IMG/VR virus record: IMGVR_UViG_3300025849_000059
Coordinates: 1-48,653 of that record
DNA: 48,653 nt
Direction: 5' to 3' (one strand)
Source of the DNA: a virus
Shown here: positions 1-48,653 of the stretch, one piece after another
Numbering within the stretch: the stretch's first letter is position 1
How the letters are laid out: every line of letters starts with the position of its first letter
The notes under the pieces: generated by a model
Databases searched by the model: none
What the model was told of the DNA's origin: nothing
Seen by the model: only the letters and a program-made list of their open reading frames with translations
Made by a program: the position numbers and the translations under genes

Positions 1-1
1 G

Positions 2-2479
2 TGGGAATATTCTTCTTTATGGGATAGTGGTTCATTATCTCCAGAATGGAATGATAATTCAAGAACACCATCAGGTATTCAAACAAACAATCCATTAGGA
101 TATGCACTATATAACAAATATATAAAACCAGTTTTAACTAAACCATCTAAAACTGTTTTACAAAATATATTCCAAGATGGTGATGTTGGTGACCCAACAG
201 TAGCAGGTTCATCAGGATACACATCAGAAGTTGGAACAGGATTAATTTCTAAAATAACATTTAGAGACCAATATGATAATATCGGAAGTGGTTCAGTAAC
301 TTTAAATGTATTTGAAAATAGTGCACCATCTGCAGACTTTAGTAATTCTGGCTTGACTGGAAATTATAACGAGAACTTAGCAACAAGTGGAACTGCATTA
401 TTAACTTCAACTATAACAGATACAGAAGGAGATACTCCATACTCAATGTCATTGAGTGGAACAAGTGCGTGGGCAATTCAAGCAGTACCACAAAACTCTG
501 ATTCTTCATCTTACCAAATTCAAGTTACTGATGATACTTCATCTTTAGCAGCAGGAACTTACACTTATGATGTGGAAGTAACTGATAGTTTTGGTAAATC
601 TACAACTTACAGTAACAGAACATTTGAAATCGAAGAAGCTGATACTGGTACATTAGTTGCAACTGATACATACATTATAGAATCGGCAGTAAGTGGTGAT
701 TTAATTAGAAGAAATACTGATGGTAGAACTGGTACTCAAAGTTCAGTAGCAGTTTCTTATTCACCATCATATGGTTCACCAACAGCAACAAACTTTGCAT
801 CATCAAATGCATTGATTGATATTGATTCAATTGGTAGATTATCTGTTGGTAATGATATTAGTGGTAGTAGTAGTGTATTTGGAAGTATAATAGCAACAAC
901 GATTACTTGGAATGACCAATATAGTAACAATGGTTCACAAGTTATATCAATAGATGTAACTAAAAACTTTGCACCAACTGTAAGTTCAACATCTACTTCT
1001 AACTTAAATACAAACCAAGCAACAGGTTCAGAATTAATTTTAAGATTGAACTTAACTGATACAGAAGGTGATACAATAAATGCAAGTGGATTAACTTGGA
1101 CTGGGTATGATTCAACATATTTTACACCAAGTAACACAACAGGTCAAATGAACTTATTAGTAAATAATACTTCAGTACCAGCAGGTGAATACGATTATAC
1201 CGCTTCAATGGAAGATGTACATGGATTTAGTACAAATCTTGTAAGTGGTTCTTATACAATAGCACAGGCAGATAATGGTACACTTGGTGGTGATACTGCA
1301 ATTTACTCAATAGAATCGGCTGAAAGTGGAGATTCTTATAGAGATGCAACTGGATATAACAATGGAAATACGGCACAAGTAAGTGTATCTTACTCACCAT
1401 CTTATGGTTCACCATCTGTTCAATCATTCACCTCATCTAATCCAGCAATCGCGGTAGATGGTAGTGGTAATTTAACATTAGGTGTAGATATTAGTGGTTC
1501 AGTAACTCAAAGTGGAGATACAATAAGTTCAACAATAACATTTACAGACCAATATGGAAATTCTGATACTGGTACAGTAACTGCTACAATATTTGGTAAC
1601 CAATCACCAGCAGCATCATTTACATCAGCATCAGCTTATGATTCAGATGCTTCAATAAGTGGTTCAACAGCTGGAACATTAACAGTAACCGATACAGAAA
1701 ACAACTCACCATTTACATTCACCCTCGCGGGTACAGATGGTGATAAATTTAATGTTGCAGGAAGTTCCTCACCATTCACAGTTCAACCAACGGGTTCATT
1801 GGATGCAGGAACATACTCAGTTAATATTACTATAACTGATAATTATAGTGAAAGTGTAACCTTAACAAATGAAACAATTGTGGTAGATGCAGCAGAAGTA
1901 TTATCAAATATATATGTTTATACTTTACCAATTAATGGTACTTACGCAAACGTAAGTGGTATATCAGCAGATGGTAGTGGAACACCACCATCACCAACTA
2001 TTGCAACAACGTATGGATTCTTTACGGCATTCGTAGATTCGGATACGTTAGGAGATTCAACAATTACAGTAGCATATGGTAGTAATTTTACGGCAACAAG
2101 AAGAGCAATTGTAAGTGGTTCAAATGTAGATGCTGCACTTGATAGTGTACCACTTGGTATAAGTACTGAAGAAAGAGTATATGTATTTATCCCAAGTGGT
2201 TCGGATACTCTTGAAGGAGTACCAACAAGTTTTACAACTGCAAACCCAGGAACATCAACAACTGTGGGTGAATATGTATTTTTTATTAATGATGCTGATT
2301 CATATCAAACAGCATTCCCAACCGATGTAAGAAGTGCAAACATTCACAAGTTAACTTTGGATACTGCAGTAGATGGATATACAGATTGGTTTGTAGTAGG
2401 TACAAACGATAGATTTCCAACAGAAGAAAGTGAAGTATATGTTAGAATTGTACCATCAAGTGGTTCAGTACCATCTTAA
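2..2479 (+). CDS. Large adhesin/fibre protein with cadherin-like repeats (5' end outside window)
   Basis: The frame is open from base 2 to the TAA at 2477-2479, so the gene begins upstream of the window; the internal TTG at 353 is not a credible start. The protein has at least three alternating units. One is a cadherin-like fold marked by TDTEGD, then ...LxAGTYxYxVxVTDxxG. The other is an IESAxSGD...SYSPSYGSP...DQYxN unit. The last ~190 residues are different and repeat-free (from about LSNIYVYTLP on). Cadherin-like tandem domains are usual in long phage and bacterial adhesins, so an extended fibre or surface-binding role is likely. It is the first visible member of a seven-gene fibre array. 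A late-type promoter box lies 1-10 bases after its stop. The exact receptor or virion position cannot be read from the sequence. Confidence 0.8.
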   Translation, partial: WEYSSLWDSGSLSPEWNDNSRTPSGIQTNNPLGYALYNKYIKPVLTKPSKTVLQNIFQDGDVGDPTVAGSSGYTSEVGTGLISKITFRDQYDNIGSGSVTLNVFENSAPSADFSNSGLTGNYNENLATSGTALLTSTITDTEGDTPYSMSLSGTSAWAIQAVPQNSDSSSYQIQVTDDTSSLAAGTYTYDVEVTDSFGKSTTYSNRTFEIEEADTGTLVATDTYIIESAVSGDLIRRNTDGRTGTQSSVAVSYSPSYGSPTATNFASSNALIDIDSIGRLSVGNDISGSSSVFGSIIATTITWNDQYSNNGSQVISIDVTKNFAPTVSSTSTSNLNTNQATGSELILRLNLTDTEGDTINASGLTWTGYDSTYFTPSNTTGQMNLLVNNTSVPAGEYDYTASMEDVHGFSTNLVSGSYTIAQADNGTLGGDTAIYSIESAESGDSYRDATGYNNGNTAQVSVSYSPSYGSPSVQSFTSSNPAIAVDGSGNLTLGVDISGSVTQSGDTISSTITFTDQYGNSDTGTVTATIFGNQSPAASFTSASAYDSDASISGSTAGTLTVTDTENNSPFTFTLAGTDGDKFNVAGSSSPFTVQPTGSLDAGTYSVNITITDNYSESVTLTNETIVVDAAEVLSNIYVYTLPINGTYANVSGISADGSGTPPSPTIATTYGFFTAFVDSDTLGDSTITVAYGSNFTATRRAIVSGSNVDAALDSVPLGISTEERVYVFIPSGSDTLEGVPTSFTTANPGTSTTVGEYVFFINDADSYQTAFPTDVRSANIHKLTLDTAVDGYTDWFVVGTNDRFPTEESEVYVRIVPSSGSVPS

Positions 2480-2480
2480 A

Positions 2481-2489
2481 ATATTTATA
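2481..2489 (+). promoter_or_regulatory. Late-promoter-like box ATATTTATA
   Basis: ATATTTATA lies just after the stop of the cadherin-like gene. A Shine-Dalgarno AAGGAG follows at about 2492, then the ATG at 2509. The same box precedes most structural genes here. Confidence 0.55.
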
Positions 2490-2508
2490 GTAAGGAGAAA
2501 GAAGAAAC

Positions 2509-3027
2509 ATGGCAATTTCGGTTAATGAACAAATAGTATTAAATTCATCCTTTACAGGCTCTAACGCCTTAGCGGATGTTCAGTTCATCAAAGGTGCATT
2601 TAAAGTATTTGCAACCTATGATGATATGACTGATGCTCCTCTTGCATCAATCTCAAATAACCAAATTGTATGGGTAGAATCCCTTGAAGAATTATACCAA
2701 GCAACAATAACTCTAGCAAATCCACCAATCTCATTTTCAGATTCAGTATCGTGGAGTACATTTACTGGGTTCGGTTCTGGTGGAGGTGGAGGTAGTGGTG
2801 ATATTACCGCCGTACTTGCTGGTAATGGTTTAACTGGTGGAGGACCAAGTGGTACTGTAAGTTTAGCAATTGGACAAGGTAATGGTATAATTACTGGTTC
2901 TTCTTCTATTTCTGTAAGAGCAGGAAGTGGTATTATAGTAGATGCAAATGGTGTATCATTCAGTACCGGTTCAGTTCATTTTACAGAAGGAGTACAAAAA
3001 ACAGAAATTGATGGTGGAGATATATAA
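2509..3027 (+). CDS. Short fibre-type structural protein ending in IDGGDI
   Basis: This 172-residue protein starts at an ATG 11 bases after an AAGGAGAAAG ribosome-binding site. The N-terminal half is globular (about 1-90). A glycine hinge GSGGGGGSGDI follows, then the GNGLTGGGPSGTVSLAIGQG motif typical of phage fibre shafts. The C-terminus is EIDGGDI, the same as the end of the 209-residue fibre gene at 13527. Both are short genes followed by a late-type promoter and then a very long fibre gene. This suggests a connector or proximal fibre segment, but that is inference. No enzyme motif is visible. Confidence 0.7.
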   Translation: MAISVNEQIVLNSSFTGSNALADVQFIKGAFKVFATYDDMTDAPLASISNNQIVWVESLEELYQATITLANPPISFSDSVSWSTFTGFGSGGGGGSGDITAVLAGNGLTGGGPSGTVSLAIGQGNGIITGSSSISVRAGSGIIVDANGVSFSTGSVHFTEGVQKTEIDGGDI

Positions 3028-3045
3028 TAGTTCCACCAAAATTTT

Positions 3046-3055
3046 ATATTTATAA
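3046..3055 (+). promoter_or_regulatory. Late-promoter-like box TATATTTATA
   Basis: A full TATATTTATA box sits about 100 bases before the long fibre gene at 3157. The leader it would produce carries an AACACTATATAGTGTT palindrome (3061-3076) and a small TGGG...CCCA hairpin, so this leader is unusually long and structured compared with the others. Confidence 0.55.
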
Positions 3056-3156
3056 GATATAACACTATATAGTGTTTTAGCTGGGCAGATGACCCAAAAA
3101 TAATAAAGGTTAACGAATAATACATTTAATTAATTAAAAAAAGGAAAAAATAACAA

Positions 3157-6100
3157 ATGGCACAAATTATAAGACACAGAAAAGGAGTCTTGGAAAGTGT
3201 TGTATCTGCAACTAAAAGAAAAGCGGAATTGTTAATTGTAACGGGTTCATCTGGAATAACATCTACAAACTCAGATGCTATGATATTCTTTGGTGATGGT
3301 ACTGACGCTACTCCATCGAATAAAATGCTTTATGGAACAGCAACACCAAACTTAACTGGCGCATCATATAGCACTGCGGTAGATGGAATCCCTTACTATA
3401 ACACAACCGAAGGAAAACTTTATATTCTTGCTAAAGGTGGGAATATTGAGATTAGTTCAAATACAGACGGGACTGGAATATATTCTGGTTCAGCACAAGT
3501 ACTGGCAGATTTTCTCTCAGATAACGCAAATGTAGATGTAGGTAGTGGAGATTTTACTACAACTGGTAGTGGTTCTTTTGGTGATATTAATGTAAGTGGT
3601 AACGCTACAATTGATGGTAACATCATATTAGGTGGTAACATTAACATTGGTGATGCTAACACAGACACAGTATCTTTTGGTGGTGAGATTTCATCAGACT
3701 TCATTCCATCTGCAACAAACACATACGATTTAGGTTCAGCAACCGATAAATTTGCTGAAGTTCATGCAACTACTCTTTTTGGAGCAATTAATGCTACTAA
3801 TGGTGTAGTTTCTGGTTCACAACAAGTAGTTGGAATATTAAGTGAGTTAAACTCATATACTGCTTCGAATGATACTGACCAAACTGCACAAGATGCTAGA
3901 TTATCAGCTTTAGAAGTTGAAACTGGTTCAATTGATACTGCTCAAACAGCTCAAGATGCTAGATTATCGGCTTTAGAAGTTGAAACTGGTTCTATTGATA
4001 CTGCTCAGACAGCTCAAGATACAAGATTAGACCAATTCGCAACTGAAACTGGTTCAATTGATACTGCTCAAAATGCACAAGATGATAGATTAGACCAACT
4101 TTCAACTGCAACTGGTTCAATTTCAACTGAACAATCGGCTCAAAATGGTAGATTAAGTAACTTAGAATCAACAACTGCTTCTATTGATACTGCTCAAACT
4201 GCACAAGATGGTAGATTAAGTAATATTGAAAGTTTTACTTCATCTATTGATACTACAATTAAATCTAAATTAGATGCTGATACTGTAATTTCAGGTTCAT
4301 CTCAAGTAATTATTGGAGATGTTGATGGATTTACTGCGTACTCATCATCAGTAGATGCTCGTACAGTTGCATTGGAAGATGCAGTTGGCGAAGGTTCTTC
4401 ATTAGATTTAAGAATAGATTCATTAGAATCATTTAGTGGTTCTCAAGAAGGTAAAGATGCTACACTTGAAACTTATACTGCTTCAGTAGATGTAAGTTTA
4501 ACTGAAATCAACACTTATACTTCTTCTTTAAAAACTGCTATCACAGTTAGTGGACAAAACGTAACTGTTGCTGGTAACTTAGAAGTACAAGGAACAACTA
4601 CAACTGTTGATTCAACTACTGTTAATATTGGTGATAACATCATCGAATTAAATGGTAGTGGAGCCGTACTTGGTGGTATGTATGTTGGGGATGTAACTTC
4701 TCCAGGATTATCATCGGGTTCATTATTATGGGATGGTACTAACAACTATTGGATTGCAGGAGCAAGTGGTTCAGAATCTAAAGTACTTTTAGCAGATGGT
4801 GACGATGTAGTTTCTGGTTCAGCTCAAGTAGTTGATATGTTAGATGAATTAAATGCATATACTGCATCTAATGATACTGACCAAACAGCTCAAGATGCTA
4901 GATTATCAGCTTTAGAAGTTGAAACTGGTTCAATTGATACTGCTCAATCTTTACAAAACTCAAGATTAGATTTAATCGAAACCGCAACTGGTTCACTTGA
5001 AACTGAACAAAGTGCTCAAGGTGGTAGATTAAATAACTTAGAATCAACAACTGCTTCTTTAGTAACTGAACAATCAACTCAAAATGATAGATTAGACCAA
5101 CTTTCAACTGAAACTGGTTCTATTGATACTGCACAAAATGCTCAAGATAGTAGATTAGACCAACTTTCAACTGAAACTGGTTCTATTGATACTGCTCAGA
5201 CAGCTCAAGATGCTAGATTATCGGCTTTAGAAACTGAAACTGGTTCTATTGATACTGCTCAGACAGCTCAAGATGGTAGATTAAGTGAAATTGAAACATT
5301 CACTGCATCTCTTGATACAACTTTTGAAGAAAAATCAAGTGCATCTCATACTTTAGTAAGTGGTTCATCACAAGTAACAAGTGGAGCGGCTTCTGGTGAA
5401 GTTCTTTACAAAAATGCTGGTGATAATACAATTGATGGTTCAGCTATCTATTCAGATGGAACTGATTTAATCTCAATTGGTACTGCAACTGGTAACGTTG
5501 GTGATTTAGCAAGTGGTAATCAGTTATCACTTTATGGTTCATCAATTTCAGGTCTTTTATCTTTCGATATTAGTGGTACTTCAAAATCTTTTGATTATGT
5601 ATCATCTGATTTTAGATATGTTGATACAAATTCTGGTGTAGGTATTGTACTTAAACCAAACGCAGATGCTAACAAAGCATGGATTATTGATACAGATGGA
5701 GATTTAGTTTCTAACTCAAATAATGCTTCAGTAACAGGTAGTATTTATGCTGCTAACGTTGTTGCAAGAGGAGATATAAGTGGTTCAAATTTATTACTAA
5801 CTGGAAATGCAAACATTGATGGTAACATCGTAATAGGTGGTAACATTACTATTGGTGATGCTGGAACAGATTCACTTACTATTAACGCAGATATTGAATC
5901 TGATATCAGACCAAATGCAGATAACACTTATGATTTAGGTGCAAGCGGTTTAAGATATGCTGAGATTCATGGTACTACTATTTTTGGAGCAATAAATGCT
6001 ACAAATGGTGTAATTAGTGGTTCAGCACAATTACTTAACGTAGCAACCGATTTCGGAACTGGTAGAGTAAGTGGTGAAGATATTGGTGATTTAGCAGGAA

Positions 6101-7179
6101 CTTCAACATTTACTGGTTCATTCGTAGGAGACGGTTCAGGTATTACTGGCCTTTCAACTACAATTTCAGTAAGTGGTTCGGATGGTTCTAATGATACTGT
6201 ATCTTTATTAGATGGAGCAATTACATTTGATGGTGGCACTGGTGTATCAACAGCAGTTGCAACTGATACTGTAACTATTTCAGTACAAGATTCTTCAACA
6301 TCTGCTAAAGGTATCGCTTCATTCTCATCTGATGACTTCTCAGTTTCAAGTGGTGATGTAACCCTTAAAGCTGGAAATGGTGTAGATTCAAGTGGTGGTG
6401 TAAGAGGTGCAAACCTTAACGCTGATACGGCTGGTGATGGTTTAACTTATTCACTATCTAATCAACAACTTGATGTAGATTATGGTTCAACTGCAAACAC
6501 TGCTGTTGAAGGTAATACTACTGCTACTTTCACAGGTACTGCAAATGAAATTACTGTATCTGATTCAAGTGCACAAGCACTTGGTGGTGGAATCGCAGTA
6601 ACTATTAGTTTACCTGATGATGTAACAATTGGTAATGACTTAACAGTTACTACTGATGCATCTGTTGGTGGAAACCTTTCTGTAACTGGAAACCTTTCAG
6701 TATTAGGTACAACTACAACTATTGATTCAACTACTGTTAACATCGGTGATAACGTATTAGAACTTAACTATGGTGGTGCACAAGACACAGCCGGATTATT
6801 AGTTACTGATACAACTTCACCAACTACAGCTTCAGGTTCATTATTGTGGGATGGTACTAATGATTATTGGAAAGCTGGAGCTCTTGGAAGTGAGAAGGAA
6901 ATAGCATTATTAAATGCTGCTCCTACTACTAACACAGTTCTTAAAGCTGATTCTAATGGTTTATTAGTTGATTCTGTACTAACTGATGATGGTACTGATG
7001 CTACATTTAGTGGTGATGTTATCGTTTCAGGACTTTCAGTAGGTTCAAATGGTGGTTTCCTTTATGTGGATACATCAAACCAACTTAATTCCGCTACAGC
7101 AACTAACGCTGGAGATGTAATTCAATGGGATGGTTCATCATTCGTTGCAAGTAACGAACTCGATGGAGGTACATTCTAA
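3157..7179 (+). CDS. Giant tail fibre protein with coiled-coil 21-mer repeats
   Basis: This 1340-residue fibre subunit starts at an ATG preceded by AAAAGGAAAAA. The N-terminal MAQIIRHRKG resembles the first residues of four other fibre genes here and is probably the virion-attachment module. The protein then has SGS-rich beta stretches. Two blocks of about 21-residue repeats (TAQDARLSALExETGSID) follow, at about residues 245-370 and 570-720; 21 residues equals three heptads, so these are very likely trimeric coiled coils. Two copies of the module GTTTTxDSTTVNIGDNxxELN appear, followed by SLLWDGTNxYWxAG. The C-terminus is SNELDGGTF, close to the IDGGDI ends of two short fibre genes. A ~360-bp module is nearly identical to part of the gene at 9886. 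No S74 domain is present. It ends in front of a strong terminator. Confidence 0.85.
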   Translation: MAQIIRHRKGVLESVVSATKRKAELLIVTGSSGITSTNSDAMIFFGDGTDATPSNKMLYGTATPNLTGASYSTAVDGIPYYNTTEGKLYILAKGGNIEISSNTDGTGIYSGSAQVLADFLSDNANVDVGSGDFTTTGSGSFGDINVSGNATIDGNIILGGNINIGDANTDTVSFGGEISSDFIPSATNTYDLGSATDKFAEVHATTLFGAINATNGVVSGSQQVVGILSELNSYTASNDTDQTAQDARLSALEVETGSIDTAQTAQDARLSALEVETGSIDTAQTAQDTRLDQFATETGSIDTAQNAQDDRLDQLSTATGSISTEQSAQNGRLSNLESTTASIDTAQTAQDGRLSNIESFTSSIDTTIKSKLDADTVISGSSQVIIGDVDGFTAYSSSVDARTVALEDAVGEGSSLDLRIDSLESFSGSQEGKDATLETYTASVDVSLTEINTYTSSLKTAITVSGQNVTVAGNLEVQGTTTTVDSTTVNIGDNIIELNGSGAVLGGMYVGDVTSPGLSSGSLLWDGTNNYWIAGASGSESKVLLADGDDVVSGSAQVVDMLDELNAYTASNDTDQTAQDARLSALEVETGSIDTAQSLQNSRLDLIETATGSLETEQSAQGGRLNNLESTTASLVTEQSTQNDRLDQLSTETGSIDTAQNAQDSRLDQLSTETGSIDTAQTAQDARLSALETETGSIDTAQTAQDGRLSEIETFTASLDTTFEEKSSASHTLVSGSSQVTSGAASGEVLYKNAGDNTIDGSAIYSDGTDLISIGTATGNVGDLASGNQLSLYGSSISGLLSFDISGTSKSFDYVSSDFRYVDTNSGVGIVLKPNADANKAWIIDTDGDLVSNSNNASVTGSIYAANVVARGDISGSNLLLTGNANIDGNIVIGGNITIGDAGTDSLTINADIESDIRPNADNTYDLGASGLRYAEIHGTTIFGAINATNGVISGSAQLLNVATDFGTGRVSGEDIGDLAGTSTFTGSFVGDGSGITGLSTTISVSGSDGSNDTVSLLDGAITFDGGTGVSTAVATDTVTISVQDSSTSAKGIASFSSDDFSVSSGDVTLKAGNGVDSSGGVRGANLNADTAGDGLTYSLSNQQLDVDYGSTANTAVEGNTTATFTGTANEITVSDSSAQALGGGIAVTISLPDDVTIGNDLTVTTDASVGGNLSVTGNLSVLGTTTTIDSTTVNIGDNVLELNYGGAQDTAGLLVTDTTSPTTASGSLLWDGTNDYWKAGALGSEKEIALLNAAPTTNTVLKADSNGLLVDSVLTDDGTDATFSGDVIVSGLSVGSNGGFLYVDTSNQLNSATATNAGDVIQWDGSSFVASNELDGGTF
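3880..4260 (+). repeat. In-frame 63-bp coiled-coil repeats, block 1
   Basis: About six diverged copies of a 63-bp (21-residue) unit encode TAQDARLSALEVETGSID-like sequence. The length is always a multiple of seven residues and Ala/Leu/Ile fall at heptad positions, so this is a coding coiled-coil repeat and not an intergenic array. Confidence 0.8.
4880..5310 (+). repeat. In-frame 63-bp coiled-coil repeats, block 2
   Basis: This is a second block of about seven units of the same 21-residue type in the same gene. Copies such as RLDQLSTETGSIDTAQ recur almost identically at the DNA level within the block, pointing to recent unit duplication. Confidence 0.8.
5461..5822 (+). repeat. Module duplicated between two fibre genes (copy 1)
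   Basis: About 362 bp aligns without visible gaps to 11992-12353 in another fibre gene. The shared protein part contains NQLSLYGSS.SGLLSFDI and FRYVDTN.GVGIVLKPNAD. Similarity falls off sharply on both sides. Confidence 0.85.
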
Positions 7180-7201
7180 GAATATACTGATATTTAAAAA
7201 C

Positions 7202-7232
7202 AAAACCCTCACAGAAATGTGGGGGTTTTTTT
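7202..7232 (+). terminator. Rho-independent terminator after the giant fibre gene
   Basis: A 12-bp stem (AAAACCCTCACA / TGTGGGGGTTTT, one G-T pair) is closed by a GAAA tetraloop and followed by a T run. It lies 22 bases after the stop at 7179. Confidence 0.9.
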
Positions 7233-7304
7233 ATATCTTTTTTTATTCTTATACTTATATTAGTAATGGTGTGTTCCGAAAAAAATCAATTATTCAATTC
7301 ATCA

Positions 7305-7313
7305 ATATTTATA
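7305..7313 (+). promoter_or_regulatory. Late-promoter-like box ATATTTATA
   Basis: The box lies 23 bases before the ATG of the fibre gene at 7337 and downstream of the terminator at 7202-7232, as expected for a new late transcription unit. Confidence 0.6.
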
Positions 7314-7336
7314 TGTAATCAAATAGGAAAACATAA

Positions 7337-9862
7337 ATGGCTGGAATATTACAACTAAGAAGAGGGCTAAAATCAACATATATCTCAGAAGGTACAAATC
7401 TTGCTGAGGCATTTTTTGTTACAACTGCAGAAAGCGGTTCAATATCAAAGAATACTTTAATAGTAGGTGTTAGTGGTTCAGAGGGTAACGATGTTGTTAC
7501 CTTAGCAAAACTTTCATTAGCAAACAAAGACAATACTTATGCAGATTATAACTCAGGCTCGTTTTGGATAACGGGTGATTATACTGGTTCAAATGCATTA
7601 ATTTTAGATAACTTAATCGTAAGTGGGTCTACCTTCGTAGAAGGAGATTTACACTTAGAAGGACACCTATATTTAGGTTCGGGTTCAGATGATGATGTGG
7701 TACGAGTACAATCAGAATTTAGTGGTTCAATTATACCCGATAATGATTTAACTGGTTCATCATCAACCGATGCTACAATAGGATACTTTGATTTAGGTTC
7801 AGATTCAAAAAGATTTAAAAACTTATTTTTACAAAAAGATGTAGCAAGTGGAAGTAATGGAGGATTTATTTCAGCATCCCACATTGACTTGACTGGTAAT
7901 GTTGTAGCAGATAATTTAGGTAGATTTGGAACTTTAAGAGTTGATGATTTAGATGATAATAGAATCTTAGTAACTGCACCATTAGGACAAGTAGAACATG
8001 ATGATAATCTACAATGGGATGGAAGTGGTATTACTATTATAGGAGATTATTACCAAGCCAAAGCAGGTGCATCATTCCAATTTGATGGTTCTGGTATGGA
8101 TATTACTGGTTCTATTTCAAATTATCAACTAAGAGTTGATAATGGAATTGTATTTACAAATGAACTAGGAACTTTAAATAACCAATCTACTTTTACTTGG
8201 AATGAAGGTACATTATATGTAGATGGTGATATATCAGGCTCAGGTACTTTAGAAATAGATGGTCAAACAACATTAGCATCTTTATTAGTTGAAGATTTAA
8301 CTGATAACAGAATTTTAATTGCAGGAACAGGTGGTGAAGTAGAAGATGACCAGTACTTTACATATGATGGTAATAGTTTTGAAATAGGTTCAGATGGACA
8401 CTTTACTGTATTAAGAGCAAGTGGTAACACTTTTATTAGTGGAGCAGTTCAGATGTTCTCAACACTTGATGTAGATGCACAATCAACACTCGCATCAGTA
8501 AACGTAGAAGATTTAACAGATAACAGAGTAGTAATCGTTGGAGCAGGTGGAGAAATAGAAGATGATGGAAACTTTACATTCAATGGTACAGAACTCAATA
8601 TAGGAACTGGTAACTTTACAGTTCAACAAGGAAGTGGTAATACACAAATATTAGGAACATTAGATGTAGATTCACAATCAACACTATCATCTCTTAATGT
8701 ACAAGATTTAACAAGTGGTAGAGTAGTACTCGCTGGAACAAGTGGTGAAATCGAAGATAGTGCAAACTTAACATTCGATGGAACAAACCTTACAGTAACA
8801 GGTAATACAATTGTTACTGGTAACCTAACAATAGAAGGTACTCAAACACAACTTAATACTTCTATACTTAATGTAGAAGATAAAAATATTTTAATTGCAA
8901 GTGGAGCAGCAGATGCTACCGCAGCAAATGGTGGTGGAATTACAATCGATGGAGCAGCTGCTACTCTTTTATATGGTTCATCTGATGATTCATTCACCTT
9001 TAACAAATTATTAAAAGTAAATGGTAACATTAGTGGTTCTTCATTTAATGGAACAACTTTACTTTCTTCATCAAACGAAAACTTCGCAGATTACTCACAA
9101 TCAGTAGATTCAAGATTAGATGAAATAGAAGGACCGATGAGTACTTCACTTGATTCGAGATTGATAGAAATATTCGCAACAGGTTCAGACCATGAAACAA
9201 GAATTGATGAAATTGAAACAACTTTCTCAAGTTCGGTAGATTCAAGAATCAGTTCTAATGATTCTGATATCATTTCTCTTGGTACTACAAATAACACACA
9301 AAATACTAATATAGGTAATTTACAGTTAACTGGTTCAGACCATGAAACAAGATTAGATTTACAAGAATCTTATAGTTCATCATTCACATCAAATGATTTA
9401 GATATGAATGGTAACAAAGTTCTCTTTGGTAACGTTTACTCAACTGAAGGTGATTTACCAGCAGCAGGAACTTATCATGGTATGTTCGCTCATGTACATG
9501 GAACTGGTAAAGGATATTTTGCTCATGGTGGTAATTGGATTCCTTTATTAAACGAAAGTACCTTTACAACAGATTCAGCATCGTTTGATTCGAGAATCTT
9601 AGAATCATTCTCAACTGCATCAGACCATGAAACTAGATTAGATTCACAAGAATCATTTAGTTCATCTATTGATACTACAATAAAAACAAAATTAGATACA
9701 GAAGCAATAGTAAGTGGTTCTGAATTTACAGGTTCAGTTAATATAACAGATACTATTAATTTAACTGCACAAGACCCATTGCCAAGTGGTAATGTTGGTG
9801 ATTTGGCAGTTTCTGGTTCTAATCTGTTTTTCTACAATGGAGCATGGACTCAGGTAGTATAA
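7337..9862 (+). CDS. Long tail fibre protein
   Basis: This 841-residue fibre subunit begins MAGILQLRRG, the attachment-module start shared by the array. Three repeats of about 75 residues follow, built on VEDLTDNRIL/V..AGGEIEDD...F, each ending in a beta-rich stretch (about residues 190-490). Next come the EGTQTQLNTSILNVEDKNIL module and coiled-coil segments of the type SxDSRLxEIExxxSxS (about 580-680). The last ~180 residues include GNVYSTEGDLPAAGTYHGMF and GNWIPL, which looks like a small globular tip. No S74 domain or enzymatic motif is visible. The stop is 23 bases before the next fibre gene, so the two are probably co-transcribed. Confidence 0.82.
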   Translation: MAGILQLRRGLKSTYISEGTNLAEAFFVTTAESGSISKNTLIVGVSGSEGNDVVTLAKLSLANKDNTYADYNSGSFWITGDYTGSNALILDNLIVSGSTFVEGDLHLEGHLYLGSGSDDDVVRVQSEFSGSIIPDNDLTGSSSTDATIGYFDLGSDSKRFKNLFLQKDVASGSNGGFISASHIDLTGNVVADNLGRFGTLRVDDLDDNRILVTAPLGQVEHDDNLQWDGSGITIIGDYYQAKAGASFQFDGSGMDITGSISNYQLRVDNGIVFTNELGTLNNQSTFTWNEGTLYVDGDISGSGTLEIDGQTTLASLLVEDLTDNRILIAGTGGEVEDDQYFTYDGNSFEIGSDGHFTVLRASGNTFISGAVQMFSTLDVDAQSTLASVNVEDLTDNRVVIVGAGGEIEDDGNFTFNGTELNIGTGNFTVQQGSGNTQILGTLDVDSQSTLSSLNVQDLTSGRVVLAGTSGEIEDSANLTFDGTNLTVTGNTIVTGNLTIEGTQTQLNTSILNVEDKNILIASGAADATAANGGGITIDGAAATLLYGSSDDSFTFNKLLKVNGNISGSSFNGTTLLSSSNENFADYSQSVDSRLDEIEGPMSTSLDSRLIEIFATGSDHETRIDEIETTFSSSVDSRISSNDSDIISLGTTNNTQNTNIGNLQLTGSDHETRLDLQESYSSSFTSNDLDMNGNKVLFGNVYSTEGDLPAAGTYHGMFAHVHGTGKGYFAHGGNWIPLLNESTFTTDSASFDSRILESFSTASDHETRLDSQESFSSSIDTTIKTKLDTEAIVSGSEFTGSVNITDTINLTAQDPLPSGNVGDLAVSGSNLFFYNGAWTQVV

Positions 9863-9885
9863 ACTATAAATCTGAAAGATAATAA

Positions 9886-12800
9886 ATGGCAGCAATACTA
9901 CAATTTAGGCAAGGGAGTAAGACGAGTTTTATCTCATCAGGCCCTTATATCTCCGAACCATTTTTTGATACTGATACAAATATCATTCATATCGGAATTA
10001 GTGGTTCTTCTTCCATTACTCTTACCAAATTAGAAGATATCAATAGTGGTTCTTTTTCTGTAAGTGGTGATATTAGTGGTTCTAATTTATATCTTAGTGG
10101 AGATTTAACTGCCTCAAATGCCACTCTAGGTGGTGATATCACAATTGGTGGTAATATTATCTTAGGTGATAGCGTTACTGATGATATCACAATATCAGGT
10201 CAACTTGATTCTAATTTAATTCCAAAAACAGATAATACACATGATTTAGGTTCAACTACAAAAAAGTGGGCTCATCTTCATGTAGTTAGTGGTTCTATTG
10301 ATTCAATAGATTTAATATCAAATTTACCAAGTGGAGTAATTTCAGGTTCTTCTCAATTACCAAGTGGTATTGTAAGTGGAAGTGAACAATTACCAAGTGG
10401 AATTATTAGTGGAAGTGAACAATTACCATCGTCAATCGTATCATCATCTCAGCAAGTAGTAAACTTTCTACCCGATGGAACAATAAGTGGTTCAGAACAA
10501 TTACCAAGTGGAATCATAAGTGGTAGTGAACAATTACCAAGTGGAGTAGTAAGTGGTTCAACTCAAATAACAGATGGTAGTGGTTTAGTTTCATCATCTC
10601 AACAAATTGATGCAGGTTTAGTAGCCAACTTTGATTTAGAAGTAAAAAATAAAATGAACCTCGATGGAGTAATAAGTGGTTCAGGACAATTACCAAGTGG
10701 AGTAGTAAGTGGTTCTCAACAAATAATAGATTCACTACCAACTGATACAGTTAGTGGTTCTCAGCAAATAATAGATTCACTACCAACCGATACAGTTAGT
10801 GGTTCTTCACAAATATCAGAATTAACCCACATACACTCATTTACATCATCATATAATGATGCTATTTCATTAAATGGAGATGATGTTACTATAATAGGAG
10901 ATTTAACAGTACAAGGTACTCAAACACAACTTAATACTGCAACTCTTAACATAGAAGATAAAAATTTATTAATAGCAAGTGGAGCAGTTGATTCATCAGC
11001 AGCAAATGGAGCAGGTATAACAATCGATGGTGCTAATAAATCTTTAGAATGGGAACATGGTACATCACAATTTGTATTTGATGCACAAGTAAGTTCTTCG
11101 ATAGGATTTAAGGGAGATGGTTCAAATCTTACAGATGTAACTGCAGAGGAAATTGAATATACCAATATTTTAAATAAACCAACTCTTGTAAGTGGTTCAG
11201 ACCAAGTATTGGGTGGTACAAATATAGTATCATCATCACAACAAGTAACAGACTTTTTACCAAGTGGTACTATAAGTGGTTCAATACAAGTATTAGGAGG
11301 AACAGATATTATTTCATCTTCTAATCAAGTAGTTGATTTTTTACCAAGTGGAACTATTTCTGGCTCTATACAAATAACAAATATTTTAGAATCAACATCA
11401 CCTGGTTTGGTAAGTGGTTCAGACCAAGTAACATCATCTTTAGATTTAAGATATTTAGAAATTAATGGAGATAATGTTCTTTCATCATCAATTGAAAACT
11501 TTACAGATTATTCAGAATCAGTTGATTTACGATTAGAAAACACTTTACAAAGTGGTTCTGCAACATCTCAATCATTACATAATTTAGTTGGAAACTTTCC
11601 AACAAGTGGTTCATTAGGAACTGCAGCATTTTATAACGTTTCATCATCTTTAGCAGATGACCCAAATGTAATTCCAAACGTAAAAGCAGTTTACGATTAT
11701 ATCAACAATACAATTGGAGCAGCAGATATTACTGGTGTTTCTGCATCACTTGGTTTAAATGGTGGTGGTGATAATGGGTATGTATCATTAAGTTTAGATA
11801 CTGCATCTGCACACTTTCAAGCAGGTGTTGAATTATATTCATCAACTTTACCAAGTGGAGTAATAAGTGGTTCTTCTCAATTACCAAGTGGAATTATTAG
11901 TGGTTCTTCTCAATTACCAAGTGGAATTATTAGTGGTTCTTCTCAATTACCAAGTGGAATTATTAGTGGTTCAGCAATTACAACAGATGGAACTGATTTA
12001 GTTGCAATTGGAACTTCTACTTCTAACGTTGGTGATTTAGAAAGTGGTAATCAGTTATCACTTTATGGTTCATCAGTTTCAGGTCTTTTATCTTTTGATA
12101 TTGCTGGTACATTTAAATCTTTTGATTATGTATCATCTGATTTTAGATATGTTGATACTAACGCGGGTGTAGGTATTGTACTTAAACCAAACGCAGATGC
12201 AGGTAAAGCATGGGTTATTGATACAGATGGAGATTTAGTTTCTAACTCAAGTAATGCTTCAGTAACAGGTAGTATCTATGGTGCAAATATTATTGCAAGA
12301 GGAGATTTAAGTGGTTCAAATTTATTACTAACTGGTAATATTACAGTTGATGGTACAGTAGATGGAATTGATATTGCAACAGATGTAGCAGCAAACACAT
12401 TAAAGACTGGATATGCTGATTCACTTGTAAAAACAAAATTAGATGCAGATGGTGTAATTAGTGGTTCAGACCAAGTATTGGGTGGTACAAATATAGTATC
12501 ATCTTCTAATCAAATAAGACCTCTTTTACCAAGTGGTACTATAAGTGGTTCAGACCAAATATCTGCATCATTAGATACAAGGTATGTAAATTTAACTGGT
12601 AATGAAACTATTGAAGGTAACAAAACATTCGATGATAATATAATAGTAGAAGGTAACTTAACTGTAAACGGAACTACAACTAGTGTAAATTCAAATACAG
12701 TTAACATTGGTGATAATATTATAGTTCTTAACTCCGATGAAACAGGTACCCCTTCTCAAGATGGTGGTATTGATATCAACAGAGGAACTGAAACTGATGC

Positions 12801-13521
12801 TCGAATCATGTGGGATGAGAGTGAAGATTATTGGTCTGCAGGTTTAGTAGGAGCAGAATCAAAAATATTAACTGATTCAAATGTAGATTATTATACTAAT
12901 GCCGATAACACTACTCACTTAAATTCACTAGAAGTTTTAAGTGGTTCAATATCTACAGCACAAGTAACTGAAATCAGTAATTTAGATGCTAATGAAGGTG
13001 CACAATTAGAGAACATTGATTCAGTAACAATCTCAAATACTCAATGGGGTTACTTAGGTTCATCTGACCAAGGAATTGCTAGTGGTGATGATGTAACATT
13101 CGGAACAGTAAGAGTAGATGACCCAACTGCTTCAACTTCTAAAACAACCGGAGCATTAATCGTAGATGGTGGTGCTGGTATTTTCGGAGCATTAAATGTA
13201 GGAGGCGATATTGTGGCATATGCATCCTCAGATAGAAGATTAAAAGATGAAATTATACCAATTTCTAACCCATTAGAAAAAATAAATTCAATTGGAGGGT
13301 ATAGTTTTGTATGGAATACTCAAAAACAGAATATTTATAAAGGTAAAGATTATGGAGTTGTAGCTCAAGAAATCGAAGAAATACTACCAGAATTGGTTGA
13401 TACGAGAGAAAATGGATACAAAGCTGTAAAATATGACAAGTTAGTATCACTTCTTATTGAAGGCATTAAAGAACTTTCTTCAGAAGTAAAAGAATTAAAA
13501 GAAAAACTTAATAGGGAATAA
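9886..13521 (+). CDS. Long tail fibre protein with C-terminal S74 intramolecular chaperone domain
   Basis: This 1211-residue fibre starts MAAILQFRQG, the attachment-like module. The body carries two clusters of LPSGxISGSSQ 11-residue repeats. It also has the QGTQTQLNTATLNIEDKN module, a 120-residue module shared with the gene at 3157, and a TTTSVNSNTVNIGDNIIVLN module followed by WDESEDYWSAG. The last ~100 residues are a peptidase S74/endosialidase-chaperone domain. Its conserved SSDRRLKDEI starts near residue 1114, followed by YGVVAQEIEEILPELV, GYKAVKYDKLVSLLIE and a terminal Lys/Glu coiled coil. In this family the domain assists fibre trimerisation and is then released by self-cleavage at the conserved Ser. 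It lies 5 bases before the next gene. Confidence 0.9.
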   Translation: MAAILQFRQGSKTSFISSGPYISEPFFDTDTNIIHIGISGSSSITLTKLEDINSGSFSVSGDISGSNLYLSGDLTASNATLGGDITIGGNIILGDSVTDDITISGQLDSNLIPKTDNTHDLGSTTKKWAHLHVVSGSIDSIDLISNLPSGVISGSSQLPSGIVSGSEQLPSGIISGSEQLPSSIVSSSQQVVNFLPDGTISGSEQLPSGIISGSEQLPSGVVSGSTQITDGSGLVSSSQQIDAGLVANFDLEVKNKMNLDGVISGSGQLPSGVVSGSQQIIDSLPTDTVSGSQQIIDSLPTDTVSGSSQISELTHIHSFTSSYNDAISLNGDDVTIIGDLTVQGTQTQLNTATLNIEDKNLLIASGAVDSSAANGAGITIDGANKSLEWEHGTSQFVFDAQVSSSIGFKGDGSNLTDVTAEEIEYTNILNKPTLVSGSDQVLGGTNIVSSSQQVTDFLPSGTISGSIQVLGGTDIISSSNQVVDFLPSGTISGSIQITNILESTSPGLVSGSDQVTSSLDLRYLEINGDNVLSSSIENFTDYSESVDLRLENTLQSGSATSQSLHNLVGNFPTSGSLGTAAFYNVSSSLADDPNVIPNVKAVYDYINNTIGAADITGVSASLGLNGGGDNGYVSLSLDTASAHFQAGVELYSSTLPSGVISGSSQLPSGIISGSSQLPSGIISGSSQLPSGIISGSAITTDGTDLVAIGTSTSNVGDLESGNQLSLYGSSVSGLLSFDIAGTFKSFDYVSSDFRYVDTNAGVGIVLKPNADAGKAWVIDTDGDLVSNSSNASVTGSIYGANIIARGDLSGSNLLLTGNITVDGTVDGIDIATDVAANTLKTGYADSLVKTKLDADGVISGSDQVLGGTNIVSSSNQIRPLLPSGTISGSDQISASLDTRYVNLTGNETIEGNKTFDDNIIVEGNLTVNGTTTSVNSNTVNIGDNIIVLNSDETGTPSQDGGIDINRGTETDARIMWDESEDYWSAGLVGAESKILTDSNVDYYTNADNTTHLNSLEVLSGSISTAQVTEISNLDANEGAQLENIDSVTISNTQWGYLGSSDQGIASGDDVTFGTVRVDDPTASTSKTTGALIVDGGAGIFGALNVGGDIVAYASSDRRLKDEIIPISNPLEKINSIGGYSFVWNTQKQNIYKGKDYGVVAQEIEEILPELVDTRENGYKAVKYDKLVSLLIEGIKELSSEVKELKEKLNRE
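11881..11966 (+). repeat. Perfect 33-bp tandem repeats (LPSGIISGSSQ)
   Basis: A 33-bp unit starts at 11881, 11914 and 11947, essentially identical; the last copy is cut short. A more diverged cluster of the same unit lies at about 10325-10560. The repeat is in frame, adds 11 residues per copy and could expand or contract by slippage. Confidence 0.85.
11992..12353 (+). repeat. Module duplicated between two fibre genes (copy 2)
   Basis: This is the partner of 5461-5822. It has the same length and the same frame position relative to the encoded motif GLLSFDI...KSFDYVSSDFRYVD, with scattered substitutions only. Confidence 0.85.
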
Positions 13522-13526
13522 AAAAA

Positions 13527-14156
13527 ATGGCTCAAATAATTAGATTAAAAAGAAGTACTTCCGCAGGTAGTGCTCCAACTACTTCCGACTTATCAATCGG
13601 AGAATTAGCAATCAACGTTCATGATGGTAAGGTATTCTTAAGAAGAAGTGGTTCGGTTGATGATATTAGAACAGTTTTAACAAATGAGTACACTGGTTCA
13701 GTAGATATCACAGGTTCATTAACCGCAACTGAATTTATTGGAGATGGTTCAGGACTTACTAATCTTACAATTGCACAAACTGCAACTGTAAAACAAGTAT
13801 TTGAAGGAACTACTTGGAGTATTAATCACAACTTAGATACTTTAAATCCAATAGCACAAGCATATGATTCTGCTGGATATCAAATTATTCCACAAACAGT
13901 TCGTATTGTAGATGAAGATAATATGCAGATGACATTCCCTGCATCTGTTAGTGGTTCTGCAGTAGTTGCTAAAGGTGGTCACATAGTTAGTGGTTCAGTA
14001 GATGCAGATAACATTAGTGGATTCGATGAAAAAACAACAACTCTATTAGATGGATTAGGTGTAGTTAGTGGTTCAGAACAAGTTACCTTAACAGGTGATG
14101 TAACTGGAACTGCAGCATCATCTTCAATTGCATCAATTGATGGTGGAGATATATAA
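13527..14156 (+). CDS. Short fibre protein with Mtd-like N-terminus and IDGGDI end
   Basis: This 209-residue protein begins MAQIIRLKRST. The TTSDLSIGELAINVHDGKVFLRR stretch that follows is the common phage fibre N-terminal module with a GELAIN core. Residues ~85-160 form a domain with INHNLDTLNP, IIPQTV and SGSAVVAKGGH motifs. That domain recurs three times in the fibre gene at 17287, so it is a mobile module and perhaps a binding knob. The last residues IDGGDI match the end of the gene at 2509. It starts 5 bases after the S74 fibre stop and is followed by a late-type promoter box. Confidence 0.75.
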   Translation: MAQIIRLKRSTSAGSAPTTSDLSIGELAINVHDGKVFLRRSGSVDDIRTVLTNEYTGSVDITGSLTATEFIGDGSGLTNLTIAQTATVKQVFEGTTWSINHNLDTLNPIAQAYDSAGYQIIPQTVRIVDEDNMQMTFPASVSGSAVVAKGGHIVSGSVDADNISGFDEKTTTLLDGLGVVSGSEQVTLTGDVTGTAASSSIASIDGGDI

Positions 14157-14171
14157 AAGAGTTATAATACA

Positions 14172-14180
14172 ATATTTATA
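14172..14180 (+). promoter_or_regulatory. Late-promoter-like box ATATTTATA
   Basis: The box lies in the 59-base gap between two fibre genes, 36 bases before the ATG at 14216. Confidence 0.6.
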
Positions 14181-14215
14181 AAGTAGAAACAAATTAAAAA
14201 TAGGATAATAAAAAA

Positions 14216-17185
14216 ATGATAATACACAGTCCCATAATTTCAGGTTCGTTAACATTCGCAGATGGAGCAACCGTAACATATCCAGATGGTGGTAACTATT
14301 CTGGTTCCTTTAGTGGTTCAATTCAAGTACACAACGTACAATCAGACTTAATTCCAGATGCATCAGGTGCATACGATTTGGGTTCTGAAGCGTTCCCTTT
14401 CCAAGACCTTTGGTTAGTTGGTAGTACTCTTAACATTGGTGGAATAGGAATAGGAGCAGCATCAGCGGGTCTTAGTTTCACTAAAAAAACAGATGGCACA
14501 CCAGCAGATATTGGTGCTAAATCAATTAGTATTGGTGGTATAGGAGTATCTGGTAATAAAAAATTCAAACTGAATGATAACAACAAAGTAACTTTATTAG
14601 ATGCAAATGATGATGTTGATACAATTGAAGTAAAAGAAATTATTCTTAAAGATATTTCTGGTAATGGTAAAAACACTAAACTGAAGAATGATGGTGGTAC
14701 ATTTACTACATCTGAGGTAGATGATGATGATACTGAAACAGCAGCAAACTCGGAAGGTTCATTATCCGGTTCCTTCACTGGTTCTATCCAAGATGCAGAA
14801 TTTAATGGTGATGCTACTTTCAATAACGGAGTGAATGTAACTGGTACTTCAGCACTTGGAACAACAAATGTTTCTGGTCTTGCTTCCTTAGATGGTGGTA
14901 TTGATGTAGATGGAGCATTTACAGTTGCTGATTCAACTGGTAACGTATCAACAAGTGGTACACTTGGTGTAACTGGTCTTTCATCATTAGGAGCAGTATC
15001 CGCATCAGCAATGGATGTAGCAGGTCATATCCTTCCTGCAACACATAACACATACGATTTAGGTTCAACTACAAGATTCTGGAGAGACCTTTACTTATCT
15101 TCAGGTTCATTATACATTAATGGTATTCAAGTATTATCAACAGATGGTACTGATTTAACATTCCAAACAGATGCTGGTGAATCAGTAAAAATCTTAGAGA
15201 CAGGTAATGATACTATTACCTTAGAAACAGTAAATGGTGATATTACACTTACCGCTACTGGTACTGGTAATATTGAATTAGATGCACCTGTACAAATAGC
15301 AGCTGGTAAAAACATTTTATCTTCTGATGGAAACGCAATTTCATTCGCAAGTGATATAGATTTAGGTTCAAATGATGTATTTGCAGCAAACTTAGATGGT
15401 ATAATTTCTGGTTCATCTCAAGTAGTATTACAAGATGCTGATAAAACAGGATTTACAGGAGCAAGTTCAATCACAACATTAGGTACAATTACTGCCGGTG
15501 TATGGAATGGTACTGCAATCGCAAATGCTAATTTAGCAAATGATGGTATTACTATTGATAGTGTTGATATCTCACTAGGAGGTTCAGTAACAACTTTACA
15601 ATTAGGTTCAACTTCATCAACTGCACTTGCTGGAGATACAACAGTAGATGATGTATCTATCGCAAACTTAAAAACAAGATTAGCTGGTGGATTTGCTTCT
15701 AACGCAGTACAAATTGGTGATTCAACTGATACTGTTACAATTGCTGGAAATGCAATCGTTAGTGGTAACTTAACTGTAAGTGGAACAACAACTTCTGTAA
15801 ACTCAAACGAAGTTAACATTGGAGATAACGTTATTGTACTTAACTCTGATGAGACAGGAACACCTTCACAAAATGCGGGTATTGAAATTGAAAGAGGAAC
15901 TGTAACTAATGCAACTATCCTTTGGGATGAATCTAACGATTATTGGGTTTCAGGCCTTGCAGGTGCTGAAGAAAGAATCGTAGTTGGAGCAGGTAACACA
16001 TCTATTACAACATTAGGTACAATTACAACTGGTGTTTGGAATGGTACGGCAATTACAAACTCTTATATTGGAGCAGATGCAATTGATGGTACTAAAATCT
16101 CAGATGATTCAATTAATTCAGAACACTATGTAGATGGTTCTATTGATACTGCTCACATTGGTGACTTACAAGTTACAGGCGGAAAAATTGCTGCAGATGC
16201 AATAACTGCGGCTAAAATTGCTGATAATGCAATTGATTCAGAACACTATACAGATGGTTCTATTGATAGAATACATTTGGCAGCAGATATTATAGATGCA
16301 ACCAAAATCGAAGATGATGCGATTCAATCAGAACATTATGCAGCAGGTAGTGTTGACACAACTGCACTTGGTGCGGATGCAGTAACATCTGCAAAAATAG
16401 CTGATAACGCAATTGATTCAGAACACTATACAAATGGTTCTATTGATACTATACACATTGGTGATTTACAAATTACAACTGCTAAAATTGCAGCAGATGC
16501 AGTGACTGGAGCAAAAATTGCTGATAACGCAATTAATTCAGAACACTATACAGATGGTAGTATTGATAATGTACACTTAGCAGCTGATTCAGTAAATGGA
16601 GCAAAAATAGCTGATGATTCAATTAATTCAGAACACTATGTAGATGGTTCTATTGATAATGCACACTTAGCAACTGATTCAGTAAATGGAGCTAAAATAG
16701 CTGATGATTCGATTGATTCAGAACACTATGTAGATGGTAGTATAGATGCAGCTCACCTAGCTAGTAATTCAGTAACAACTGTTAAAATAGCAGATGATGC
16801 AGTAACTTCAGCAAAACTTGCAGGTTCTTATACTGGAACATGGGCAGTGACTGGAGCAATTACCGCAACTGGTGATATTACAGCATATGCATCTTCTGAT
16901 GAGAGATTAAAGGACAACATTCAAAATATCGAAAATCCAATTGAAAAAGTACAATCACTTAAAGGTGTTACTTGGGATTGGAATGATAATTCATCTGATG
17001 TACAAAAATCACTACCAAATGTAGGGGTTATCGCACAAGATGTAGAGAAAGTTCTTCCTCAGTTGGTTAGAGAAAATGAAGGTGGATATAAGGCAGTTGA
17101 CTATGATAAACTTGTAGGACTTCTTATTGAGGCAGTTAAAGACCAACAATCTCAGATTGATGAGTTAAAGAGTAAATTAGGTTAA
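14216..17185 (+). CDS. Long tail fibre protein with AKIAD/SEHY repeats and S74 chaperone domain
   Basis: This 989-residue fibre lacks the MAxxIxxR start of its neighbours and instead begins MIIHSPIISGSLTFADGA. It has the NTYDLGSTTRFWRDLYL fibre motif and a TTTSVNSNEVNIGDNVIVLN module with WDESNDYWVSGLAG. About 250 residues of tandem repeats follow (AKIADNAIDSEHYTDGSID, about residues 615-870), a regular shaft predicted to be beta-helical or triple-stranded. The S74 domain starts at SSDERLKDNI (second Ser about residue 894), with VGVIAQDVEKVLPQLV and GYKAVDYDKLVGLLIEAV after it. Self-cleavage near that Ser is expected from the family. Two hairpins follow the stop. Confidence 0.9.
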   Translation: MIIHSPIISGSLTFADGATVTYPDGGNYSGSFSGSIQVHNVQSDLIPDASGAYDLGSEAFPFQDLWLVGSTLNIGGIGIGAASAGLSFTKKTDGTPADIGAKSISIGGIGVSGNKKFKLNDNNKVTLLDANDDVDTIEVKEIILKDISGNGKNTKLKNDGGTFTTSEVDDDDTETAANSEGSLSGSFTGSIQDAEFNGDATFNNGVNVTGTSALGTTNVSGLASLDGGIDVDGAFTVADSTGNVSTSGTLGVTGLSSLGAVSASAMDVAGHILPATHNTYDLGSTTRFWRDLYLSSGSLYINGIQVLSTDGTDLTFQTDAGESVKILETGNDTITLETVNGDITLTATGTGNIELDAPVQIAAGKNILSSDGNAISFASDIDLGSNDVFAANLDGIISGSSQVVLQDADKTGFTGASSITTLGTITAGVWNGTAIANANLANDGITIDSVDISLGGSVTTLQLGSTSSTALAGDTTVDDVSIANLKTRLAGGFASNAVQIGDSTDTVTIAGNAIVSGNLTVSGTTTSVNSNEVNIGDNVIVLNSDETGTPSQNAGIEIERGTVTNATILWDESNDYWVSGLAGAEERIVVGAGNTSITTLGTITTGVWNGTAITNSYIGADAIDGTKISDDSINSEHYVDGSIDTAHIGDLQVTGGKIAADAITAAKIADNAIDSEHYTDGSIDRIHLAADIIDATKIEDDAIQSEHYAAGSVDTTALGADAVTSAKIADNAIDSEHYTNGSIDTIHIGDLQITTAKIAADAVTGAKIADNAINSEHYTDGSIDNVHLAADSVNGAKIADDSINSEHYVDGSIDNAHLATDSVNGAKIADDSIDSEHYVDGSIDAAHLASNSVTTVKIADDAVTSAKLAGSYTGTWAVTGAITATGDITAYASSDERLKDNIQNIENPIEKVQSLKGVTWDWNDNSSDVQKSLPNVGVIAQDVEKVLPQLVRENEGGYKAVDYDKLVGLLIEAVKDQQSQIDELKSKLG
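16060..16820 (+). repeat. Tandem AKIAD...SEHY...GSID repeats
   Basis: Units of roughly 85-110 bp encode AKIADxxIxSEHYxDGSIDxxH. Six or more units can be followed by eye, with highly conserved SEHY and GSID cores. They are in frame and end about 30 residues before the S74 domain. Confidence 0.85.
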
Positions 17186-17200
17186 AATAAAGGTAAATTT

Positions 17201-17245
17201 AACCCCTCCTCGGAGGGGTTTAATCCTTATATAAGGATTTTTCTA
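17201..17245 (+). terminator. Double hairpin terminator after S74 fibre gene
   Basis: The first hairpin is AACCCCTC-CTCG-GAGGGGTT (17201-17220). The second (17222-17239) is the palindrome AATCCTTATATAAGGATT, followed by TTTTCT. Together they close the transcription unit ending at 17185. Confidence 0.88.
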
Positions 17246-17286
17246 TTTATCGAGTAATTATATAATGAAAACGATAAGTCATAAAT

Positions 17287-19563
17287 ATGGCACAGACAAT
17301 CAAGTTAAAAAGAACCGCGGTACAGGGTAAAATCCCTACAACCTCTAATTTAGATTTAGGGGAATTGGCAATTAATACCTATGATGGTAGGATATTTTTT
17401 GAAAAAGATGTAGATGGGACTCTATCTATACAAGAGATACTTACCACAAATTCACAAAATTCAGGTTCATTTAACTTAACTGGTGCTATATCGGCTTCTT
17501 CATTAAGTATTTCCGGTGATACTACAATAGATGGAAATCTTACTCTTGGTGGTAACATCACAATAGGAGATTCAACAAGTGATTCTATTTCAGTATCAGC
17601 AGATTTCTCTTCATCATTAATACCAGATAGTGGTTCAACTTATGATTTAGGTTCTTCTTCAAAACCTTGGAATGAAGTTCACTCAACAGCTCTTTATGGT
17701 GATGGTTCTAACATTACCAACATTACAGTAGATGCTGCAGCAACTGTATCATCTACATTCACAAATTCATCTTCTGTAACGATTTCTCATAACTTTAACA
17801 CGAGAAATATTCTTGTTGCAGTATATGATAACCAAAATAATCAAATACTTCCTCAGAACGTAAATACTTCTAATTTAGACCAAGTAGTAATTACTCTTTC
17901 ATCTGCACAATCAGGTACAGTAGTAGTTGCAAAAGGTGGTCATATTATTAGTGGTTCTGCAGATGATTCTAATAAGTTAAATGGAGAACTTGCTTCACAT
18001 TATTTAGATTATACCAACTTTACAAACATTCCAAGTGGAATAGTTAGTGGTTCTTCACAAACAATAGCAAATTTACCAACTGGTGTAGTTTCTGGTTCAC
18101 AATCAGATGCAAGAGGACAGTTAGGATTAGATACGGGTGATTCTCCAACATTTACTGATTTAACATTATCAGGTGATTTAGTAGTACAAGGTACAACTAC
18201 AACTCTTAATACTACAACATTTAATGTAGAAGATAATATAATAGAACTTAATTATGGTGGAACTGCAACTGAAAGTGGTTTATTTGTAAAAGATTCAACT
18301 GGTGGTTCAACTACAAGTGGTTCTCTTTTATGGGATGCTACAAATGATTATTGGAAAGCAGGAATAAGTGGTTCGGAATCAAAAGTTCTTTTAGCAAATG
18401 GAGATAGTATAGTATCTTCTTCAGCACAAACAATATTACACTTGGGTGGAACTGATATAATTTCAGGTTCATCACAATTAGATGGTACAACAATCGGAGC
18501 AAGTTCTGATATTGTAGCAAGTGGTTCTTTTAGTGGTTCATATAAAGGAGATGGTAGTGGATTGACTGGGATTCAAGTTGACCAAGTTGTATCAGTAACT
18601 GCATCTTTTGATAATCAATCAACAGTAAATGTATCACATAATTTTGATAGTTACAACGTAATAGTTTCTACATACGATACAAATTATAATCAACTTATAC
18701 CACAAACAGTATCATTAACTAATACGAATACATTACAAGTTGTTTTATCAGCTGCTCACTCTGGTCATGTTGTTGTAGCAAAAGGTGGTCACGTTGTAAG
18801 TGGTTCTGCAAATGATGCAAATCAATTAAATGGAGAAGCTGGTTCTTATTATTTAGATTATGATAATTTTACAAACATTCCAAGTGGAATCGTATCTCAA
18901 TCAGCACAAACAGTTGCACACCTCTCAAATCAAGATATAGATTTAGGAACTGGTGATATAACTGCAACAACAGGTTCATTCGATATAATCGATTTAGATA
19001 GATTATCTCTAACTTCAACACAAACAACAATACCACCTTTACAGCTTACTGCAAACTCTTTAAATGATGGAGTAGGTGCTTTAAGAATAGATGGTTCTCA
19101 AGCAGATATATTCCTTAACCCATCTACTGCTACTCATACTACTGTAACTTTTGCAGTAAATAATGACCAAAGGTTAGCATTTGGTATGGATAATAATAGT
19201 GATTTTTACATCACACGAAGAACTGGTGGAGTTTGGTATGATGATACTCTAGTATTAGATAGAAATACAGGTGAAGTTACTTTAGGATATGATTTAACTG
19301 TAAATGGAAACATAAATGCAACAAATGGTATTATAAGTGGTTCTTCACAAATAACAGATTTAACCACTTATAAAGAAACAGTTAGTGGAGCATCATTCTA
19401 CAATATAACTCATAGTTTAGATGAATCATATCCATTTGTACAAGCATGGAATACTTCTAATGATACACAAGAACAACCATTAGATATTGAATCAGTAAAT
19501 TCAAATGTTATAACAGTTTCCTTCTCAGCAAATTTCTCAGGAAAAATAATAGTAAAAAAATAA
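17287..19563 (+). CDS. Long tail fibre protein with three HN.../AKGGH modules
   Basis: This 758-residue fibre starts MAQTIKLKRTAVQG and continues TTSNLDLGELAINTYDGRIFFEK, the same N-terminal module as the gene at 13527. Two full copies (about residues 150-225 and 435-507) of a ~75-residue domain carry SHNFxxxN, IxPQxV and SGxVVVAKGGHxxSGS motifs. The C-terminus (from about residue 695) is a third, diverged copy ending FSGKIIVKK. A QGTTTTLNTTTFNVEDNIIELN module with LLWDATNDYWKAG lies between the first two. There is no S74 domain. The gene is followed after 3 bases by a glycosyltransferase-like gene, so the two are probably translated from one message. Confidence 0.84.
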   Translation: MAQTIKLKRTAVQGKIPTTSNLDLGELAINTYDGRIFFEKDVDGTLSIQEILTTNSQNSGSFNLTGAISASSLSISGDTTIDGNLTLGGNITIGDSTSDSISVSADFSSSLIPDSGSTYDLGSSSKPWNEVHSTALYGDGSNITNITVDAAATVSSTFTNSSSVTISHNFNTRNILVAVYDNQNNQILPQNVNTSNLDQVVITLSSAQSGTVVVAKGGHIISGSADDSNKLNGELASHYLDYTNFTNIPSGIVSGSSQTIANLPTGVVSGSQSDARGQLGLDTGDSPTFTDLTLSGDLVVQGTTTTLNTTTFNVEDNIIELNYGGTATESGLFVKDSTGGSTTSGSLLWDATNDYWKAGISGSESKVLLANGDSIVSSSAQTILHLGGTDIISGSSQLDGTTIGASSDIVASGSFSGSYKGDGSGLTGIQVDQVVSVTASFDNQSTVNVSHNFDSYNVIVSTYDTNYNQLIPQTVSLTNTNTLQVVLSAAHSGHVVVAKGGHVVSGSANDANQLNGEAGSYYLDYDNFTNIPSGIVSQSAQTVAHLSNQDIDLGTGDITATTGSFDIIDLDRLSLTSTQTTIPPLQLTANSLNDGVGALRIDGSQADIFLNPSTATHTTVTFAVNNDQRLAFGMDNNSDFYITRRTGGVWYDDTLVLDRNTGEVTLGYDLTVNGNINATNGIISGSSQITDLTTYKETVSGASFYNITHSLDESYPFVQAWNTSNDTQEQPLDIESVNSNVITVSFSANFSGKIIVKK

Positions 19564-19566
19564 AAT

Positions 19567-20568
19567 ATGTATGATGTCTATTATACAACAGGTGGAGGTC
19601 CTTGGGTAAACGCAGGAACTGATACATGGGTTAATATTTGGTTAGAAGAAATCGCACCAAAATTAAAAGTAAAACCAGTCCTTCTTATACACAGAAACAA
19701 ACCAAGAAACTTTAACGAATATGATTATGAATTTCCAATAGAAACCCATTGGCATGGTGATGATTTAAGAAAGTTTGAAAAAATTGTTAAGGATTGTAGA
19801 AGAATACACATATTACATGGACATTATACTCCAATGAAAGTGTTAGTAGATAATAAAAAGAAAATCTATTCAAATGTTTTACATAACTCAGTAGACCATA
19901 TTATTAAAAACGCACTTGGTAGTGACCAAGATTTTGGACACCATCCTTACATTGATGCAGCATGGGAAGAAGATGTAAATAAATGGTCAAAGAAATCTAT
20001 ATGGATTGGGTTGTATAAGATTAAGTACGAAAACGAGAACATACCAAACTTTTATGAGTTTAAACATAACCTTCCTTTATCATATTCTAATAATTTAGGA
20101 TTTGCAGCAAGAAGTGAAGGTAGAAAAAATCCACATTTCTTAGATGGTAAAAAAGCATATGTTTTTACTGATTCGGTACAATTTAATGGAATATTCAAAC
20201 AAGGATTTAACATGGATACTACCAAAATGAGAATTTATCATTATAAACCAGAATTTGGTGAAAAGTTTTATAATATGAGTTGGGGAATATCTCATTCTTG
20301 TTTTACATACGAACCATTTGGATATTCAATATTCCAAGCAGTAGATTGGGGAAAATTACCTATTTTACATACATCTTGGTGTAAAGATTTGGAGTATCCA
20401 TATAGAGCAACGTTTAAAAAAGATTTTGATGATATTTATAATAGGTTACTAGAAACCTCTTATGAAGAAAAAAATAAGTGGTTTTTACACCTTAAAAAAT
20501 ATATGATTAATAATTTTACCAACAAAGATAAGTGGGTAAATGAATTACTTAATATTTATAATATATAA
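19567..20568 (+). CDS. GT-B (GT4-like) glycosyltransferase
   Basis: This 333-residue protein resembles retaining GT-B glycosyltransferases. The N-terminus has a GGGPWVNAG loop like the donor/acceptor GG loop. AARSEGRKNPHFLDG (about residues 180-194) is in the position of the usual R...K diphosphate-binding pair. EPFGYSIFQAVDWGKLPI (249-266) matches the E-x7-E signature, except that the second Glu is Gln257. It starts 3 bases after a fibre gene and is followed by the Hint-domain virion protein. It may glycosylate virion fibre proteins or host surface sugars; the target is inference. The Gln substitution could lower or change activity. Confidence 0.7.
   Translation: MYDVYYTTGGGPWVNAGTDTWVNIWLEEIAPKLKVKPVLLIHRNKPRNFNEYDYEFPIETHWHGDDLRKFEKIVKDCRRIHILHGHYTPMKVLVDNKKKIYSNVLHNSVDHIIKNALGSDQDFGHHPYIDAAWEEDVNKWSKKSIWIGLYKIKYENENIPNFYEFKHNLPLSYSNNLGFAARSEGRKNPHFLDGKKAYVFTDSVQFNGIFKQGFNMDTTKMRIYHYKPEFGEKFYNMSWGISHSCFTYEPFGYSIFQAVDWGKLPILHTSWCKDLEYPYRATFKKDFDDIYNRLLETSYEEKNKWFLHLKKYMINNFTNKDKWVNELLNIYNI
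20552..20560 (+). promoter_or_regulatory. Late-promoter-like box ATATTTATA
   Basis: The box overlaps the last codons of the glycosyltransferase gene. A TTAGGAGAAA ribosome-binding site follows before the ATG at 20582. Confidence 0.55.
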
Positions 20569-20581
20569 TTAGGAGAAAAAT

Positions 20582-21907
20582 ATGCCATCATTAAGTTCAG
20601 GAGATACGCTATCATTAAACAACTTAGGTTTAGCTACTGATACCGCGACAAAATCAATATCTTCTATTGTGGGGGGAAGTCCCTCGGCAGGAGATAACAT
20701 TAGTTTTTCATCGTTCGCAATCGATTCGGTTGGTTCAATTAGTGGATATACTTATGGAGTAGAAGATACTTCAGAAGATTATACTCTAACTTTTAGTGGT
20801 GCAGGAACACGTCATGGTACTACGATAGCAACTACCGCAACAAACTTCACATGGAGTAGTTCAAATGGTACAATGATATCGATAGGTGGTTCAGAACATA
20901 AGACAGCAACGATAACTTATGGAGAGAATGGAGATAACTCCTTACAATCTGTATTACAGGCTATTGGAGGTGCATACACCTTGACTTGTAATTATGATGA
21001 ACCTTACAATGACCACATTGGTGGAGTTGGTGCTGGATTTATGGGACAGGATAGAAATAAATCTATATATGTTGTAGATTCTTATGATGGAAACGCAGCA
21101 GCACTTTGTTTAACTGCGGATTCACCAATTCTTTTAGCAGATGGTACAATTGTAGATGCAGGTGATTTAGAAGAAGGTGATGTATTAAAAGGATATGCAC
21201 TTGCAGGTTTAGATGAAGATTCAGATGGAACTTTTCTTGATTGGTCTAATTCAGAACTTGGTGAAGTTGCAAAAGATGTAACAATAGTAAACCTTACTTA
21301 TTCTTTCGCATCAAGATACTATAATGTTAACGATGGGGAAATTACTGGTACTTCAGAACACCCAATGTTAGTGAAAGATTCAGCAGATAACTTATTCAAA
21401 TTTAAAGAACTAAGAAATTTACTAGTTGGTGATAAATTAATCAAATCAGATAATGGTAGTATTGTTGAAGTAAATGTAGATTCAGTAACAACATCTGATA
21501 GTACAGTAGAAATTGTATCAATAGATGTTGAAGAACAAGATACATACTTAGTAAATGGATATATTACACACAACAAAGGTGGTAATTCATTTAGTCAATT
21601 TTCAGGACCTGCAGCACCAGCTAACTTAGCATATAATAACCCAGCTGGAGCACAAAACTCAACATTGACTTGGGATGAACCAACTTCAACAGGTACTGAG
21701 GGTATAACTGAGTATCAATTACAAGTTGATGATTCTAATGGATTTGGTTCGTTAGATTCAACTCATAGTGGTACTTATAGTACAAGAACACTTAATGTAT
21801 CTGGTCTTTCAACTGGTACATGGTATGCAAGAGTAAGAGCAAGAGAAAGTGGTGTGTGGGGAGCATATTCATCCGCACTTGAGTTCTCTCATACATTTGA
21901 AAATTAA
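20582..21907 (+). CDS. Virion-type protein with internal Hint (intein-like) domain and fibronectin III-like C-terminus
   Basis: This 441-residue protein has three parts. Residues 1-175 are Ser/Gly-rich and beta-like, unlike anything recognised. Residues 176-331 form a Hint domain. It starts at Cys176 with CLTADSPILLADGTIVDAGD (intein block A) and continues with a LEEGDVL turn. Block B follows as GTSEHPM (Thr257, His260). It ends with block F/G (TYLVNGYITHN), His330-Asn331. The residue after Asn331 is Lys, not Cys/Ser/Thr, so classical intein splicing is not expected; N-terminal or C-terminal cleavage, or cross-linking as in bacterial intein-like domains, is more likely. Residues ~345-440 (PAAPANL...LTWDEP...YQLQVDD...WYARVRAR) resemble a fibronectin III domain. 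No homing endonuclease is inserted. Confidence 0.8.
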   Translation: MPSLSSGDTLSLNNLGLATDTATKSISSIVGGSPSAGDNISFSSFAIDSVGSISGYTYGVEDTSEDYTLTFSGAGTRHGTTIATTATNFTWSSSNGTMISIGGSEHKTATITYGENGDNSLQSVLQAIGGAYTLTCNYDEPYNDHIGGVGAGFMGQDRNKSIYVVDSYDGNAAALCLTADSPILLADGTIVDAGDLEEGDVLKGYALAGLDEDSDGTFLDWSNSELGEVAKDVTIVNLTYSFASRYYNVNDGEITGTSEHPMLVKDSADNLFKFKELRNLLVGDKLIKSDNGSIVEVNVDSVTTSDSTVEIVSIDVEEQDTYLVNGYITHNKGGNSFSQFSGPAAPANLAYNNPAGAQNSTLTWDEPTSTGTEGITEYQLQVDDSNGFGSLDSTHSGTYSTRTLNVSGLSTGTWYARVRARESGVWGAYSSALEFSHTFEN

Positions 21908-21938
21908 TGAATAAAAAATTACGTTTTGTAAAAAACTA

Positions 21939-21948
21939 TATATTTATA
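21939..21948 (+). promoter_or_regulatory. Late-promoter-like box TATATTTATA
   Basis: The box lies in the 76-base gap upstream of the ATG at 21984. Confidence 0.6.
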
Positions 21949-21983
21949 TATATTGATAACAATAATTAATAAATTTTACAAAA

Positions 21984-22277
21984 ATGGCAGAAGCAATTAA
22001 GTTTACAGCAGAAGAAATTCAATCAATTAACGATTTACGTCAAGAGGTAGGTTCTATTTTTACTAAATTAGGACAACTTTCTATACAAAAGCAAAGAGCA
22101 ATTAACGATTTAGATAATGCTCAGGCTAAATTAATAGAAGAACACCAATCTCTTGTAATAAAAGAACAAGAATTGTTCAAAGGATTGAATGAAAAATATG
22201 GAGATGGTAACTTTGACCCTACAAGTGGTGAATTTACTCCATCTACAAAAGAAGAAACAGCTAAAGTAGAAGGATAG
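21984..22277 (+). CDS. Small coiled-coil protein upstream of tail sheath
   Basis: This 97-residue protein is mainly one long predicted helix: residues 8-70 are rich in Glu, Gln, Lys and Leu. A short tail with YGDGNFDPTSGEFTP follows. Similar small helical proteins with a YGDGxxDxxxGxFTP end occur in T4-like marine phages (recalled, not searched). Function unknown. It sits between the Hint-domain gene and the sheath gene and has its own late-type promoter. Confidence 0.65.
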   Translation: MAEAIKFTAEEIQSINDLRQEVGSIFTKLGQLSIQKQRAINDLDNAQAKLIEEHQSLVIKEQELFKGLNEKYGDGNFDPTSGEFTPSTKEETAKVEG

Positions 22278-22354
22278 AATTAATCTTTTGATTTAGTTAG
22301 TTATACTTATATAAGAGTATATTATACAAAAAAATTAACAAGGAGTAATATAAA

Positions 22355-24745
22355 ATGGCAGAAAAGATTGTATCACCTGGTGTATTTACGAGAGAAAATG
22401 ACCTTTCTTTCTTATCACAAGGGATTGGAGAAATCGGAGCAGCAATAATTGGACCTTTTCATAAAGGACCTGCTTTCGTTCCAACCGTTGTAAGTACACA
22501 ATCAGAATTCGAAGAAATATTCGGCACCCCTAATGGAGATTACTATTCAGGGTATACCGTACAAAATTATTTAAGAGAAGCTGGAGTAGCTACTATTGTT
22601 CGTGTAGGACATATAGGTGGTTATACTCATGCAGCACCTCTTGGAATTAAATTAAGTGGTGTGGGTACTAAAGATGATAAAATCATCGGTGTACTACATG
22701 GAACTGATAACCTTGCAGATGCAGATGGAAACATCACAACTGAATTATTTGCTTCAACAGCAATAGACGCACAACCTTCAGCATCAGCATTCTCAATTTC
22801 AGGTTCCTTATTAGGAAGTGAAATTTCGGCATCAGTTTTACCAACCGCAGGAAACGATTTATCAGATGTATTTGGAGAAAGTGCATTTGGTGGTAAAAAA
22901 GTATATTCATTTAAATATTTTGAAAACGCAGCAACTGATTTTGCAAACCACCTTACTAATAGTGGTTCTCAAGTTTCTTTAGTTGCATTATCAGACCAAG
23001 ATTTTTCACAAGATACTCAACACGCCTCCACTCCTTGGATACAATCACAGTTGATTTCTGGTGAAAGATATAATCTTTTCAAATTACATACTTTAGGTGA
23101 TGGTACTTATGCAAACAAAGAATTTAAAGTATCTATCTTTAATGTAAAAGCAGCAGGAACTTCTAACGCATCTGATTATGGAACATTCTCACTTGCAATT
23201 AGAGGATATGGTGATACAGATAAGAGAAAAACAGTAATTGAAACATTTAACAACTTATCTATGGACCCTGCTTCACCAAATTACATTAAGAAAGTAATAG
23301 GTGACCAAAATATATCAATTGATGCAGTTGGAAAAATGTCAATGGATGGTGATTATGTAAATCGTTCTAAATTTGTTAGAGTTGAAACAGTAACAGAAGG
23401 AGCATCTCCTATAACTGCAGTACCATTTGGACATGGTGCTTATACTAACCCAATTTTTGTGGGTGGTTCTGAATCAGATGTACCAGCAGTAATATTCTCT
23501 ACTGGTTCTGCTAATAACAACGCATCAACATCAGTAAAATATAGTGGTATTGATTTAGAAACTGCATTAGTAAAAATTGATAATTCATCATACCTTTCAC
23601 CAATACCTGCTTCGGCAACTATCGGTGGAAATACAGTATTTGCATTTGATGCAAATATAAACATTGCAGGTGGTACTAAGAATCACCAAGATGATGGGTA
23701 CGGTACATTTAACTTTGCTTATACTATATCTACTGCAGATGATGCAGCAACTATCGCTAAAAGACAATTTACAGTAGGATTCCAAGGTGGATTCGATGGT
23801 ATATCTCCAACAATCAAACCAGCTAAAGCTGATGATGCACAATGGGGAGCAGGAAACTCACAAGGATTTAACTTATCAACTTCAACAGCAAGTGGTTCGG
23901 TTGCATATGTAAAAGCAATTAACGCAGTATCTAACCCAGATGATTTCGATATCAACTTGGTATCTGCACCTGGTGTTGTAAGAAGATTACATTCTTATGT
24001 ATTTGATAAAGTTGTAGATATGGTAGAAGCTAGAGAAGATGCATTCTTCATTGGTGATGTAACTGATAAAGATGATAGTATTGAACAATCAATACAAGAA
24101 GGACAGTCAGTAGATTCTAACTATGTGGGTACTTACTACCCATGGGTTAAAACAATTGATTCCAGAACAAATAAACTAACTTCAGTTCCTCCATCAGTAT
24201 TGATGCCAGGTATCTTTGCTGAAAACGATGCAGTTGCAGCCGAATGGTTTGCACCAGCAGGTTTAAACAGAGGTGGTATTACCGGAGCAGTTTCTGTATT
24301 AAACAGATTAACTCACGCTGAGAGAGATACACTATATGAAGGAAAGATTAATCCAATCGCACAATTCCCAGGTGAGGGTATCGTTGCTTTCGGACAGAAA
24401 ACTCTACAAGATAGAGCATCAGCACTTGATAGAATCAACGTAAGAAGATTATTAATCAAAGTGAAGAAATACATTGCATCTACATCAAGATACCTTGTAT
24501 TCGAACAAAACACATCTCAAACAAGAGGAAAATTCTTGAATACTGTTAATCCTTATTTAGAAGGAATACAACAAAGACAAGGACTTTACGCTTTTAGAGT
24601 AGTAATGGATGAAAGTAATAACACACCAGATGTAATCGATAGAAACATCTTAGCAGGGGCAATTTATTTACAACCTACTAAGACTGCTGAATTCATTGTA
24701 ATTGATTTCAACATTCTACCGACTGGGGCTTCGTTCTCGGCATAA
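22355..24745 (+). CDS. 18: Contractile tail sheath protein (gp18-like)
   Basis: This 796-residue protein forms the contractile outer tube of the tail. The N-terminal SPGVFTRENDLSFL matches the gp18-type start. GPFHKGPAFVPTVV and FEEIFGTP...YYSGYTVQNYL are the sheath family's first conserved block. The C-terminal block (about residues 650-796) contains RRLLIKVKKYIA, FLNTVNPYLEGIQQRQGLYAFRV, which is the part that contacts the tube and neighbouring subunits. It is longer than T4 gp18 (659 residues), with extra sequence in the variable middle. The ATG has a strong AAGGAG site. The next gene is the tube protein, the expected order. Confidence 0.96.
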   Translation: MAEKIVSPGVFTRENDLSFLSQGIGEIGAAIIGPFHKGPAFVPTVVSTQSEFEEIFGTPNGDYYSGYTVQNYLREAGVATIVRVGHIGGYTHAAPLGIKLSGVGTKDDKIIGVLHGTDNLADADGNITTELFASTAIDAQPSASAFSISGSLLGSEISASVLPTAGNDLSDVFGESAFGGKKVYSFKYFENAATDFANHLTNSGSQVSLVALSDQDFSQDTQHASTPWIQSQLISGERYNLFKLHTLGDGTYANKEFKVSIFNVKAAGTSNASDYGTFSLAIRGYGDTDKRKTVIETFNNLSMDPASPNYIKKVIGDQNISIDAVGKMSMDGDYVNRSKFVRVETVTEGASPITAVPFGHGAYTNPIFVGGSESDVPAVIFSTGSANNNASTSVKYSGIDLETALVKIDNSSYLSPIPASATIGGNTVFAFDANINIAGGTKNHQDDGYGTFNFAYTISTADDAATIAKRQFTVGFQGGFDGISPTIKPAKADDAQWGAGNSQGFNLSTSTASGSVAYVKAINAVSNPDDFDINLVSAPGVVRRLHSYVFDKVVDMVEAREDAFFIGDVTDKDDSIEQSIQEGQSVDSNYVGTYYPWVKTIDSRTNKLTSVPPSVLMPGIFAENDAVAAEWFAPAGLNRGGITGAVSVLNRLTHAERDTLYEGKINPIAQFPGEGIVAFGQKTLQDRASALDRINVRRLLIKVKKYIASTSRYLVFEQNTSQTRGKFLNTVNPYLEGIQQRQGLYAFRVVMDESNNTPDVIDRNILAGAIYLQPTKTAEFIVIDFNILPTGASFSA

Positions 24746-24763
24746 TTAAAAATTAAAAAGAAC

Positions 24764-24773
24764 TATATTTATA
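24764..24773 (+). promoter_or_regulatory. Late-promoter-like box TATATTTATA
   Basis: The box and the following GTAGTATAATAGGAG-like stretch precede the tail tube gene. The same box-plus-GTAGTATA context recurs at 26408, which supports a real promoter. Confidence 0.65.
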
Positions 24774-24799
24774 GTAGTATATAATAGGAGAAAAACAAA

Positions 24800-25288
24800 A
24801 TGGCAGAAGTATTAGAATTTAACGATATGTTCTACACGAACTTCGAACCGAAGATGAAGAACAGATACATCATGGAAATTGATGGTATCGCTTCTTATCT
24901 TATCAAAACGGCGAATAGACCTTCTATTCAATTCGAAGTAGTAACACTAGACCACATCAACGTAAAGAGAAAATTAAAAGGTAAAGGTGAATGGCAAGAT
25001 ATTGAAATCACTTTATTTGACCCAATCGTTCCAAGTGGAGCACAACAAGTAATGGAGTGGGTGAGAACTTCACACGAATCTATTACAGGTAGAGATGGAT
25101 ATGCAGATTTCTATAAGAAAGATTTAGATATCTATATGTTAGGACCAGTTGGTGATAAAATTGAAAATTGGAAACTTAAAGGTGCATTTATTAACAATGC
25201 AGTATTTAATGATTTGGACTGGGCTTCTAATGACCCATCAGAAATCACTTTAACACTTTCTTACGATTACGCAATCTTAGAATACTAA
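24800..25288 (+). CDS. 19: Tail tube protein (gp19-like)
   Basis: This 162-residue protein forms the inner tube through which DNA passes. Its size matches T4 gp19 (163 residues). Motifs include FEPKMKNRYIMEIDGI, VTLDHINVKRKLKGKGEW, ITLFDPIVPSGAQQVMEW and the C-terminal LTLSYDYAILEY, all typical of the tube family. A GGAG ribosome-binding site precedes the ATG and a strong terminator follows, so tube mRNA can be made as a single-gene late transcript, fitting the high amounts needed. Unlike T4, where the portal gene follows, here tail chaperone genes follow. Confidence 0.96.
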   Translation: MAEVLEFNDMFYTNFEPKMKNRYIMEIDGIASYLIKTANRPSIQFEVVTLDHINVKRKLKGKGEWQDIEITLFDPIVPSGAQQVMEWVRTSHESITGRDGYADFYKKDLDIYMLGPVGDKIENWKLKGAFINNAVFNDLDWASNDPSEITLTLSYDYAILEY

Positions 25289-25315
25289 TACTACAATATA
25301 CTTTTGATACTTCAT

Positions 25316-25345
25316 AAAAGGTTCTCTTAGTGAGAACCTTTTTTT
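25316..25345 (+). terminator. Rho-independent terminator after tube gene
   Basis: An 11-bp perfect stem AAAAGGTTCTC / GAGAACCTTTT with a 5-base loop is followed by a T run. Confidence 0.93.
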
Positions 25346-25376
25346 ATGCCTTTTTTTTCTAAATTTTTAAAACTTA

Positions 25377-25386
25377 TATATTTATA
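25377..25386 (+). promoter_or_regulatory. Late-promoter-like box TATATTTATA
   Basis: The box lies 23 bases upstream of the ATG at 25410 and downstream of the terminator at 25316-25345. Confidence 0.65.
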
Positions 25387-25409
25387 TACGAACATTAAAA
25401 ACAAATTTT

Positions 25410-26168
25410 ATGGCAAATTATGATTTTCCAACAGAAATCATCTCACTACCCTCACAAGGTAAGTGTTACCCTGAGAGCAATCCTCTCTCGAAGGGAACCG
25501 TTGAGATTAAGTATATGACTGCACGTGAAGAAGAAATTCTTGCATCGCAGAATCTAGTGAGAAGGGGGGTAGTGATAGATAAGTTATTCGAATCAATTAT
25601 AGTTGAGAAGGATATTAATATAGATGATATTGTATTAGGGGATAAAAACGCAATATTATTAGCAACTCGTGTTTTGGGTTATGGGCCAGATTATAAAATA
25701 CAGCTCACTAACTCAATAGGAGAACAACAAGAGGAAACAGTTGATTTAGGTAAAGTACAAACAAAAGAAATTGACTTTGAGAAACTTTCATTAGAAAACA
25801 AGTATGAATTCACTACACCACATGGGGGTAATAAATTAGAGTTTAAAATTCTAACTCATGGTGATGAAAGGAAAATTGATGCTGATATAAAAGCTTTATC
25901 AAGGTTAAATAAAGGTAGTGTTTCTGCTGAATTAACAACAAGATATAGATATATGATTCTATCGGTAGATGGTGAATCAGATACTAAAACAATAACTAAT
26001 TTTATTAACAACAAGTTTATAACTCGTGATACCAAAGCGTTTAGAGAACACATACAAACGATAACACCCGATATCGTTATGGAGTTTGAGTTTATAGATG
26101 ATGAGACGGGAGAAGGAGAGGTTAGGTCCATTCCCATGGGTGTTGGGTTTTTTTGGCCTACCGAGTAA
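25410..26168 (+). CDS. T4 gp26-like tail assembly chaperone / baseplate protein (pre-frameshift product)
   Basis: This 252-residue protein starts MANYDFPTEIISLPSQGKCYP, the hallmark of the T4 baseplate gp26-type family. It continues with YMTAREEEILASQNLVRRG...LFESI and LLATRVLGYGPDY, typical of that family. The position directly before the tape measure and the partial overlap with a second frame match the G/GT tail-chaperone arrangement. The reading frame ends GVGFFWPTE. Just before the stop is a seven-T run (26148-26154, GGG TTT TTT TGG in frame) where ribosomes could move into the frame of the next ORF. Role by family: binding and guiding tape measure and hub assembly. Confidence 0.85.
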   Translation: MANYDFPTEIISLPSQGKCYPESNPLSKGTVEIKYMTAREEEILASQNLVRRGVVIDKLFESIIVEKDINIDDIVLGDKNAILLATRVLGYGPDYKIQLTNSIGEQQEETVDLGKVQTKEIDFEKLSLENKYEFTTPHGGNKLEFKILTHGDERKIDADIKALSRLNKGSVSAELTTRYRYMILSVDGESDTKTITNFINNKFITRDTKAFREHIQTITPDIVMEFEFIDDETGEGEVRSIPMGVGFFWPTE

Positions 26169-26385
26169 CTACTCAGTTACACTCCATCAACAGATTTTTG
26201 AAATATGTTATTATGGTAATGGATTTACTCAAGAAGGAGTTTACAGATTACCAATACATATTAGGAGATTTTACTACCAACAACTTGCAGATGCTAAGAA
26301 GAAAGAAAGTAATGAAGTAAAAAAATCTCAAAGACAACAAGGAGGCTCTTCCCCAAAAGGGCCAAATGTAAGAGTGAGGAAATAA
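26098..26385 (+). CDS. Frameshift extension of the tail chaperone (post-shift domain, GT-like)
   Basis: This ORF overlaps the end of the gp26-like gene in the +1 (equivalently -2) frame. Its first ~27 codons lie inside the upstream gene, and its ATG-ATG lacks a clear ribosome-binding site, so it is more likely reached by a shift at 26148-26154. That would give a fusion of about 324 residues. Downstream of the shift it encodes LHQQIFEICYYGNGFTQEGVYRLPIHIRRFYYQQLADAKKKE. This has the aromatic-helix-plus-LPxxxRRFY pattern seen in tail assembly chaperone C-domains. The basic tail ends at a stop embedded in the terminator stem. The alternative is independent initiation, as a gp51-type gene. Confidence 0.7.
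   Translation: MMRREKERLGPFPWVLGFFGLPSNYSVTLHQQIFEICYYGNGFTQEGVYRLPIHIRRFYYQQLADAKKKESNEVKKSQRQQGGSSPKGPNVRVRK
26148..26154 (+). promoter_or_regulatory. Probable slippery site for programmed +1 or -2 frameshift
   Basis: In the zero frame the codons are GGG TTT TTT TGG. A Phe tRNA on the second TTT can re-pair perfectly one base forward (next codon GGC) or two bases back. Either move enters the open frame that continues to 26385. Confidence 0.6.
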
Positions 26386-26401
26386 TTTCCTCACTTTTTT
26401 T
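26373..26401 (+). terminator. Terminator overlapping the end of the chaperone extension
   Basis: AGTGAGGAAAT and ATTTCCTCACT form a long palindromic stem followed by TTTTTT. The TAA stop of the ORF lies at the top of the hairpin. Confidence 0.9.
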
Positions 26402-26407
26402 ATGCTC

Positions 26408-26417
26408 TATATTTATA
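26408..26417 (+). promoter_or_regulatory. Late-promoter-like box TATATTTATA
   Basis: The box is immediately downstream of the terminator and is followed by GTAGTATAATTGGAGAAAATT and the ATG at 26439. Confidence 0.65.
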
Positions 26418-26438
26418 GTAGTATAATTGGAGAAAATT

Positions 26439-26678
26439 ATGAAAATAACTAAAAAACAATTAAAAGAACTAAAATCCAAACCATACTTTCAAAACGAAGG
26501 TATTATAAGTAGATTATTTGCAAGAAAGTTAGGAAAACTATTAAGAAAGGATACTGATTTTAAAAAGGCAGTAGATAATTTGGATAACTCAATGGATATA
26601 TTGAAAAAACAAATTATAGATGCTGAGAAAAATGGTATCAAGATTCCACCTGGAATGAAAAAATACGCTGGAATGTAA
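26439..26678 (+). CDS. Small basic helical protein before the tape measure
   Basis: The start is the ATG at 26439, which has a GGAG site 7 bases upstream. An in-frame TTG at 26427 would overlap that site and is rejected. The 79-residue product begins MKITKKQLKELKSKPYF, is Lys-rich and has a helical middle (FKKAVDNLDNSMDILKKQIIDAEK), ending PPGMKKYAGM. Function unknown. It ends 3 bases before the tape measure start, so the two are translationally linked. It may be a further chaperone or tail-tip component. Confidence 0.65.
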   Translation: MKITKKQLKELKSKPYFQNEGIISRLFARKLGKLLRKDTDFKKAVDNLDNSMDILKKQIIDAEKNGIKIPPGMKKYAGM

Positions 26679-26681
26679 TAA

Positions 26682-29384
26682 ATGGCAAAGCAAACAAAAG
26701 CACAGTTAGAGAAAGAGTATCAAGATGCTCTAAAAATATCTTCTTCTATGGTTGGTGATTTAACCAAACTATTAGATGACAATACTAGTGCCACAAACAA
26801 AAAAACAGCTGCAGAAAAGGGTTATCAAAAATCTCTAAAACAAATGTTAGAAGATAGTGATAAGGCATCTAGTATTCAAGAACGTATTGCTGGTATCGAA
26901 CAAGAAAAAGAAAAGTTTGCTAAAAATTACTTTGGTAAAAATAAACAAATTGGTCAATTAGCAATTGCAAATCTAAATGTAGAACAAGATAAATTAAAAA
27001 CTCTTGATATTGTTGACCAAAAAGCTAATGGACTTGCAGATAAACTAAGTTCAGGTCTCGATGGAATGCAATCTAGCTTAAAAAGTATTCCAGTCTTGGG
27101 AGGATTATTAGATAGTGTTACTCAAGGTCCTCTTAAATCAATGAAAGGTGCTATATCTGATTCAGCAAAAAGTTTTGTTACCGGATTTGGTGAAGCCGCT
27201 AAAGGTAGTAAGGCTGGTATCATGGGATTTGTTAAATCTTCCATAGGAGGATTCAGAGCTATGGGTATCGCAATGTTAACTGGTCCTCAAGCAATTATAT
27301 TTGGTTTACTTGCAATAATCGCCGCAGGAATTGCTGCATTTGCTAAAATGGAAGCAGGTGCAAAAGCATTTAGGGATGAGACTGGATTACTAAATTCCCA
27401 AACCAAACAAATGGAACAGAATATAAATTCTGTTTATATGGAAACTGCAAGTTTGGGTGCATCTATGGAAGATGTTGCAAAAGCAGCAGCTGATTTCACA
27501 AACGAATTTGGTGGTATTGAACAACCTGCTGAAAATACAATGAAATCCATGATGGTTCTTAGTAAGAACTTTGGTGTTTCTACACAAGATGCAGCAAAAT
27601 TAAATAAATCATTCCAAAACATGGGAGGGTTAAGTGAAGAAGTTGCTCAATCTAATTTAGAAGGATTAACACATTTAGCTAAACAAGCGGGTGTAGCTCC
27701 TGGTAAGATAATGGCTGATATAGCTGATTCTGCTGAAGATGCGAATGGATTCTTTAGAGGAAATGTACAAGCAATGGGAGCTGCAGCAATAAATGCCGCA
27801 AAACTCGGTACATCTCTTAAAGAAGCAGTTAAAGTATCTCGTGGTTTATTGGATTATCAAAATTCAGTAAGTGGTGAAATGGAAGCTAGTGCTATTCTTG
27901 GTACAAACCTAAACTTCTCTCAATCTCGTTATCTTGCAGCTCAAGGTGATGTAGTTGGTGCACAGGCATCGATGGTAGAACAACTTAAAAATTCTGTTGA
28001 TTTACAAAATCTAAGTGTATTTGAACAAGAAGCTCTTGAAAAAGCAACAGGTATGACACTTGGTGAAATGCAAAACATGGCAAGAATCCAAGAATTGGGA
28101 TTAAGTACTGAAGGTGAAAGAGGAAAACTTTTACAAAAAGCACTTAAAGCTGGAATGGATATCTCTAATATGAGTAAAGAAGAGATAGCTGCAGCAACTG
28201 ATAAATTAGCATTAGATGAACAAAGACAAGGTAGATTAGAATCAATGGGTAATAAAATGTCTGCATTTGGAAGTACTATTTTACAAGCATTCCTACCAAT
28301 AGGGGAAGGTCTTATTGCAATCATAGAACCAATATTTTCATTAATTCAATTTACAACCAAATTTTCAATAAGTGCAATCAAGTTACTTGGCGAACAATTC
28401 AAAAATATAATGAACATAGTAAAGGGAATTTTTACTCTTGATATGTCCCTAATAGGAGATTCGTTCATGGCAGTTATTAGTGCACCTATTAACTATCTTA
28501 GAGACATGTTTCCTAAAACAATGGAATATATTGGAGGTCTTGTAACTGGTATAAAAGATAAATTCACAAAAATGATTCCGAAAGAAACTTTAGATAAAAT
28601 ATCTGGTTCCTTCAAATCCATGAAAGAATCTTGGGAAAAAATAAAAGGAAGTTTAGCAAAATCATTTGAAAAAATTAAAACTGCATTTTTACCTGTAAAA
28701 GAAGCTTGGACTAAAATCTTTGGAGAAAGTAAATCTACTTTATTTGATACAATTGGAAAAGTATTTGGATTTGTTGCAGGTGTAGTTGGAAATGTTATTG
28801 GTAAGGTCTTTGGAGTAATTGCATCAATCGTAGAAAGAGTTGCAAACGTATTTAGTTTGGTTGCAGAAGTTTTAAATGGTGATATTGGTATTGGTGAAGC
28901 ACTAATGGGAATTGCTTCAAATTTATTTGAAATAATAATGACTATACCAAGTTTATTGTGGGATGGATTTACTTCTATATTTGGAGGTATAGGTTCATGG
29001 TTAAAAGAAAAAATTCTATCAGGACTAGGTTCTGTTGGTAGTTATTTATTTGGAGATGATGAAGAATCATCAACTGAAACTGAAATTAAAACTTCATCAA
29101 CACCAGCTGACCAATCTGATATCATGAAAGTATCATCTCCTATTGGGGAAACTGAAATGGGAGCAATTACTAAAATGGCTGCAAGTGGTGATATAGTTGG
29201 TGCAACAGCAGCAGCAAATGCATCTAACACAGATATGAGTGCAGTAGTGAATGCTATAAAAGAATTAACAACTGTATCCTCATCAAATAAAGATGTTTAT
29301 ATAGATAACGAAAAAATTACATCTCGTATTTCAAAAACACAAGAGAAAAGTAATATTAACCAATTTGGATTAATGGGAGCTTAA
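26682..29384 (+). CDS. Tail tape measure protein
   Basis: This 900-residue protein sets tail length and is threaded through the tube. Supporting features: size, position after the chaperone pair, helical Ala/Lys/Gln-rich sequence throughout, coiled coil in the first ~120 residues, and a hydrophobic stretch at about 195-222 (GIAMLTGPQAIIFGLLAIIAAGIAAF). More hydrophobic helices lie near 690-760. Hydrophobic segments are usual in tape measures and may act in membrane passage of DNA. Residues 250-500 (VAKAAADFTNEFGG, MASLGAS-like) look like the TP901-type tape measure core. No peptidase or lysozyme motif was seen. Confidence 0.88.
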   Translation: MAKQTKAQLEKEYQDALKISSSMVGDLTKLLDDNTSATNKKTAAEKGYQKSLKQMLEDSDKASSIQERIAGIEQEKEKFAKNYFGKNKQIGQLAIANLNVEQDKLKTLDIVDQKANGLADKLSSGLDGMQSSLKSIPVLGGLLDSVTQGPLKSMKGAISDSAKSFVTGFGEAAKGSKAGIMGFVKSSIGGFRAMGIAMLTGPQAIIFGLLAIIAAGIAAFAKMEAGAKAFRDETGLLNSQTKQMEQNINSVYMETASLGASMEDVAKAAADFTNEFGGIEQPAENTMKSMMVLSKNFGVSTQDAAKLNKSFQNMGGLSEEVAQSNLEGLTHLAKQAGVAPGKIMADIADSAEDANGFFRGNVQAMGAAAINAAKLGTSLKEAVKVSRGLLDYQNSVSGEMEASAILGTNLNFSQSRYLAAQGDVVGAQASMVEQLKNSVDLQNLSVFEQEALEKATGMTLGEMQNMARIQELGLSTEGERGKLLQKALKAGMDISNMSKEEIAAATDKLALDEQRQGRLESMGNKMSAFGSTILQAFLPIGEGLIAIIEPIFSLIQFTTKFSISAIKLLGEQFKNIMNIVKGIFTLDMSLIGDSFMAVISAPINYLRDMFPKTMEYIGGLVTGIKDKFTKMIPKETLDKISGSFKSMKESWEKIKGSLAKSFEKIKTAFLPVKEAWTKIFGESKSTLFDTIGKVFGFVAGVVGNVIGKVFGVIASIVERVANVFSLVAEVLNGDIGIGEALMGIASNLFEIIMTIPSLLWDGFTSIFGGIGSWLKEKILSGLGSVGSYLFGDDEESSTETEIKTSSTPADQSDIMKVSSPIGETEMGAITKMAASGDIVGATAAANASNTDMSAVVNAIKELTTVSSSNKDVYIDNEKITSRISKTQEKSNINQFGLMGA

Positions 29385-29388
29385 TTAT

Positions 29389-31086
29389 ATGCCAACACTA
29401 TTAGAACTTTTTAAGAATAAAGATTCGTTTAAGTATGGAACACCTTACTCTGAAGTAAAATCTGATACCGAAACTCTTGTAGAACAAGAAACAAGTGGTA
29501 TTAGAATTAAATCGTTGGTAGAGATTAACAATCCTCTTATTTATGGAAATGAAGCTGGTAGAATATCATTAAGAAGTACACCTGATTTAGAAAAAATGAA
29601 ATCTAATACAGGTGGAGAAGGTGGTGATGGTGGTTTAATTGGAAAAGGTTTAAGTAAAATTACTGGTGGAGCTGTATCTTCAATTTCTGATGTTAGAGAT
29701 AAAGTAAACTCTAAGTTAGGTATACCAGAAAATCTAATACCAACAAAGGTATCTAATAAAGTAATTGAATTAAGAGGTAAAGAACTAACATCTGCAGACC
29801 CAATAACACCTGATACTATGGGTAAAAATGGAACTGGTCTTGGTAAGTTCTTAAAAAATAGTGGTGGGGGTAATCCTAAAACAATTGGAAAACAAGCTTT
29901 AGGTAATGGTATAGGATTTGCAAAAGATAAACTTAGAGGAGCTTTATTTGGAGAGGCACAAGGTTTAGGAGTTGCACAAAGTACAAAAGAACCTCAAGTT
30001 AATTATACAAATAGTAAAACGGGAGAAAGATATTCAGACCAAAAAGAATCTGTTAAAAATGCTAAAGGTGATGAATTATTAGAAGAATTAAAAGAAACTA
30101 AATTAGATTTATCTAAAGTATCACCAATATATGGAGTAAAACGAGAATCTAGTGGTAATAAACAAAAAGGAACATTTGGTATAGGAAACAGTGCATTTTC
30201 ATTTGATTCCGCTAATCCAAAGAGAGGAGAAAAATTACCAACATTCACAGCAAAAGATGGAGAAGGGTATTCTGATTTTATAAAAGATAATGATGATAAA
30301 GTAACATTAGCTGAAAGAGGTATTTCAAATAGTGGTGATACTATCGCAATGGGAGACCCATATACTACAACAGTTAATACTGAAAATGGTGAAGTTACTG
30401 TTGAAGGATTTTCACCAGTAAAAGATTTGATACCACTATTCATTGGTAGGTATAAATCAACAACATATCCAATGATGGCATTTAGATGTTCAATTACAGG
30501 TCTGACTGAAACATCATCACCATCTTGGGCATCAAATAACTTTGTTGGTAATCCTTACAAATATTATATTTTTGAAACAGTAGAAAGAAGTGTATCCTTT
30601 AATCTACAAGTATATGCACAGAATCCATTGGAACTTGCAAATAACTGGTCAAAATTATCTAACTTAACTAAGTTATCATATCCTTTGATTGAAAACAATA
30701 TGGCTCATCCAAACTTTACACAATTCACGTTAGGTGATATGTATAAAGATAAGGTATGTATAATAGAATCTCTTTCTTATACATTTCCTGATAATGGAAC
30801 ATGGGAAACTGATGTAGAAGGATTATTATTACCAAAGTTTATAGATGTTGCTATAACTCTTAAATTTGTTGAAAACATAGAAGATGGTTCTGTTAGAGGA
30901 TTATATTCGTATCCTAAAAACCTTTCTAGTGAAGGAGACGTTACTTCTCAACATGAAATTTATTCAACACCAAACGTAATTGAATATTTTGTAACAGATG
31001 AAAATGGTGAATTAAAATCATCGAGTAAAAGTAGTTACATTGATGCTGGTGTTGGTATTAAAAAAACAATTAAAATTAAAGTATAA
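29389..31086 (+). CDS. Baseplate tube-initiator-like protein (gp48/gp54 type)
   Basis: This 565-residue protein starts 4 bases after the tape measure stop. The first ~320 residues are Gly/Lys-rich and probably disordered (GGEGGDGGLIGKGLSKITGG). The C-terminal ~230 residues are compact. Motifs there are FIGRYKSTTYPMMAFRCSIT, PSWASNNFVGNPYKYYIFETVERSVSF, NWSKLSNLTKLSYPL and IESLSYTFPDNGTWE. This SPSW...GR...ERSxSF...LxxLxYP...IxSLxYTIPDxxxWE pattern occurs in T4-like baseplate-tube junction proteins. It likely nucleates tube polymerisation on the hub. The assignment is by pattern and gene order only. Confidence 0.6.
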   Translation: MPTLLELFKNKDSFKYGTPYSEVKSDTETLVEQETSGIRIKSLVEINNPLIYGNEAGRISLRSTPDLEKMKSNTGGEGGDGGLIGKGLSKITGGAVSSISDVRDKVNSKLGIPENLIPTKVSNKVIELRGKELTSADPITPDTMGKNGTGLGKFLKNSGGGNPKTIGKQALGNGIGFAKDKLRGALFGEAQGLGVAQSTKEPQVNYTNSKTGERYSDQKESVKNAKGDELLEELKETKLDLSKVSPIYGVKRESSGNKQKGTFGIGNSAFSFDSANPKRGEKLPTFTAKDGEGYSDFIKDNDDKVTLAERGISNSGDTIAMGDPYTTTVNTENGEVTVEGFSPVKDLIPLFIGRYKSTTYPMMAFRCSITGLTETSSPSWASNNFVGNPYKYYIFETVERSVSFNLQVYAQNPLELANNWSKLSNLTKLSYPLIENNMAHPNFTQFTLGDMYKDKVCIIESLSYTFPDNGTWETDVEGLLLPKFIDVAITLKFVENIEDGSVRGLYSYPKNLSSEGDVTSQHEIYSTPNVIEYFVTDENGELKSSSKSSYIDAGVGIKKTIKIKV

Positions 31087-31088
31087 AG

Positions 31089-31385
31089 ATGACAGGTAGA
31101 TATACATTTAATCCAAAAAAGAAATTACCAGATGGTAGAGAAGTATATACATCTAAAATACTTCCTAAGATACCAAAAACTGATGCAGATATTTATGTAG
31201 CAGTACAAACTGGTGATAGATTAGATTCAATAGCTCAAGAACATTTAGGTGATGCATCTTTGTGGTGGGTTATAGCAAGTGCTAACCAAATACATGATGC
31301 ACCGTTTTCCCTACCCGATGGAACTGTTCTTAGAATACCTGCAAACTTAGAAGGATTTTTAAGTAAAGTAGATAACAATCAATAA
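31089..31385 (+). CDS. LysM-type baseplate protein (gp53/gpX-like)
   Basis: This 98-residue protein contains a LysM-like core: VAVQTGDRLDSIAQEHLGDASLWWVIASANQIHDAPF, then LPDGTVLRIP. In contractile tails such small LysM proteins clamp the baseplate hub or wedge. The N-terminus MTGRYTFNPKKKLPDGREVY carries the strand that usually packs on neighbouring baseplate proteins. It starts 2 bases after the previous stop and ends 2 bases before the hub gene, a tight operon. Confidence 0.82.
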   Translation: MTGRYTFNPKKKLPDGREVYTSKILPKIPKTDADIYVAVQTGDRLDSIAQEHLGDASLWWVIASANQIHDAPFSLPDGTVLRIPANLEGFLSKVDNNQ

Positions 31386-31387
31386 CT

Positions 31388-33973
31388 ATGGGACAATGGC
31401 CTCAGTTTTCGTATCCTTACCCTGAGATACTCAATAAGTTAAATGCACGAGGTGGTAACAACTCACCAATGCCATATGCTAATGCAAGTGCTGGTGTAAG
31501 TGGTTTAATGCCTTGGATTAGAGTAATTTCCGCATATGGTTGTAATAGTGCAAATTCATCTGATAATGGATTGGTAATGCAATCTAACTATCCTCAAGAT
31601 GGATTCGAAATAAGATATGGTAATGGTTCTACTGGTACAAGTGGAAAATCTGGTATATGTGGATTTGAGTTAAATATGGAAAAGCCAGTTGAGGTAAAAG
31701 GTAGACCAACAAGACCAGGACCAATTATTAGTGGATTATCTGTAAGTGAAGTAGATGTAGGTAGAAAAACTACAAACTTTTCAATTACTTGTTATACATT
31801 AGAACATATGGAGAAACTGGCTAAATACTTTTTAGAACCAGGTTTTTATGTTTTAGTAGAATGGGGATGGAACAGTAGAGATGCAAGAAAACAATGGTGT
31901 GGAAATGATGATACTGGTGCAATCACTCCTTGTATGATGACAAAATACATTAATCAAAAATATATTTTACAAAAAAGAATAAAATCAAAATTTGATTATG
32001 ATGCAAGTCTTGGTTTAACTACAAACGGTGGTGTTAAATTTGGAGATAATGAAACTTTTATTTTAGATGTTGAATTAACTTCTCAAGGTGAAGTTGCTGA
32101 GTATATGCAAGGACATAAAGGAGCTTCAACATCTGGTAATAAGAATATATCATCAGAACGATTTAATCCTGCTGAAATTGATGAGTTATCTAAAAAAGAT
32201 GGAGTTGCAAAAGCATTATTCAGACAGATGTTTAATGATTTAAATTCAGAAAAACAAACAACTGAAATTAAAGACTGGGAATCACTTAACATATCACCAA
32301 AAATAAAAGATTATGCCTTTATAGAATGGGGTAAAGAAAACGCTGATAATAGATGGGCAGATGAATCGAATTATATCAATATGGATAAAGAGGTTCAAAA
32401 TTCTATTTTAACCGCTTTAAAAGCAAATGTAAGTATCCAGGCAACCGATGATGAAGATGGAAGTGATTTTGAATTACCAGAAGATAAACCATTATTATCA
32501 GAAGATAGATTTATTAGGTTTGAATTGGCCTGTGCTATAGCGAACGCAGATTTTACAGATAAATCATCAACTGCAGATGGAGCTGCATCTACTCCTTGTA
32601 GTTCAGAAAAAGCATCTCATATTATTAATATTGATACTTGTATTGTAGGAGCATTTCCACATATGTGGTCTTTGGATAGAAACGTATTATATTTACCAAA
32701 TCCAAATACTCCTTCGTTTAATATAGAATCTGCATTTAGTGGTAAAGAAGCAGATACCAAATTTATTAATTTAGAAAATTTAGATGCAGATGTAACAAAC
32801 CTACATCCCACTCCAACTGCAGGTATAAATTGGACTGGAACTCGAAAGAAAAACAATGATGGTTTTGGTGGAGCACCCCATGCTTTTCCTTGTCAATATG
32901 ATTTAACTCCTGATGATAATAAATGGGAATACGACCCTCAAAGCTCTGTTAAGAGTTATGAAATGAAAAAAGGATATTGGGGATGGTTAAAAAATATGTA
33001 TATAAATTTTGATTACTTTAACAAAGTAATGAAAACCCCAAACTATACAATAAGAGATGTTCTATATGATTTACTAAATGGTATGAGTTCCGCTGTTAAT
33101 TCCCATTGGAAATTTCAGATTATAGAAAGACCACATCCAAATACAGGAAAAACAGAATTACAAGTAGTTGATATGAATTTTAGTGGTATAATAAAACATG
33201 ATGAAAGTAAAATACCAACTTATCAATTAAGAGGAACAACTTCACCTTTTATAGAAGTTGATTTTAATGTTACCACTCCAGCAGCAATGCAAAACAGTAT
33301 ATTACAGAAAAGAGCAAGTAATGATAAAAATGCAGAAGTAATTAAAGAACTTGGAGGATTAATACCAGTAGCAGGTTCAGTATGGTCTAATCCAAGTGAT
33401 ACAGATAAAGATGGTATTCAGCCATTTGATATGGTTGCAACAATTGTAAGTGGTATTAAATTCAAAGAACCTACTGCAAAAAAAGAAGGAACTAGTGAAG
33501 GTGAGCAAGAAAAAGATGCAGATGCAATAAAAAAGTCAAACTACGAGTTTTTTGTTGGTAAGGCAGGTGTATTTCCAGCATCTCAAAATAGAAGTGATAT
33601 GGAGGGTGTAACTGATGCCATAGCAACAGGAAATATAAAAGAAGTATTTAAGGTGGGTACATTTAATGACCCACTTCTTTTGAAACAAGTTTATTTAAAA
33701 GATATAGATGCTGAGGGTTGGAGAGATATAAAATCACCTCAAGGTGGTAAAGTAAATGTACCATTTGGAATGGCAGAAGTAAATTTTACAGTTCATGGTA
33801 TAAGTGGATTTAAAAGAGGAGATACATTACGATTTAATGGATTACCAAAAAACTTTTCATATCCACATACATATGAAGTTACTGGATTAGAACATGAAAT
33901 AACAACATCTGGGTGGATGACCAAAGTAAAAACTGGTATGAGACCTTATGGTGCAAATACAGCAACTAAATAA
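31388..33973 (+). CDS. Large baseplate hub-like protein
   Basis: This 861-residue protein follows the LysM gene, where hub (gp27/gpD-type) genes normally sit. Two features fit a hub. ISGLSVSEVDVGRKTTNFSITCYTLEHMEKLAKYFLEPGF...VEWGWN lies near residues 115-170. The C-terminus has VHGISGFKRGDTLRFNGLP...YEVTGLEHEITTSGWMTKVKTGM, like the conserved V.GLxHxI...WxTxV end of hub proteins. The middle is large and Cys-containing (VEWGWNSRDARKQWCG; CSSEKASHI) and is not recognised. It has no lysozyme motif. The stop overlaps the next start (TAATG). Confidence 0.62.
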   Translation: MGQWPQFSYPYPEILNKLNARGGNNSPMPYANASAGVSGLMPWIRVISAYGCNSANSSDNGLVMQSNYPQDGFEIRYGNGSTGTSGKSGICGFELNMEKPVEVKGRPTRPGPIISGLSVSEVDVGRKTTNFSITCYTLEHMEKLAKYFLEPGFYVLVEWGWNSRDARKQWCGNDDTGAITPCMMTKYINQKYILQKRIKSKFDYDASLGLTTNGGVKFGDNETFILDVELTSQGEVAEYMQGHKGASTSGNKNISSERFNPAEIDELSKKDGVAKALFRQMFNDLNSEKQTTEIKDWESLNISPKIKDYAFIEWGKENADNRWADESNYINMDKEVQNSILTALKANVSIQATDDEDGSDFELPEDKPLLSEDRFIRFELACAIANADFTDKSSTADGAASTPCSSEKASHIINIDTCIVGAFPHMWSLDRNVLYLPNPNTPSFNIESAFSGKEADTKFINLENLDADVTNLHPTPTAGINWTGTRKKNNDGFGGAPHAFPCQYDLTPDDNKWEYDPQSSVKSYEMKKGYWGWLKNMYINFDYFNKVMKTPNYTIRDVLYDLLNGMSSAVNSHWKFQIIERPHPNTGKTELQVVDMNFSGIIKHDESKIPTYQLRGTTSPFIEVDFNVTTPAAMQNSILQKRASNDKNAEVIKELGGLIPVAGSVWSNPSDTDKDGIQPFDMVATIVSGIKFKEPTAKKEGTSEGEQEKDADAIKKSNYEFFVGKAGVFPASQNRSDMEGVTDAIATGNIKEVFKVGTFNDPLLLKQVYLKDIDAEGWRDIKSPQGGKVNVPFGMAEVNFTVHGISGFKRGDTLRFNGLPKNFSYPHTYEVTGLEHEITTSGWMTKVKTGMRPYGANTATK

Positions 33974-34368
33974 TGGCAGGTATATTAGATTCATATAATA
34001 ATTTAAAAAAAGGTAAATTACCTAAAACAAAGGTAAACCTTAGAGCATTTGTTCCAAAACCTACTGCAGAAGATTATCGTAGAGGATATATTCGTAGATT
34101 CTTTGCACAACCTTCTAACGATAAATTAGGGGTTGTAACAGAGATTTCTTCTGATGATTATCTTAGAGTATCAACTTCTGCTTTGTATCGTGCTATAACT
34201 ATTAGATGGAGAATAAGTGGTCCATTAAAAATGATATTTAAGGATGATGGTACTATTGCAGATAAAGGAGTTGAAACTTCTAACAGAAAAGCTATAGAAT
34301 TAGTATCAAACGAATTACCTGCACTTAAACTTTATTTAGTACATCTTTTACAATTTTACAAAGAATAA
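33973..34368 (+). CDS. Unknown small tail-region protein
   Basis: This 131-residue protein has its ATG overlapping the hub stop by one base, so it is translationally coupled and probably a baseplate or tail component. It is Lys/Arg-rich: MAGILDSYNNLKKGKLPKTKVNL, then YRRGYIRRFFAQPSNDKLG. A small beta-rich middle contains YRAITIRWRISGP. No family is recognised. It is the last gene before a change of transcription unit. Confidence 0.65.
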   Translation: MAGILDSYNNLKKGKLPKTKVNLRAFVPKPTAEDYRRGYIRRFFAQPSNDKLGVVTEISSDDYLRVSTSALYRAITIRWRISGPLKMIFKDDGTIADKGVETSNRKAIELVSNELPALKLYLVHLLQFYKE

Positions 34369-34376
34369 ATATTTAT

Positions 34377-34384
34377 TATAAATA
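34377..34384 (+). promoter_or_regulatory. Canonical T4 late box TATAAATA
   Basis: TATAAATA lies 8 bases before the ATG at 34393, inside an AATAAATATTTATTATAAATAAAA stretch that also contains the reverse orientation. If used, the transcript would be nearly leaderless. Confidence 0.35.
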
Positions 34385-34392
34385 AAAGTTAT

Positions 34393-35148
34393 ATGAGTTA
34401 TCTTACCGAATTAGAAAAACAACAATTACAATTTGATTGGAGATACAAAGGAGTATCGGTACTTAATTTACTTACAGAAGAAGAAGTAGATGAGTATAAT
34501 CAAGAATTAGAAAGAATCAGATTAGAAAGACAAGAAGGTGATACAGAAGGAGAATGGGGAGATTATGACCCATTTATGTATCCACATAAACAATCTGAAA
34601 AATTAAAAGAACTATTAGTACATCCTAAAGTAATAGAAGCAGCTGAGTTTTTATTGGAGGGTGATATTGTAGGATTACAAACTTGGGCATATTTTAAACC
34701 AGCAGGCCAATTAGGTAGGGATATACATCAAAATATATTTTATACTGAATGTCAATCAAATGAAGTTTTAAACGTATCTATTGCTTTAGATAACCATGAC
34801 CCTAACAATGGTTCTGTTTGGTATTATGAAGGTACTCACAATCTTGGTAGATTACCTATTGAAGTTGATGAAGAAAGAACTAAATCTAATCCAAAAAATT
34901 GGAGAAATGAAAGAGGCAAACCTTGTATAATGCCAGAAGGACATACATTTCCTAAAATAGATGGATATTTAAGAAAAGGTCAAATAGCATTTCTACATTC
35001 TAATGTAGTACATGGTTCTGATGAAAATACTTCAAATAGATTCAGAAAAGCCTTTTTATGTGGGTATTTACGATGGGGTGCTAAATTTGCATCTGGTAAC
35101 CATATGAAAAGAGAACCAATCGATGTAGGTTCAGCCAAAATTTCTTAA
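34393..35148 (+). CDS. Phytanoyl-CoA dioxygenase-like (PhyH) 2-oxoglutarate/Fe(II) oxygenase with altered metal triad
   Basis: This 251-residue protein has the PhyH layout. An N-terminal helix region (LTEEEVDEYNQELERIRLER) comes first, then WAYFKPAGQLGRDIHQNIFYTE at about 98-119, NVSIALDNHDPNNGSVWYYEGTHNLG, and the C-terminal LRKGQIAFLHSNVVHGSDENTSNRFRKAF. His207 and Arg216/218 fit the distal His and the 2-oxoglutarate Arg. In the first metal motif HxD, however, the sequence is His112-Gln-Asn114, so the acidic ligand is replaced by Asn. It may be inactive, have changed chemistry, or use another acidic residue (the nearest, Glu119, lies five residues on). The substrate is unknown; phage members of the family are common in marine viruses. 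Confidence 0.72.
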   Translation: MSYLTELEKQQLQFDWRYKGVSVLNLLTEEEVDEYNQELERIRLERQEGDTEGEWGDYDPFMYPHKQSEKLKELLVHPKVIEAAEFLLEGDIVGLQTWAYFKPAGQLGRDIHQNIFYTECQSNEVLNVSIALDNHDPNNGSVWYYEGTHNLGRLPIEVDEERTKSNPKNWRNERGKPCIMPEGHTFPKIDGYLRKGQIAFLHSNVVHGSDENTSNRFRKAFLCGYLRWGAKFASGNHMKREPIDVGSAKIS

Positions 35149-35168
35149 CAAAACTTTAACACTTTTTC

Positions 35169-35200
35169 TTAGGTTTTATCATTTATTTTTCGTATATTTA
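35169..35200 (+). promoter_or_regulatory. Host-like promoter (TTAGG - 24 - TATATTTA) with palindromic operator
   Basis: TTAGG at 35169 starts 24 bases before TATATTTA (35193-35200). TTTTTCG lies just upstream of the -7 element. A perfect palindrome ATTTAC-TAT-GTAAAT covers 35196-35210. Confidence 0.75.
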
Positions 35201-35219
35201 CTATGTAAATAAGAAAGAT

Positions 35220-35438
35220 ATGATTAAAGAAAAACAAACTCAAAACAAAGGACTCGAAATCGATTTAACTGGCCCTGACGGTAATGCATATTACTTGTTA
35301 GGAGCTGCTAAAAATCTTGCTAAACAACTTGATTTCGATAGTGATGAAATTCTTAGCGAAATGCAAAGTGGTGATTATGAAAACCTTATTCAGGTATTTG
35401 ATAAGCACTTCGGAATGTTCGTAACCTTATATAGATAA
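35220..35438 (+). CDS. Small conserved-type phage protein
   Basis: The 72-residue product starts MIKEKQTQNKGLEIDLTGPDGNAYYLLGAAKNLAKQLDF and ends VFDKHFGMFVTLYR. It is acidic, with one or two helices. No known function; proteins with the DLTGPDGNAYxLLGxA pattern are frequent in T4-like phages and small cassettes (recalled). The start is 19 bases after the promoter's -7 element, close to the likely transcription start. It is the first gene of the early-type block. Confidence 0.75.
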   Translation: MIKEKQTQNKGLEIDLTGPDGNAYYLLGAAKNLAKQLDFDSDEILSEMQSGDYENLIQVFDKHFGMFVTLYR

Positions 35439-35455
35439 AAAAAAGTGTTAAAATA

Positions 35456-35487
35456 TTTGGAAAATCCAATTATTTTTCGTATATTTA
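35456..35487 (+). promoter_or_regulatory. Host-like promoter (TTTGG - 24 - TATATTTA) with palindromic operator
   Basis: TTTGG at 35456 and TATATTTA at 35480 are in the same spacing and with the same TTTTTCG flank as the promoter at 35169. The palindrome ATTTAC-TAT-GTAAAT is at 35483-35497. Confidence 0.78.
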
Positions 35488-35540
35488 CTATGTAAATGAG
35501 TGATAATAAAACAATAAAATTAAACCTTAAAATAAGTAAA

Positions 35541-36125
35541 ATGAGTAAAAAATTCAAATTTCAATTAAGAGGAACTGAGTTCCAACTTCCAATTTCTCAA
35601 GTACACGAAGATAAGTACAACAACAATGAAAAGTATATCTACATGAATGCTAAGAGTTGTGCTTCTGTAATCAAACAATATGTTAAAAAAACTTACCCAA
35701 CTCTAAAAGTATGGGCTACTTCTGATGTTTATAGTGGTGGTTCTTCTGTAAGAGTAAACGTTTCTAATTCTGATGGTTCAGAAATTACTGACCAAAAGAT
35801 ATGGGAAGATATTTCTTCTTGGAAATATACTTTACAAGGTGGTTCTTTTAATGGTATGATTGATATGTACGAAAGTAGAGAAGATTCTGTTTCTACTCAA
35901 AGTGGTACTCCCTTAAAATACTTCCCTTCTTATGTATTTGTAGAAAACAAACCAAAATGGGATTCAATCGAGTATTGGGTATCTCAATGGAACGAGTACC
36001 AAAGTAGTTTAGATGCTGAATGGACTGAAAAAGTTCAAAGATTAGGTGGTTGGTTAGAATACAACAAACAATTTATGAACAAAAAGAATGTTGATAAAGT
36101 GGCTTCATTAACTGTAAATGCTTAA
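35541..36125 (+). CDS. Unknown protein with LPD29-like fold pattern
   Basis: I prefer the ATG at 35541 (194 residues). The in-frame ATG at 35496 lies within the promoter palindrome, essentially at the transcription start. The leader ending CTTAAAATAAGTAAAATG also resembles those of other early genes. The product has MNAKSCASVIKQYVKKTYPTLKVWATSDVYSGGSSVRVNVS near its start. This Lys-helix, then a strand with YSGGSSVxV, resembles the large polyvalent protein-associated domain type 29; that resemblance is weak evidence. The second half is Trp-rich (SIEYWVSQWNEYQ). Function unknown. Confidence 0.7.
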   Translation: MSKKFKFQLRGTEFQLPISQVHEDKYNNNEKYIYMNAKSCASVIKQYVKKTYPTLKVWATSDVYSGGSSVRVNVSNSDGSEITDQKIWEDISSWKYTLQGGSFNGMIDMYESREDSVSTQSGTPLKYFPSYVFVENKPKWDSIEYWVSQWNEYQSSLDAEWTEKVQRLGGWLEYNKQFMNKKNVDKVASLTVNA

Positions 36126-36128
36126 AAT

Positions 36129-36365
36129 ATGAAAGAACAAAAACGATACGCAGTACAATTAGATGTTTACGTTTGGGCTGAAGATGATTATCTGGCTCGT
36201 AAAGAAGCCCACAAACTGGCTGATGAGATAGATGAAAAACATCCTAATGCTAGAACAAACGTTACAGAAATAGGTGAACAACCATTCGCTTCATTTGGTT
36301 ATAGAAAATTAGATGATATTAGTAAACCTATTCCAAAAATAAAAGATGAACCCTTACCTTTTTAA
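36129..36365 (+). CDS. Small unknown early protein
   Basis: This 78-residue protein starts 3 bases after the previous stop. It has MKEQKRYAVQLDVYVWAEDDYLARKEAHKLADEIDEKH, a strand-helix pattern, then a Pro-rich end PIPKIKDEPLPF. Unrecognised. Tight spacing in a run of five small genes indicates one operon. Confidence 0.7.
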   Translation: MKEQKRYAVQLDVYVWAEDDYLARKEAHKLADEIDEKHPNARTNVTEIGEQPFASFGYRKLDDISKPIPKIKDEPLPF

Positions 36366-36368
36366 AAT

Positions 36369-36599
36369 ATGAGAAATAAAATAGATTTTAAAACCCTTGA
36401 AAAAATTAACAACGAAATTGGTGAGTTCGAAGTAGGACAAACCTTTGGAGGTGGAAATCCAGTCTATTTAAGATTTGGATATTGGAAACAAGTTGATATA
36501 GATAAATTAAATAATATCCTCAAGCCAATCAATAGAGTAGAAGAAGATTCTATTTATGATGATGATTGTGGTGACCAATTTAGTTATAAATTTCTATAA
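36369..36599 (+). CDS. Small unknown early protein
   Basis: This 76-residue protein starts 3 bases after the previous stop. Sequence features are IDFKTLEKINNEIGEFEVGQTFGGGNPVYLRFGYWKQ and an acidic Asp cluster (YDDDCGD) near the C-terminus. No family is recognised. Confidence 0.68.
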   Translation: MRNKIDFKTLEKINNEIGEFEVGQTFGGGNPVYLRFGYWKQVDIDKLNNILKPINRVEEDSIYDDDCGDQFSYKFL

Positions 36600-36602
36600 G
36601 TT

Positions 36603-36710
36603 ATGAAAGAACATTTAGTAGAATTAATGTTAGCAAATACTTCCTTTACCGAAGAAGAAATCGGTGAGATGGATAATTGGGAAATCCGAATGCATTTAGG
36701 TTATGAATGA
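36603..36710 (+). CDS. 35-residue unknown protein
   Basis: A short ORF starts 3 bases after the previous stop and overlaps the next start by 8 bases. It encodes MKEHLVELMLANTSFTEEE... and ends WEIRMHLGYE. Tight coupling on both sides and phage-like composition support it; function unknown. Confidence 0.6.
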   Translation: MKEHLVELMLANTSFTEEEIGEMDNWEIRMHLGYE

Positions 36711-36921
36711 ATTGGATTTACATGGTTTCACTCACGATGAAGCTTTATTTGTAGCAGAAGATTTTGTATTACAAGAATCTATAAATCCAATGTTTCAATG
36801 TAAAATCATTGTTGGAAATTCTTCTAAAATGAGTGGATTGGTAAAAGATATGTTAGATAGACATGATTTTAGATATTATATTCCAAGTTGGAATGTTGGT
36901 GAAATAATAATTTCAAATTAA
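36703..36921 (+). CDS. Stand-alone Smr-domain protein
   Basis: This 72-residue protein is little more than an Smr domain, the C-terminal nuclease-like fold of MutS2. Residues 3-8 are ELDLHG, the conserved LDLHG motif. CKIIVGNSSKMSGLVKDML is the second core region, where most Smr proteins have HGKG. The end FRYYIPSWNVGEIIIS fits the final strand. Smr domains bind or nick DNA/RNA and act on branched DNA or stalled ribosomes. The usual GxG is replaced by GNSS, so activity is uncertain. Confidence 0.75.
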   Translation: MNELDLHGFTHDEALFVAEDFVLQESINPMFQCKIIVGNSSKMSGLVKDMLDRHDFRYYIPSWNVGEIIISN

Positions 36922-36977
36922 ATGTTAGAATTTAATAGAAATATACCTTATAATAGTTTACCAAGGTAAATTATTAG

Positions 36978-36985
36978 TATATTTA
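36978..36985 (+). promoter_or_regulatory. Degenerate host-like promoter
   Basis: TATATTTACC resembles the other early -7 elements, but the TTTTCG flank and the exact -33 spacing are missing. It would serve the small Cys peptide gene at 37002. Confidence 0.35.
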
Positions 36986-37001
36986 CCCTCGTTAAGATTA
37001 T

Positions 37002-37088
37002 GTGAGTAATATGTACCCTTGTTTAAAATGTAAATGTGGTGGATGGTTCAAGCATAAAAAAGAATGTGAAAATAATTTGGATAATTAA
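37002..37088 (+). CDS. Small Cys-rich (zinc-ribbon-like) peptide
   Basis: The GTG at 37002 or ATG at 37011 opens a 28- or 25-residue ORF. It contains MYPCLKCKCGGWFKHKKEC: CxxC, CxC and a final C with a basic stretch. A small metal-binding peptide is possible. It lies between a degenerate promoter and the strong promoter at 37076. Function unknown. Confidence 0.5.
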   Translation: MSNMYPCLKCKCGGWFKHKKECENNLDN

Positions 37089-37107
37089 AAATAATTTCGT
37101 ATATTAG
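37076..37107 (+). promoter_or_regulatory. Host-like promoter (TTTGG - 24 - TATATTAG)
   Basis: TTTGG at 37076 is exactly 24 bases before TATATTAG at 37100, with the ATTTCG flank. It drives the nuclease and polymerase operon. Confidence 0.72.
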
Positions 37108-37126
37108 TAAAATAATAAAATAAAAG

Positions 37127-37639
37127 ATGATAGAAACACCTTTTTTCGATAATAGAGAAACTATTTTTCAATCTGTTCAATCAACTACTGTACATGAAAG
37201 TGGAAAGGCATTGGAACGTAGAGTGGCCAAATATTTAGATTCCATGAATATTCCATATAAATGGAACTCAAGTGGTATTGATTTTATAATTAATGGAGAT
37301 ATTCATGTAGAGTGTAAAGCTCAATCCCAAAATGGAACAATATCTGAAAAACTTCCCACCTGTGCACACAAGTACATAAAAAAATATAATCTACAAGGTG
37401 GTGATATTTACATTCTTCACCCATATTCTTCTATTGATAGGGTAGTTGGTGACCATTTTGAAACTTTAGAAAAAGTTTTTGATACTAAGATACATATTAT
37501 TGATTGGAAAGATTTTACCTATTTAATGAATGGGGGTAAGCTTGAACCAAGAAAACCATATTACTATGGTAAAGTTGGGGTTCAACTAACTGCACCATCT
37601 AATTTTTTACAAAACAAATTTTTTAAATGGAATAAATGA
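37127..37639 (+). CDS. PD-(D/E)XK nuclease-like protein
   Basis: This 170-residue protein has the PD-(D/E)XK core. Residues 49-64 read SGIDFIINGDIHVECK, giving Asp52 ... Glu62-x-Lys64, followed by AQSQNGTISEKLP. That ECKxQxxxGTxxEKLP sequence is typical of small phage and restriction-type nucleases of this fold. Glu30 in the helix ALERRVAKYLDS may be a further ligand. Possible roles are host DNA breakdown or recombination repair, or a homing-type function. The stop overlaps the next start (AAATGA). Confidence 0.75.
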   Translation: MIETPFFDNRETIFQSVQSTTVHESGKALERRVAKYLDSMNIPYKWNSSGIDFIINGDIHVECKAQSQNGTISEKLPTCAHKYIKKYNLQGGDIYILHPYSSIDRVVGDHFETLEKVFDTKIHIIDWKDFTYLMNGGKLEPRKPYYYGKVGVQLTAPSNFLQNKFFKWNK

Positions 37640-37773
37640 AGAAAACAGATTTAACACAGTTAGATGGAATGTATTATGTAGGGCACTTAATCGATATCGA
37701 TGGAAGTGGTTATGTAGATGAAGAAACTGCAGAACTAATCCTATTAGAATACAACGCAGGAGTTACTGAATGA
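37636..37773 (+). CDS. 45-residue protein coupled to nuclease and polymerase
   Basis: The ATG overlaps the nuclease stop and the stop overlaps the polymerase ATG (ATGA-type junctions both sides). It encodes MKKTDLTQLDGMYYVGHLID...DEETAELILLEYNAGVTE. The IDIDGSGYVDEETAELILLE stretch looks like a single EF-hand-like helix-loop-helix; this may be chance. No family is recognised. Confidence 0.65.
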   Translation: MKKTDLTQLDGMYYVGHLIDIDGSGYVDEETAELILLEYNAGVTE

Positions 37774-39026
37774 TTATAGTAGAAACTAATAAAGAGAAAG
37801 ACCAATTTCTCGAATATTGGAATAACGAAGAATCTAAGATTATTCCGATTTGGGAAGATTTGGATAGACATCCTATGAATAATGGGTTGTCATTTTTGTA
37901 TGTCCGATTCTCAAATTTAGATTTCATACTTCCTTTTAATCACAACGATTGTGAAAAGTTAGAAATAGATTTATCAACCTCGAATGAAACAAAGTGGATT
38001 TGGAACAAAAAAGGTTTCTTACAAACCGATATTCCTATAACTAATCTAAAAGATGTGCAAACTTCTTTATTCTTTGAGAAATTCCAATTATACGATATAC
38101 AATCCAAATTAGAGGTTCTAACGAACTTTTACTATCGTTTGGGTATAAGAGATGGTTTGGGTAAATCAATCCCTATAATGAAGTGGGGTGAGGTACTACG
38201 AGAGGTTGTTGGTGAGTGGGATATAAAACATACAAACAATTGGGTGGATGAAACGATGATTCCCCTCCTCTCAGATATCGAACGAAGTGGGATAAAGGTC
38301 GATAAGGAAAAATTTATTGATAGATGGCCTAATCACCAAAAGTCATTACTTTTAGAGAATGTATTCACCGAGTACAACCCATACACGATTACATCAAGAC
38401 CTTCCAATAGACATTTAGGTATTAATTATGGTGCATTAAACAAATCCGATGGTAGTAGGGATGTATTCGTTCCAAAGAAAGGAAAACTCTTCTTACAATT
38501 TGATTACGATGCTTATCATGTACGAATTATTGGTAAGTTGATTAAGTATAAGTTACCCGATACTTCGGTTCATCAATGGTTAGCAGACCAATATGGGTGT
38601 TCGTATGATGAGAGTAAAGGAAGAACGTTTAGAATCTTGTATGGGGGAGTATCCGATGAAGATAGAAAAATACCATTCTTTGATAAGGTAGATATGTTCA
38701 TTAGGAAGATGCAAGAAGAAGCAATCAAGAATGGGTATATCCAAACACCTAAAGGTAGAAGAATACCATTAGGATGGATTGAACAACCCAATGGACAGAA
38801 GTTCTTCAATTATATCCTCCAAGCGACTGAAACTGAATTTAATATTGAGGTAATGGAGAAGTTAAGAAAGTTGCAACTTCCTTTACCTATATTATATACC
38901 TATGATTCATTCTTATTTGAATTTGATGATTCTGAGGTTGAAACAATTAAATTGGTTAAGTCCGTTCTCGAAAGTTATGGGTTTCCAGTCAAAGCCGATT
39001 GGGGTAAGGATTATGGAGAGATTTAA
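37770..39026 (+). CDS. Compact family A DNA polymerase-like protein
   Basis: This 418-residue protein carries the family A polymerase palm and fingers. TITSRPSNRHLGINY (206-220) matches the TGRLSSxxPNLQN region. Motif A is DYDAYHVR (245-252). Motif B is K283-x3-F287-x3-Y291-G292. QATETEFNIEVMEKL matches the Q helix. Motif C is YTYDS with Asp379. Both catalytic Asp residues (245, 379) are present, but the motif A Glu is His250 and the motif C HDE is YDS. Residues ~25-60 (IPIWEDLDRHPMNNGLSFLY...LPFNHND) resemble the start of a 3'-5' exonuclease domain without its DxE. Overall it is far shorter than PolA or T7 polymerase. Confidence 0.82.
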   Translation: MIIVETNKEKDQFLEYWNNEESKIIPIWEDLDRHPMNNGLSFLYVRFSNLDFILPFNHNDCEKLEIDLSTSNETKWIWNKKGFLQTDIPITNLKDVQTSLFFEKFQLYDIQSKLEVLTNFYYRLGIRDGLGKSIPIMKWGEVLREVVGEWDIKHTNNWVDETMIPLLSDIERSGIKVDKEKFIDRWPNHQKSLLLENVFTEYNPYTITSRPSNRHLGINYGALNKSDGSRDVFVPKKGKLFLQFDYDAYHVRIIGKLIKYKLPDTSVHQWLADQYGCSYDESKGRTFRILYGGVSDEDRKIPFFDKVDMFIRKMQEEAIKNGYIQTPKGRRIPLGWIEQPNGQKFFNYILQATETEFNIEVMEKLRKLQLPLPILYTYDSFLFEFDDSEVETIKLVKSVLESYGFPVKADWGKDYGEI

Positions 39027-39035
39027 AACAACAAG

Positions 39036-39044
39036 ATATTTATA
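39036..39044 (+). promoter_or_regulatory. Late-promoter-like box ATATTTATA
   Basis: The box is in the 30-base gap before the sulfotransferase-like genes, suggesting this cassette is expressed late. Confidence 0.55.
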
Positions 39045-39056
39045 ATAAAACAAGTT

Positions 39057-39962
39057 ATGATAGGAATTCAAAATAAAGGAATTATTCTAGGGAAAAATCC
39101 TTTTTTCTCATTTAAGGCATTTATGGATAGTGAAAATTTCGTTATCACAGCACCTAAAGTTGGTTCTAGGTTTCTATTACAAGTTTTTGAAAAAAATGAA
39201 GTAAATTTTAAACTTCCCACTCACATACATTCAATAAGTGATTTAAAAGTAACTAGTTCTCAAGTCATTACTACTGGTAATTATAAATTAGATTATGATG
39301 TTGAGTTATATGAACAATCACTAAAAAATGAATGGAATAAAATTATAGATGGTAAATCAACCAAAACTTTAGTTTTTTTATATCGACATCCAATTGAAAG
39401 ATTTAAATCTGCAATAATACAAGATTTTGCAGGTTCTATTACTGAGGGTAGATATGATAATTTTTTTTACATAAAAGAACTTTTAGTAAATAAAGGATTT
39501 AGTGAAGAAAATGCTATGATGTTTATTGCACAGTTTGGACCAATATTAAGTAATAATACTGGTATGACAATAAGTCAAGATAGTGGATATCAACAACTTT
39601 ACATGCAAGTAGAAGATGCATTTAAGTATTTACTTAAAGTTTATACATCTCATGCTGTAAAAAATGGTACACATCATTATAATGATTATCTTTCAGTATT
39701 TGATACATTAGATAGACTTGGAATTGTAAAATATGGAATTTGTATAAATTTAGATACCAAAGGAGAACTAGAAAAATATTTTAAATCTTATTTTGAAAAA
39801 AGAGCTAATGTTCCTCAGATACATAGTAATTTAAAAAATGGAAAAGATTTAATAGAAAACCTACTTAGTGATAATAAATTTATTAGAGAAGGTCTCCACA
39901 AATATTTAAAAGAAGATTTAGTAATCTATTCAATATTGAATAGTAAAATCGATGGATTATAA
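39057..39962 (+). CDS. Sulfotransferase-like protein, copy 1
   Basis: This 301-residue protein has the two PAPS-binding signatures of sulfotransferases. ITAPKVGSRFLLQVF (30-44) stands for the 5'-phosphosulphate loop. FLYRHPIERFKSAI (107-120) stands for the 3'-phosphate site with Arg110 and Ser118. THHYNDYLSVFDTL near 205-220 is shared with the next gene. It is expected to move sulphate from PAPS to a sugar or protein hydroxyl. Its context next to glycosyltransferase-like genes suggests a sugar acceptor (inference). Its last codons overlap an ATG used by the next gene. Confidence 0.68.
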   Translation: MIGIQNKGIILGKNPFFSFKAFMDSENFVITAPKVGSRFLLQVFEKNEVNFKLPTHIHSISDLKVTSSQVITTGNYKLDYDVELYEQSLKNEWNKIIDGKSTKTLVFLYRHPIERFKSAIIQDFAGSITEGRYDNFFYIKELLVNKGFSEENAMMFIAQFGPILSNNTGMTISQDSGYQQLYMQVEDAFKYLLKVYTSHAVKNGTHHYNDYLSVFDTLDRLGIVKYGICINLDTKGELEKYFKSYFEKRANVPQIHSNLKNGKDLIENLLSDNKFIREGLHKYLKEDLVIYSILNSKIDGL

Positions 39963-39964
39963 AC
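39927..39964 (+). repeat. 38-bp exact repeat at the end of sulfotransferase copy 1
   Basis: This sequence is identical to 40792-40829. It covers the codons for YSILNSKIDGL, the stop and the start of the next reading frame. Confidence 0.9.
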
Positions 39965-40827
39965 AAATGAATCAAAAAAATCCTATTAAAATATTTGTAA
40001 ACAAAAAAAACTTTGTAATTACTGCACCAAAAGTTGCATCACGATTTTTACATCATGTTTTTGGTCATAATTCAATTGAGCCATTTTTTCCTAATGAAAT
40101 AAATTCAAAAGAAGATTTAAAATTATCATTCTACCCTCCACTCGATTTTACGATTAAAGATGGTTCTTTTGAAGAACGTTATAATACTGTATTAGTTGAC
40201 TGGGAAAATATTATTCATAAAAAATCAAATAAAAAATTCATAGTATTGTACAGAAATCCAATAGAAAGATTTAAATCAGCAGTAATACAAGATATTCAAT
40301 CTTCTTTTGATAATATGAAAAATTATTTTGAATTTGTGTGGCTAAAAACCATTATTTTAAATGGAGGATTTGATGAAGAAATTACCATGAATTTTATCTT
40401 GAATTTTTTACCACTGCATGAGAATAAAATACAAATAGATGGAGTGGATAACGAGCGGTATTCCATACTTTATAACCAAATTAAACCAGTATATAGCTAT
40501 TTACTGAAACTTTATATTGAAGGTGTTTTTAATCATAATACTCACCACTACACCAATTATTTAAAATTTATTTATGATTTAGCAAAAGATGAACTTATAT
40601 CTTATCCAACTTTTGTTAATATAGAAACAAAAAAAGATATACAAACAATTTTTAATCCTTCAACAACAGATAATGAAATTCCAAAATATTCTAATTCAGA
40701 TACAGGAAAGCTCCTTATTACAGAAATTCTTGAAAATGATTTAGAACTTAAAAATAAATTAAATGATTATCTAAAAGAAGATTTAAAAATTTATTCAATA
40801 TTGAATAGTAAAATCGATGGATTATAA
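39952..40827 (+). CDS. Sulfotransferase-like protein, copy 2
   Basis: This is a paralogue of the preceding gene (291 residues from the ATG at 39952; the ATG at 39967 gives 286 residues and is more likely biologically). Signatures are ITAPKVASRFLHHVF (about 23-37) and VLYRNPIERFKSA with Arg101 and Ser109, plus HHYTNYLKFIYDL. Overall similarity to copy 1 is clear but low, so the duplication is old or both were acquired separately. The DNA at the 3' end is nevertheless identical over 38 bp. Confidence 0.68.
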   Translation: MDYKQMNQKNPIKIFVNKKNFVITAPKVASRFLHHVFGHNSIEPFFPNEINSKEDLKLSFYPPLDFTIKDGSFEERYNTVLVDWENIIHKKSNKKFIVLYRNPIERFKSAVIQDIQSSFDNMKNYFEFVWLKTIILNGGFDEEITMNFILNFLPLHENKIQIDGVDNERYSILYNQIKPVYSYLLKLYIEGVFNHNTHHYTNYLKFIYDLAKDELISYPTFVNIETKKDIQTIFNPSTTDNEIPKYSNSDTGKLLITEILENDLELKNKLNDYLKEDLKIYSILNSKIDGL

Positions 40828-40829
40828 AC
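40792..40829 (+). repeat. 38-bp exact repeat at the end of sulfotransferase copy 2
   Basis: This is the partner of 39927-39964. Both copies end YSILNSKIDGL and overlap a downstream ATGGATTATAAA. Confidence 0.9.
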
Positions 40830-42130
40830 TCTACATACATCATCACTACACTTACGAATTATTTTGGTATTTTTGTCATGGTTTAGATATAAATCCAAAC
40901 GATGTACCTGTTTGGTTTAAACTTAATCAATATAATAAAAATATTAAAATAGACCATGATGTTATAATCGATTCATCTTATAAAGGTAAGACTATACAGA
41001 TAATTTTTTGTTTTGATAATCATTGGGATAAGTTAGATGGATTTCATCTTTTAGATTATTCCATTTCTCTTTTAGAAAATAATACTGTTGGTGATAGGGG
41101 ATTTAATGCAAATGATATGTTAAAAAAAGCTGCAGATTTCAGAACATTTTTAAACGAAAAAGCTAAAATCTTACAAAATAGATTACACTTTATGTATATT
41201 GATTGGGAAGGTCATGATGCATATAATCAAGAAGGTTGGGCAAAGAGAGTTAATAAGAATGTAGAATTTTTTGTTGATGAAACTTATACAATAAATAAAA
41301 AACCAAAAAACTCAAATTTCGTATTTACTAATTTATTTTGGTCTTTTATATATCCAAACACTTTAGGAATACGAGAATATTATTTTTTTCATGATTATTT
41401 GAAATACAAAAATGATTACAAATATAAAATAAATATTCCAGCAAGAAGAGTATATGGTATAAAAAAAGATGTAATACAAGAAGTCTTATCACTAAATAAC
41501 CCAAATATTAATTGTACTCGAAGTTCTTTTCACGAAAGTAAACAGTATCATCTTGCAGGAAAGGGTGAAATGGGTATTCCTTTTAAAGAAGAAAATTATA
41601 TACAAAAAAGAGGATATGGTATTCACGATTGGGGTGGTGAATGGAATGATAACAATATGAATGAAAATATGTGGAAAATGTTTGGTATCTCAGAGGTAGT
41701 AACTTTATTTGAAGTATCTGCAAAATATATGGCAGAACAAGCATTATCCCAAAACAATGACAAAATACCAGATTGGATGCACCCCGGTGATTCAATGTTA
41801 ACTGAAAAAACTATTTCTCATATTTTAGTTGGTAAACCATTTATTCCTCAACACTATGATACAATCGAATTTTTAAATAATATATTAAAACAATATAATT
41901 CTAAGATTGTAGAATATCCACTAGAAAAATATGATACTGTATATGATGTTATACCATTTTTAGATGATATAACTCGTGATGATAAAAAGTGGAAAGTTTT
42001 TACAGATAAACTTAAACTTTATGTTGAAAATTTAAGAACAGAACTTGTAAAATTATGTAGCAACAACAATTCTTATCTTGATTTTTTAATCAAAAAACAA
42101 TTACCAAGTACAAAAGATTTTCTTTTATGA
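40817..42130 (+). CDS. Glycosyltransferase-like protein, copy 1
   Basis: This 437-residue protein starts within the end of the previous gene (11-base overlap) with MDYKLYIHHHYTYELFWYF. Near residues 330-345 it has LTEKTISHILVGKPFIPQHY. That T-E-K...GKPFI pattern is typical of the nucleotide-sugar binding C-domain of exostosin- and fucosyltransferase-like enzymes. RGYGIHDWGGEWNDNN lies about 60 residues before it. No DxD motif is obvious. The assignment is tentative; a sugar-related role fits the neighbouring sulfotransferase-like genes. Confidence 0.5.
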   Translation: MDYKLYIHHHYTYELFWYFCHGLDINPNDVPVWFKLNQYNKNIKIDHDVIIDSSYKGKTIQIIFCFDNHWDKLDGFHLLDYSISLLENNTVGDRGFNANDMLKKAADFRTFLNEKAKILQNRLHFMYIDWEGHDAYNQEGWAKRVNKNVEFFVDETYTINKKPKNSNFVFTNLFWSFIYPNTLGIREYYFFHDYLKYKNDYKYKINIPARRVYGIKKDVIQEVLSLNNPNINCTRSSFHESKQYHLAGKGEMGIPFKEENYIQKRGYGIHDWGGEWNDNNMNENMWKMFGISEVVTLFEVSAKYMAEQALSQNNDKIPDWMHPGDSMLTEKTISHILVGKPFIPQHYDTIEFLNNILKQYNSKIVEYPLEKYDTVYDVIPFLDDITRDDKKWKVFTDKLKLYVENLRTELVKLCSNNNSYLDFLIKKQLPSTKDFLL

Positions 42131-43347
42131 ATTTATATATCCACCACAAATATAACTCAGAAATATTTTGGTATCTATTTCATGGAGTAGATGTTAATTT
42201 AGATGATATACCATATCCTGTCCTTAATATTAGAGAAAAGAATATCTATGTAAATTTTGAATACAAAAACCAAAAATTTAATGCTATATTTTGTGATGAT
42301 AGGTTGTGGGATAAAAAGGATGGTAGACATATAATAGACACCCACTTATATCAGTTACAAAAAGGCTTAATAAATAATAGAGGTTGGAATGATTATTTTA
42401 TTCATAATCATTTGGTAGATTTTAATGTTAACATAAAAAAACATTCTAAAAGATTAGGTAAAAAATTAGATATGTTTTTGATTGATTGGGAAGGTATTGG
42501 TTTTTTAGAAAAGTATAAAATTTTAGATTATCAACAAAATAATTTATTTTTAGATGAATATATATTAAATACAAAATTTACAAACTACCCAACGACACAA
42601 ATACTTTCATCTTTTTTATATACAAATGGTTTGAACTTTAGAGATTTTTATTATTTTAGTGATTTTTTAAAACTTAAAAAAGACCATCATTATAAATTAC
42701 ATTATGCGGTTAGGAGACCAACTGATAAAAAAATAAAAAATATAGAAACATTAAACCAAATAAAATCTGATAATTTTATTATTACCTACTCATCATATAT
42801 AAACACACATGATAATGATGATATAAAATATAGAAAAATAGCTGATTTTTTTGAAAAGAATGTTATATCAAAGTTTAAAGATGATGCAGTTTTCAATAAA
42901 AGAAAATATGGTATCCATAATTTTGGTGAAGAAACTAACAATAATAACACACGAGAAATGTTGTGGAAAGTATTACCATTTTCAGAAGTAGAGATACTTG
43001 ATGAGTATATAGAAGATGGATTTATAACAGAAAAGTTATTTTTAAGAATACTAGCAGAAAAACCTTTTATTCCTACGAACATCGAAGCAGTAAAGTTTTA
43101 TGAAAATATTTGTAAAAAATATAACCAACCAATTGCAGAATATCCTTTAGAATATAAAACTTTAGATGATATAGTTGATAAATTGGATGAATATATCAAT
43201 GATGAAGAAAAATGGGAAGAATTGGTAAACAATATTACAAATTGGGTAAAATCATTAAAAACCTCAATTATAAAGATATTAGATAATAATAATTCATACT
43301 TAGATTTTGTTATAAATGATGTACCAACCAAAAAGCATACTATCTAA
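42127..43347 (+). CDS. Glycosyltransferase-like protein, copy 2
   Basis: This 406-residue paralogue of the previous protein overlaps its stop by 4 bases (ATGA). Shared features are NLYIHHKYNSEIFWYLFHGVD at the N-terminus, FLIDWEG, RKYGIHNFGEETNNNN, ITEKLFLRILAEKPFIPTN and the C-terminal NNNSYLDFVI. The conserved ITEK...EKPFIP block supports a GT-B-like C-domain. It ends the four-gene cassette and is followed by a late-type promoter box. Confidence 0.5.
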   Translation: MNLYIHHKYNSEIFWYLFHGVDVNLDDIPYPVLNIREKNIYVNFEYKNQKFNAIFCDDRLWDKKDGRHIIDTHLYQLQKGLINNRGWNDYFIHNHLVDFNVNIKKHSKRLGKKLDMFLIDWEGIGFLEKYKILDYQQNNLFLDEYILNTKFTNYPTTQILSSFLYTNGLNFRDFYYFSDFLKLKKDHHYKLHYAVRRPTDKKIKNIETLNQIKSDNFIITYSSYINTHDNDDIKYRKIADFFEKNVISKFKDDAVFNKRKYGIHNFGEETNNNNTREMLWKVLPFSEVEILDEYIEDGFITEKLFLRILAEKPFIPTNIEAVKFYENICKKYNQPIAEYPLEYKTLDDIVDKLDEYINDEEKWEELVNNITNWVKSLKTSIIKILDNNNSYLDFVINDVPTKKHTI

Positions 43348-43355
43348 TATTTATA
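43347..43355 (+). promoter_or_regulatory. Late-promoter-like box ATATTTATA
   Basis: The box overlaps the stop of the glycosyltransferase-like gene, 25 bases before the lipoprotein nuclease start. Confidence 0.55.
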
Positions 43356-43380
43356 TACTGACACAATTATAGAAAAATTT

Positions 43381-44001
43381 ATGAAAAAATTTATATCGTT
43401 ACTTGCACTATTAATAGTAGCATGTACTGCAGAGGGGTTTACTCCTCCAAGTGAAATCCCTAATCAAGAAGATAGAAGGGAATCAGTAATAGTTGAAACT
43501 GATATTTTTAAAGTAAACTACTCAGAAGTTTTAGAACAGCCATTATGGGTTGAGTACACAGTTCAATGTCCACTACCAGGAGTTGATAGAGGTTCTATGG
43601 ATTTTTGGGAACCAGAGGATGTAATTACATCAGATGATGATGATTATTATTCAAACGTATGGGATAAAGGACATATGGCACCAGCAGCAGCATTTAACTG
43701 TACAACAGAAATGTTAAAGAAAACATTTAACTTTCTTAATTCTGCTCTACAACACGAAACACTTAATAGAGGTGTGTGGAATCATTTAGAAGGATTCGAA
43801 AGAAACTTAGCAAATTTTTACCAAGTTGATGTAAGAATAGAAGTACTTTTCGATGATGAACCACAAAAAGTTAGTGGTGGTGCTTCAATCCCAAAAGGAT
43901 TCAAAAAGATATTAACGTTTGATGATAGAGAAGTTGTATTTGAATTTCCAAACGTAGATACAAGTGGAACTCATTGGACCGATTACCTAGTAAGTAAGTA
44001 A
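43381..44001 (+). CDS. DNA/RNA non-specific endonuclease (NUC-type) with lipoprotein signal
   Basis: This 206-residue protein begins MKKFISLLALLIVAC: a basic start, a hydrophobic stretch and the lipobox IVAC, predicting export and lipid attachment at Cys15. The core matches the Serratia-type beta-beta-alpha-metal nuclease. VWDKGHMAPAAAF (93-105) has the DRGH motif as DKGH with His98. The metal-site region follows as LNSALQHETLNRGVWNHLE, with Asn129 and Glu137. The product should degrade DNA/RNA outside the cytoplasm, probably in the periplasm or at the surface. A secreted lipoprotein nuclease is unusual for a phage. Confidence 0.82.
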   Translation: MKKFISLLALLIVACTAEGFTPPSEIPNQEDRRESVIVETDIFKVNYSEVLEQPLWVEYTVQCPLPGVDRGSMDFWEPEDVITSDDDDYYSNVWDKGHMAPAAAFNCTTEMLKKTFNFLNSALQHETLNRGVWNHLEGFERNLANFYQVDVRIEVLFDDEPQKVSGGASIPKGFKKILTFDDREVVFEFPNVDTSGTHWTDYLVSK

Positions 44002-44004
44002 ACT

Positions 44005-44014
44005 TATATTTATA
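44005..44014 (+). promoter_or_regulatory. Late-promoter-like box TATATTTATA
   Basis: The box ends one base before the ATG of the next gene. If it works as a -10 box, transcription would start inside the coding region, so either the true start is further down or the gene is read from upstream. Confidence 0.45.
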
Positions 44015-44015
44015 C

Positions 44016-46178
44016 ATGATGGATTATACTCAATTAATAGATAAGTTATTAAGAGAACTTAACACGAGAGTTGGTATCGTTAACATATACGATAAAGACC
44101 AACAATATATGATGTCTGAAATTCTTTCAGATTGGGGTGAGTATGATGCAAAGCAAATTATCTTTGAATTTTTAACAGAAGCAGAACCAAACAAAAACGA
44201 TGACAGATATCAATCAGTTGGATATGGTAGATATAAGTTAAAAGGTAAAGAAGGGGAAAATGACCCTACTTACGAAAAAGATGATAAAGGTAACTATATA
44301 AAATTGGATTCAGATAATGAAAAAGGTGGTGATGAAGAAACTAAAGAAGAACCACCACAAGGAACTGCTTTAAAAGGTAAAGCTGGTGATGAGTATAAGA
44401 AAAGTTTACCTGCAGGAGACCCTGCATCTAAAAAACCATCTATACAAAAAGGGGATGGTAAAAGAATCACACCAACTACTCCAAAAGGAAATCCATTAGC
44501 AAAGAATTTAGAAAACTTATTCACAGGTGAATCTGCATCAGTAAAAAATGTTTTTGAATATTTGAGTGATGAAGATAAACAACAATTTAGAGATTTTGAA
44601 GATGATTATCGTATATTAGTTTCTCTTGAAGATGTAGAAGAAAGAAAGAATCAGGCTGAAAAAATGGTAACAAAGTATGGTTTAGATTCAAACAAAGGTT
44701 CTGATGAACCTAATCCAAAACTATATATGAGAAAAGTATCACCTGATGCTCGTAAAATATTAAGTGGTGATGGAAATAAAACATCAGAAGAATTAAGAGA
44801 TACGATTGAAAATGCATTAGGAACTTCATTAAAAGGTGCAACCAAAGGTGGGAGTAATGTAAAACAAGAAGTAACCACTACATCTAAACCAGATATAGGA
44901 GGTGCAAATAAGGAATTCATTAGAACATCAGAACAAGATGAAGCGGTACGTTCTATTTTTAGTAAAGAACCATATTCAAGATTACCCTCCTCTATGCATC
45001 AGTTAATGGGAGCAGTTGGAGAAGATGGTAATTTATTATACCCATCATCAAAAAATTCTAAAGCATATTTAAAACATTCTATTGAACAGAATAAATCACT
45101 TGAAAAAACAATAGAAAAACTAAAACAACTTGAAGAAAGTGATAATGTAAAACCATCAGTTCGTAAGGCACTAGAAACTCATCAAGAAAATATGAATCGT
45201 ATTTTAAATGAGTATGAGATACCAAGTAAAGAGGCCTCAGAGGCGGTTAGTAATTCATATGCTATTATGGCAGAAACACTCAACGAAGAATCCGGTGTAC
45301 TTGCTGGAGCAATGATGAAGAATATGGCTGAAATGGCTTTATACGACACAGAGATTGCTGGTGGTGATGAAGCATATTTACCATCTGCAGGAACTTTCCC
45401 AAGTGGTGATAAAATTAGAGTAGATAGAGACGGTAAGGGTGTTGTTGAAAAGATAGCTGCAGTTTCTGTAAAATATGGTAAAAGTGGTAAATTTAAAGCG
45501 TATGGATTTCCAGGTGAAACCGGCCAATACCAAAAATTTCATCCAAACGAGGAATATAGAGATAGATTACATAGTAGACCAGGTGATGATGGATATGATT
45601 TAGGAGTTAAAGATGAAATCGTAGATAATCCACTAGCAATAAAACAAATTATAAGTGAATCTGGTTTTGGAGATGCTATTCAAGATGAGGATAAATTAAT
45701 TGAAGTTATTCAATCAATGAAATCCAAGATTCAAGAAATAAAAGAAGAAATAGGATATATCCAAAATTCACCAGAAGCAAAAAGAGCTGGAAAACCTGTT
45801 GCTAAAAAACAAATAGGTTCACAGAAAAAGAAAATTTCAGAAATAGAAAAAGAATTAGCATCTGAAATGGCTAATTATATTGATAGAGATAAATTAAGTG
45901 AGTTGGTAGGTAAAGATAATGCAAGGTTATTATTAAGTAGACCACAATGTATGATATGTGGTTTAACCTTTGGTTCAACTTTAAGTACTTCGAATGGATT
46001 AGATGTAATTGAACACAACCATCAAGAAATTGCTGATGGTAAATATATTACAAAAACAGATACTGCAGAATCTGGTCAAACCAAATCTTTAAAGAATTGG
46101 GCTCTTACTTGGAGAGCATATGATGATAGAGCAGGTGGTTTGATTGCTGGTGCCAACTCAGAAAGAATAGACCTGTAA
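44016..46178 (+). CDS. Large unknown charged protein with C-terminal CxxC
   Basis: This 720-residue protein has an N-terminal ~60-residue helical region (YTQLIDKLLRELNTRVG...IIFEFLTEAEP). A long low-complexity Lys/Glu/Gly/Pro stretch follows (about 65-165). The middle is helical, with coiled coils near 360-400 and 575-620 (SMKSKIQEIKEEI; KKISEIEKELASEM). The C-terminus has RPQCMICGLTFGS and IEHNHQ, which recall an HNH/endonuclease VII zinc site (CxxC ... HNH), but the second CxxC is missing. It could be an internal virion protein or a degenerate HNH nuclease. Start: ATGATG; the second ATG (44019) is equally possible, and another Met lies near residue 32. Confidence 0.6.
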   Translation: MMDYTQLIDKLLRELNTRVGIVNIYDKDQQYMMSEILSDWGEYDAKQIIFEFLTEAEPNKNDDRYQSVGYGRYKLKGKEGENDPTYEKDDKGNYIKLDSDNEKGGDEETKEEPPQGTALKGKAGDEYKKSLPAGDPASKKPSIQKGDGKRITPTTPKGNPLAKNLENLFTGESASVKNVFEYLSDEDKQQFRDFEDDYRILVSLEDVEERKNQAEKMVTKYGLDSNKGSDEPNPKLYMRKVSPDARKILSGDGNKTSEELRDTIENALGTSLKGATKGGSNVKQEVTTTSKPDIGGANKEFIRTSEQDEAVRSIFSKEPYSRLPSSMHQLMGAVGEDGNLLYPSSKNSKAYLKHSIEQNKSLEKTIEKLKQLEESDNVKPSVRKALETHQENMNRILNEYEIPSKEASEAVSNSYAIMAETLNEESGVLAGAMMKNMAEMALYDTEIAGGDEAYLPSAGTFPSGDKIRVDRDGKGVVEKIAAVSVKYGKSGKFKAYGFPGETGQYQKFHPNEEYRDRLHSRPGDDGYDLGVKDEIVDNPLAIKQIISESGFGDAIQDEDKLIEVIQSMKSKIQEIKEEIGYIQNSPEAKRAGKPVAKKQIGSQKKKISEIEKELASEMANYIDRDKLSELVGKDNARLLLSRPQCMICGLTFGSTLSTSNGLDVIEHNHQEIADGKYITKTDTAESGQTKSLKNWALTWRAYDDRAGGLIAGANSERIDL

Positions 46179-46250
46179 CCGCAATAGGTAACTCTATTTG
46201 AGGGTACATTACTTTTATGTACATTACTGAATCTTTCCTAAAATGATTTC

Positions 46251-46259
46251 ATATTTATA
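46251..46259 (+). promoter_or_regulatory. Late-promoter-like box ATATTTATA
   Basis: The box is 28 bases before the ATG at 46288; AGGAAA serves as a weak ribosome-binding site. Confidence 0.5.
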
Positions 46260-46287
46260 TAGGAATACAAAGATAGATAGGAAATAA

Positions 46288-46689
46288 ATGCAAACACAGT
46301 TACTCTGTACATTCACTAATAAAGAACACTTTCAAAATACCTTACAACTTATTAGAGAAACATATCATATAGTTTACAATTATATTTATGTTCTTCAAAA
46401 TAAAGGTAATTTGGATGAGTTGTTTATTACATATAATATTGATACTAGTTATAAACCAGATAGACCTTTAGAGGATACTATATTGGTTCATAGAAAGAAA
46501 CAGAGTAATACTCTTTATACCATTAACGCACTAAACGAATTGGTAAAAGAAGAGAATGGTGGTGTATTGGATAAATCATTTACTATCGATTGGGATAGAT
46601 TTAAAAATTCAATCATTGTTACCAATGTAGAAGGCACGAAAAAGATTTCTACAAGAATCTTCGAGGTAATAGAATTTAACAAAAAATAA
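46288..46689 (+). CDS. Unknown protein, T4-like phage type
   Basis: This 133-residue protein begins MQTQLLCTFTNKEHFQNTLQLIRETYHIV, then YNYIYVLQNKGNLDELFITYNID. The middle has DTILVHRKKQSNTLYTINALNEL and the end NSIIVTNVEGTKKISTRIFEVIEF. Similar short proteins with QNK.NLDELF.TYN are known from T4-like phages (recalled), with no assigned function. A strand-helix-strand pattern and conserved size suggest a folded, functional protein. It lies on the boundary between late-type and host-type promoters. Confidence 0.7.
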   Translation: MQTQLLCTFTNKEHFQNTLQLIRETYHIVYNYIYVLQNKGNLDELFITYNIDTSYKPDRPLEDTILVHRKKQSNTLYTINALNELVKEENGGVLDKSFTIDWDRFKNSIIVTNVEGTKKISTRIFEVIEFNKK

Positions 46690-46700
46690 TTCACTTTTCA

Positions 46701-46732
46701 TTAGTTTATTTCAATTATTTTTCGTATATTAG
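46701..46732 (+). promoter_or_regulatory. Host-like promoter (TTAG - 24 - TATATTAG)
   Basis: TTAG at 46701 is exactly 24 bases before TATATTAG at 46725, with TTTTTCG before it. It precedes the gene at 46775. Confidence 0.7.
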
Positions 46733-46774
46733 TATTGTAAGTTTAAATAATGCTTACCTTTAAAACTTAAAATT

Positions 46775-46987
46775 ATGAGAAAGTTTATGAGAGTACATCC
46801 AGCAGATAAATCTCCTTTATATGCTAAAGGTAGTTTAGGAGATATTCAATTTTGGGGTAACCAATTAGATGATGCTGTTGATGGTAAACATGGAAGTTTG
46901 GATATAGATATCTGTGTATCAAAACTAAAATTCTTAGTTGATAAACATATAAGCACGAATGATATATCTTATAAAGATAACATATAA
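46775..46987 (+). CDS. Small unknown early protein
   Basis: This 70-residue protein (MRKFMRVHPADKSPLYAKGSLGDIQFWG...) has its own host-like promoter and a leader ending ACTTAAAATT. It is rich in Asp/Lys, with no known motif. A further promoter follows its stop, so it is likely a single-gene unit. Confidence 0.68.
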   Translation: MRKFMRVHPADKSPLYAKGSLGDIQFWGNQLDDAVDGKHGSLDIDICVSKLKFLVDKHISTNDISYKDNI

Positions 46988-47005
46988 AAAATAATTGGTA
47001 TTAAA

Positions 47006-47037
47006 TTAGGATATATCAAATAATTTTCGTATATTTA
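47006..47037 (+). promoter_or_regulatory. Host-like promoter (TTAGG - 24 - TATATTTA) with palindromic operator
   Basis: TTAGG at 47006 and TATATTTA at 47030 keep the exact 24-base phase. The palindrome ATTTAC-TAT-GTAAAT is at 47033-47047. Confidence 0.78.
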
Positions 47038-47073
47038 CTATGTAAATAATTAATAACACTTAAAACTTAAACT

Positions 47074-47229
47074 ATGTATTCTTTAGATTGTTCTTTTTTC
47101 TCTGAAACTTTTGACTCGATTGATGAATTAATCAATTATGTAATGATGAATGGTTCAGACCCTAACTACGAAATTACTAAAAATGGAAATCCAACTGGTG
47201 AAATGGCAATTGATTTAATACAATTTTAA
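47074..47229 (+). CDS. 51-residue unknown protein
   Basis: The ATG at 47074 follows the promoter and a leader ending CTTAAAACTTAAACT, like other early genes. The product begins MYSLDCSFFSETFDSIDELIN and ends NPTGEMAIDLIQF. It is acidic and unrecognised. Its stop is 1 base before the metallopeptidase start, indicating coupling. Confidence 0.65.
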   Translation: MYSLDCSFFSETFDSIDELINYVMMNGSDPNYEITKNGNPTGEMAIDLIQF

Positions 47230-47230
47230 T

Positions 47231-47623
47231 ATGACATTAAAAGATATAAAAAATATTGTTAATGAAGTTTTCCCAAAGATTGAAAACTATTATGGTTACT
47301 CAAACCACTTTCCAGAAGTAACTCCTTATATCGAATATGAAACTTCTATCTATGGTAGAATGAGCGGTGAAGAAGATGATGGTACAATGGGAGAAGAATC
47401 ACCAGATGCAGAGTTTGATAGAATCGATAACTCAATTGTTATCTACTATCCTAAAATGAAATCAAAAAAACATATCGTGGAAACTTTAGTTCACGAATAC
47501 CAACATTATTTACAATCTCCATCTTGGATGACAAGATACTACAACATGGGATTCAGATACGATAATCACCCATATGAGATTGCAGCAACAAAAGAAGAAG
47601 TTAACTATAAACTATTCATATGA
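47231..47623 (+). CDS. Small zinc metallopeptidase-like protein (HExxH)
   Basis: This 130-residue protein has the zinc motif HEYQH at 88-92 in the helix VETLVHEYQHYLQSP. A Glu in HPYEIAATKEE (about 116) lies about 24 residues later and would serve as the third ligand, as in gluzincin-type minimal peptidases. The N-terminal half is acidic (GEEDDGTMGEESPDAEFD). The target is unknown; it may cleave a phage or host protein early in infection. The next start overlaps its stop. Confidence 0.7.
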   Translation: MTLKDIKNIVNEVFPKIENYYGYSNHFPEVTPYIEYETSIYGRMSGEEDDGTMGEESPDAEFDRIDNSIVIYYPKMKSKKHIVETLVHEYQHYLQSPSWMTRYYNMGFRYDNHPYEIAATKEEVNYKLFI

Positions 47624-47802
47624 TAGATACTTGGACTAAAAAACAATTTCTACAAGTAATGAGTGATGCTTACAAAGAAGCTCATGGTATAAGACCTCGT
47701 GGTGTTAATTACGAGGAATGGAGTACCGAAGAACTTAAAATGGAGTTCTTAACTCTTTCCCAAATCTCAGCTGATAATGAGCAGTGGGAAATGGAAATAT
47801 AA
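47620..47802 (+). CDS. Small unknown early protein
   Basis: This 60-residue protein overlaps the metallopeptidase stop by 4 bases (ATGA). It begins MIDTWTKKQFLQVMSDAYKEAHGIRP and contains WSTEELKMEFLTLS. It looks like two helices; no family is recognised. A host-like promoter follows. Confidence 0.65.
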   Translation: MIDTWTKKQFLQVMSDAYKEAHGIRPRGVNYEEWSTEELKMEFLTLSQISADNEQWEMEI

Positions 47803-47820
47803 AAAAAATATTAAAAATAA

Positions 47821-47852
47821 TTTGGATATTAAAAATAATATTCGTATATTTG
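47821..47852 (+). promoter_or_regulatory. Host-like promoter with perfect TAnnTTTG
   Basis: TTTGG at 47821 is 24 bases before TATATTTG at 47845, an exact match to the Bacteroidota -7 consensus. It drives the Nmad1-like gene. Confidence 0.8.
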
Positions 47853-47879
47853 TATAAATAAAATTTAAAAGGTTATAAT

Positions 47880-48338
47880 ATGGCAAAAAAATCCACAACT
47901 ACAAAATCTACCAAAGCTCCGGTAGTAAAAAAATCAAGACAACACAATTTAAATATCAAACCTATTGATGAGGTTGAATATTCTGTAATCAAATACGATA
48001 ATTCTGAAATCGTAGAACAGATGGAAAAAGAATGGCCTGAGATGACAGATGAATTCAAAAGAATCATGTTTACTCAGTATGAACTTTTCTGTAAGAAACA
48101 AGCAAATTATGGACCAGATAACATTTCTGTTGGTTCTGATTTAAAGAGTAGGGCTGATAAAAATATAGCACTTACAGGTCTTTGGTTTAGAATGAACGAT
48201 AAGATTCAAAGATTAAAACAAATGGTAGTACAAGGTAAGAAAGATGAAGTTGGGGAGGCAATAGAGGATTCATATCAAGACCTATCAGTTTATGGAATTA
48301 TAGCTCAAATCGTTAGTAACGGTAAGTGGGCAAAATAG
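47880..48338 (+). CDS. DUF1599 / Nmad1-type protein
   Basis: This 152-residue protein has a basic N-terminal tail (MAKKSTTTKSTKAPVVKK). It then shows the DUF1599 pattern: FTQYELFCKKQANYGPDNI, then GLWFRMNDKIQRLKQMVVQGK, then EDSYQDLSVYGIIAQIV. This family is called nucleotide modification associated domain 1 because it is found near DNA-hypermodification genes in phages; its biochemical role is not settled. It is directly upstream of gp32, so it belongs to the replication region. It may point to modified bases in this phage, together with the oxygenase-like gene at 34393 (inference). Confidence 0.78.
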   Translation: MAKKSTTTKSTKAPVVKKSRQHNLNIKPIDEVEYSVIKYDNSEIVEQMEKEWPEMTDEFKRIMFTQYELFCKKQANYGPDNISVGSDLKSRADKNIALTGLWFRMNDKIQRLKQMVVQGKKDEVGEAIEDSYQDLSVYGIIAQIVSNGKWAK

Positions 48339-48367
48339 TAAAAATAAATACGAATTTTGAGAAGATT

Positions 48368-48399
48368 TTTCGGTGGTTTTTTCGATTTTCGTATATTTA
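48368..48399 (+). promoter_or_regulatory. Host-like promoter upstream of gp32
   Basis: TATATTTAT at 48392 is preceded by GATTTTCG, the usual flank. The -33 position reads TTTCGG, a weaker match. It lies about 60 bases upstream of the gp32 start, with the AACACTAAAAGG leader. Confidence 0.6.
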
Positions 48400-48457
48400 T
48401 ATGTATAAAACACACACCGATAAAACAATTAATAATTAACACTAAAAGGTAAAAATC

Positions 48458-48653
48458 ATGGCTTTAGACATTAACGCAATCAGAGGTAGACTGAACAAAC
48501 TACAAAACACACAACGTAAATCAGATGCACTTTGGAAACCAACTCCAGGTAAACATCAAGTAAGAATCGTTCCTTACAAATTCAATCAGGATAACCCTTT
48601 CATTGAATTGTATTTTCACTACAACATTAACAACAAAACTTATTTATCACCAC
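48458..48653 (+). CDS. 32: Single-stranded DNA-binding protein gp32 (3' end outside window)
   Basis: The ATG at 48458 follows AAAGGT. The visible ~65 residues begin MALDINAIRGRLNKLQN, a basic B-domain-like N-terminus needed for cooperative binding. LWKPTPGKHQVRIVPYKFNQ, DNPFIELYFHYNINNKTYLSP follow, the signature start of the T4-type gp32 core. It coats single-stranded DNA in replication, recombination and repair. The frame runs off the right edge. Confidence 0.93.
   Translation, partial: MALDINAIRGRLNKLQNTQRKSDALWKPTPGKHQVRIVPYKFNQDNPFIELYFHYNINNKTYLSP

Follow-up and report, generated by a model that had tools for sequence, protein, structure and literature searches.

We identified a Hint domain inside a 441-residue protein of a marine phage, whose 48,653-base IMG/VR record is the stretch of DNA analysed here in full (the window). 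The sequence and its predicted structure argue, with a probability slightly above one half (about 0.55), that this is an active autoprocessing domain resembling the A-type bacterial intein-like (BIL) domains and is a constant component of a modular, adhesin-like tail-region protein. The features of the locus, all on the + strand, are as follows.

19567..20568, +, 333-residue glycosyltransferase (GT) with a predicted GT-B/GT4-like fold, directly upstream of the Hint gene (AlphaFold pLDDT 90, Foldseek)
20582..21907, +, Hint-containing probable tail-region protein, 441 residues (translation, relatives)
20582..21106, +, N-part, residues 1–175, Ser/Thr-rich and beta-rich, last residue Leu175 (model; all 101 close-clade members have Leu at −1)
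21107..21574, +, Hint domain, residues 176–331, 156 residues, without an endonuclease insertion (profiles, fold match)
21107..21109, +, Cys176 (position 1), start of CLTADSP (176–182), putative thioester former (unchanged in every complete relative)
21350..21361, +, block B TSEH, residues 257–260, TxxH motif (101/101 of the close clade; 148/150 with distant members included)
21539..21541, +, Asp320 at the block F position (Asp throughout the close clade; His in 20/50 distant members)
21569..21574, +, block G His330-Asn331, putative site of Asn cyclisation and C-side cleavage (invariant)
21575..21580, +, Lys332-Gly333 at +1/+2, standing where inteins have their splicing nucleophile (Lys in 179/179, Gly in 176/179)
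21575..21904, +, C-part, a linker and a fibronectin III (FN3)-like domain (relatives carry LamG-like, other or 6–9-residue tails instead)
21984..22277, +, 97-residue protein with coiled-coil-like matches, a conserved neighbour given as context only
22355..24745, +, tail sheath gene, given as context only (Phage_sheath_1, E = 2.2e-12; phrog_23, E = 2.4e-70)

Downstream of the Hint gene come the gene for the 97-residue protein and those for tail sheath and tube, and a role of the Hint gene product in the tail module is likely as judged by gene position. The original prediction, which was made from the letters of the DNA, had placed the protein in the virion region, and this holds as far as gene position goes. 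A further self-cleaving domain is encoded a few kb upstream, where the tail fibre of 14216–17185 has a Peptidase_S74 intramolecular chaperone at its end. The products of 13527–14156 and 17287–19563 both match phrog_21918 and phrog_16122, which suggests a shared, repeated fibre domain.

Hint domain and active-site residues

Searches with the single protein gave modest matches to NCBIfam intein_Nterm (residues 176–264, E = 4.7e-4) and Pfam PT-HINT (E = 7.5e-4), both under the curated cut-offs, and to the BIL domain 2lwy in the PDB (E = 3e-3). The evidence is firm at the level of the family: Intein_splicing was matched by 17 of 21 members and PT-HINT by 16 of 21 (best E = 1.5e-5), and a PDB search with the family profile retrieved BIL2 of Tetrahymena BUBL1 (6y75, E = 7e-6) and 2lwy (E = 1e-4). 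An AlphaFold model of the 441-residue protein, built from a 21-sequence alignment with a mean pLDDT of 75, was compared with known structures. The target-normalised TM scores were 0.84 for 2lwy, 0.80 for BUBL1 BIL2, 0.79 for the Ssp DnaB intein (1mi8) and 0.73 for Hedgehog (1at0). By profiles, AlphaFold model and Foldseek, BIL domains are thus the closest to the predicted domain. The Hint assignment to residues 176–331 in the original prediction is therefore borne out, and the residue numbers given there (CLTADSP 176–182, TSEH 257–260, HN 330–331, Lys332) proved exact on re-reading.

The patterns used to retrieve relatives were taken from the full-length protein, from its N-part and Hint domain separately, and from the neighbouring gene. 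In the alignment of 101 close relatives, Leu at −1, Cys1, the Thr and His of block B, Asp320, His-Asn and Lys at +1 are all invariant. Cys1 is likewise invariant across 179 distinct complete relatives sharing the N-part (IMG/VR loci); His-Asn is followed by Lys in all 179 and by Lys-Gly in 176. The lack of Cys, Ser or Thr at +1, noted in the original prediction for the single protein, thus extends to the whole family. The invariance of the lysine is not an artefact of the search, because the sets seeded with the N-part and with the GT are independent of the Hint residues. At Leu−1, Thr, His, Asn and Lys+1 the codons vary synonymously while the residue stays fixed, and therefore selection acts on the amino acid; the Cys1 codon is TGT throughout and is uninformative in this respect. 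Judging from these sequences, the absence of a +1 nucleophile is a fixed trait and not decay, and the lysine is probably functional because it is invariant. The AlphaFold model has a pLDDT below 50 at residues 332–341. This low confidence after Asn331 gives Lys332 no obvious hold by the predicted fold.

Exchangeable C-part and partner glycosyltransferase

The N-part was described in the original prediction as novel and beta-rich; the model agrees, and searches against Pfam and PHROG matched no family. The FN3-like nature of the C-part was confirmed by fn3 matches in 9 of 21 family members (best E = 7e-8). Distant members have the same N-part and Hint domain followed by a different C-part. One of the two distant members tested matched Laminin_G_3 (E = 1.9e-18) in a LamG-like C-part, and further types comprise one of 138–145 residues and another of 108 residues. 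The shortest C-parts have 6–9 residues only (e.g. KGTNDAP) and retain Lys+1 and Gly+2. The point of exchange is exactly HN|KG. Since KG is kept where almost nothing comes after it, its role probably lies in the Hint reaction; together with their place outside the confidently modelled fold, this pattern points to involvement of Lys+1/Gly+2 in the processing chemistry, and not in the fold or the C-part. In a tree built from 80 Hint domains, about four changes account for the C-part types, and the FN3-tailed proteins, including that of the window, form a single clade. So few changes, with the types grouped in large clades, ruled out recent hypervariable shuffling of the C-part.

The Hint domain was attached to every N-part found, over N-parts as low as 25% in identity, except for one that runs past a contig end after the Cys and one that is frameshifted within the Hint domain. 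In a few additional Hint domains the sequence stops at a contig end or the frame is broken. The frames in loci L027, L210 and L226 show an apparent short duplication, an in-frame stop and a frameshift, and these premature ends are likely to be broken frames or assembly or sequencing errors and not Hint loss. No Hint-less homologue was found beside the sheath genes of Immutovirus and Microcystis phage Mel-JY01, where the N-part and C-part profiles had no match, and no cellular relative was confirmed in bacterial and archaeal genomes.

The gene directly upstream encodes a protein with a GT-B fold in its predicted structure. The Foldseek matches of its model are GT-B glycosyltransferases (best E = 7.5e-9), and searches against Pfam and PHROG gave no convincing match. 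It carries the motif EPFGYxIF..D.GKLPI, in which EPFGY...D.GK.PI is the invariant core. All 164 Hint genes with enough upstream sequence are preceded by a GT gene of this family within 1 kb, and a Hint gene lies within 2.2 kb downstream of 188/188 GT genes with enough downstream sequence; these counts are drawn from loci picked by Hint, N-part or GT queries, and the fair measure among them is the set found with the GT. There, a Hint protein adjoins the GT in 80/80 loci, one of them cut at a contig end. The pairing of the two genes is obligate in these data, and the GT family was found only beside Hint proteins. The pair also occurs away from a detectable adjacent sheath gene (L177–180, L183, L200, L227, L253); the two genes, rather than the tail operon, thus seem to make up the unit. 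The pairing is kept in remote phages. In a 484-kb uncultured phage (LR756508.1, L172), a Hint protein flanks a GT of the same family (35% identity) on the opposite side; this Hint protein ends in HN|KH and directly precedes the GT (128323–129883 of that sequence). A second, divergent Hint protein is encoded upstream of the GT in L177, L178, L179, L241 and L253, so that in some of these loci two Hint proteins flank one GT; where read, the four-residue ends of the second proteins are HN|VHxK or HN|GKGE. As judged from the pairing, the GT would most likely glycosylate the Ser/Thr-rich Hint protein or its N-part, which is the weakest step of our explanation.

Proposed reaction and competing readings

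A-type BIL domains have a terminal His-Asn and no +1 nucleophile, and they mainly cleave and can also splice; in splicing, Asn cyclisation releases an amine, which then attacks the thioester at Cys1 (PMC4031507, PMC7765530). All sequence requirements for this splicing are present in the window protein: a Hint fold without an endonuclease, as in the BIL domain of Clostridium thermocellum (2lwy), with Cys1 and TxxH, a C-terminal His-Asn, and no Cys, Ser or Thr at +1. Self-processing of the protein is likely from its sequence. By analogy, Cys176 would shift the Leu175 bond to a thioester and Asn331 would cyclise, freeing Lys332. Either the alpha-amine of Lys332 or, as in the Tetrahymena BIL, its epsilon-amine could then accept the N-part from the thioester. 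The Hint domain would depart, leaving the N-part bearing KG and the C-part or tail, and competing hydrolysis would yield cleaved fragments. The adjacent GT would most likely modify the protein. We favour ligation or transfer of the N-part to an amine of Lys332, with cleavage as a competing outcome, because of the A-type BIL sequence features and the precedent for a lysine acceptor in Tetrahymena. The Asp at block F counts against this explanation. This position is usually occupied by His, and the replacement could slow Asn cyclisation.

It is possible, though unlikely, that the protein undergoes cleavage only. The Cys176 thioester would be hydrolysed and Asn331 would cyclise to give a separate N-part, Hint domain and C-part, while Lys+1 would merely suit cyclisation. 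The invariant His-Asn fits this reading, and cleavage products predominate in A-type BIL domains (PMC4031507). The strict Lys and Gly at +1/+2 have no clear reason under cleavage only, nor does the retention of KG in the short-tailed members, from which just 6–9 residues would be released.

Rather doubtful is a reaction in which the N-part would be joined to the side-chain (epsilon) amine of a lysine, located either in the C-tail or on another subunit, so that a branched or cross-linked virion protein results. Its precedent is BIL2 of Tetrahymena BUBL1, which couples its N-flank to a lysine side chain as a K(epsilon-NH2) isopeptide (PMC8616854) and is the top match of the phage Hint domain. 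In addition, every short C-tail examined, in GT-linked and in other phage Hint proteins, contains Lys. This expectation was set down before the tails were read, and was found in 13/13 tails, known and homologous ones included, against 2.7 expected from composition. Lysines are common at the ends of phage proteins, however, and with a control for this enrichment the three new independent lineages gave p = 0.11, and all ten, a partly post hoc set, 2.6e-4. The lysine in every short tail is thus a suggestive lead, and a weak one once the general enrichment is allowed for.

An inactive Hint domain serving as a mere structural spacer is improbable, since Cys1, TxxH and His-Asn are strictly conserved and Cys1 is the sole cysteine in 59/100 close relatives; the window protein has two, Cys136 and Cys176.

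A Hedgehog-like transfer, in which a non-protein nucleophile (such as a sugar or lipid-linked sugar delivered by way of the paired GT) attacks the thioester and anchors the N-part, is likewise improbable. Speaking for it is the obligate GT pairing, which persists in remote phages and also apart from the sheath gene. Hedgehog Hint domains carry out the N-side step only, whereas His-Asn for the C-side step is invariant in the phage family, and glycosylation of side chains is a simpler account of the GT.

A transient selfish element, either an ordinary mini-intein or what remains of one, fits the Intein_splicing profile matches but is very improbable, with Cys, Ser or Thr at +1 in 0/179 relatives, no endonuclease, no N-part allele free of Hint, and fixation over the divergent N-parts; a selfish intein was ruled out on the first three of these grounds.

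Returning to transfer of the N-part to lysine, a fuller proposal is that the Hint domain links the N-part covalently to a dedicated lysine (as an isopeptide or by nucleophile-free ligation) and that the GT glycosylates the product. This would make a dedicated Hint and GT system in a virion-assembly module for glycosylated, covalently joined tail appendages. On the present sequences we regard this complete picture as speculative.

Relation to known Hint proteins

The original prediction was right about the Hint domain, the missing +1 nucleophile, the flanking parts and self-processing as the probable function. Its suggestion that this would be a new way to mature or anchor a structural protein needs some qualification: His-Asn without a +1 nucleophile defines the A-type BIL domains, so the chemistry, splicing or cleavage without that nucleophile, is known in kind. 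The invariance of the lysine, the modular C-part and the GT had been missed.

Like A-type BIL domains, the phage Hint domain is placed inside modular surface-type proteins. Unlike them, the phage family always has Lys at +1, nearly always followed by Gly, and it is fixed in a tail module with C-parts swapped at HN|KG and a GT gene always adjacent. BUBL1 BIL2 (6y75/6tmm) is the best Hint match by profile and a top match by fold, and its reported acceptor is a lysine amine. Such a role of the phage lysine is our inference, and this lysine lies at +1, whereas that of BIL2 is in a flanking domain. The ubiquitin-like flanks typical of BUBL proteins had no match in the phage protein, whose C-part is FN3-like. 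With class 1 mini-inteins such as Ssp DnaB, the phage domain shares the fold and blocks A, B and G, but it lacks Cys, Ser or Thr at +1 and is not mobile, no empty alleles having been found. The Hedgehog Hog domain shares the fold and the Cys1 thioester; it differs in having a sterol-recognition region and no C-side His-Asn step.

In the open-access literature, no report was found that places Hint proteins in phage tails or links them to glycosyltransferases, or that describes this phage family, its invariant +1 lysine or the Hint–GT pair. Novelty, as far as we found, lies in the phage family itself, its fixed lysine, the modularity of its C-part and its pairing with the GT. What is known of A-type BIL domains comes mainly from biochemical work on bacterial proteins whose roles are unclear. 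A large phage family in which the Hint domain is never lost, the +1 residue is invariant and the GT is obligate gives a means of testing what nucleophile-free Hint chemistry is naturally for. Phages may use self-processing, perhaps with sugar attachment, in building part of the virion, which suggests a post-translational route to tail appendages overlooked by annotation pipelines. The domain is also a possible source of a lysine-accepting ligation tool.

Hint-bearing phage proteins as such are not rare, and the viral structure library contains entries from uncultured phages named 'Hint domain containing protein'. Among the nearest known systems are Hint proteins of jumbo phages with the domain at the C-terminus (Alexandravirus of Erwinia, Yersinia phage fHe-Yen9-02, NCTB), which have Cys1 and His-Asn and are likewise encoded within a tail or structural gene cluster. 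They differ in that the Hint domain and a tail of 7–10 residues end the protein, +1 is Thr, Val or Ala, and no GT gene is annotated alongside. Three viral-library structures matching the model of the window protein (A0A1C3NF88, A0A1C3NFC6 and A0A1C3NFC5) look like Hint proteins of phage NCTB (L170), a link based on length and accession similarity only; one of them has the size of an annotated 'large intein domain protein'. A separate class of phage Hint proteins (L367–L379) ends in His-Asp followed by Ser (HD|SYxA) and a tail of 35–39 residues, so that the terminal Asn is replaced by Asp and +1 is Ser.

Follow-up and report, generated by a model that had tools for sequence, protein, structure and literature searches.

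Does the gp26-type gene of this T4-related phage yield one tail assembly chaperone or two, and if two, how is the second frame reached? The window (the whole analysed stretch of 48,653 nucleotides) carried a T4-like tail module in which a tube gene, a gp26-type gene, a small ORF and the gene for the tape measure protein follow one another. The upstream neighbour (24800..25288, + strand) encoded a gp19-type tail tube protein (PF06841, E 1.9e-10; phrog_4542, E 4.3e-30). The gp26-type frame (25410..26168, + strand, frame 0) started with ATG at 25410 and stopped with TAA at 26166-26168. Its 252-residue product, the short chaperone form, was homologous to gp26 by phrog_150 (baseplate hub, E 2.3e-8) and matched a profile of near relatives with E 2.8e-135. 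It was overlapped by a +1 frame that was open from 26098 to 26382 and closed by TAA at 26383-26385; the coordinates given in the preliminary description were correct.

The extension that this +1 frame would add (26155..26385, + strand; GLPSNY...VRVRK) comprised 76 residues and a stop codon, for a predicted fusion of 324 residues. It was delineated by the +1 ORF, by an extension HMM, by its selection and by its homology to the -1 extension of cyanophages (both described below). The LPxxxRRFY motif announced for it was indeed present (LPIHIRRFY), though some 30 residues into the extension. Its position right before the tape measure gene needed a similar small correction, since a small ORF (about 26440-26678) intervened. 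The tape measure protein (26682..29384, + strand) was assigned from phrog_58 (E 1.6e-5) and from its position, and is the expected client of the chaperone. Terminator-like hairpins of the + strand were found in the gap between the tube and chaperone genes (25316..25344; -14.5 kcal/mol, z -4.5, with a T run 3' of it) and, by a hairpin scan, around the stop codon of the extension (26370..26398; -15.3 kcal/mol, z -5.7). The latter was encountered in 89 of 225 unique relatives, against 1/225 in a control interval. With one hairpin before the gene and another around the stop of the extension, the two frames, short and extended, have the appearance of a single transcription unit.

Frame 0 terminated as ...ATG GGT GTT GGG TTT TTT TGG CCT ACC GAG TAA, with GGG TTT TTT TGG CCT at 26145-26159; in the +1 frame the same region was read ...GGT TTT TTT GGC CTA CCG AGT AAC TAC.... 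The candidate shift site was thus GGG TTT TTT T GGC (26145..26157, + strand). Ten runs of at least seven T were present on the + strand of the window, five of them inside coding sequences; as such a run is not rare there, chance was judged by conservation. The first 80 viral loci, whose proteins were 67-99% identical, kept GGG TTT TTT T and the downstream +1-frame ORF, the lone exception being due to an indel further downstream. In many of these loci a TAG directly 5' of GGT closed the +1 frame, so that no start codon was possible there for the extension. Across 57 unique close relatives GGG, TTT, TTT and CCT were single-codon columns despite the available synonymous codons, a property displayed by only 12 of 125 conserved columns; background codon usage in the same genes was 434:173 for TTT:TTC, and GGG accounted for 173 of 862 glycine codons. 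TGG would be the A-site codon during a +1 shift; it is not rare (10.7 per thousand), which was counted against the +1 reading.

A wider set of 447 junctions was gathered by scans with Mel-JY01, immuto, SP-15-type and cyanophage proteins, and profile HMMs of the extension were run in all three frames at each junction. The extension was assigned to the +1 frame at 337 junctions and to the -1 frame at 96; it never lay in frame 0, and 14 junctions stayed without assignment. Deduplication left 329 junctions, 239 in +1, 77 in -1 and 13 without assignment; the loci are related by descent and these counts represent non-independent events. In window-type loci the median dN/dS of the extension, read in +1, was 0.26, which suggests purifying selection. 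The same +1 arrangement was encountered in Microcystis phage Mel-JY01, Flavobacterium phage immuto, LR756508, Bacillus phage SP-15, LIS04 and GXN1. The LR756508 protein used as query matched no viral contigs, and when bacterial genomes were searched with the SP-15-type alignment, one contig only (L454) was obtained; a mixed alignment of -1 sequences proved too divergent for such scans. One locus (L006) displayed GGG TTT TTT TGG at an apparent -1 site; it was rejected as a real -1 site, the appearance being due to an indel inside the extension.

The +1 and -1 loci differed in the base that precedes the two phenylalanine codons (FF). The codon before this pair ended in T in three of 217 +1 loci and in 75 of 76 -1 loci; from the codons that these genes use for the amino acids concerned, 119 and 47 would be expected. 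In the +1 clade this codon stood for many different amino acids (GGG, AAC, AGC, GAC, TCA, TCC, ACG, ACC, ACA), and none of these ended in T. The avoidance of T before the run would ensure that the site is not also a perfect -1 heptamer (T TTT TTT). In the window a G preceded the run and the extension lay in the +1 frame, so that the site did not constitute a -1 tandem slippery heptamer. As judged by these comparisons, the base before the run appears to separate the +1 from the -1 class. A tree from which the site columns had been removed required only two changes of direction, one deep split and one at LR756511 (L089); it was built quickly, its deep nodes are weakly supported and its T4 branches are long. 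LR756511, a huge-phage member within the +1 clade, is apparently a reversal, as its site (T TTT TTC) is of the -1 type. Two SP-15-type loci (L193 and L194) carried GCT TTT TTT CGG with a longer frame-0 tail, a rare +1 site preceded by T.

The direction of the shift had been left between +1 and -2 in the preliminary description. UUU followed by U or C was found at the site of 236 of the 239 unique +1 loci, where re-pairing of the P-site codon in +1 is possible. The remaining three (SP-15-type L198, L201 and L207) displayed AAT CCC AGT instead, at which a +1 shift of Pro-tRNA from CCC to CCA is possible. In bacteria, UUU_Ynn has been singled out as a sequence at which +1 shifts are particularly likely (PMC5009743). 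A -2 ribosomal shift on the T run, which would add one Phe, is known in phage Mu (PMC5009743), and the second UUU of T7 sites can re-pair two bases upstream; with Phe-tRNA this fitted 197 of the 239 loci. It was impossible with Phe-tRNA in the other 42 (TTT CTT TGG, TTT CTA TGG, TTC TTT CGT and others), of which 12 offered no partner even when Leu with a first-position G-U pair was allowed, and we consider it unlikely; of the two directions, +1 was thus the one borne out.

Other genes with T runs use transcriptional slippage, and the T7 homopolymer of the window would allow the polymerase to drop one U, the shortened mRNA then being read normally. Relatives with TTT CTT TGG, TTT CTA TGG or TTC TTT CGT contained no run of more than three T and kept the +1 extension nonetheless, and a T that would lengthen the run is precisely what the +1 loci avoided before the site. 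Sites without a long run or without a -2 partner favour +1 and disfavour slippage as a general mechanism, and we hold the latter to be very unlikely. These relatives also bear on the expectation that the T run would be conserved, and that a relative with its own strong start and no run would speak against a shift. Close relatives did keep the run; some wider relatives lacked it, with the +1 extension kept, with no separate start and with UUU-Y retained. Since the run-less relatives keep a +1-slippery UUU-Y, the shift reading stands, and the T run is one version of the site only.

A conserved downstream frame would also be accounted for if the extension were a separate gene that starts within the overlap, or if it were translated by coupling. 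The +1 frame of the window in fact opens with an ATG at 26098, and fragments of the extension are annotated as genes of their own in GenBank records, so that a separate gene is excluded only through the relatives and not from the window sequence. Between the last +1-frame stop and eight codons past the site, 88 of 238 unique +1 loci contained no ATG, GTG or TTG and 173 no ATG; in 65 of the 238, a +1-frame stop was located at most 10 nt before the FF codons. As a separate gene would also leave the invariant GGG TTT TTT codons and the avoided T unexplained, we find it hardly credible. Homopolymers are error-prone in sequencing and assembly, and L006 does carry an indel inside its extension. That such an error splits one gene is nevertheless practically out of the question: the 239 unique junctions came from many metagenomes and isolates, with and without a homopolymer and with purifying selection downstream, and the independent isolate genomes of Mel-JY01, immuto, SP-15, LIS04 and GXN1 refute it. 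Conservation of the frame, selection and codon invariance strongly support the programmed shift that was proposed to join the gp26-type frame to the overlapping ORF. Drawn from sequence comparison, the arrangement of the frames and its conservation, the purifying selection, the clade-wide +1 direction and the homology argue that a programmed +1 ribosomal frameshift very probably yields two forms of one tail assembly chaperone.

Under this +1 frameshift, most ribosomes would decode GGG TTT TTT TGG CCT ACC GAG TAA in frame 0, with the 252-residue short form as product. In a minority, the P-site tRNA-Phe on UUU would detach and re-pair one base downstream (UUU to UUU in the window, UUU to UUC in some relatives). 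The shifted ribosomes would continue with GGC CTA CCG ... in the +1 frame and add the 76 residues of the 324-residue long form. By analogy with G/GT of lambda, many short and few long chaperones would then coat the tape measure protein encoded by the neighbouring gene and recruit tube subunits; action on this protein is predicted from the position of the chaperone gene upstream of it. What we infer here are the ribosomal step and its efficiency, the choice of the slipping UUU in the window, and the part that the two forms play in tail assembly.

Upstream of the shift site, an SD-like GGAGAGG (26115..26121, + strand) was located about 30 nt 5' of the T run. GGAG/GAGG occurred at -31 and -30 in 90/227 and 106/227 loci of the +1 clade, where 4.7 and 27.7 were expected; in the -1 clade it occurred at -16 and -15 in 19/73 and 43/73 loci, where 4.0 and 16.3 were expected. 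In the +1 clade the element was present with or without an ATG at -12, and owing to this independence it is probably no start site. Known stimulatory SD spacings are 3 nt in prfB and 10-14 nt in dnaX. The spacing of the -1 clade (about -15) is near that of the dnaX-type stimulator; to our knowledge, the -30 spacing of the +1 clade matches no known stimulator. The window site displayed neither an adjacent stop codon nor a close SD, the SD-like element at -30 being the only one. A conserved 3' mRNA hairpin was not supported among the five loci considered, in which the fold was inconsistent (z -0.9 in the window, -3.5 in L021, -0.2 in Mel-JY01, +1.8 in immuto and -2.0 in L070); this was counted against the +1 reading. 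We tentatively suggest, as a rather doubtful extension of the main reading, that the one base before the U-rich pair separates the +1 from the -1 shift and that the -30 element helps the +1 version. If true, the element would be a +1 stimulator of a new, long-spaced kind, which may act by holding a trailing ribosome. An SD-like element about 30 nt upstream was also observed at a similar place in L021, L083, L224 and L082, and its frequency lay far above synonymous expectation.

Neither Pfam nor NCBIfam provided a family for the window protein or its fusion, and no match was found among solved structures; PF12322 was above cut-off in the relatives LR756508, SP-15 and GXN1. T4 gp26 and gp51 both belonged to phrog_150 / PF12322, gp26 ending at profile position 235 and gp51 reaching 280. 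As indicated by these profiles, they are the short and long paralogues of one family, in agreement with the earlier remark that T4 uses separate genes. In profile comparisons the +1 fusion matched the -1 fusion of cyanophages and KVP40-like phages over its whole length through the junction (E 1.7e-32), and the two extensions alone matched with E 4.8e-10. The -1 fusion in turn could be aligned with T4 gp51 almost from end to end (E 3.2e-13), and its extension with the gp51 C-terminus (E 1.8e-7). Compared directly, the +1 extension and the C-terminus of gp51 matched weakly (E 0.007), so that this link runs through the -1 family. These alignments, which also uphold the proposed link to the G/GT plan, indicate that the predicted fusion of the window is the long form of a T4-type tail assembly chaperone.

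Members of the -1 class included the cyanophages P-SSM7, ACG-2014g and S-SSM4, the KVP40-like V09, Aeromonas phages Asswx_1 and phiWae14, Stenotrophomonas phage Moby, Rhizobium phage RL2RES, Caulobacter phage Cr30, Cronobacter phage S13 and others. Their gp26 frame ended with AGT, TCT or GAT TTT TTY (TTT TTG in RL2RES), followed by the extension in the -1 frame. Like the window, the cyanophage and KVP40-like systems employ one gene, with a shift at the same FF position and a homologous short form and extension; they differ by shifting -1 at T TTT TTC, where a T precedes the pair and its second codon is TTC, and by carrying the SD-like element at -15 instead of -30. T4 shares the family, the short and long forms and the homologous C-terminal domain of the long form, but distributes them over two genes. 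Two family copies were found in T4 and one in the complete +1 genomes searched; in the two cyanophages searched the extension appeared as a second, out-of-frame match. T4 gp26 ended with GAG TTC TTT GAG, in which the residues FF are kept and the slippery codons are gone, as expected after a move to two genes. The same two products of one gene family would thus be reached by three routes, frameshifting in one direction (+1) or the other (-1) or a pair of paralogous genes, and the base before the run would provide a simple, testable sequence rule for the direction.

In its arrangement the locus resembles G/GT of lambda, where a shift close to the end of the short frame lets a single gene, located 5' of the tape measure gene, give two products; the shift in lambda and in other tail chaperone genes is usually -1 (PMC5009743). 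A very likely +1 shift has been described in the tail chaperone gene of the archaeal Halorubrum virus HSTV-2 (PMC5009743), to which the window is likened by that description. The proposed P-site move is of the same kind as in prfB (CUU_U) and influenza PA-X (UCC_UUU_CGU) (PMC5009743), and several SP-15-type relatives displayed TTT CGT, like the PA-X site. These are unrelated genes and the likeness is convergent; prfB has an adjacent stop and a close SD, both lacking in the window. A 2016 review considered G-T frameshifting to be conserved in long-tailed phages with the exception of T4 (PMC5009743). Frameshifting in T4-like phages was already reported by Vladimirov, Gautam and Davidson in 2022 (PMID 34826709), a study cited in the PRFect (PMC10885494) and Adele (PMC12846349) papers for T4-like chaperone genes, the two-gene solution of T4 and poly-T -1 signals. 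In the literature searched, where Vladimirov et al. 2022 was represented by these citing papers, no description of a +1 shift in a gp26-type gene was found; the +1 clade, the base rule and the SD-like element 30 nt upstream appear to be new.

Hundreds of phage genomes from marine and freshwater sources are annotated with a split long chaperone or with none, and recognition of these shifts would improve such annotation. The GenBank records of immuto (L083, 4721-4946), SP-15 (L084, 4239-4440) and LIS04 (L088, after 4229) omitted or split the extension, and a frameshift was marked in none of the three. In two cyanophages, annotated 'gp51' entries of 32 residues (L090, 2182-2369; L091, 2185-2372) corresponded to the tail of the -1 extension of gp26. 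Cyanophage gp51 has been reported at only about 20% of its normal length (PMC3037559), which is explained if the annotated gp51 is the frameshifted tail of gp26.

Follow-up and report, generated by a model that had tools for sequence, protein, structure and literature searches.

A probable divPolA1-type family A DNA polymerase in a phage genome fragment and its likely accessory role

Why would a phage which possesses a complete proofreading replicase keep a second polymerase that appears unable to proofread? This puzzle is raised by a gene in the viral DNA analysed here, a stretch of 48,653 nucleotides which we call the window. At positions 37770..39026 on the + strand, the window holds a complete open reading frame of 418 amino acids with an ATG start. 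An original prediction, made from the letters of the DNA, had proposed that it encodes a very small family A DNA polymerase with altered motifs, which could be either the replicative enzyme of the phage or an extra one. Answering the question requires knowing whether the protein is a whole enzyme, which residues of its active site are kept in its family, which other polymerases its relatives encode and in which company its gene is found.

Predicted fold and family of the 418-residue protein

In a single-sequence search, the protein matched the Pfam family DNA_pol_A (PF00476) with an E value of 3.5e-6 and 26.6 bits, which does not reach the gathering score of 34.3, and it passed the cut-off of no NCBIfam model. 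The aminoadenine polymerase DpoZ was rejected as a candidate, the NCBIfam DpoZ model giving 20 bits for a cut-off of 500. PHROG_17, annotated as 'DNA polymerase', was matched with an E value of 4e-15, a profile built from 63 diverse relatives found Klenow at E 7e-7, and the alignment by hhalign of the family profile with a small PolA profile had a probability of 97.7%. Weak by single-sequence search, the assignment to family A is clear by profile comparison and by predicted fold. The AlphaFold2 model (pLDDT 92.6, pTM 0.90) presents a Klenow-type fold, and the best match to it among solved structures is the large fragment of Bst Pol I (Z 27.1, 3.7 Å), with 393 of the 418 residues aligned. This alignment covers residues 1-418 of the model and residues 301-875 of Bst Pol I, i.e., the window protein needs 418 residues where the bacterial enzyme uses about 575. 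Bst, Taq and M. smegmatis Pol I gave the highest Z among the structural matches listed; all 50 of these are Pol I-type DNA polymerases, a result which concerns the list and says nothing against RNA polymerases beyond it. The top Foldseek match was Pol theta (8efc, E 2.0e-18), with Klenow and Bst close (E 4e-18 to 1e-17), and Pol nu was also among the matches.

Since the model spans the entire Klenow fold, the protein as modelled is a whole, shrunken Klenow-type enzyme rather than a fragment. A piece of a split gene, the outcome that would have undone the original prediction, was ruled out by this span and by the similar lengths found across the family, for which about 400-450 residues are standard and most members have 403-442. 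Compared with 13 close relatives, the gene shows a dN/dS of 0.136-0.187 and is therefore under purifying selection; these values and the invariant residues of the active site (see below) led us to reject a decayed gene.

Family A enzymes of this type were named divPolA1 in PMC11348598 (Virol J 2024), the main text of which reports them in 14 phages of 155-190 kb, including Flavobacterium phage vB_FspM_immuto, with the palm residues kept, the thumb truncated and the exonuclease aspartates replaced, and encoded beside a regular PolA, PolB or PolC. The name is used in this article and in its preprint, and among the listed results of our literature searches, no other description of the family appeared. 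The immuto member and the window protein are 26.9% identical over 91% of the query (tblastn, E 5e-27), and the window protein is 24-28% identical to the rows of the immuto clade. The phylogeny suggested by the original prediction placed the window, immuto and Mel-JY01 proteins in a single clade, which has 66 rows and a support of 100/100 and is separate from the five canonical PolA rows; the tree program flags long branches, and the order of the deep forks is thus unsure. The product of 37770-39026 is very probably a member of divPolA1, with which it shares, beyond direct homology and as far as that main text describes the family, the kept palm residues, the short thumb, the apparently dead exonuclease, the second polymerase in the genomes of the relatives and the replication genes downstream. 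A second small family A enzyme described there, divPolA2 of barbaviruses, resembles it by description in the apparent lack of an exonuclease and in being encoded beside a regular PolB, but is set apart, again by description, by an unrelated N-terminal domain and a variable neighbourhood.

Near-full-length relatives were found in 6 of 50,697 phage records, namely LR756508 (484 kb), Microcystis phage Mel-JY01 (190 kb) and four records of Flavobacterium phage immuto (160 kb). Scans of IMG/VR with three different queries returned 138, 109 and 312 relatives, partly overlapping, and the best 80 of each set were used. The window protein belongs to a clade of phages whose largest contigs are of 207-289 kb, compared with the 155-190 kb of the phages in the main text of PMC11348598. 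Our analysis thus extends divPolA1 to these contigs and to a 484-kb phage, and adds the motif changes shared by the whole family and a companion gene. In bacterial and archaeal genomes, our scan found two divPolA1 loci; one of them, on a contig of 13 kb that was assigned by binning to an uncultured Flammeovirgaceae MAG, encodes a protein 73% identical to that of the window (residues 219-418). As immuto also infects Flavobacterium, this contig hints at hosts among the Bacteroidota, the binning of a phage contig being weak evidence. As for other reports, PMC12619734 names for a lineage of jumbo phages, in addition to PolB, a 'DNA polymerase I' (VOG01986), which may or may not be a protein of the divPolA1 type.

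Active site, exonuclease-like domain and thumb

The residues R210, D245, D247, H250, Y279, K283, F287, Y291, G292, N347, Q351, Y376, Y378 and D379 are invariant in all 63 representatives of the family. The 63-row alignment leaves out three copies from named phage records, and its 66-row version has the same core. All of the following positions are on the + strand. The codon of R210 is at 38397..38399. Motif A (DYDAYHVR, residues 245-252, 38502..38525) contains the catalytic D245, the additional invariant D247 and, at the position of the steric-gate Glu, H250. Motif B, or the O helix (residues 279-292, 38604..38645), contains Y279, K283, F287, Y291 and G292; it is followed by residues 347-351 with N347 and Q351 (38808..38822) and by motif C (YDS, residues 378-380, 38901..38909) with the catalytic D379. 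By profile alignment, and in the numbering of E. coli Pol I, R210 corresponds to R668, D245 to D705, D247 to S707, H250 to E710, Y279 to R754, K283 to K758, F287 to F762, Y291 to Y766 and G292 to G767. In the same way, N347 corresponds to N845, Q351 to Q849, Y376 to Q879, Y378 to H881, D379 to D882 and S380 to E883.

Compared with the Klenow part of bacterial Pol I (Bst, Taq, E. coli), the window protein keeps the fold over 393 of its 418 residues and most of the active-site residues, including the pair of catalytic Asp, the Lys, Phe and Tyr of the O helix and the Asn/Gln pair, but differs at the positions of Glu710, Arg754, His881 and Glu883 and has lost the exonuclease residues. Three of these replacements are family-wide: the steric-gate Glu by His (63/63 family rows, against Glu in 5/5 canonical PolA rows), Arg754 by Tyr and His881 by Tyr. 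Tyr378-Asp379 is followed by Ala in 34 of the 63 representatives and by Ser in the other 29. Both catalytic Asp, the His in motif A and the YDS of motif C had been pointed out in the original prediction, and each of these observations extends to the family, the third residue of YDS being the variable one. Because the His of motif A and the Tyr-Asp of motif C are invariant in 63/63 rows, they are traits of the family and not signs of decay.

It is hardly credible, then, that the protein is a remnant, either without catalytic activity or in the course of degenerating, which the phage keeps as a scaffold. Such a remnant would account for an exonuclease-like domain without a conserved D-x-E pair and for the several canonical side chains of the polymerase site which differ, but not for the invariance of both catalytic Asp and of further active-site residues, the dN/dS of 0.136-0.187 or the many relatives found in IMG/VR.

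With its changed steric gate and with Tyr where Pol I has Arg754, the enzyme could have unusual substrates, a point against the role favoured below. The word 'steric' does not appear in the main text of PMC11348598. An enzyme using ribonucleotides, either primase-like or RNA-synthesising, would be one way to explain why H250 and D247 are invariant in all 63 rows, when Glu occupies the gate in each of the five canonical PolA rows, and T7 RNA polymerase demonstrates that this fold can make RNA. We hold this for a slim chance. F287, at the position of Pol I F762, is kept as in DNA polymerases, and since His takes up no less room than Glu, a 2'-OH may still be kept out by the gate. A separate primase of the T4 gp61 type is present in 12 of 13 relatives (PHROG_47, with T4 as control), which weakens the idea of a primase substitute; the only one of the 13 in which it was not found is a 113-kb fragment (G005).

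Residues 1-155 (37770..38234, + strand) occupy in the Klenow-like model the place of the 3'-5' exonuclease domain, and we delimited this degenerate exonuclease-like domain by the span of the fold and by column counts. Within residues 1-160, column counts over the 63 representatives gave no conserved D-x-E pair, and three acidic columns only (60, 95 and 141) are kept in at least 80% of the rows. The missing pair and the fold span together support the shrunken and probably inactive N-terminal exonuclease of the original prediction. The thumb is reduced as well: residue 159 and R210 are 51 residues apart, as opposed to 139 for the corresponding anchors in Klenow (chain positions 206 and 345), and the thumb region is therefore shorter by about 90 residues. 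Polymerase activity with low processivity, without proofreading and with particular substrates is what we would expect from these sequence and model features.

A second polymerase in the relatives

The original prediction advised a search for a gp43 gene elsewhere in the genome. No family B polymerase was matched in the window record, which may be expected because this 48.7-kb piece ends inside the module described below. A gene of this type does exist in G001, a large and close relative of 276 kb whose divPolA1 gene is 88% identical at the DNA level; there, a T4-gp43-like polymerase with intact exonuclease and polymerase motifs is encoded about 25 kb downstream of divPolA1. Among 24 large relatives, 23 carry a second, full-size polymerase, of family B in 15 and full-length family A in 8; in a first set of 13 records the numbers are 8 and 5 (the latter of about 780 residues) and in the 11 further ones 7 and 3. 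These 24 records were picked for their length, are not independent of each other and come without completeness estimates; the sole exception, in which no second polymerase was found, is a 114-kb fragment (G016). As the divPolA1 family shows, the two-polymerase arrangement is widespread and diverged in environmental viruses.

In the family B enzymes of the relatives, the exonuclease carboxylates are intact in 8/8 rows and the DTDS motif is present in 7/8, in alignment columns that we located by the T4 gp43 positions. The row without DTDS at the expected place is that of LR756508, in which the gene is interrupted: at about 260.6-266.9 kb of LR756508.1, the matches to the family B polymerase are divided between one open frame of 1022 residues and another of 625, several kb apart, which suggests an intein, an intron or a homing insertion.

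Because 23 of the 24 large relatives also encode a full-size polymerase, divPolA1 is most likely an accessory enzyme; between the two roles that the original prediction left side by side, the extra polymerase is thus likely and the replicative one is not. If divPolA1 were the main replicative polymerase, the other full-size enzyme, whether of family B or a full-length one of family A, would need to have another job. This would agree with the helicase, SSB and recombinase found in the neighbourhood of divPolA1 and kept across phages whose other polymerase differs. It would also agree with the main text of PMC11348598, which notes that the context of the 'regular' polymerase is more variable. 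We consider it improbable, since a missing proofreading function and a truncated thumb are unlikely for the replicase of genomes of 160-480 kb, and the exonuclease motifs of the family B enzymes are intact (see above). In addition, PolB adjoins HolB-like and clamp-loader genes in Mel-JY01, in which divPolA1 sits with SSB, RecA, 5'-3' exonuclease and DnaB, and in G001 a gp44 homologue is within about 8 kb of PolB.

The conserved module and the proposed role

The gene order divPolA1, 133-aa protein, gp32-type SSB, RecA, 5'-3' exonuclease and DnaB is common to G001, immuto and, as far as its sequence reaches, the window. In the latter, the gene of the 133-aa conserved companion protein, which we call h133, is at 46288..46689 (+ strand), and the start of the gp32-type SSB gene, cut by the window end, at 48458..48653 (+ strand), Pfam gp32 being matched on the G001 homologue. 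In G001, the SSB is followed by RecA, the 5'-3' exonuclease and DnaB. Immuto presents after divPolA1 a 151-aa gene, one gene, SSB, RecA, exonuclease and DnaB, and Mel-JY01 a 129-aa gene, two genes, SSB, RecA, 5'-3' exonuclease and DnaB; SSB, RecA, FEN and DnaB are also downstream of divPolA1 in LR756508. Pfam confirms the gp32-type SSB, RecA, 5'-3' exonuclease and DnaB on homologues. The 5'-3' exonuclease match of G001 (about 178.6-179.6 kb) shifts frame near 178,780, from a frameshift or an assembly error.

The explanation that we favour as a whole, with a probability of roughly 0.6, is that divPolA1 performs accessory, short-patch, non-proofreading synthesis beside a proofreading replicase. 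The protein is in this view a family A polymerase of much reduced size, which has retained its catalytic residues and combines a short thumb and shortened fingers with a presumably dead proofreading domain. The phage would carry it alongside a replicative polymerase of full size that can proofread, which in relatives is T4 gp43-like. It would act as a distributive accessory enzyme of the recombination and lagging-strand module and, where the gp32-type SSB of the phage covers the DNA, make short extensions of 3' ends. Its substrates would be the gaps where the phage 5'-3' exonuclease has removed RNA primers, and the D-loops made by RecA which start recombination-dependent replication. For this role in gaps and D-loops in particular, we estimate the chances as even. 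The context does not tell whether divPolA1 fills gaps or has a broader part in replication, because SSB, RecA, FEN and DnaB are also the core of ordinary replication, and it was from context of this kind that PMC11348598 argued for divPolA1 being 'involved in replication'. T4 fills its primer gaps with gp43 alone, so the linkage to FEN by itself demands no second polymerase.

The strongest rival is lesion bypass. The protein would then be an exonuclease-dead family A polymerase, like the eukaryotic Pol theta or Pol nu, which copies past damage or joins ends with the help of the phage RecA and SSB. Pol theta and Pol nu are family A enzymes whose exonuclease domain is inactive, as it seems to be in the window protein, but they are much larger and carry insertions, and we found nothing for a common descent beyond family A. 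The compact polymerase domain with its dead exonuclease, Pol theta as the top Foldseek match, and RecA and the gp32-type SSB in the module all suit this translesion role. The highest Z listed, on the other hand, belong to Pol I of Bst, Taq and M. smegmatis, and a location that stays linked to the genes of DnaB and the 5'-3' exonuclease across phages would point to routine replication rather than stress; we therefore regard lesion bypass as unlikely, though the most serious competitor of accessory synthesis in gaps and recombination.

The companion protein h133 follows divPolA1 closely. Among its loci, examined in the best 80 of at least 592 relatives (at least 4 of them from contigs already among the divPolA1 relatives), divPolA1 is upstream on the same strand in 41/41 of those whose contig extends 5 kb or more upstream. 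Conversely, a gene of the h133 type is near divPolA1 in 29/48, 22/22, 72/79 and 64/66 loci of four clades, counts which include loci with short flanks, where an absence is not a real absence. The 6 of 50,697 phage records matched by h133 are the same 6 which have a near-full-length divPolA1; the module SSB matches 22 records, these 6 among them, so the co-occurrence is partly due to lineage. For h133 itself, Pfam, PHROG and NCBIfam gave no match of weight, PDB profiles chance-level matches only (E 0.26) and Foldseek no match at E ≤0.001, and the best VIA match (63 residues, Z 6.1) has a score of the size which this tool describes as common.

It is conceivable, as a long shot, that divPolA1 and h133 form a two-gene enzyme in which h133 replaces the missing thumb, in the way that thioredoxin is used by T7 polymerase, and which, with a re-tooled nucleotide site (Asp247, His250, Tyr279 for Arg754 and Tyr378 for His881), performs a dedicated non-proofreading step when large phages replicate from recombination primers. 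If the His gate changed sugar selection, or if the 133-aa protein supplied a processivity element, this would be a new kind of small polymerase. The kept order of divPolA1, 133-aa gene, SSB, RecA, exonuclease and helicase, beside main polymerases of differing families, constitutes a small set of proteins that could be reconstituted.

Downstream of divPolA1 in the window, a DNA/RNA non-specific endonuclease (PF01223) is encoded at 43381..44001 (+ strand); in 42/48 loci of the window clade the endonuclease is downstream of divPolA1 at a median distance of 87 bp, and here cargo genes lie between the two. These are four open reading frames of 301, 291, 437 and 406 residues at 39057-43347, which look like a cargo insertion. 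The 301- and 291-aa products, for which no family was matched, resemble each other and contain stretches reminiscent of sulfotransferases. Upstream, an 861-aa protein (31388..33973, + strand) matches by its C-terminus the gene which in Mel-JY01 is two places upstream of divPolA1, and the homologue of the 131-aa conserved gene which follows it (33973..34368, + strand) is directly upstream in that phage. A 209-aa protein with an LPD29 domain (PF18847, above cut-off) is encoded at 35496-36125, upstream of divPolA1 as in 24/48 clade loci, and a 72-aa stand-alone Smr-like domain (PF01713, E 4e-5, just under cut-off) at 36703-36921. Directly upstream of divPolA1, at 37127-37639, is the gene of a 170-aa protein resembling PD-(D/E)XK nucleases (PF20472, E 7.9e-5, just under cut-off), which was matched in only 1/48 clade loci.
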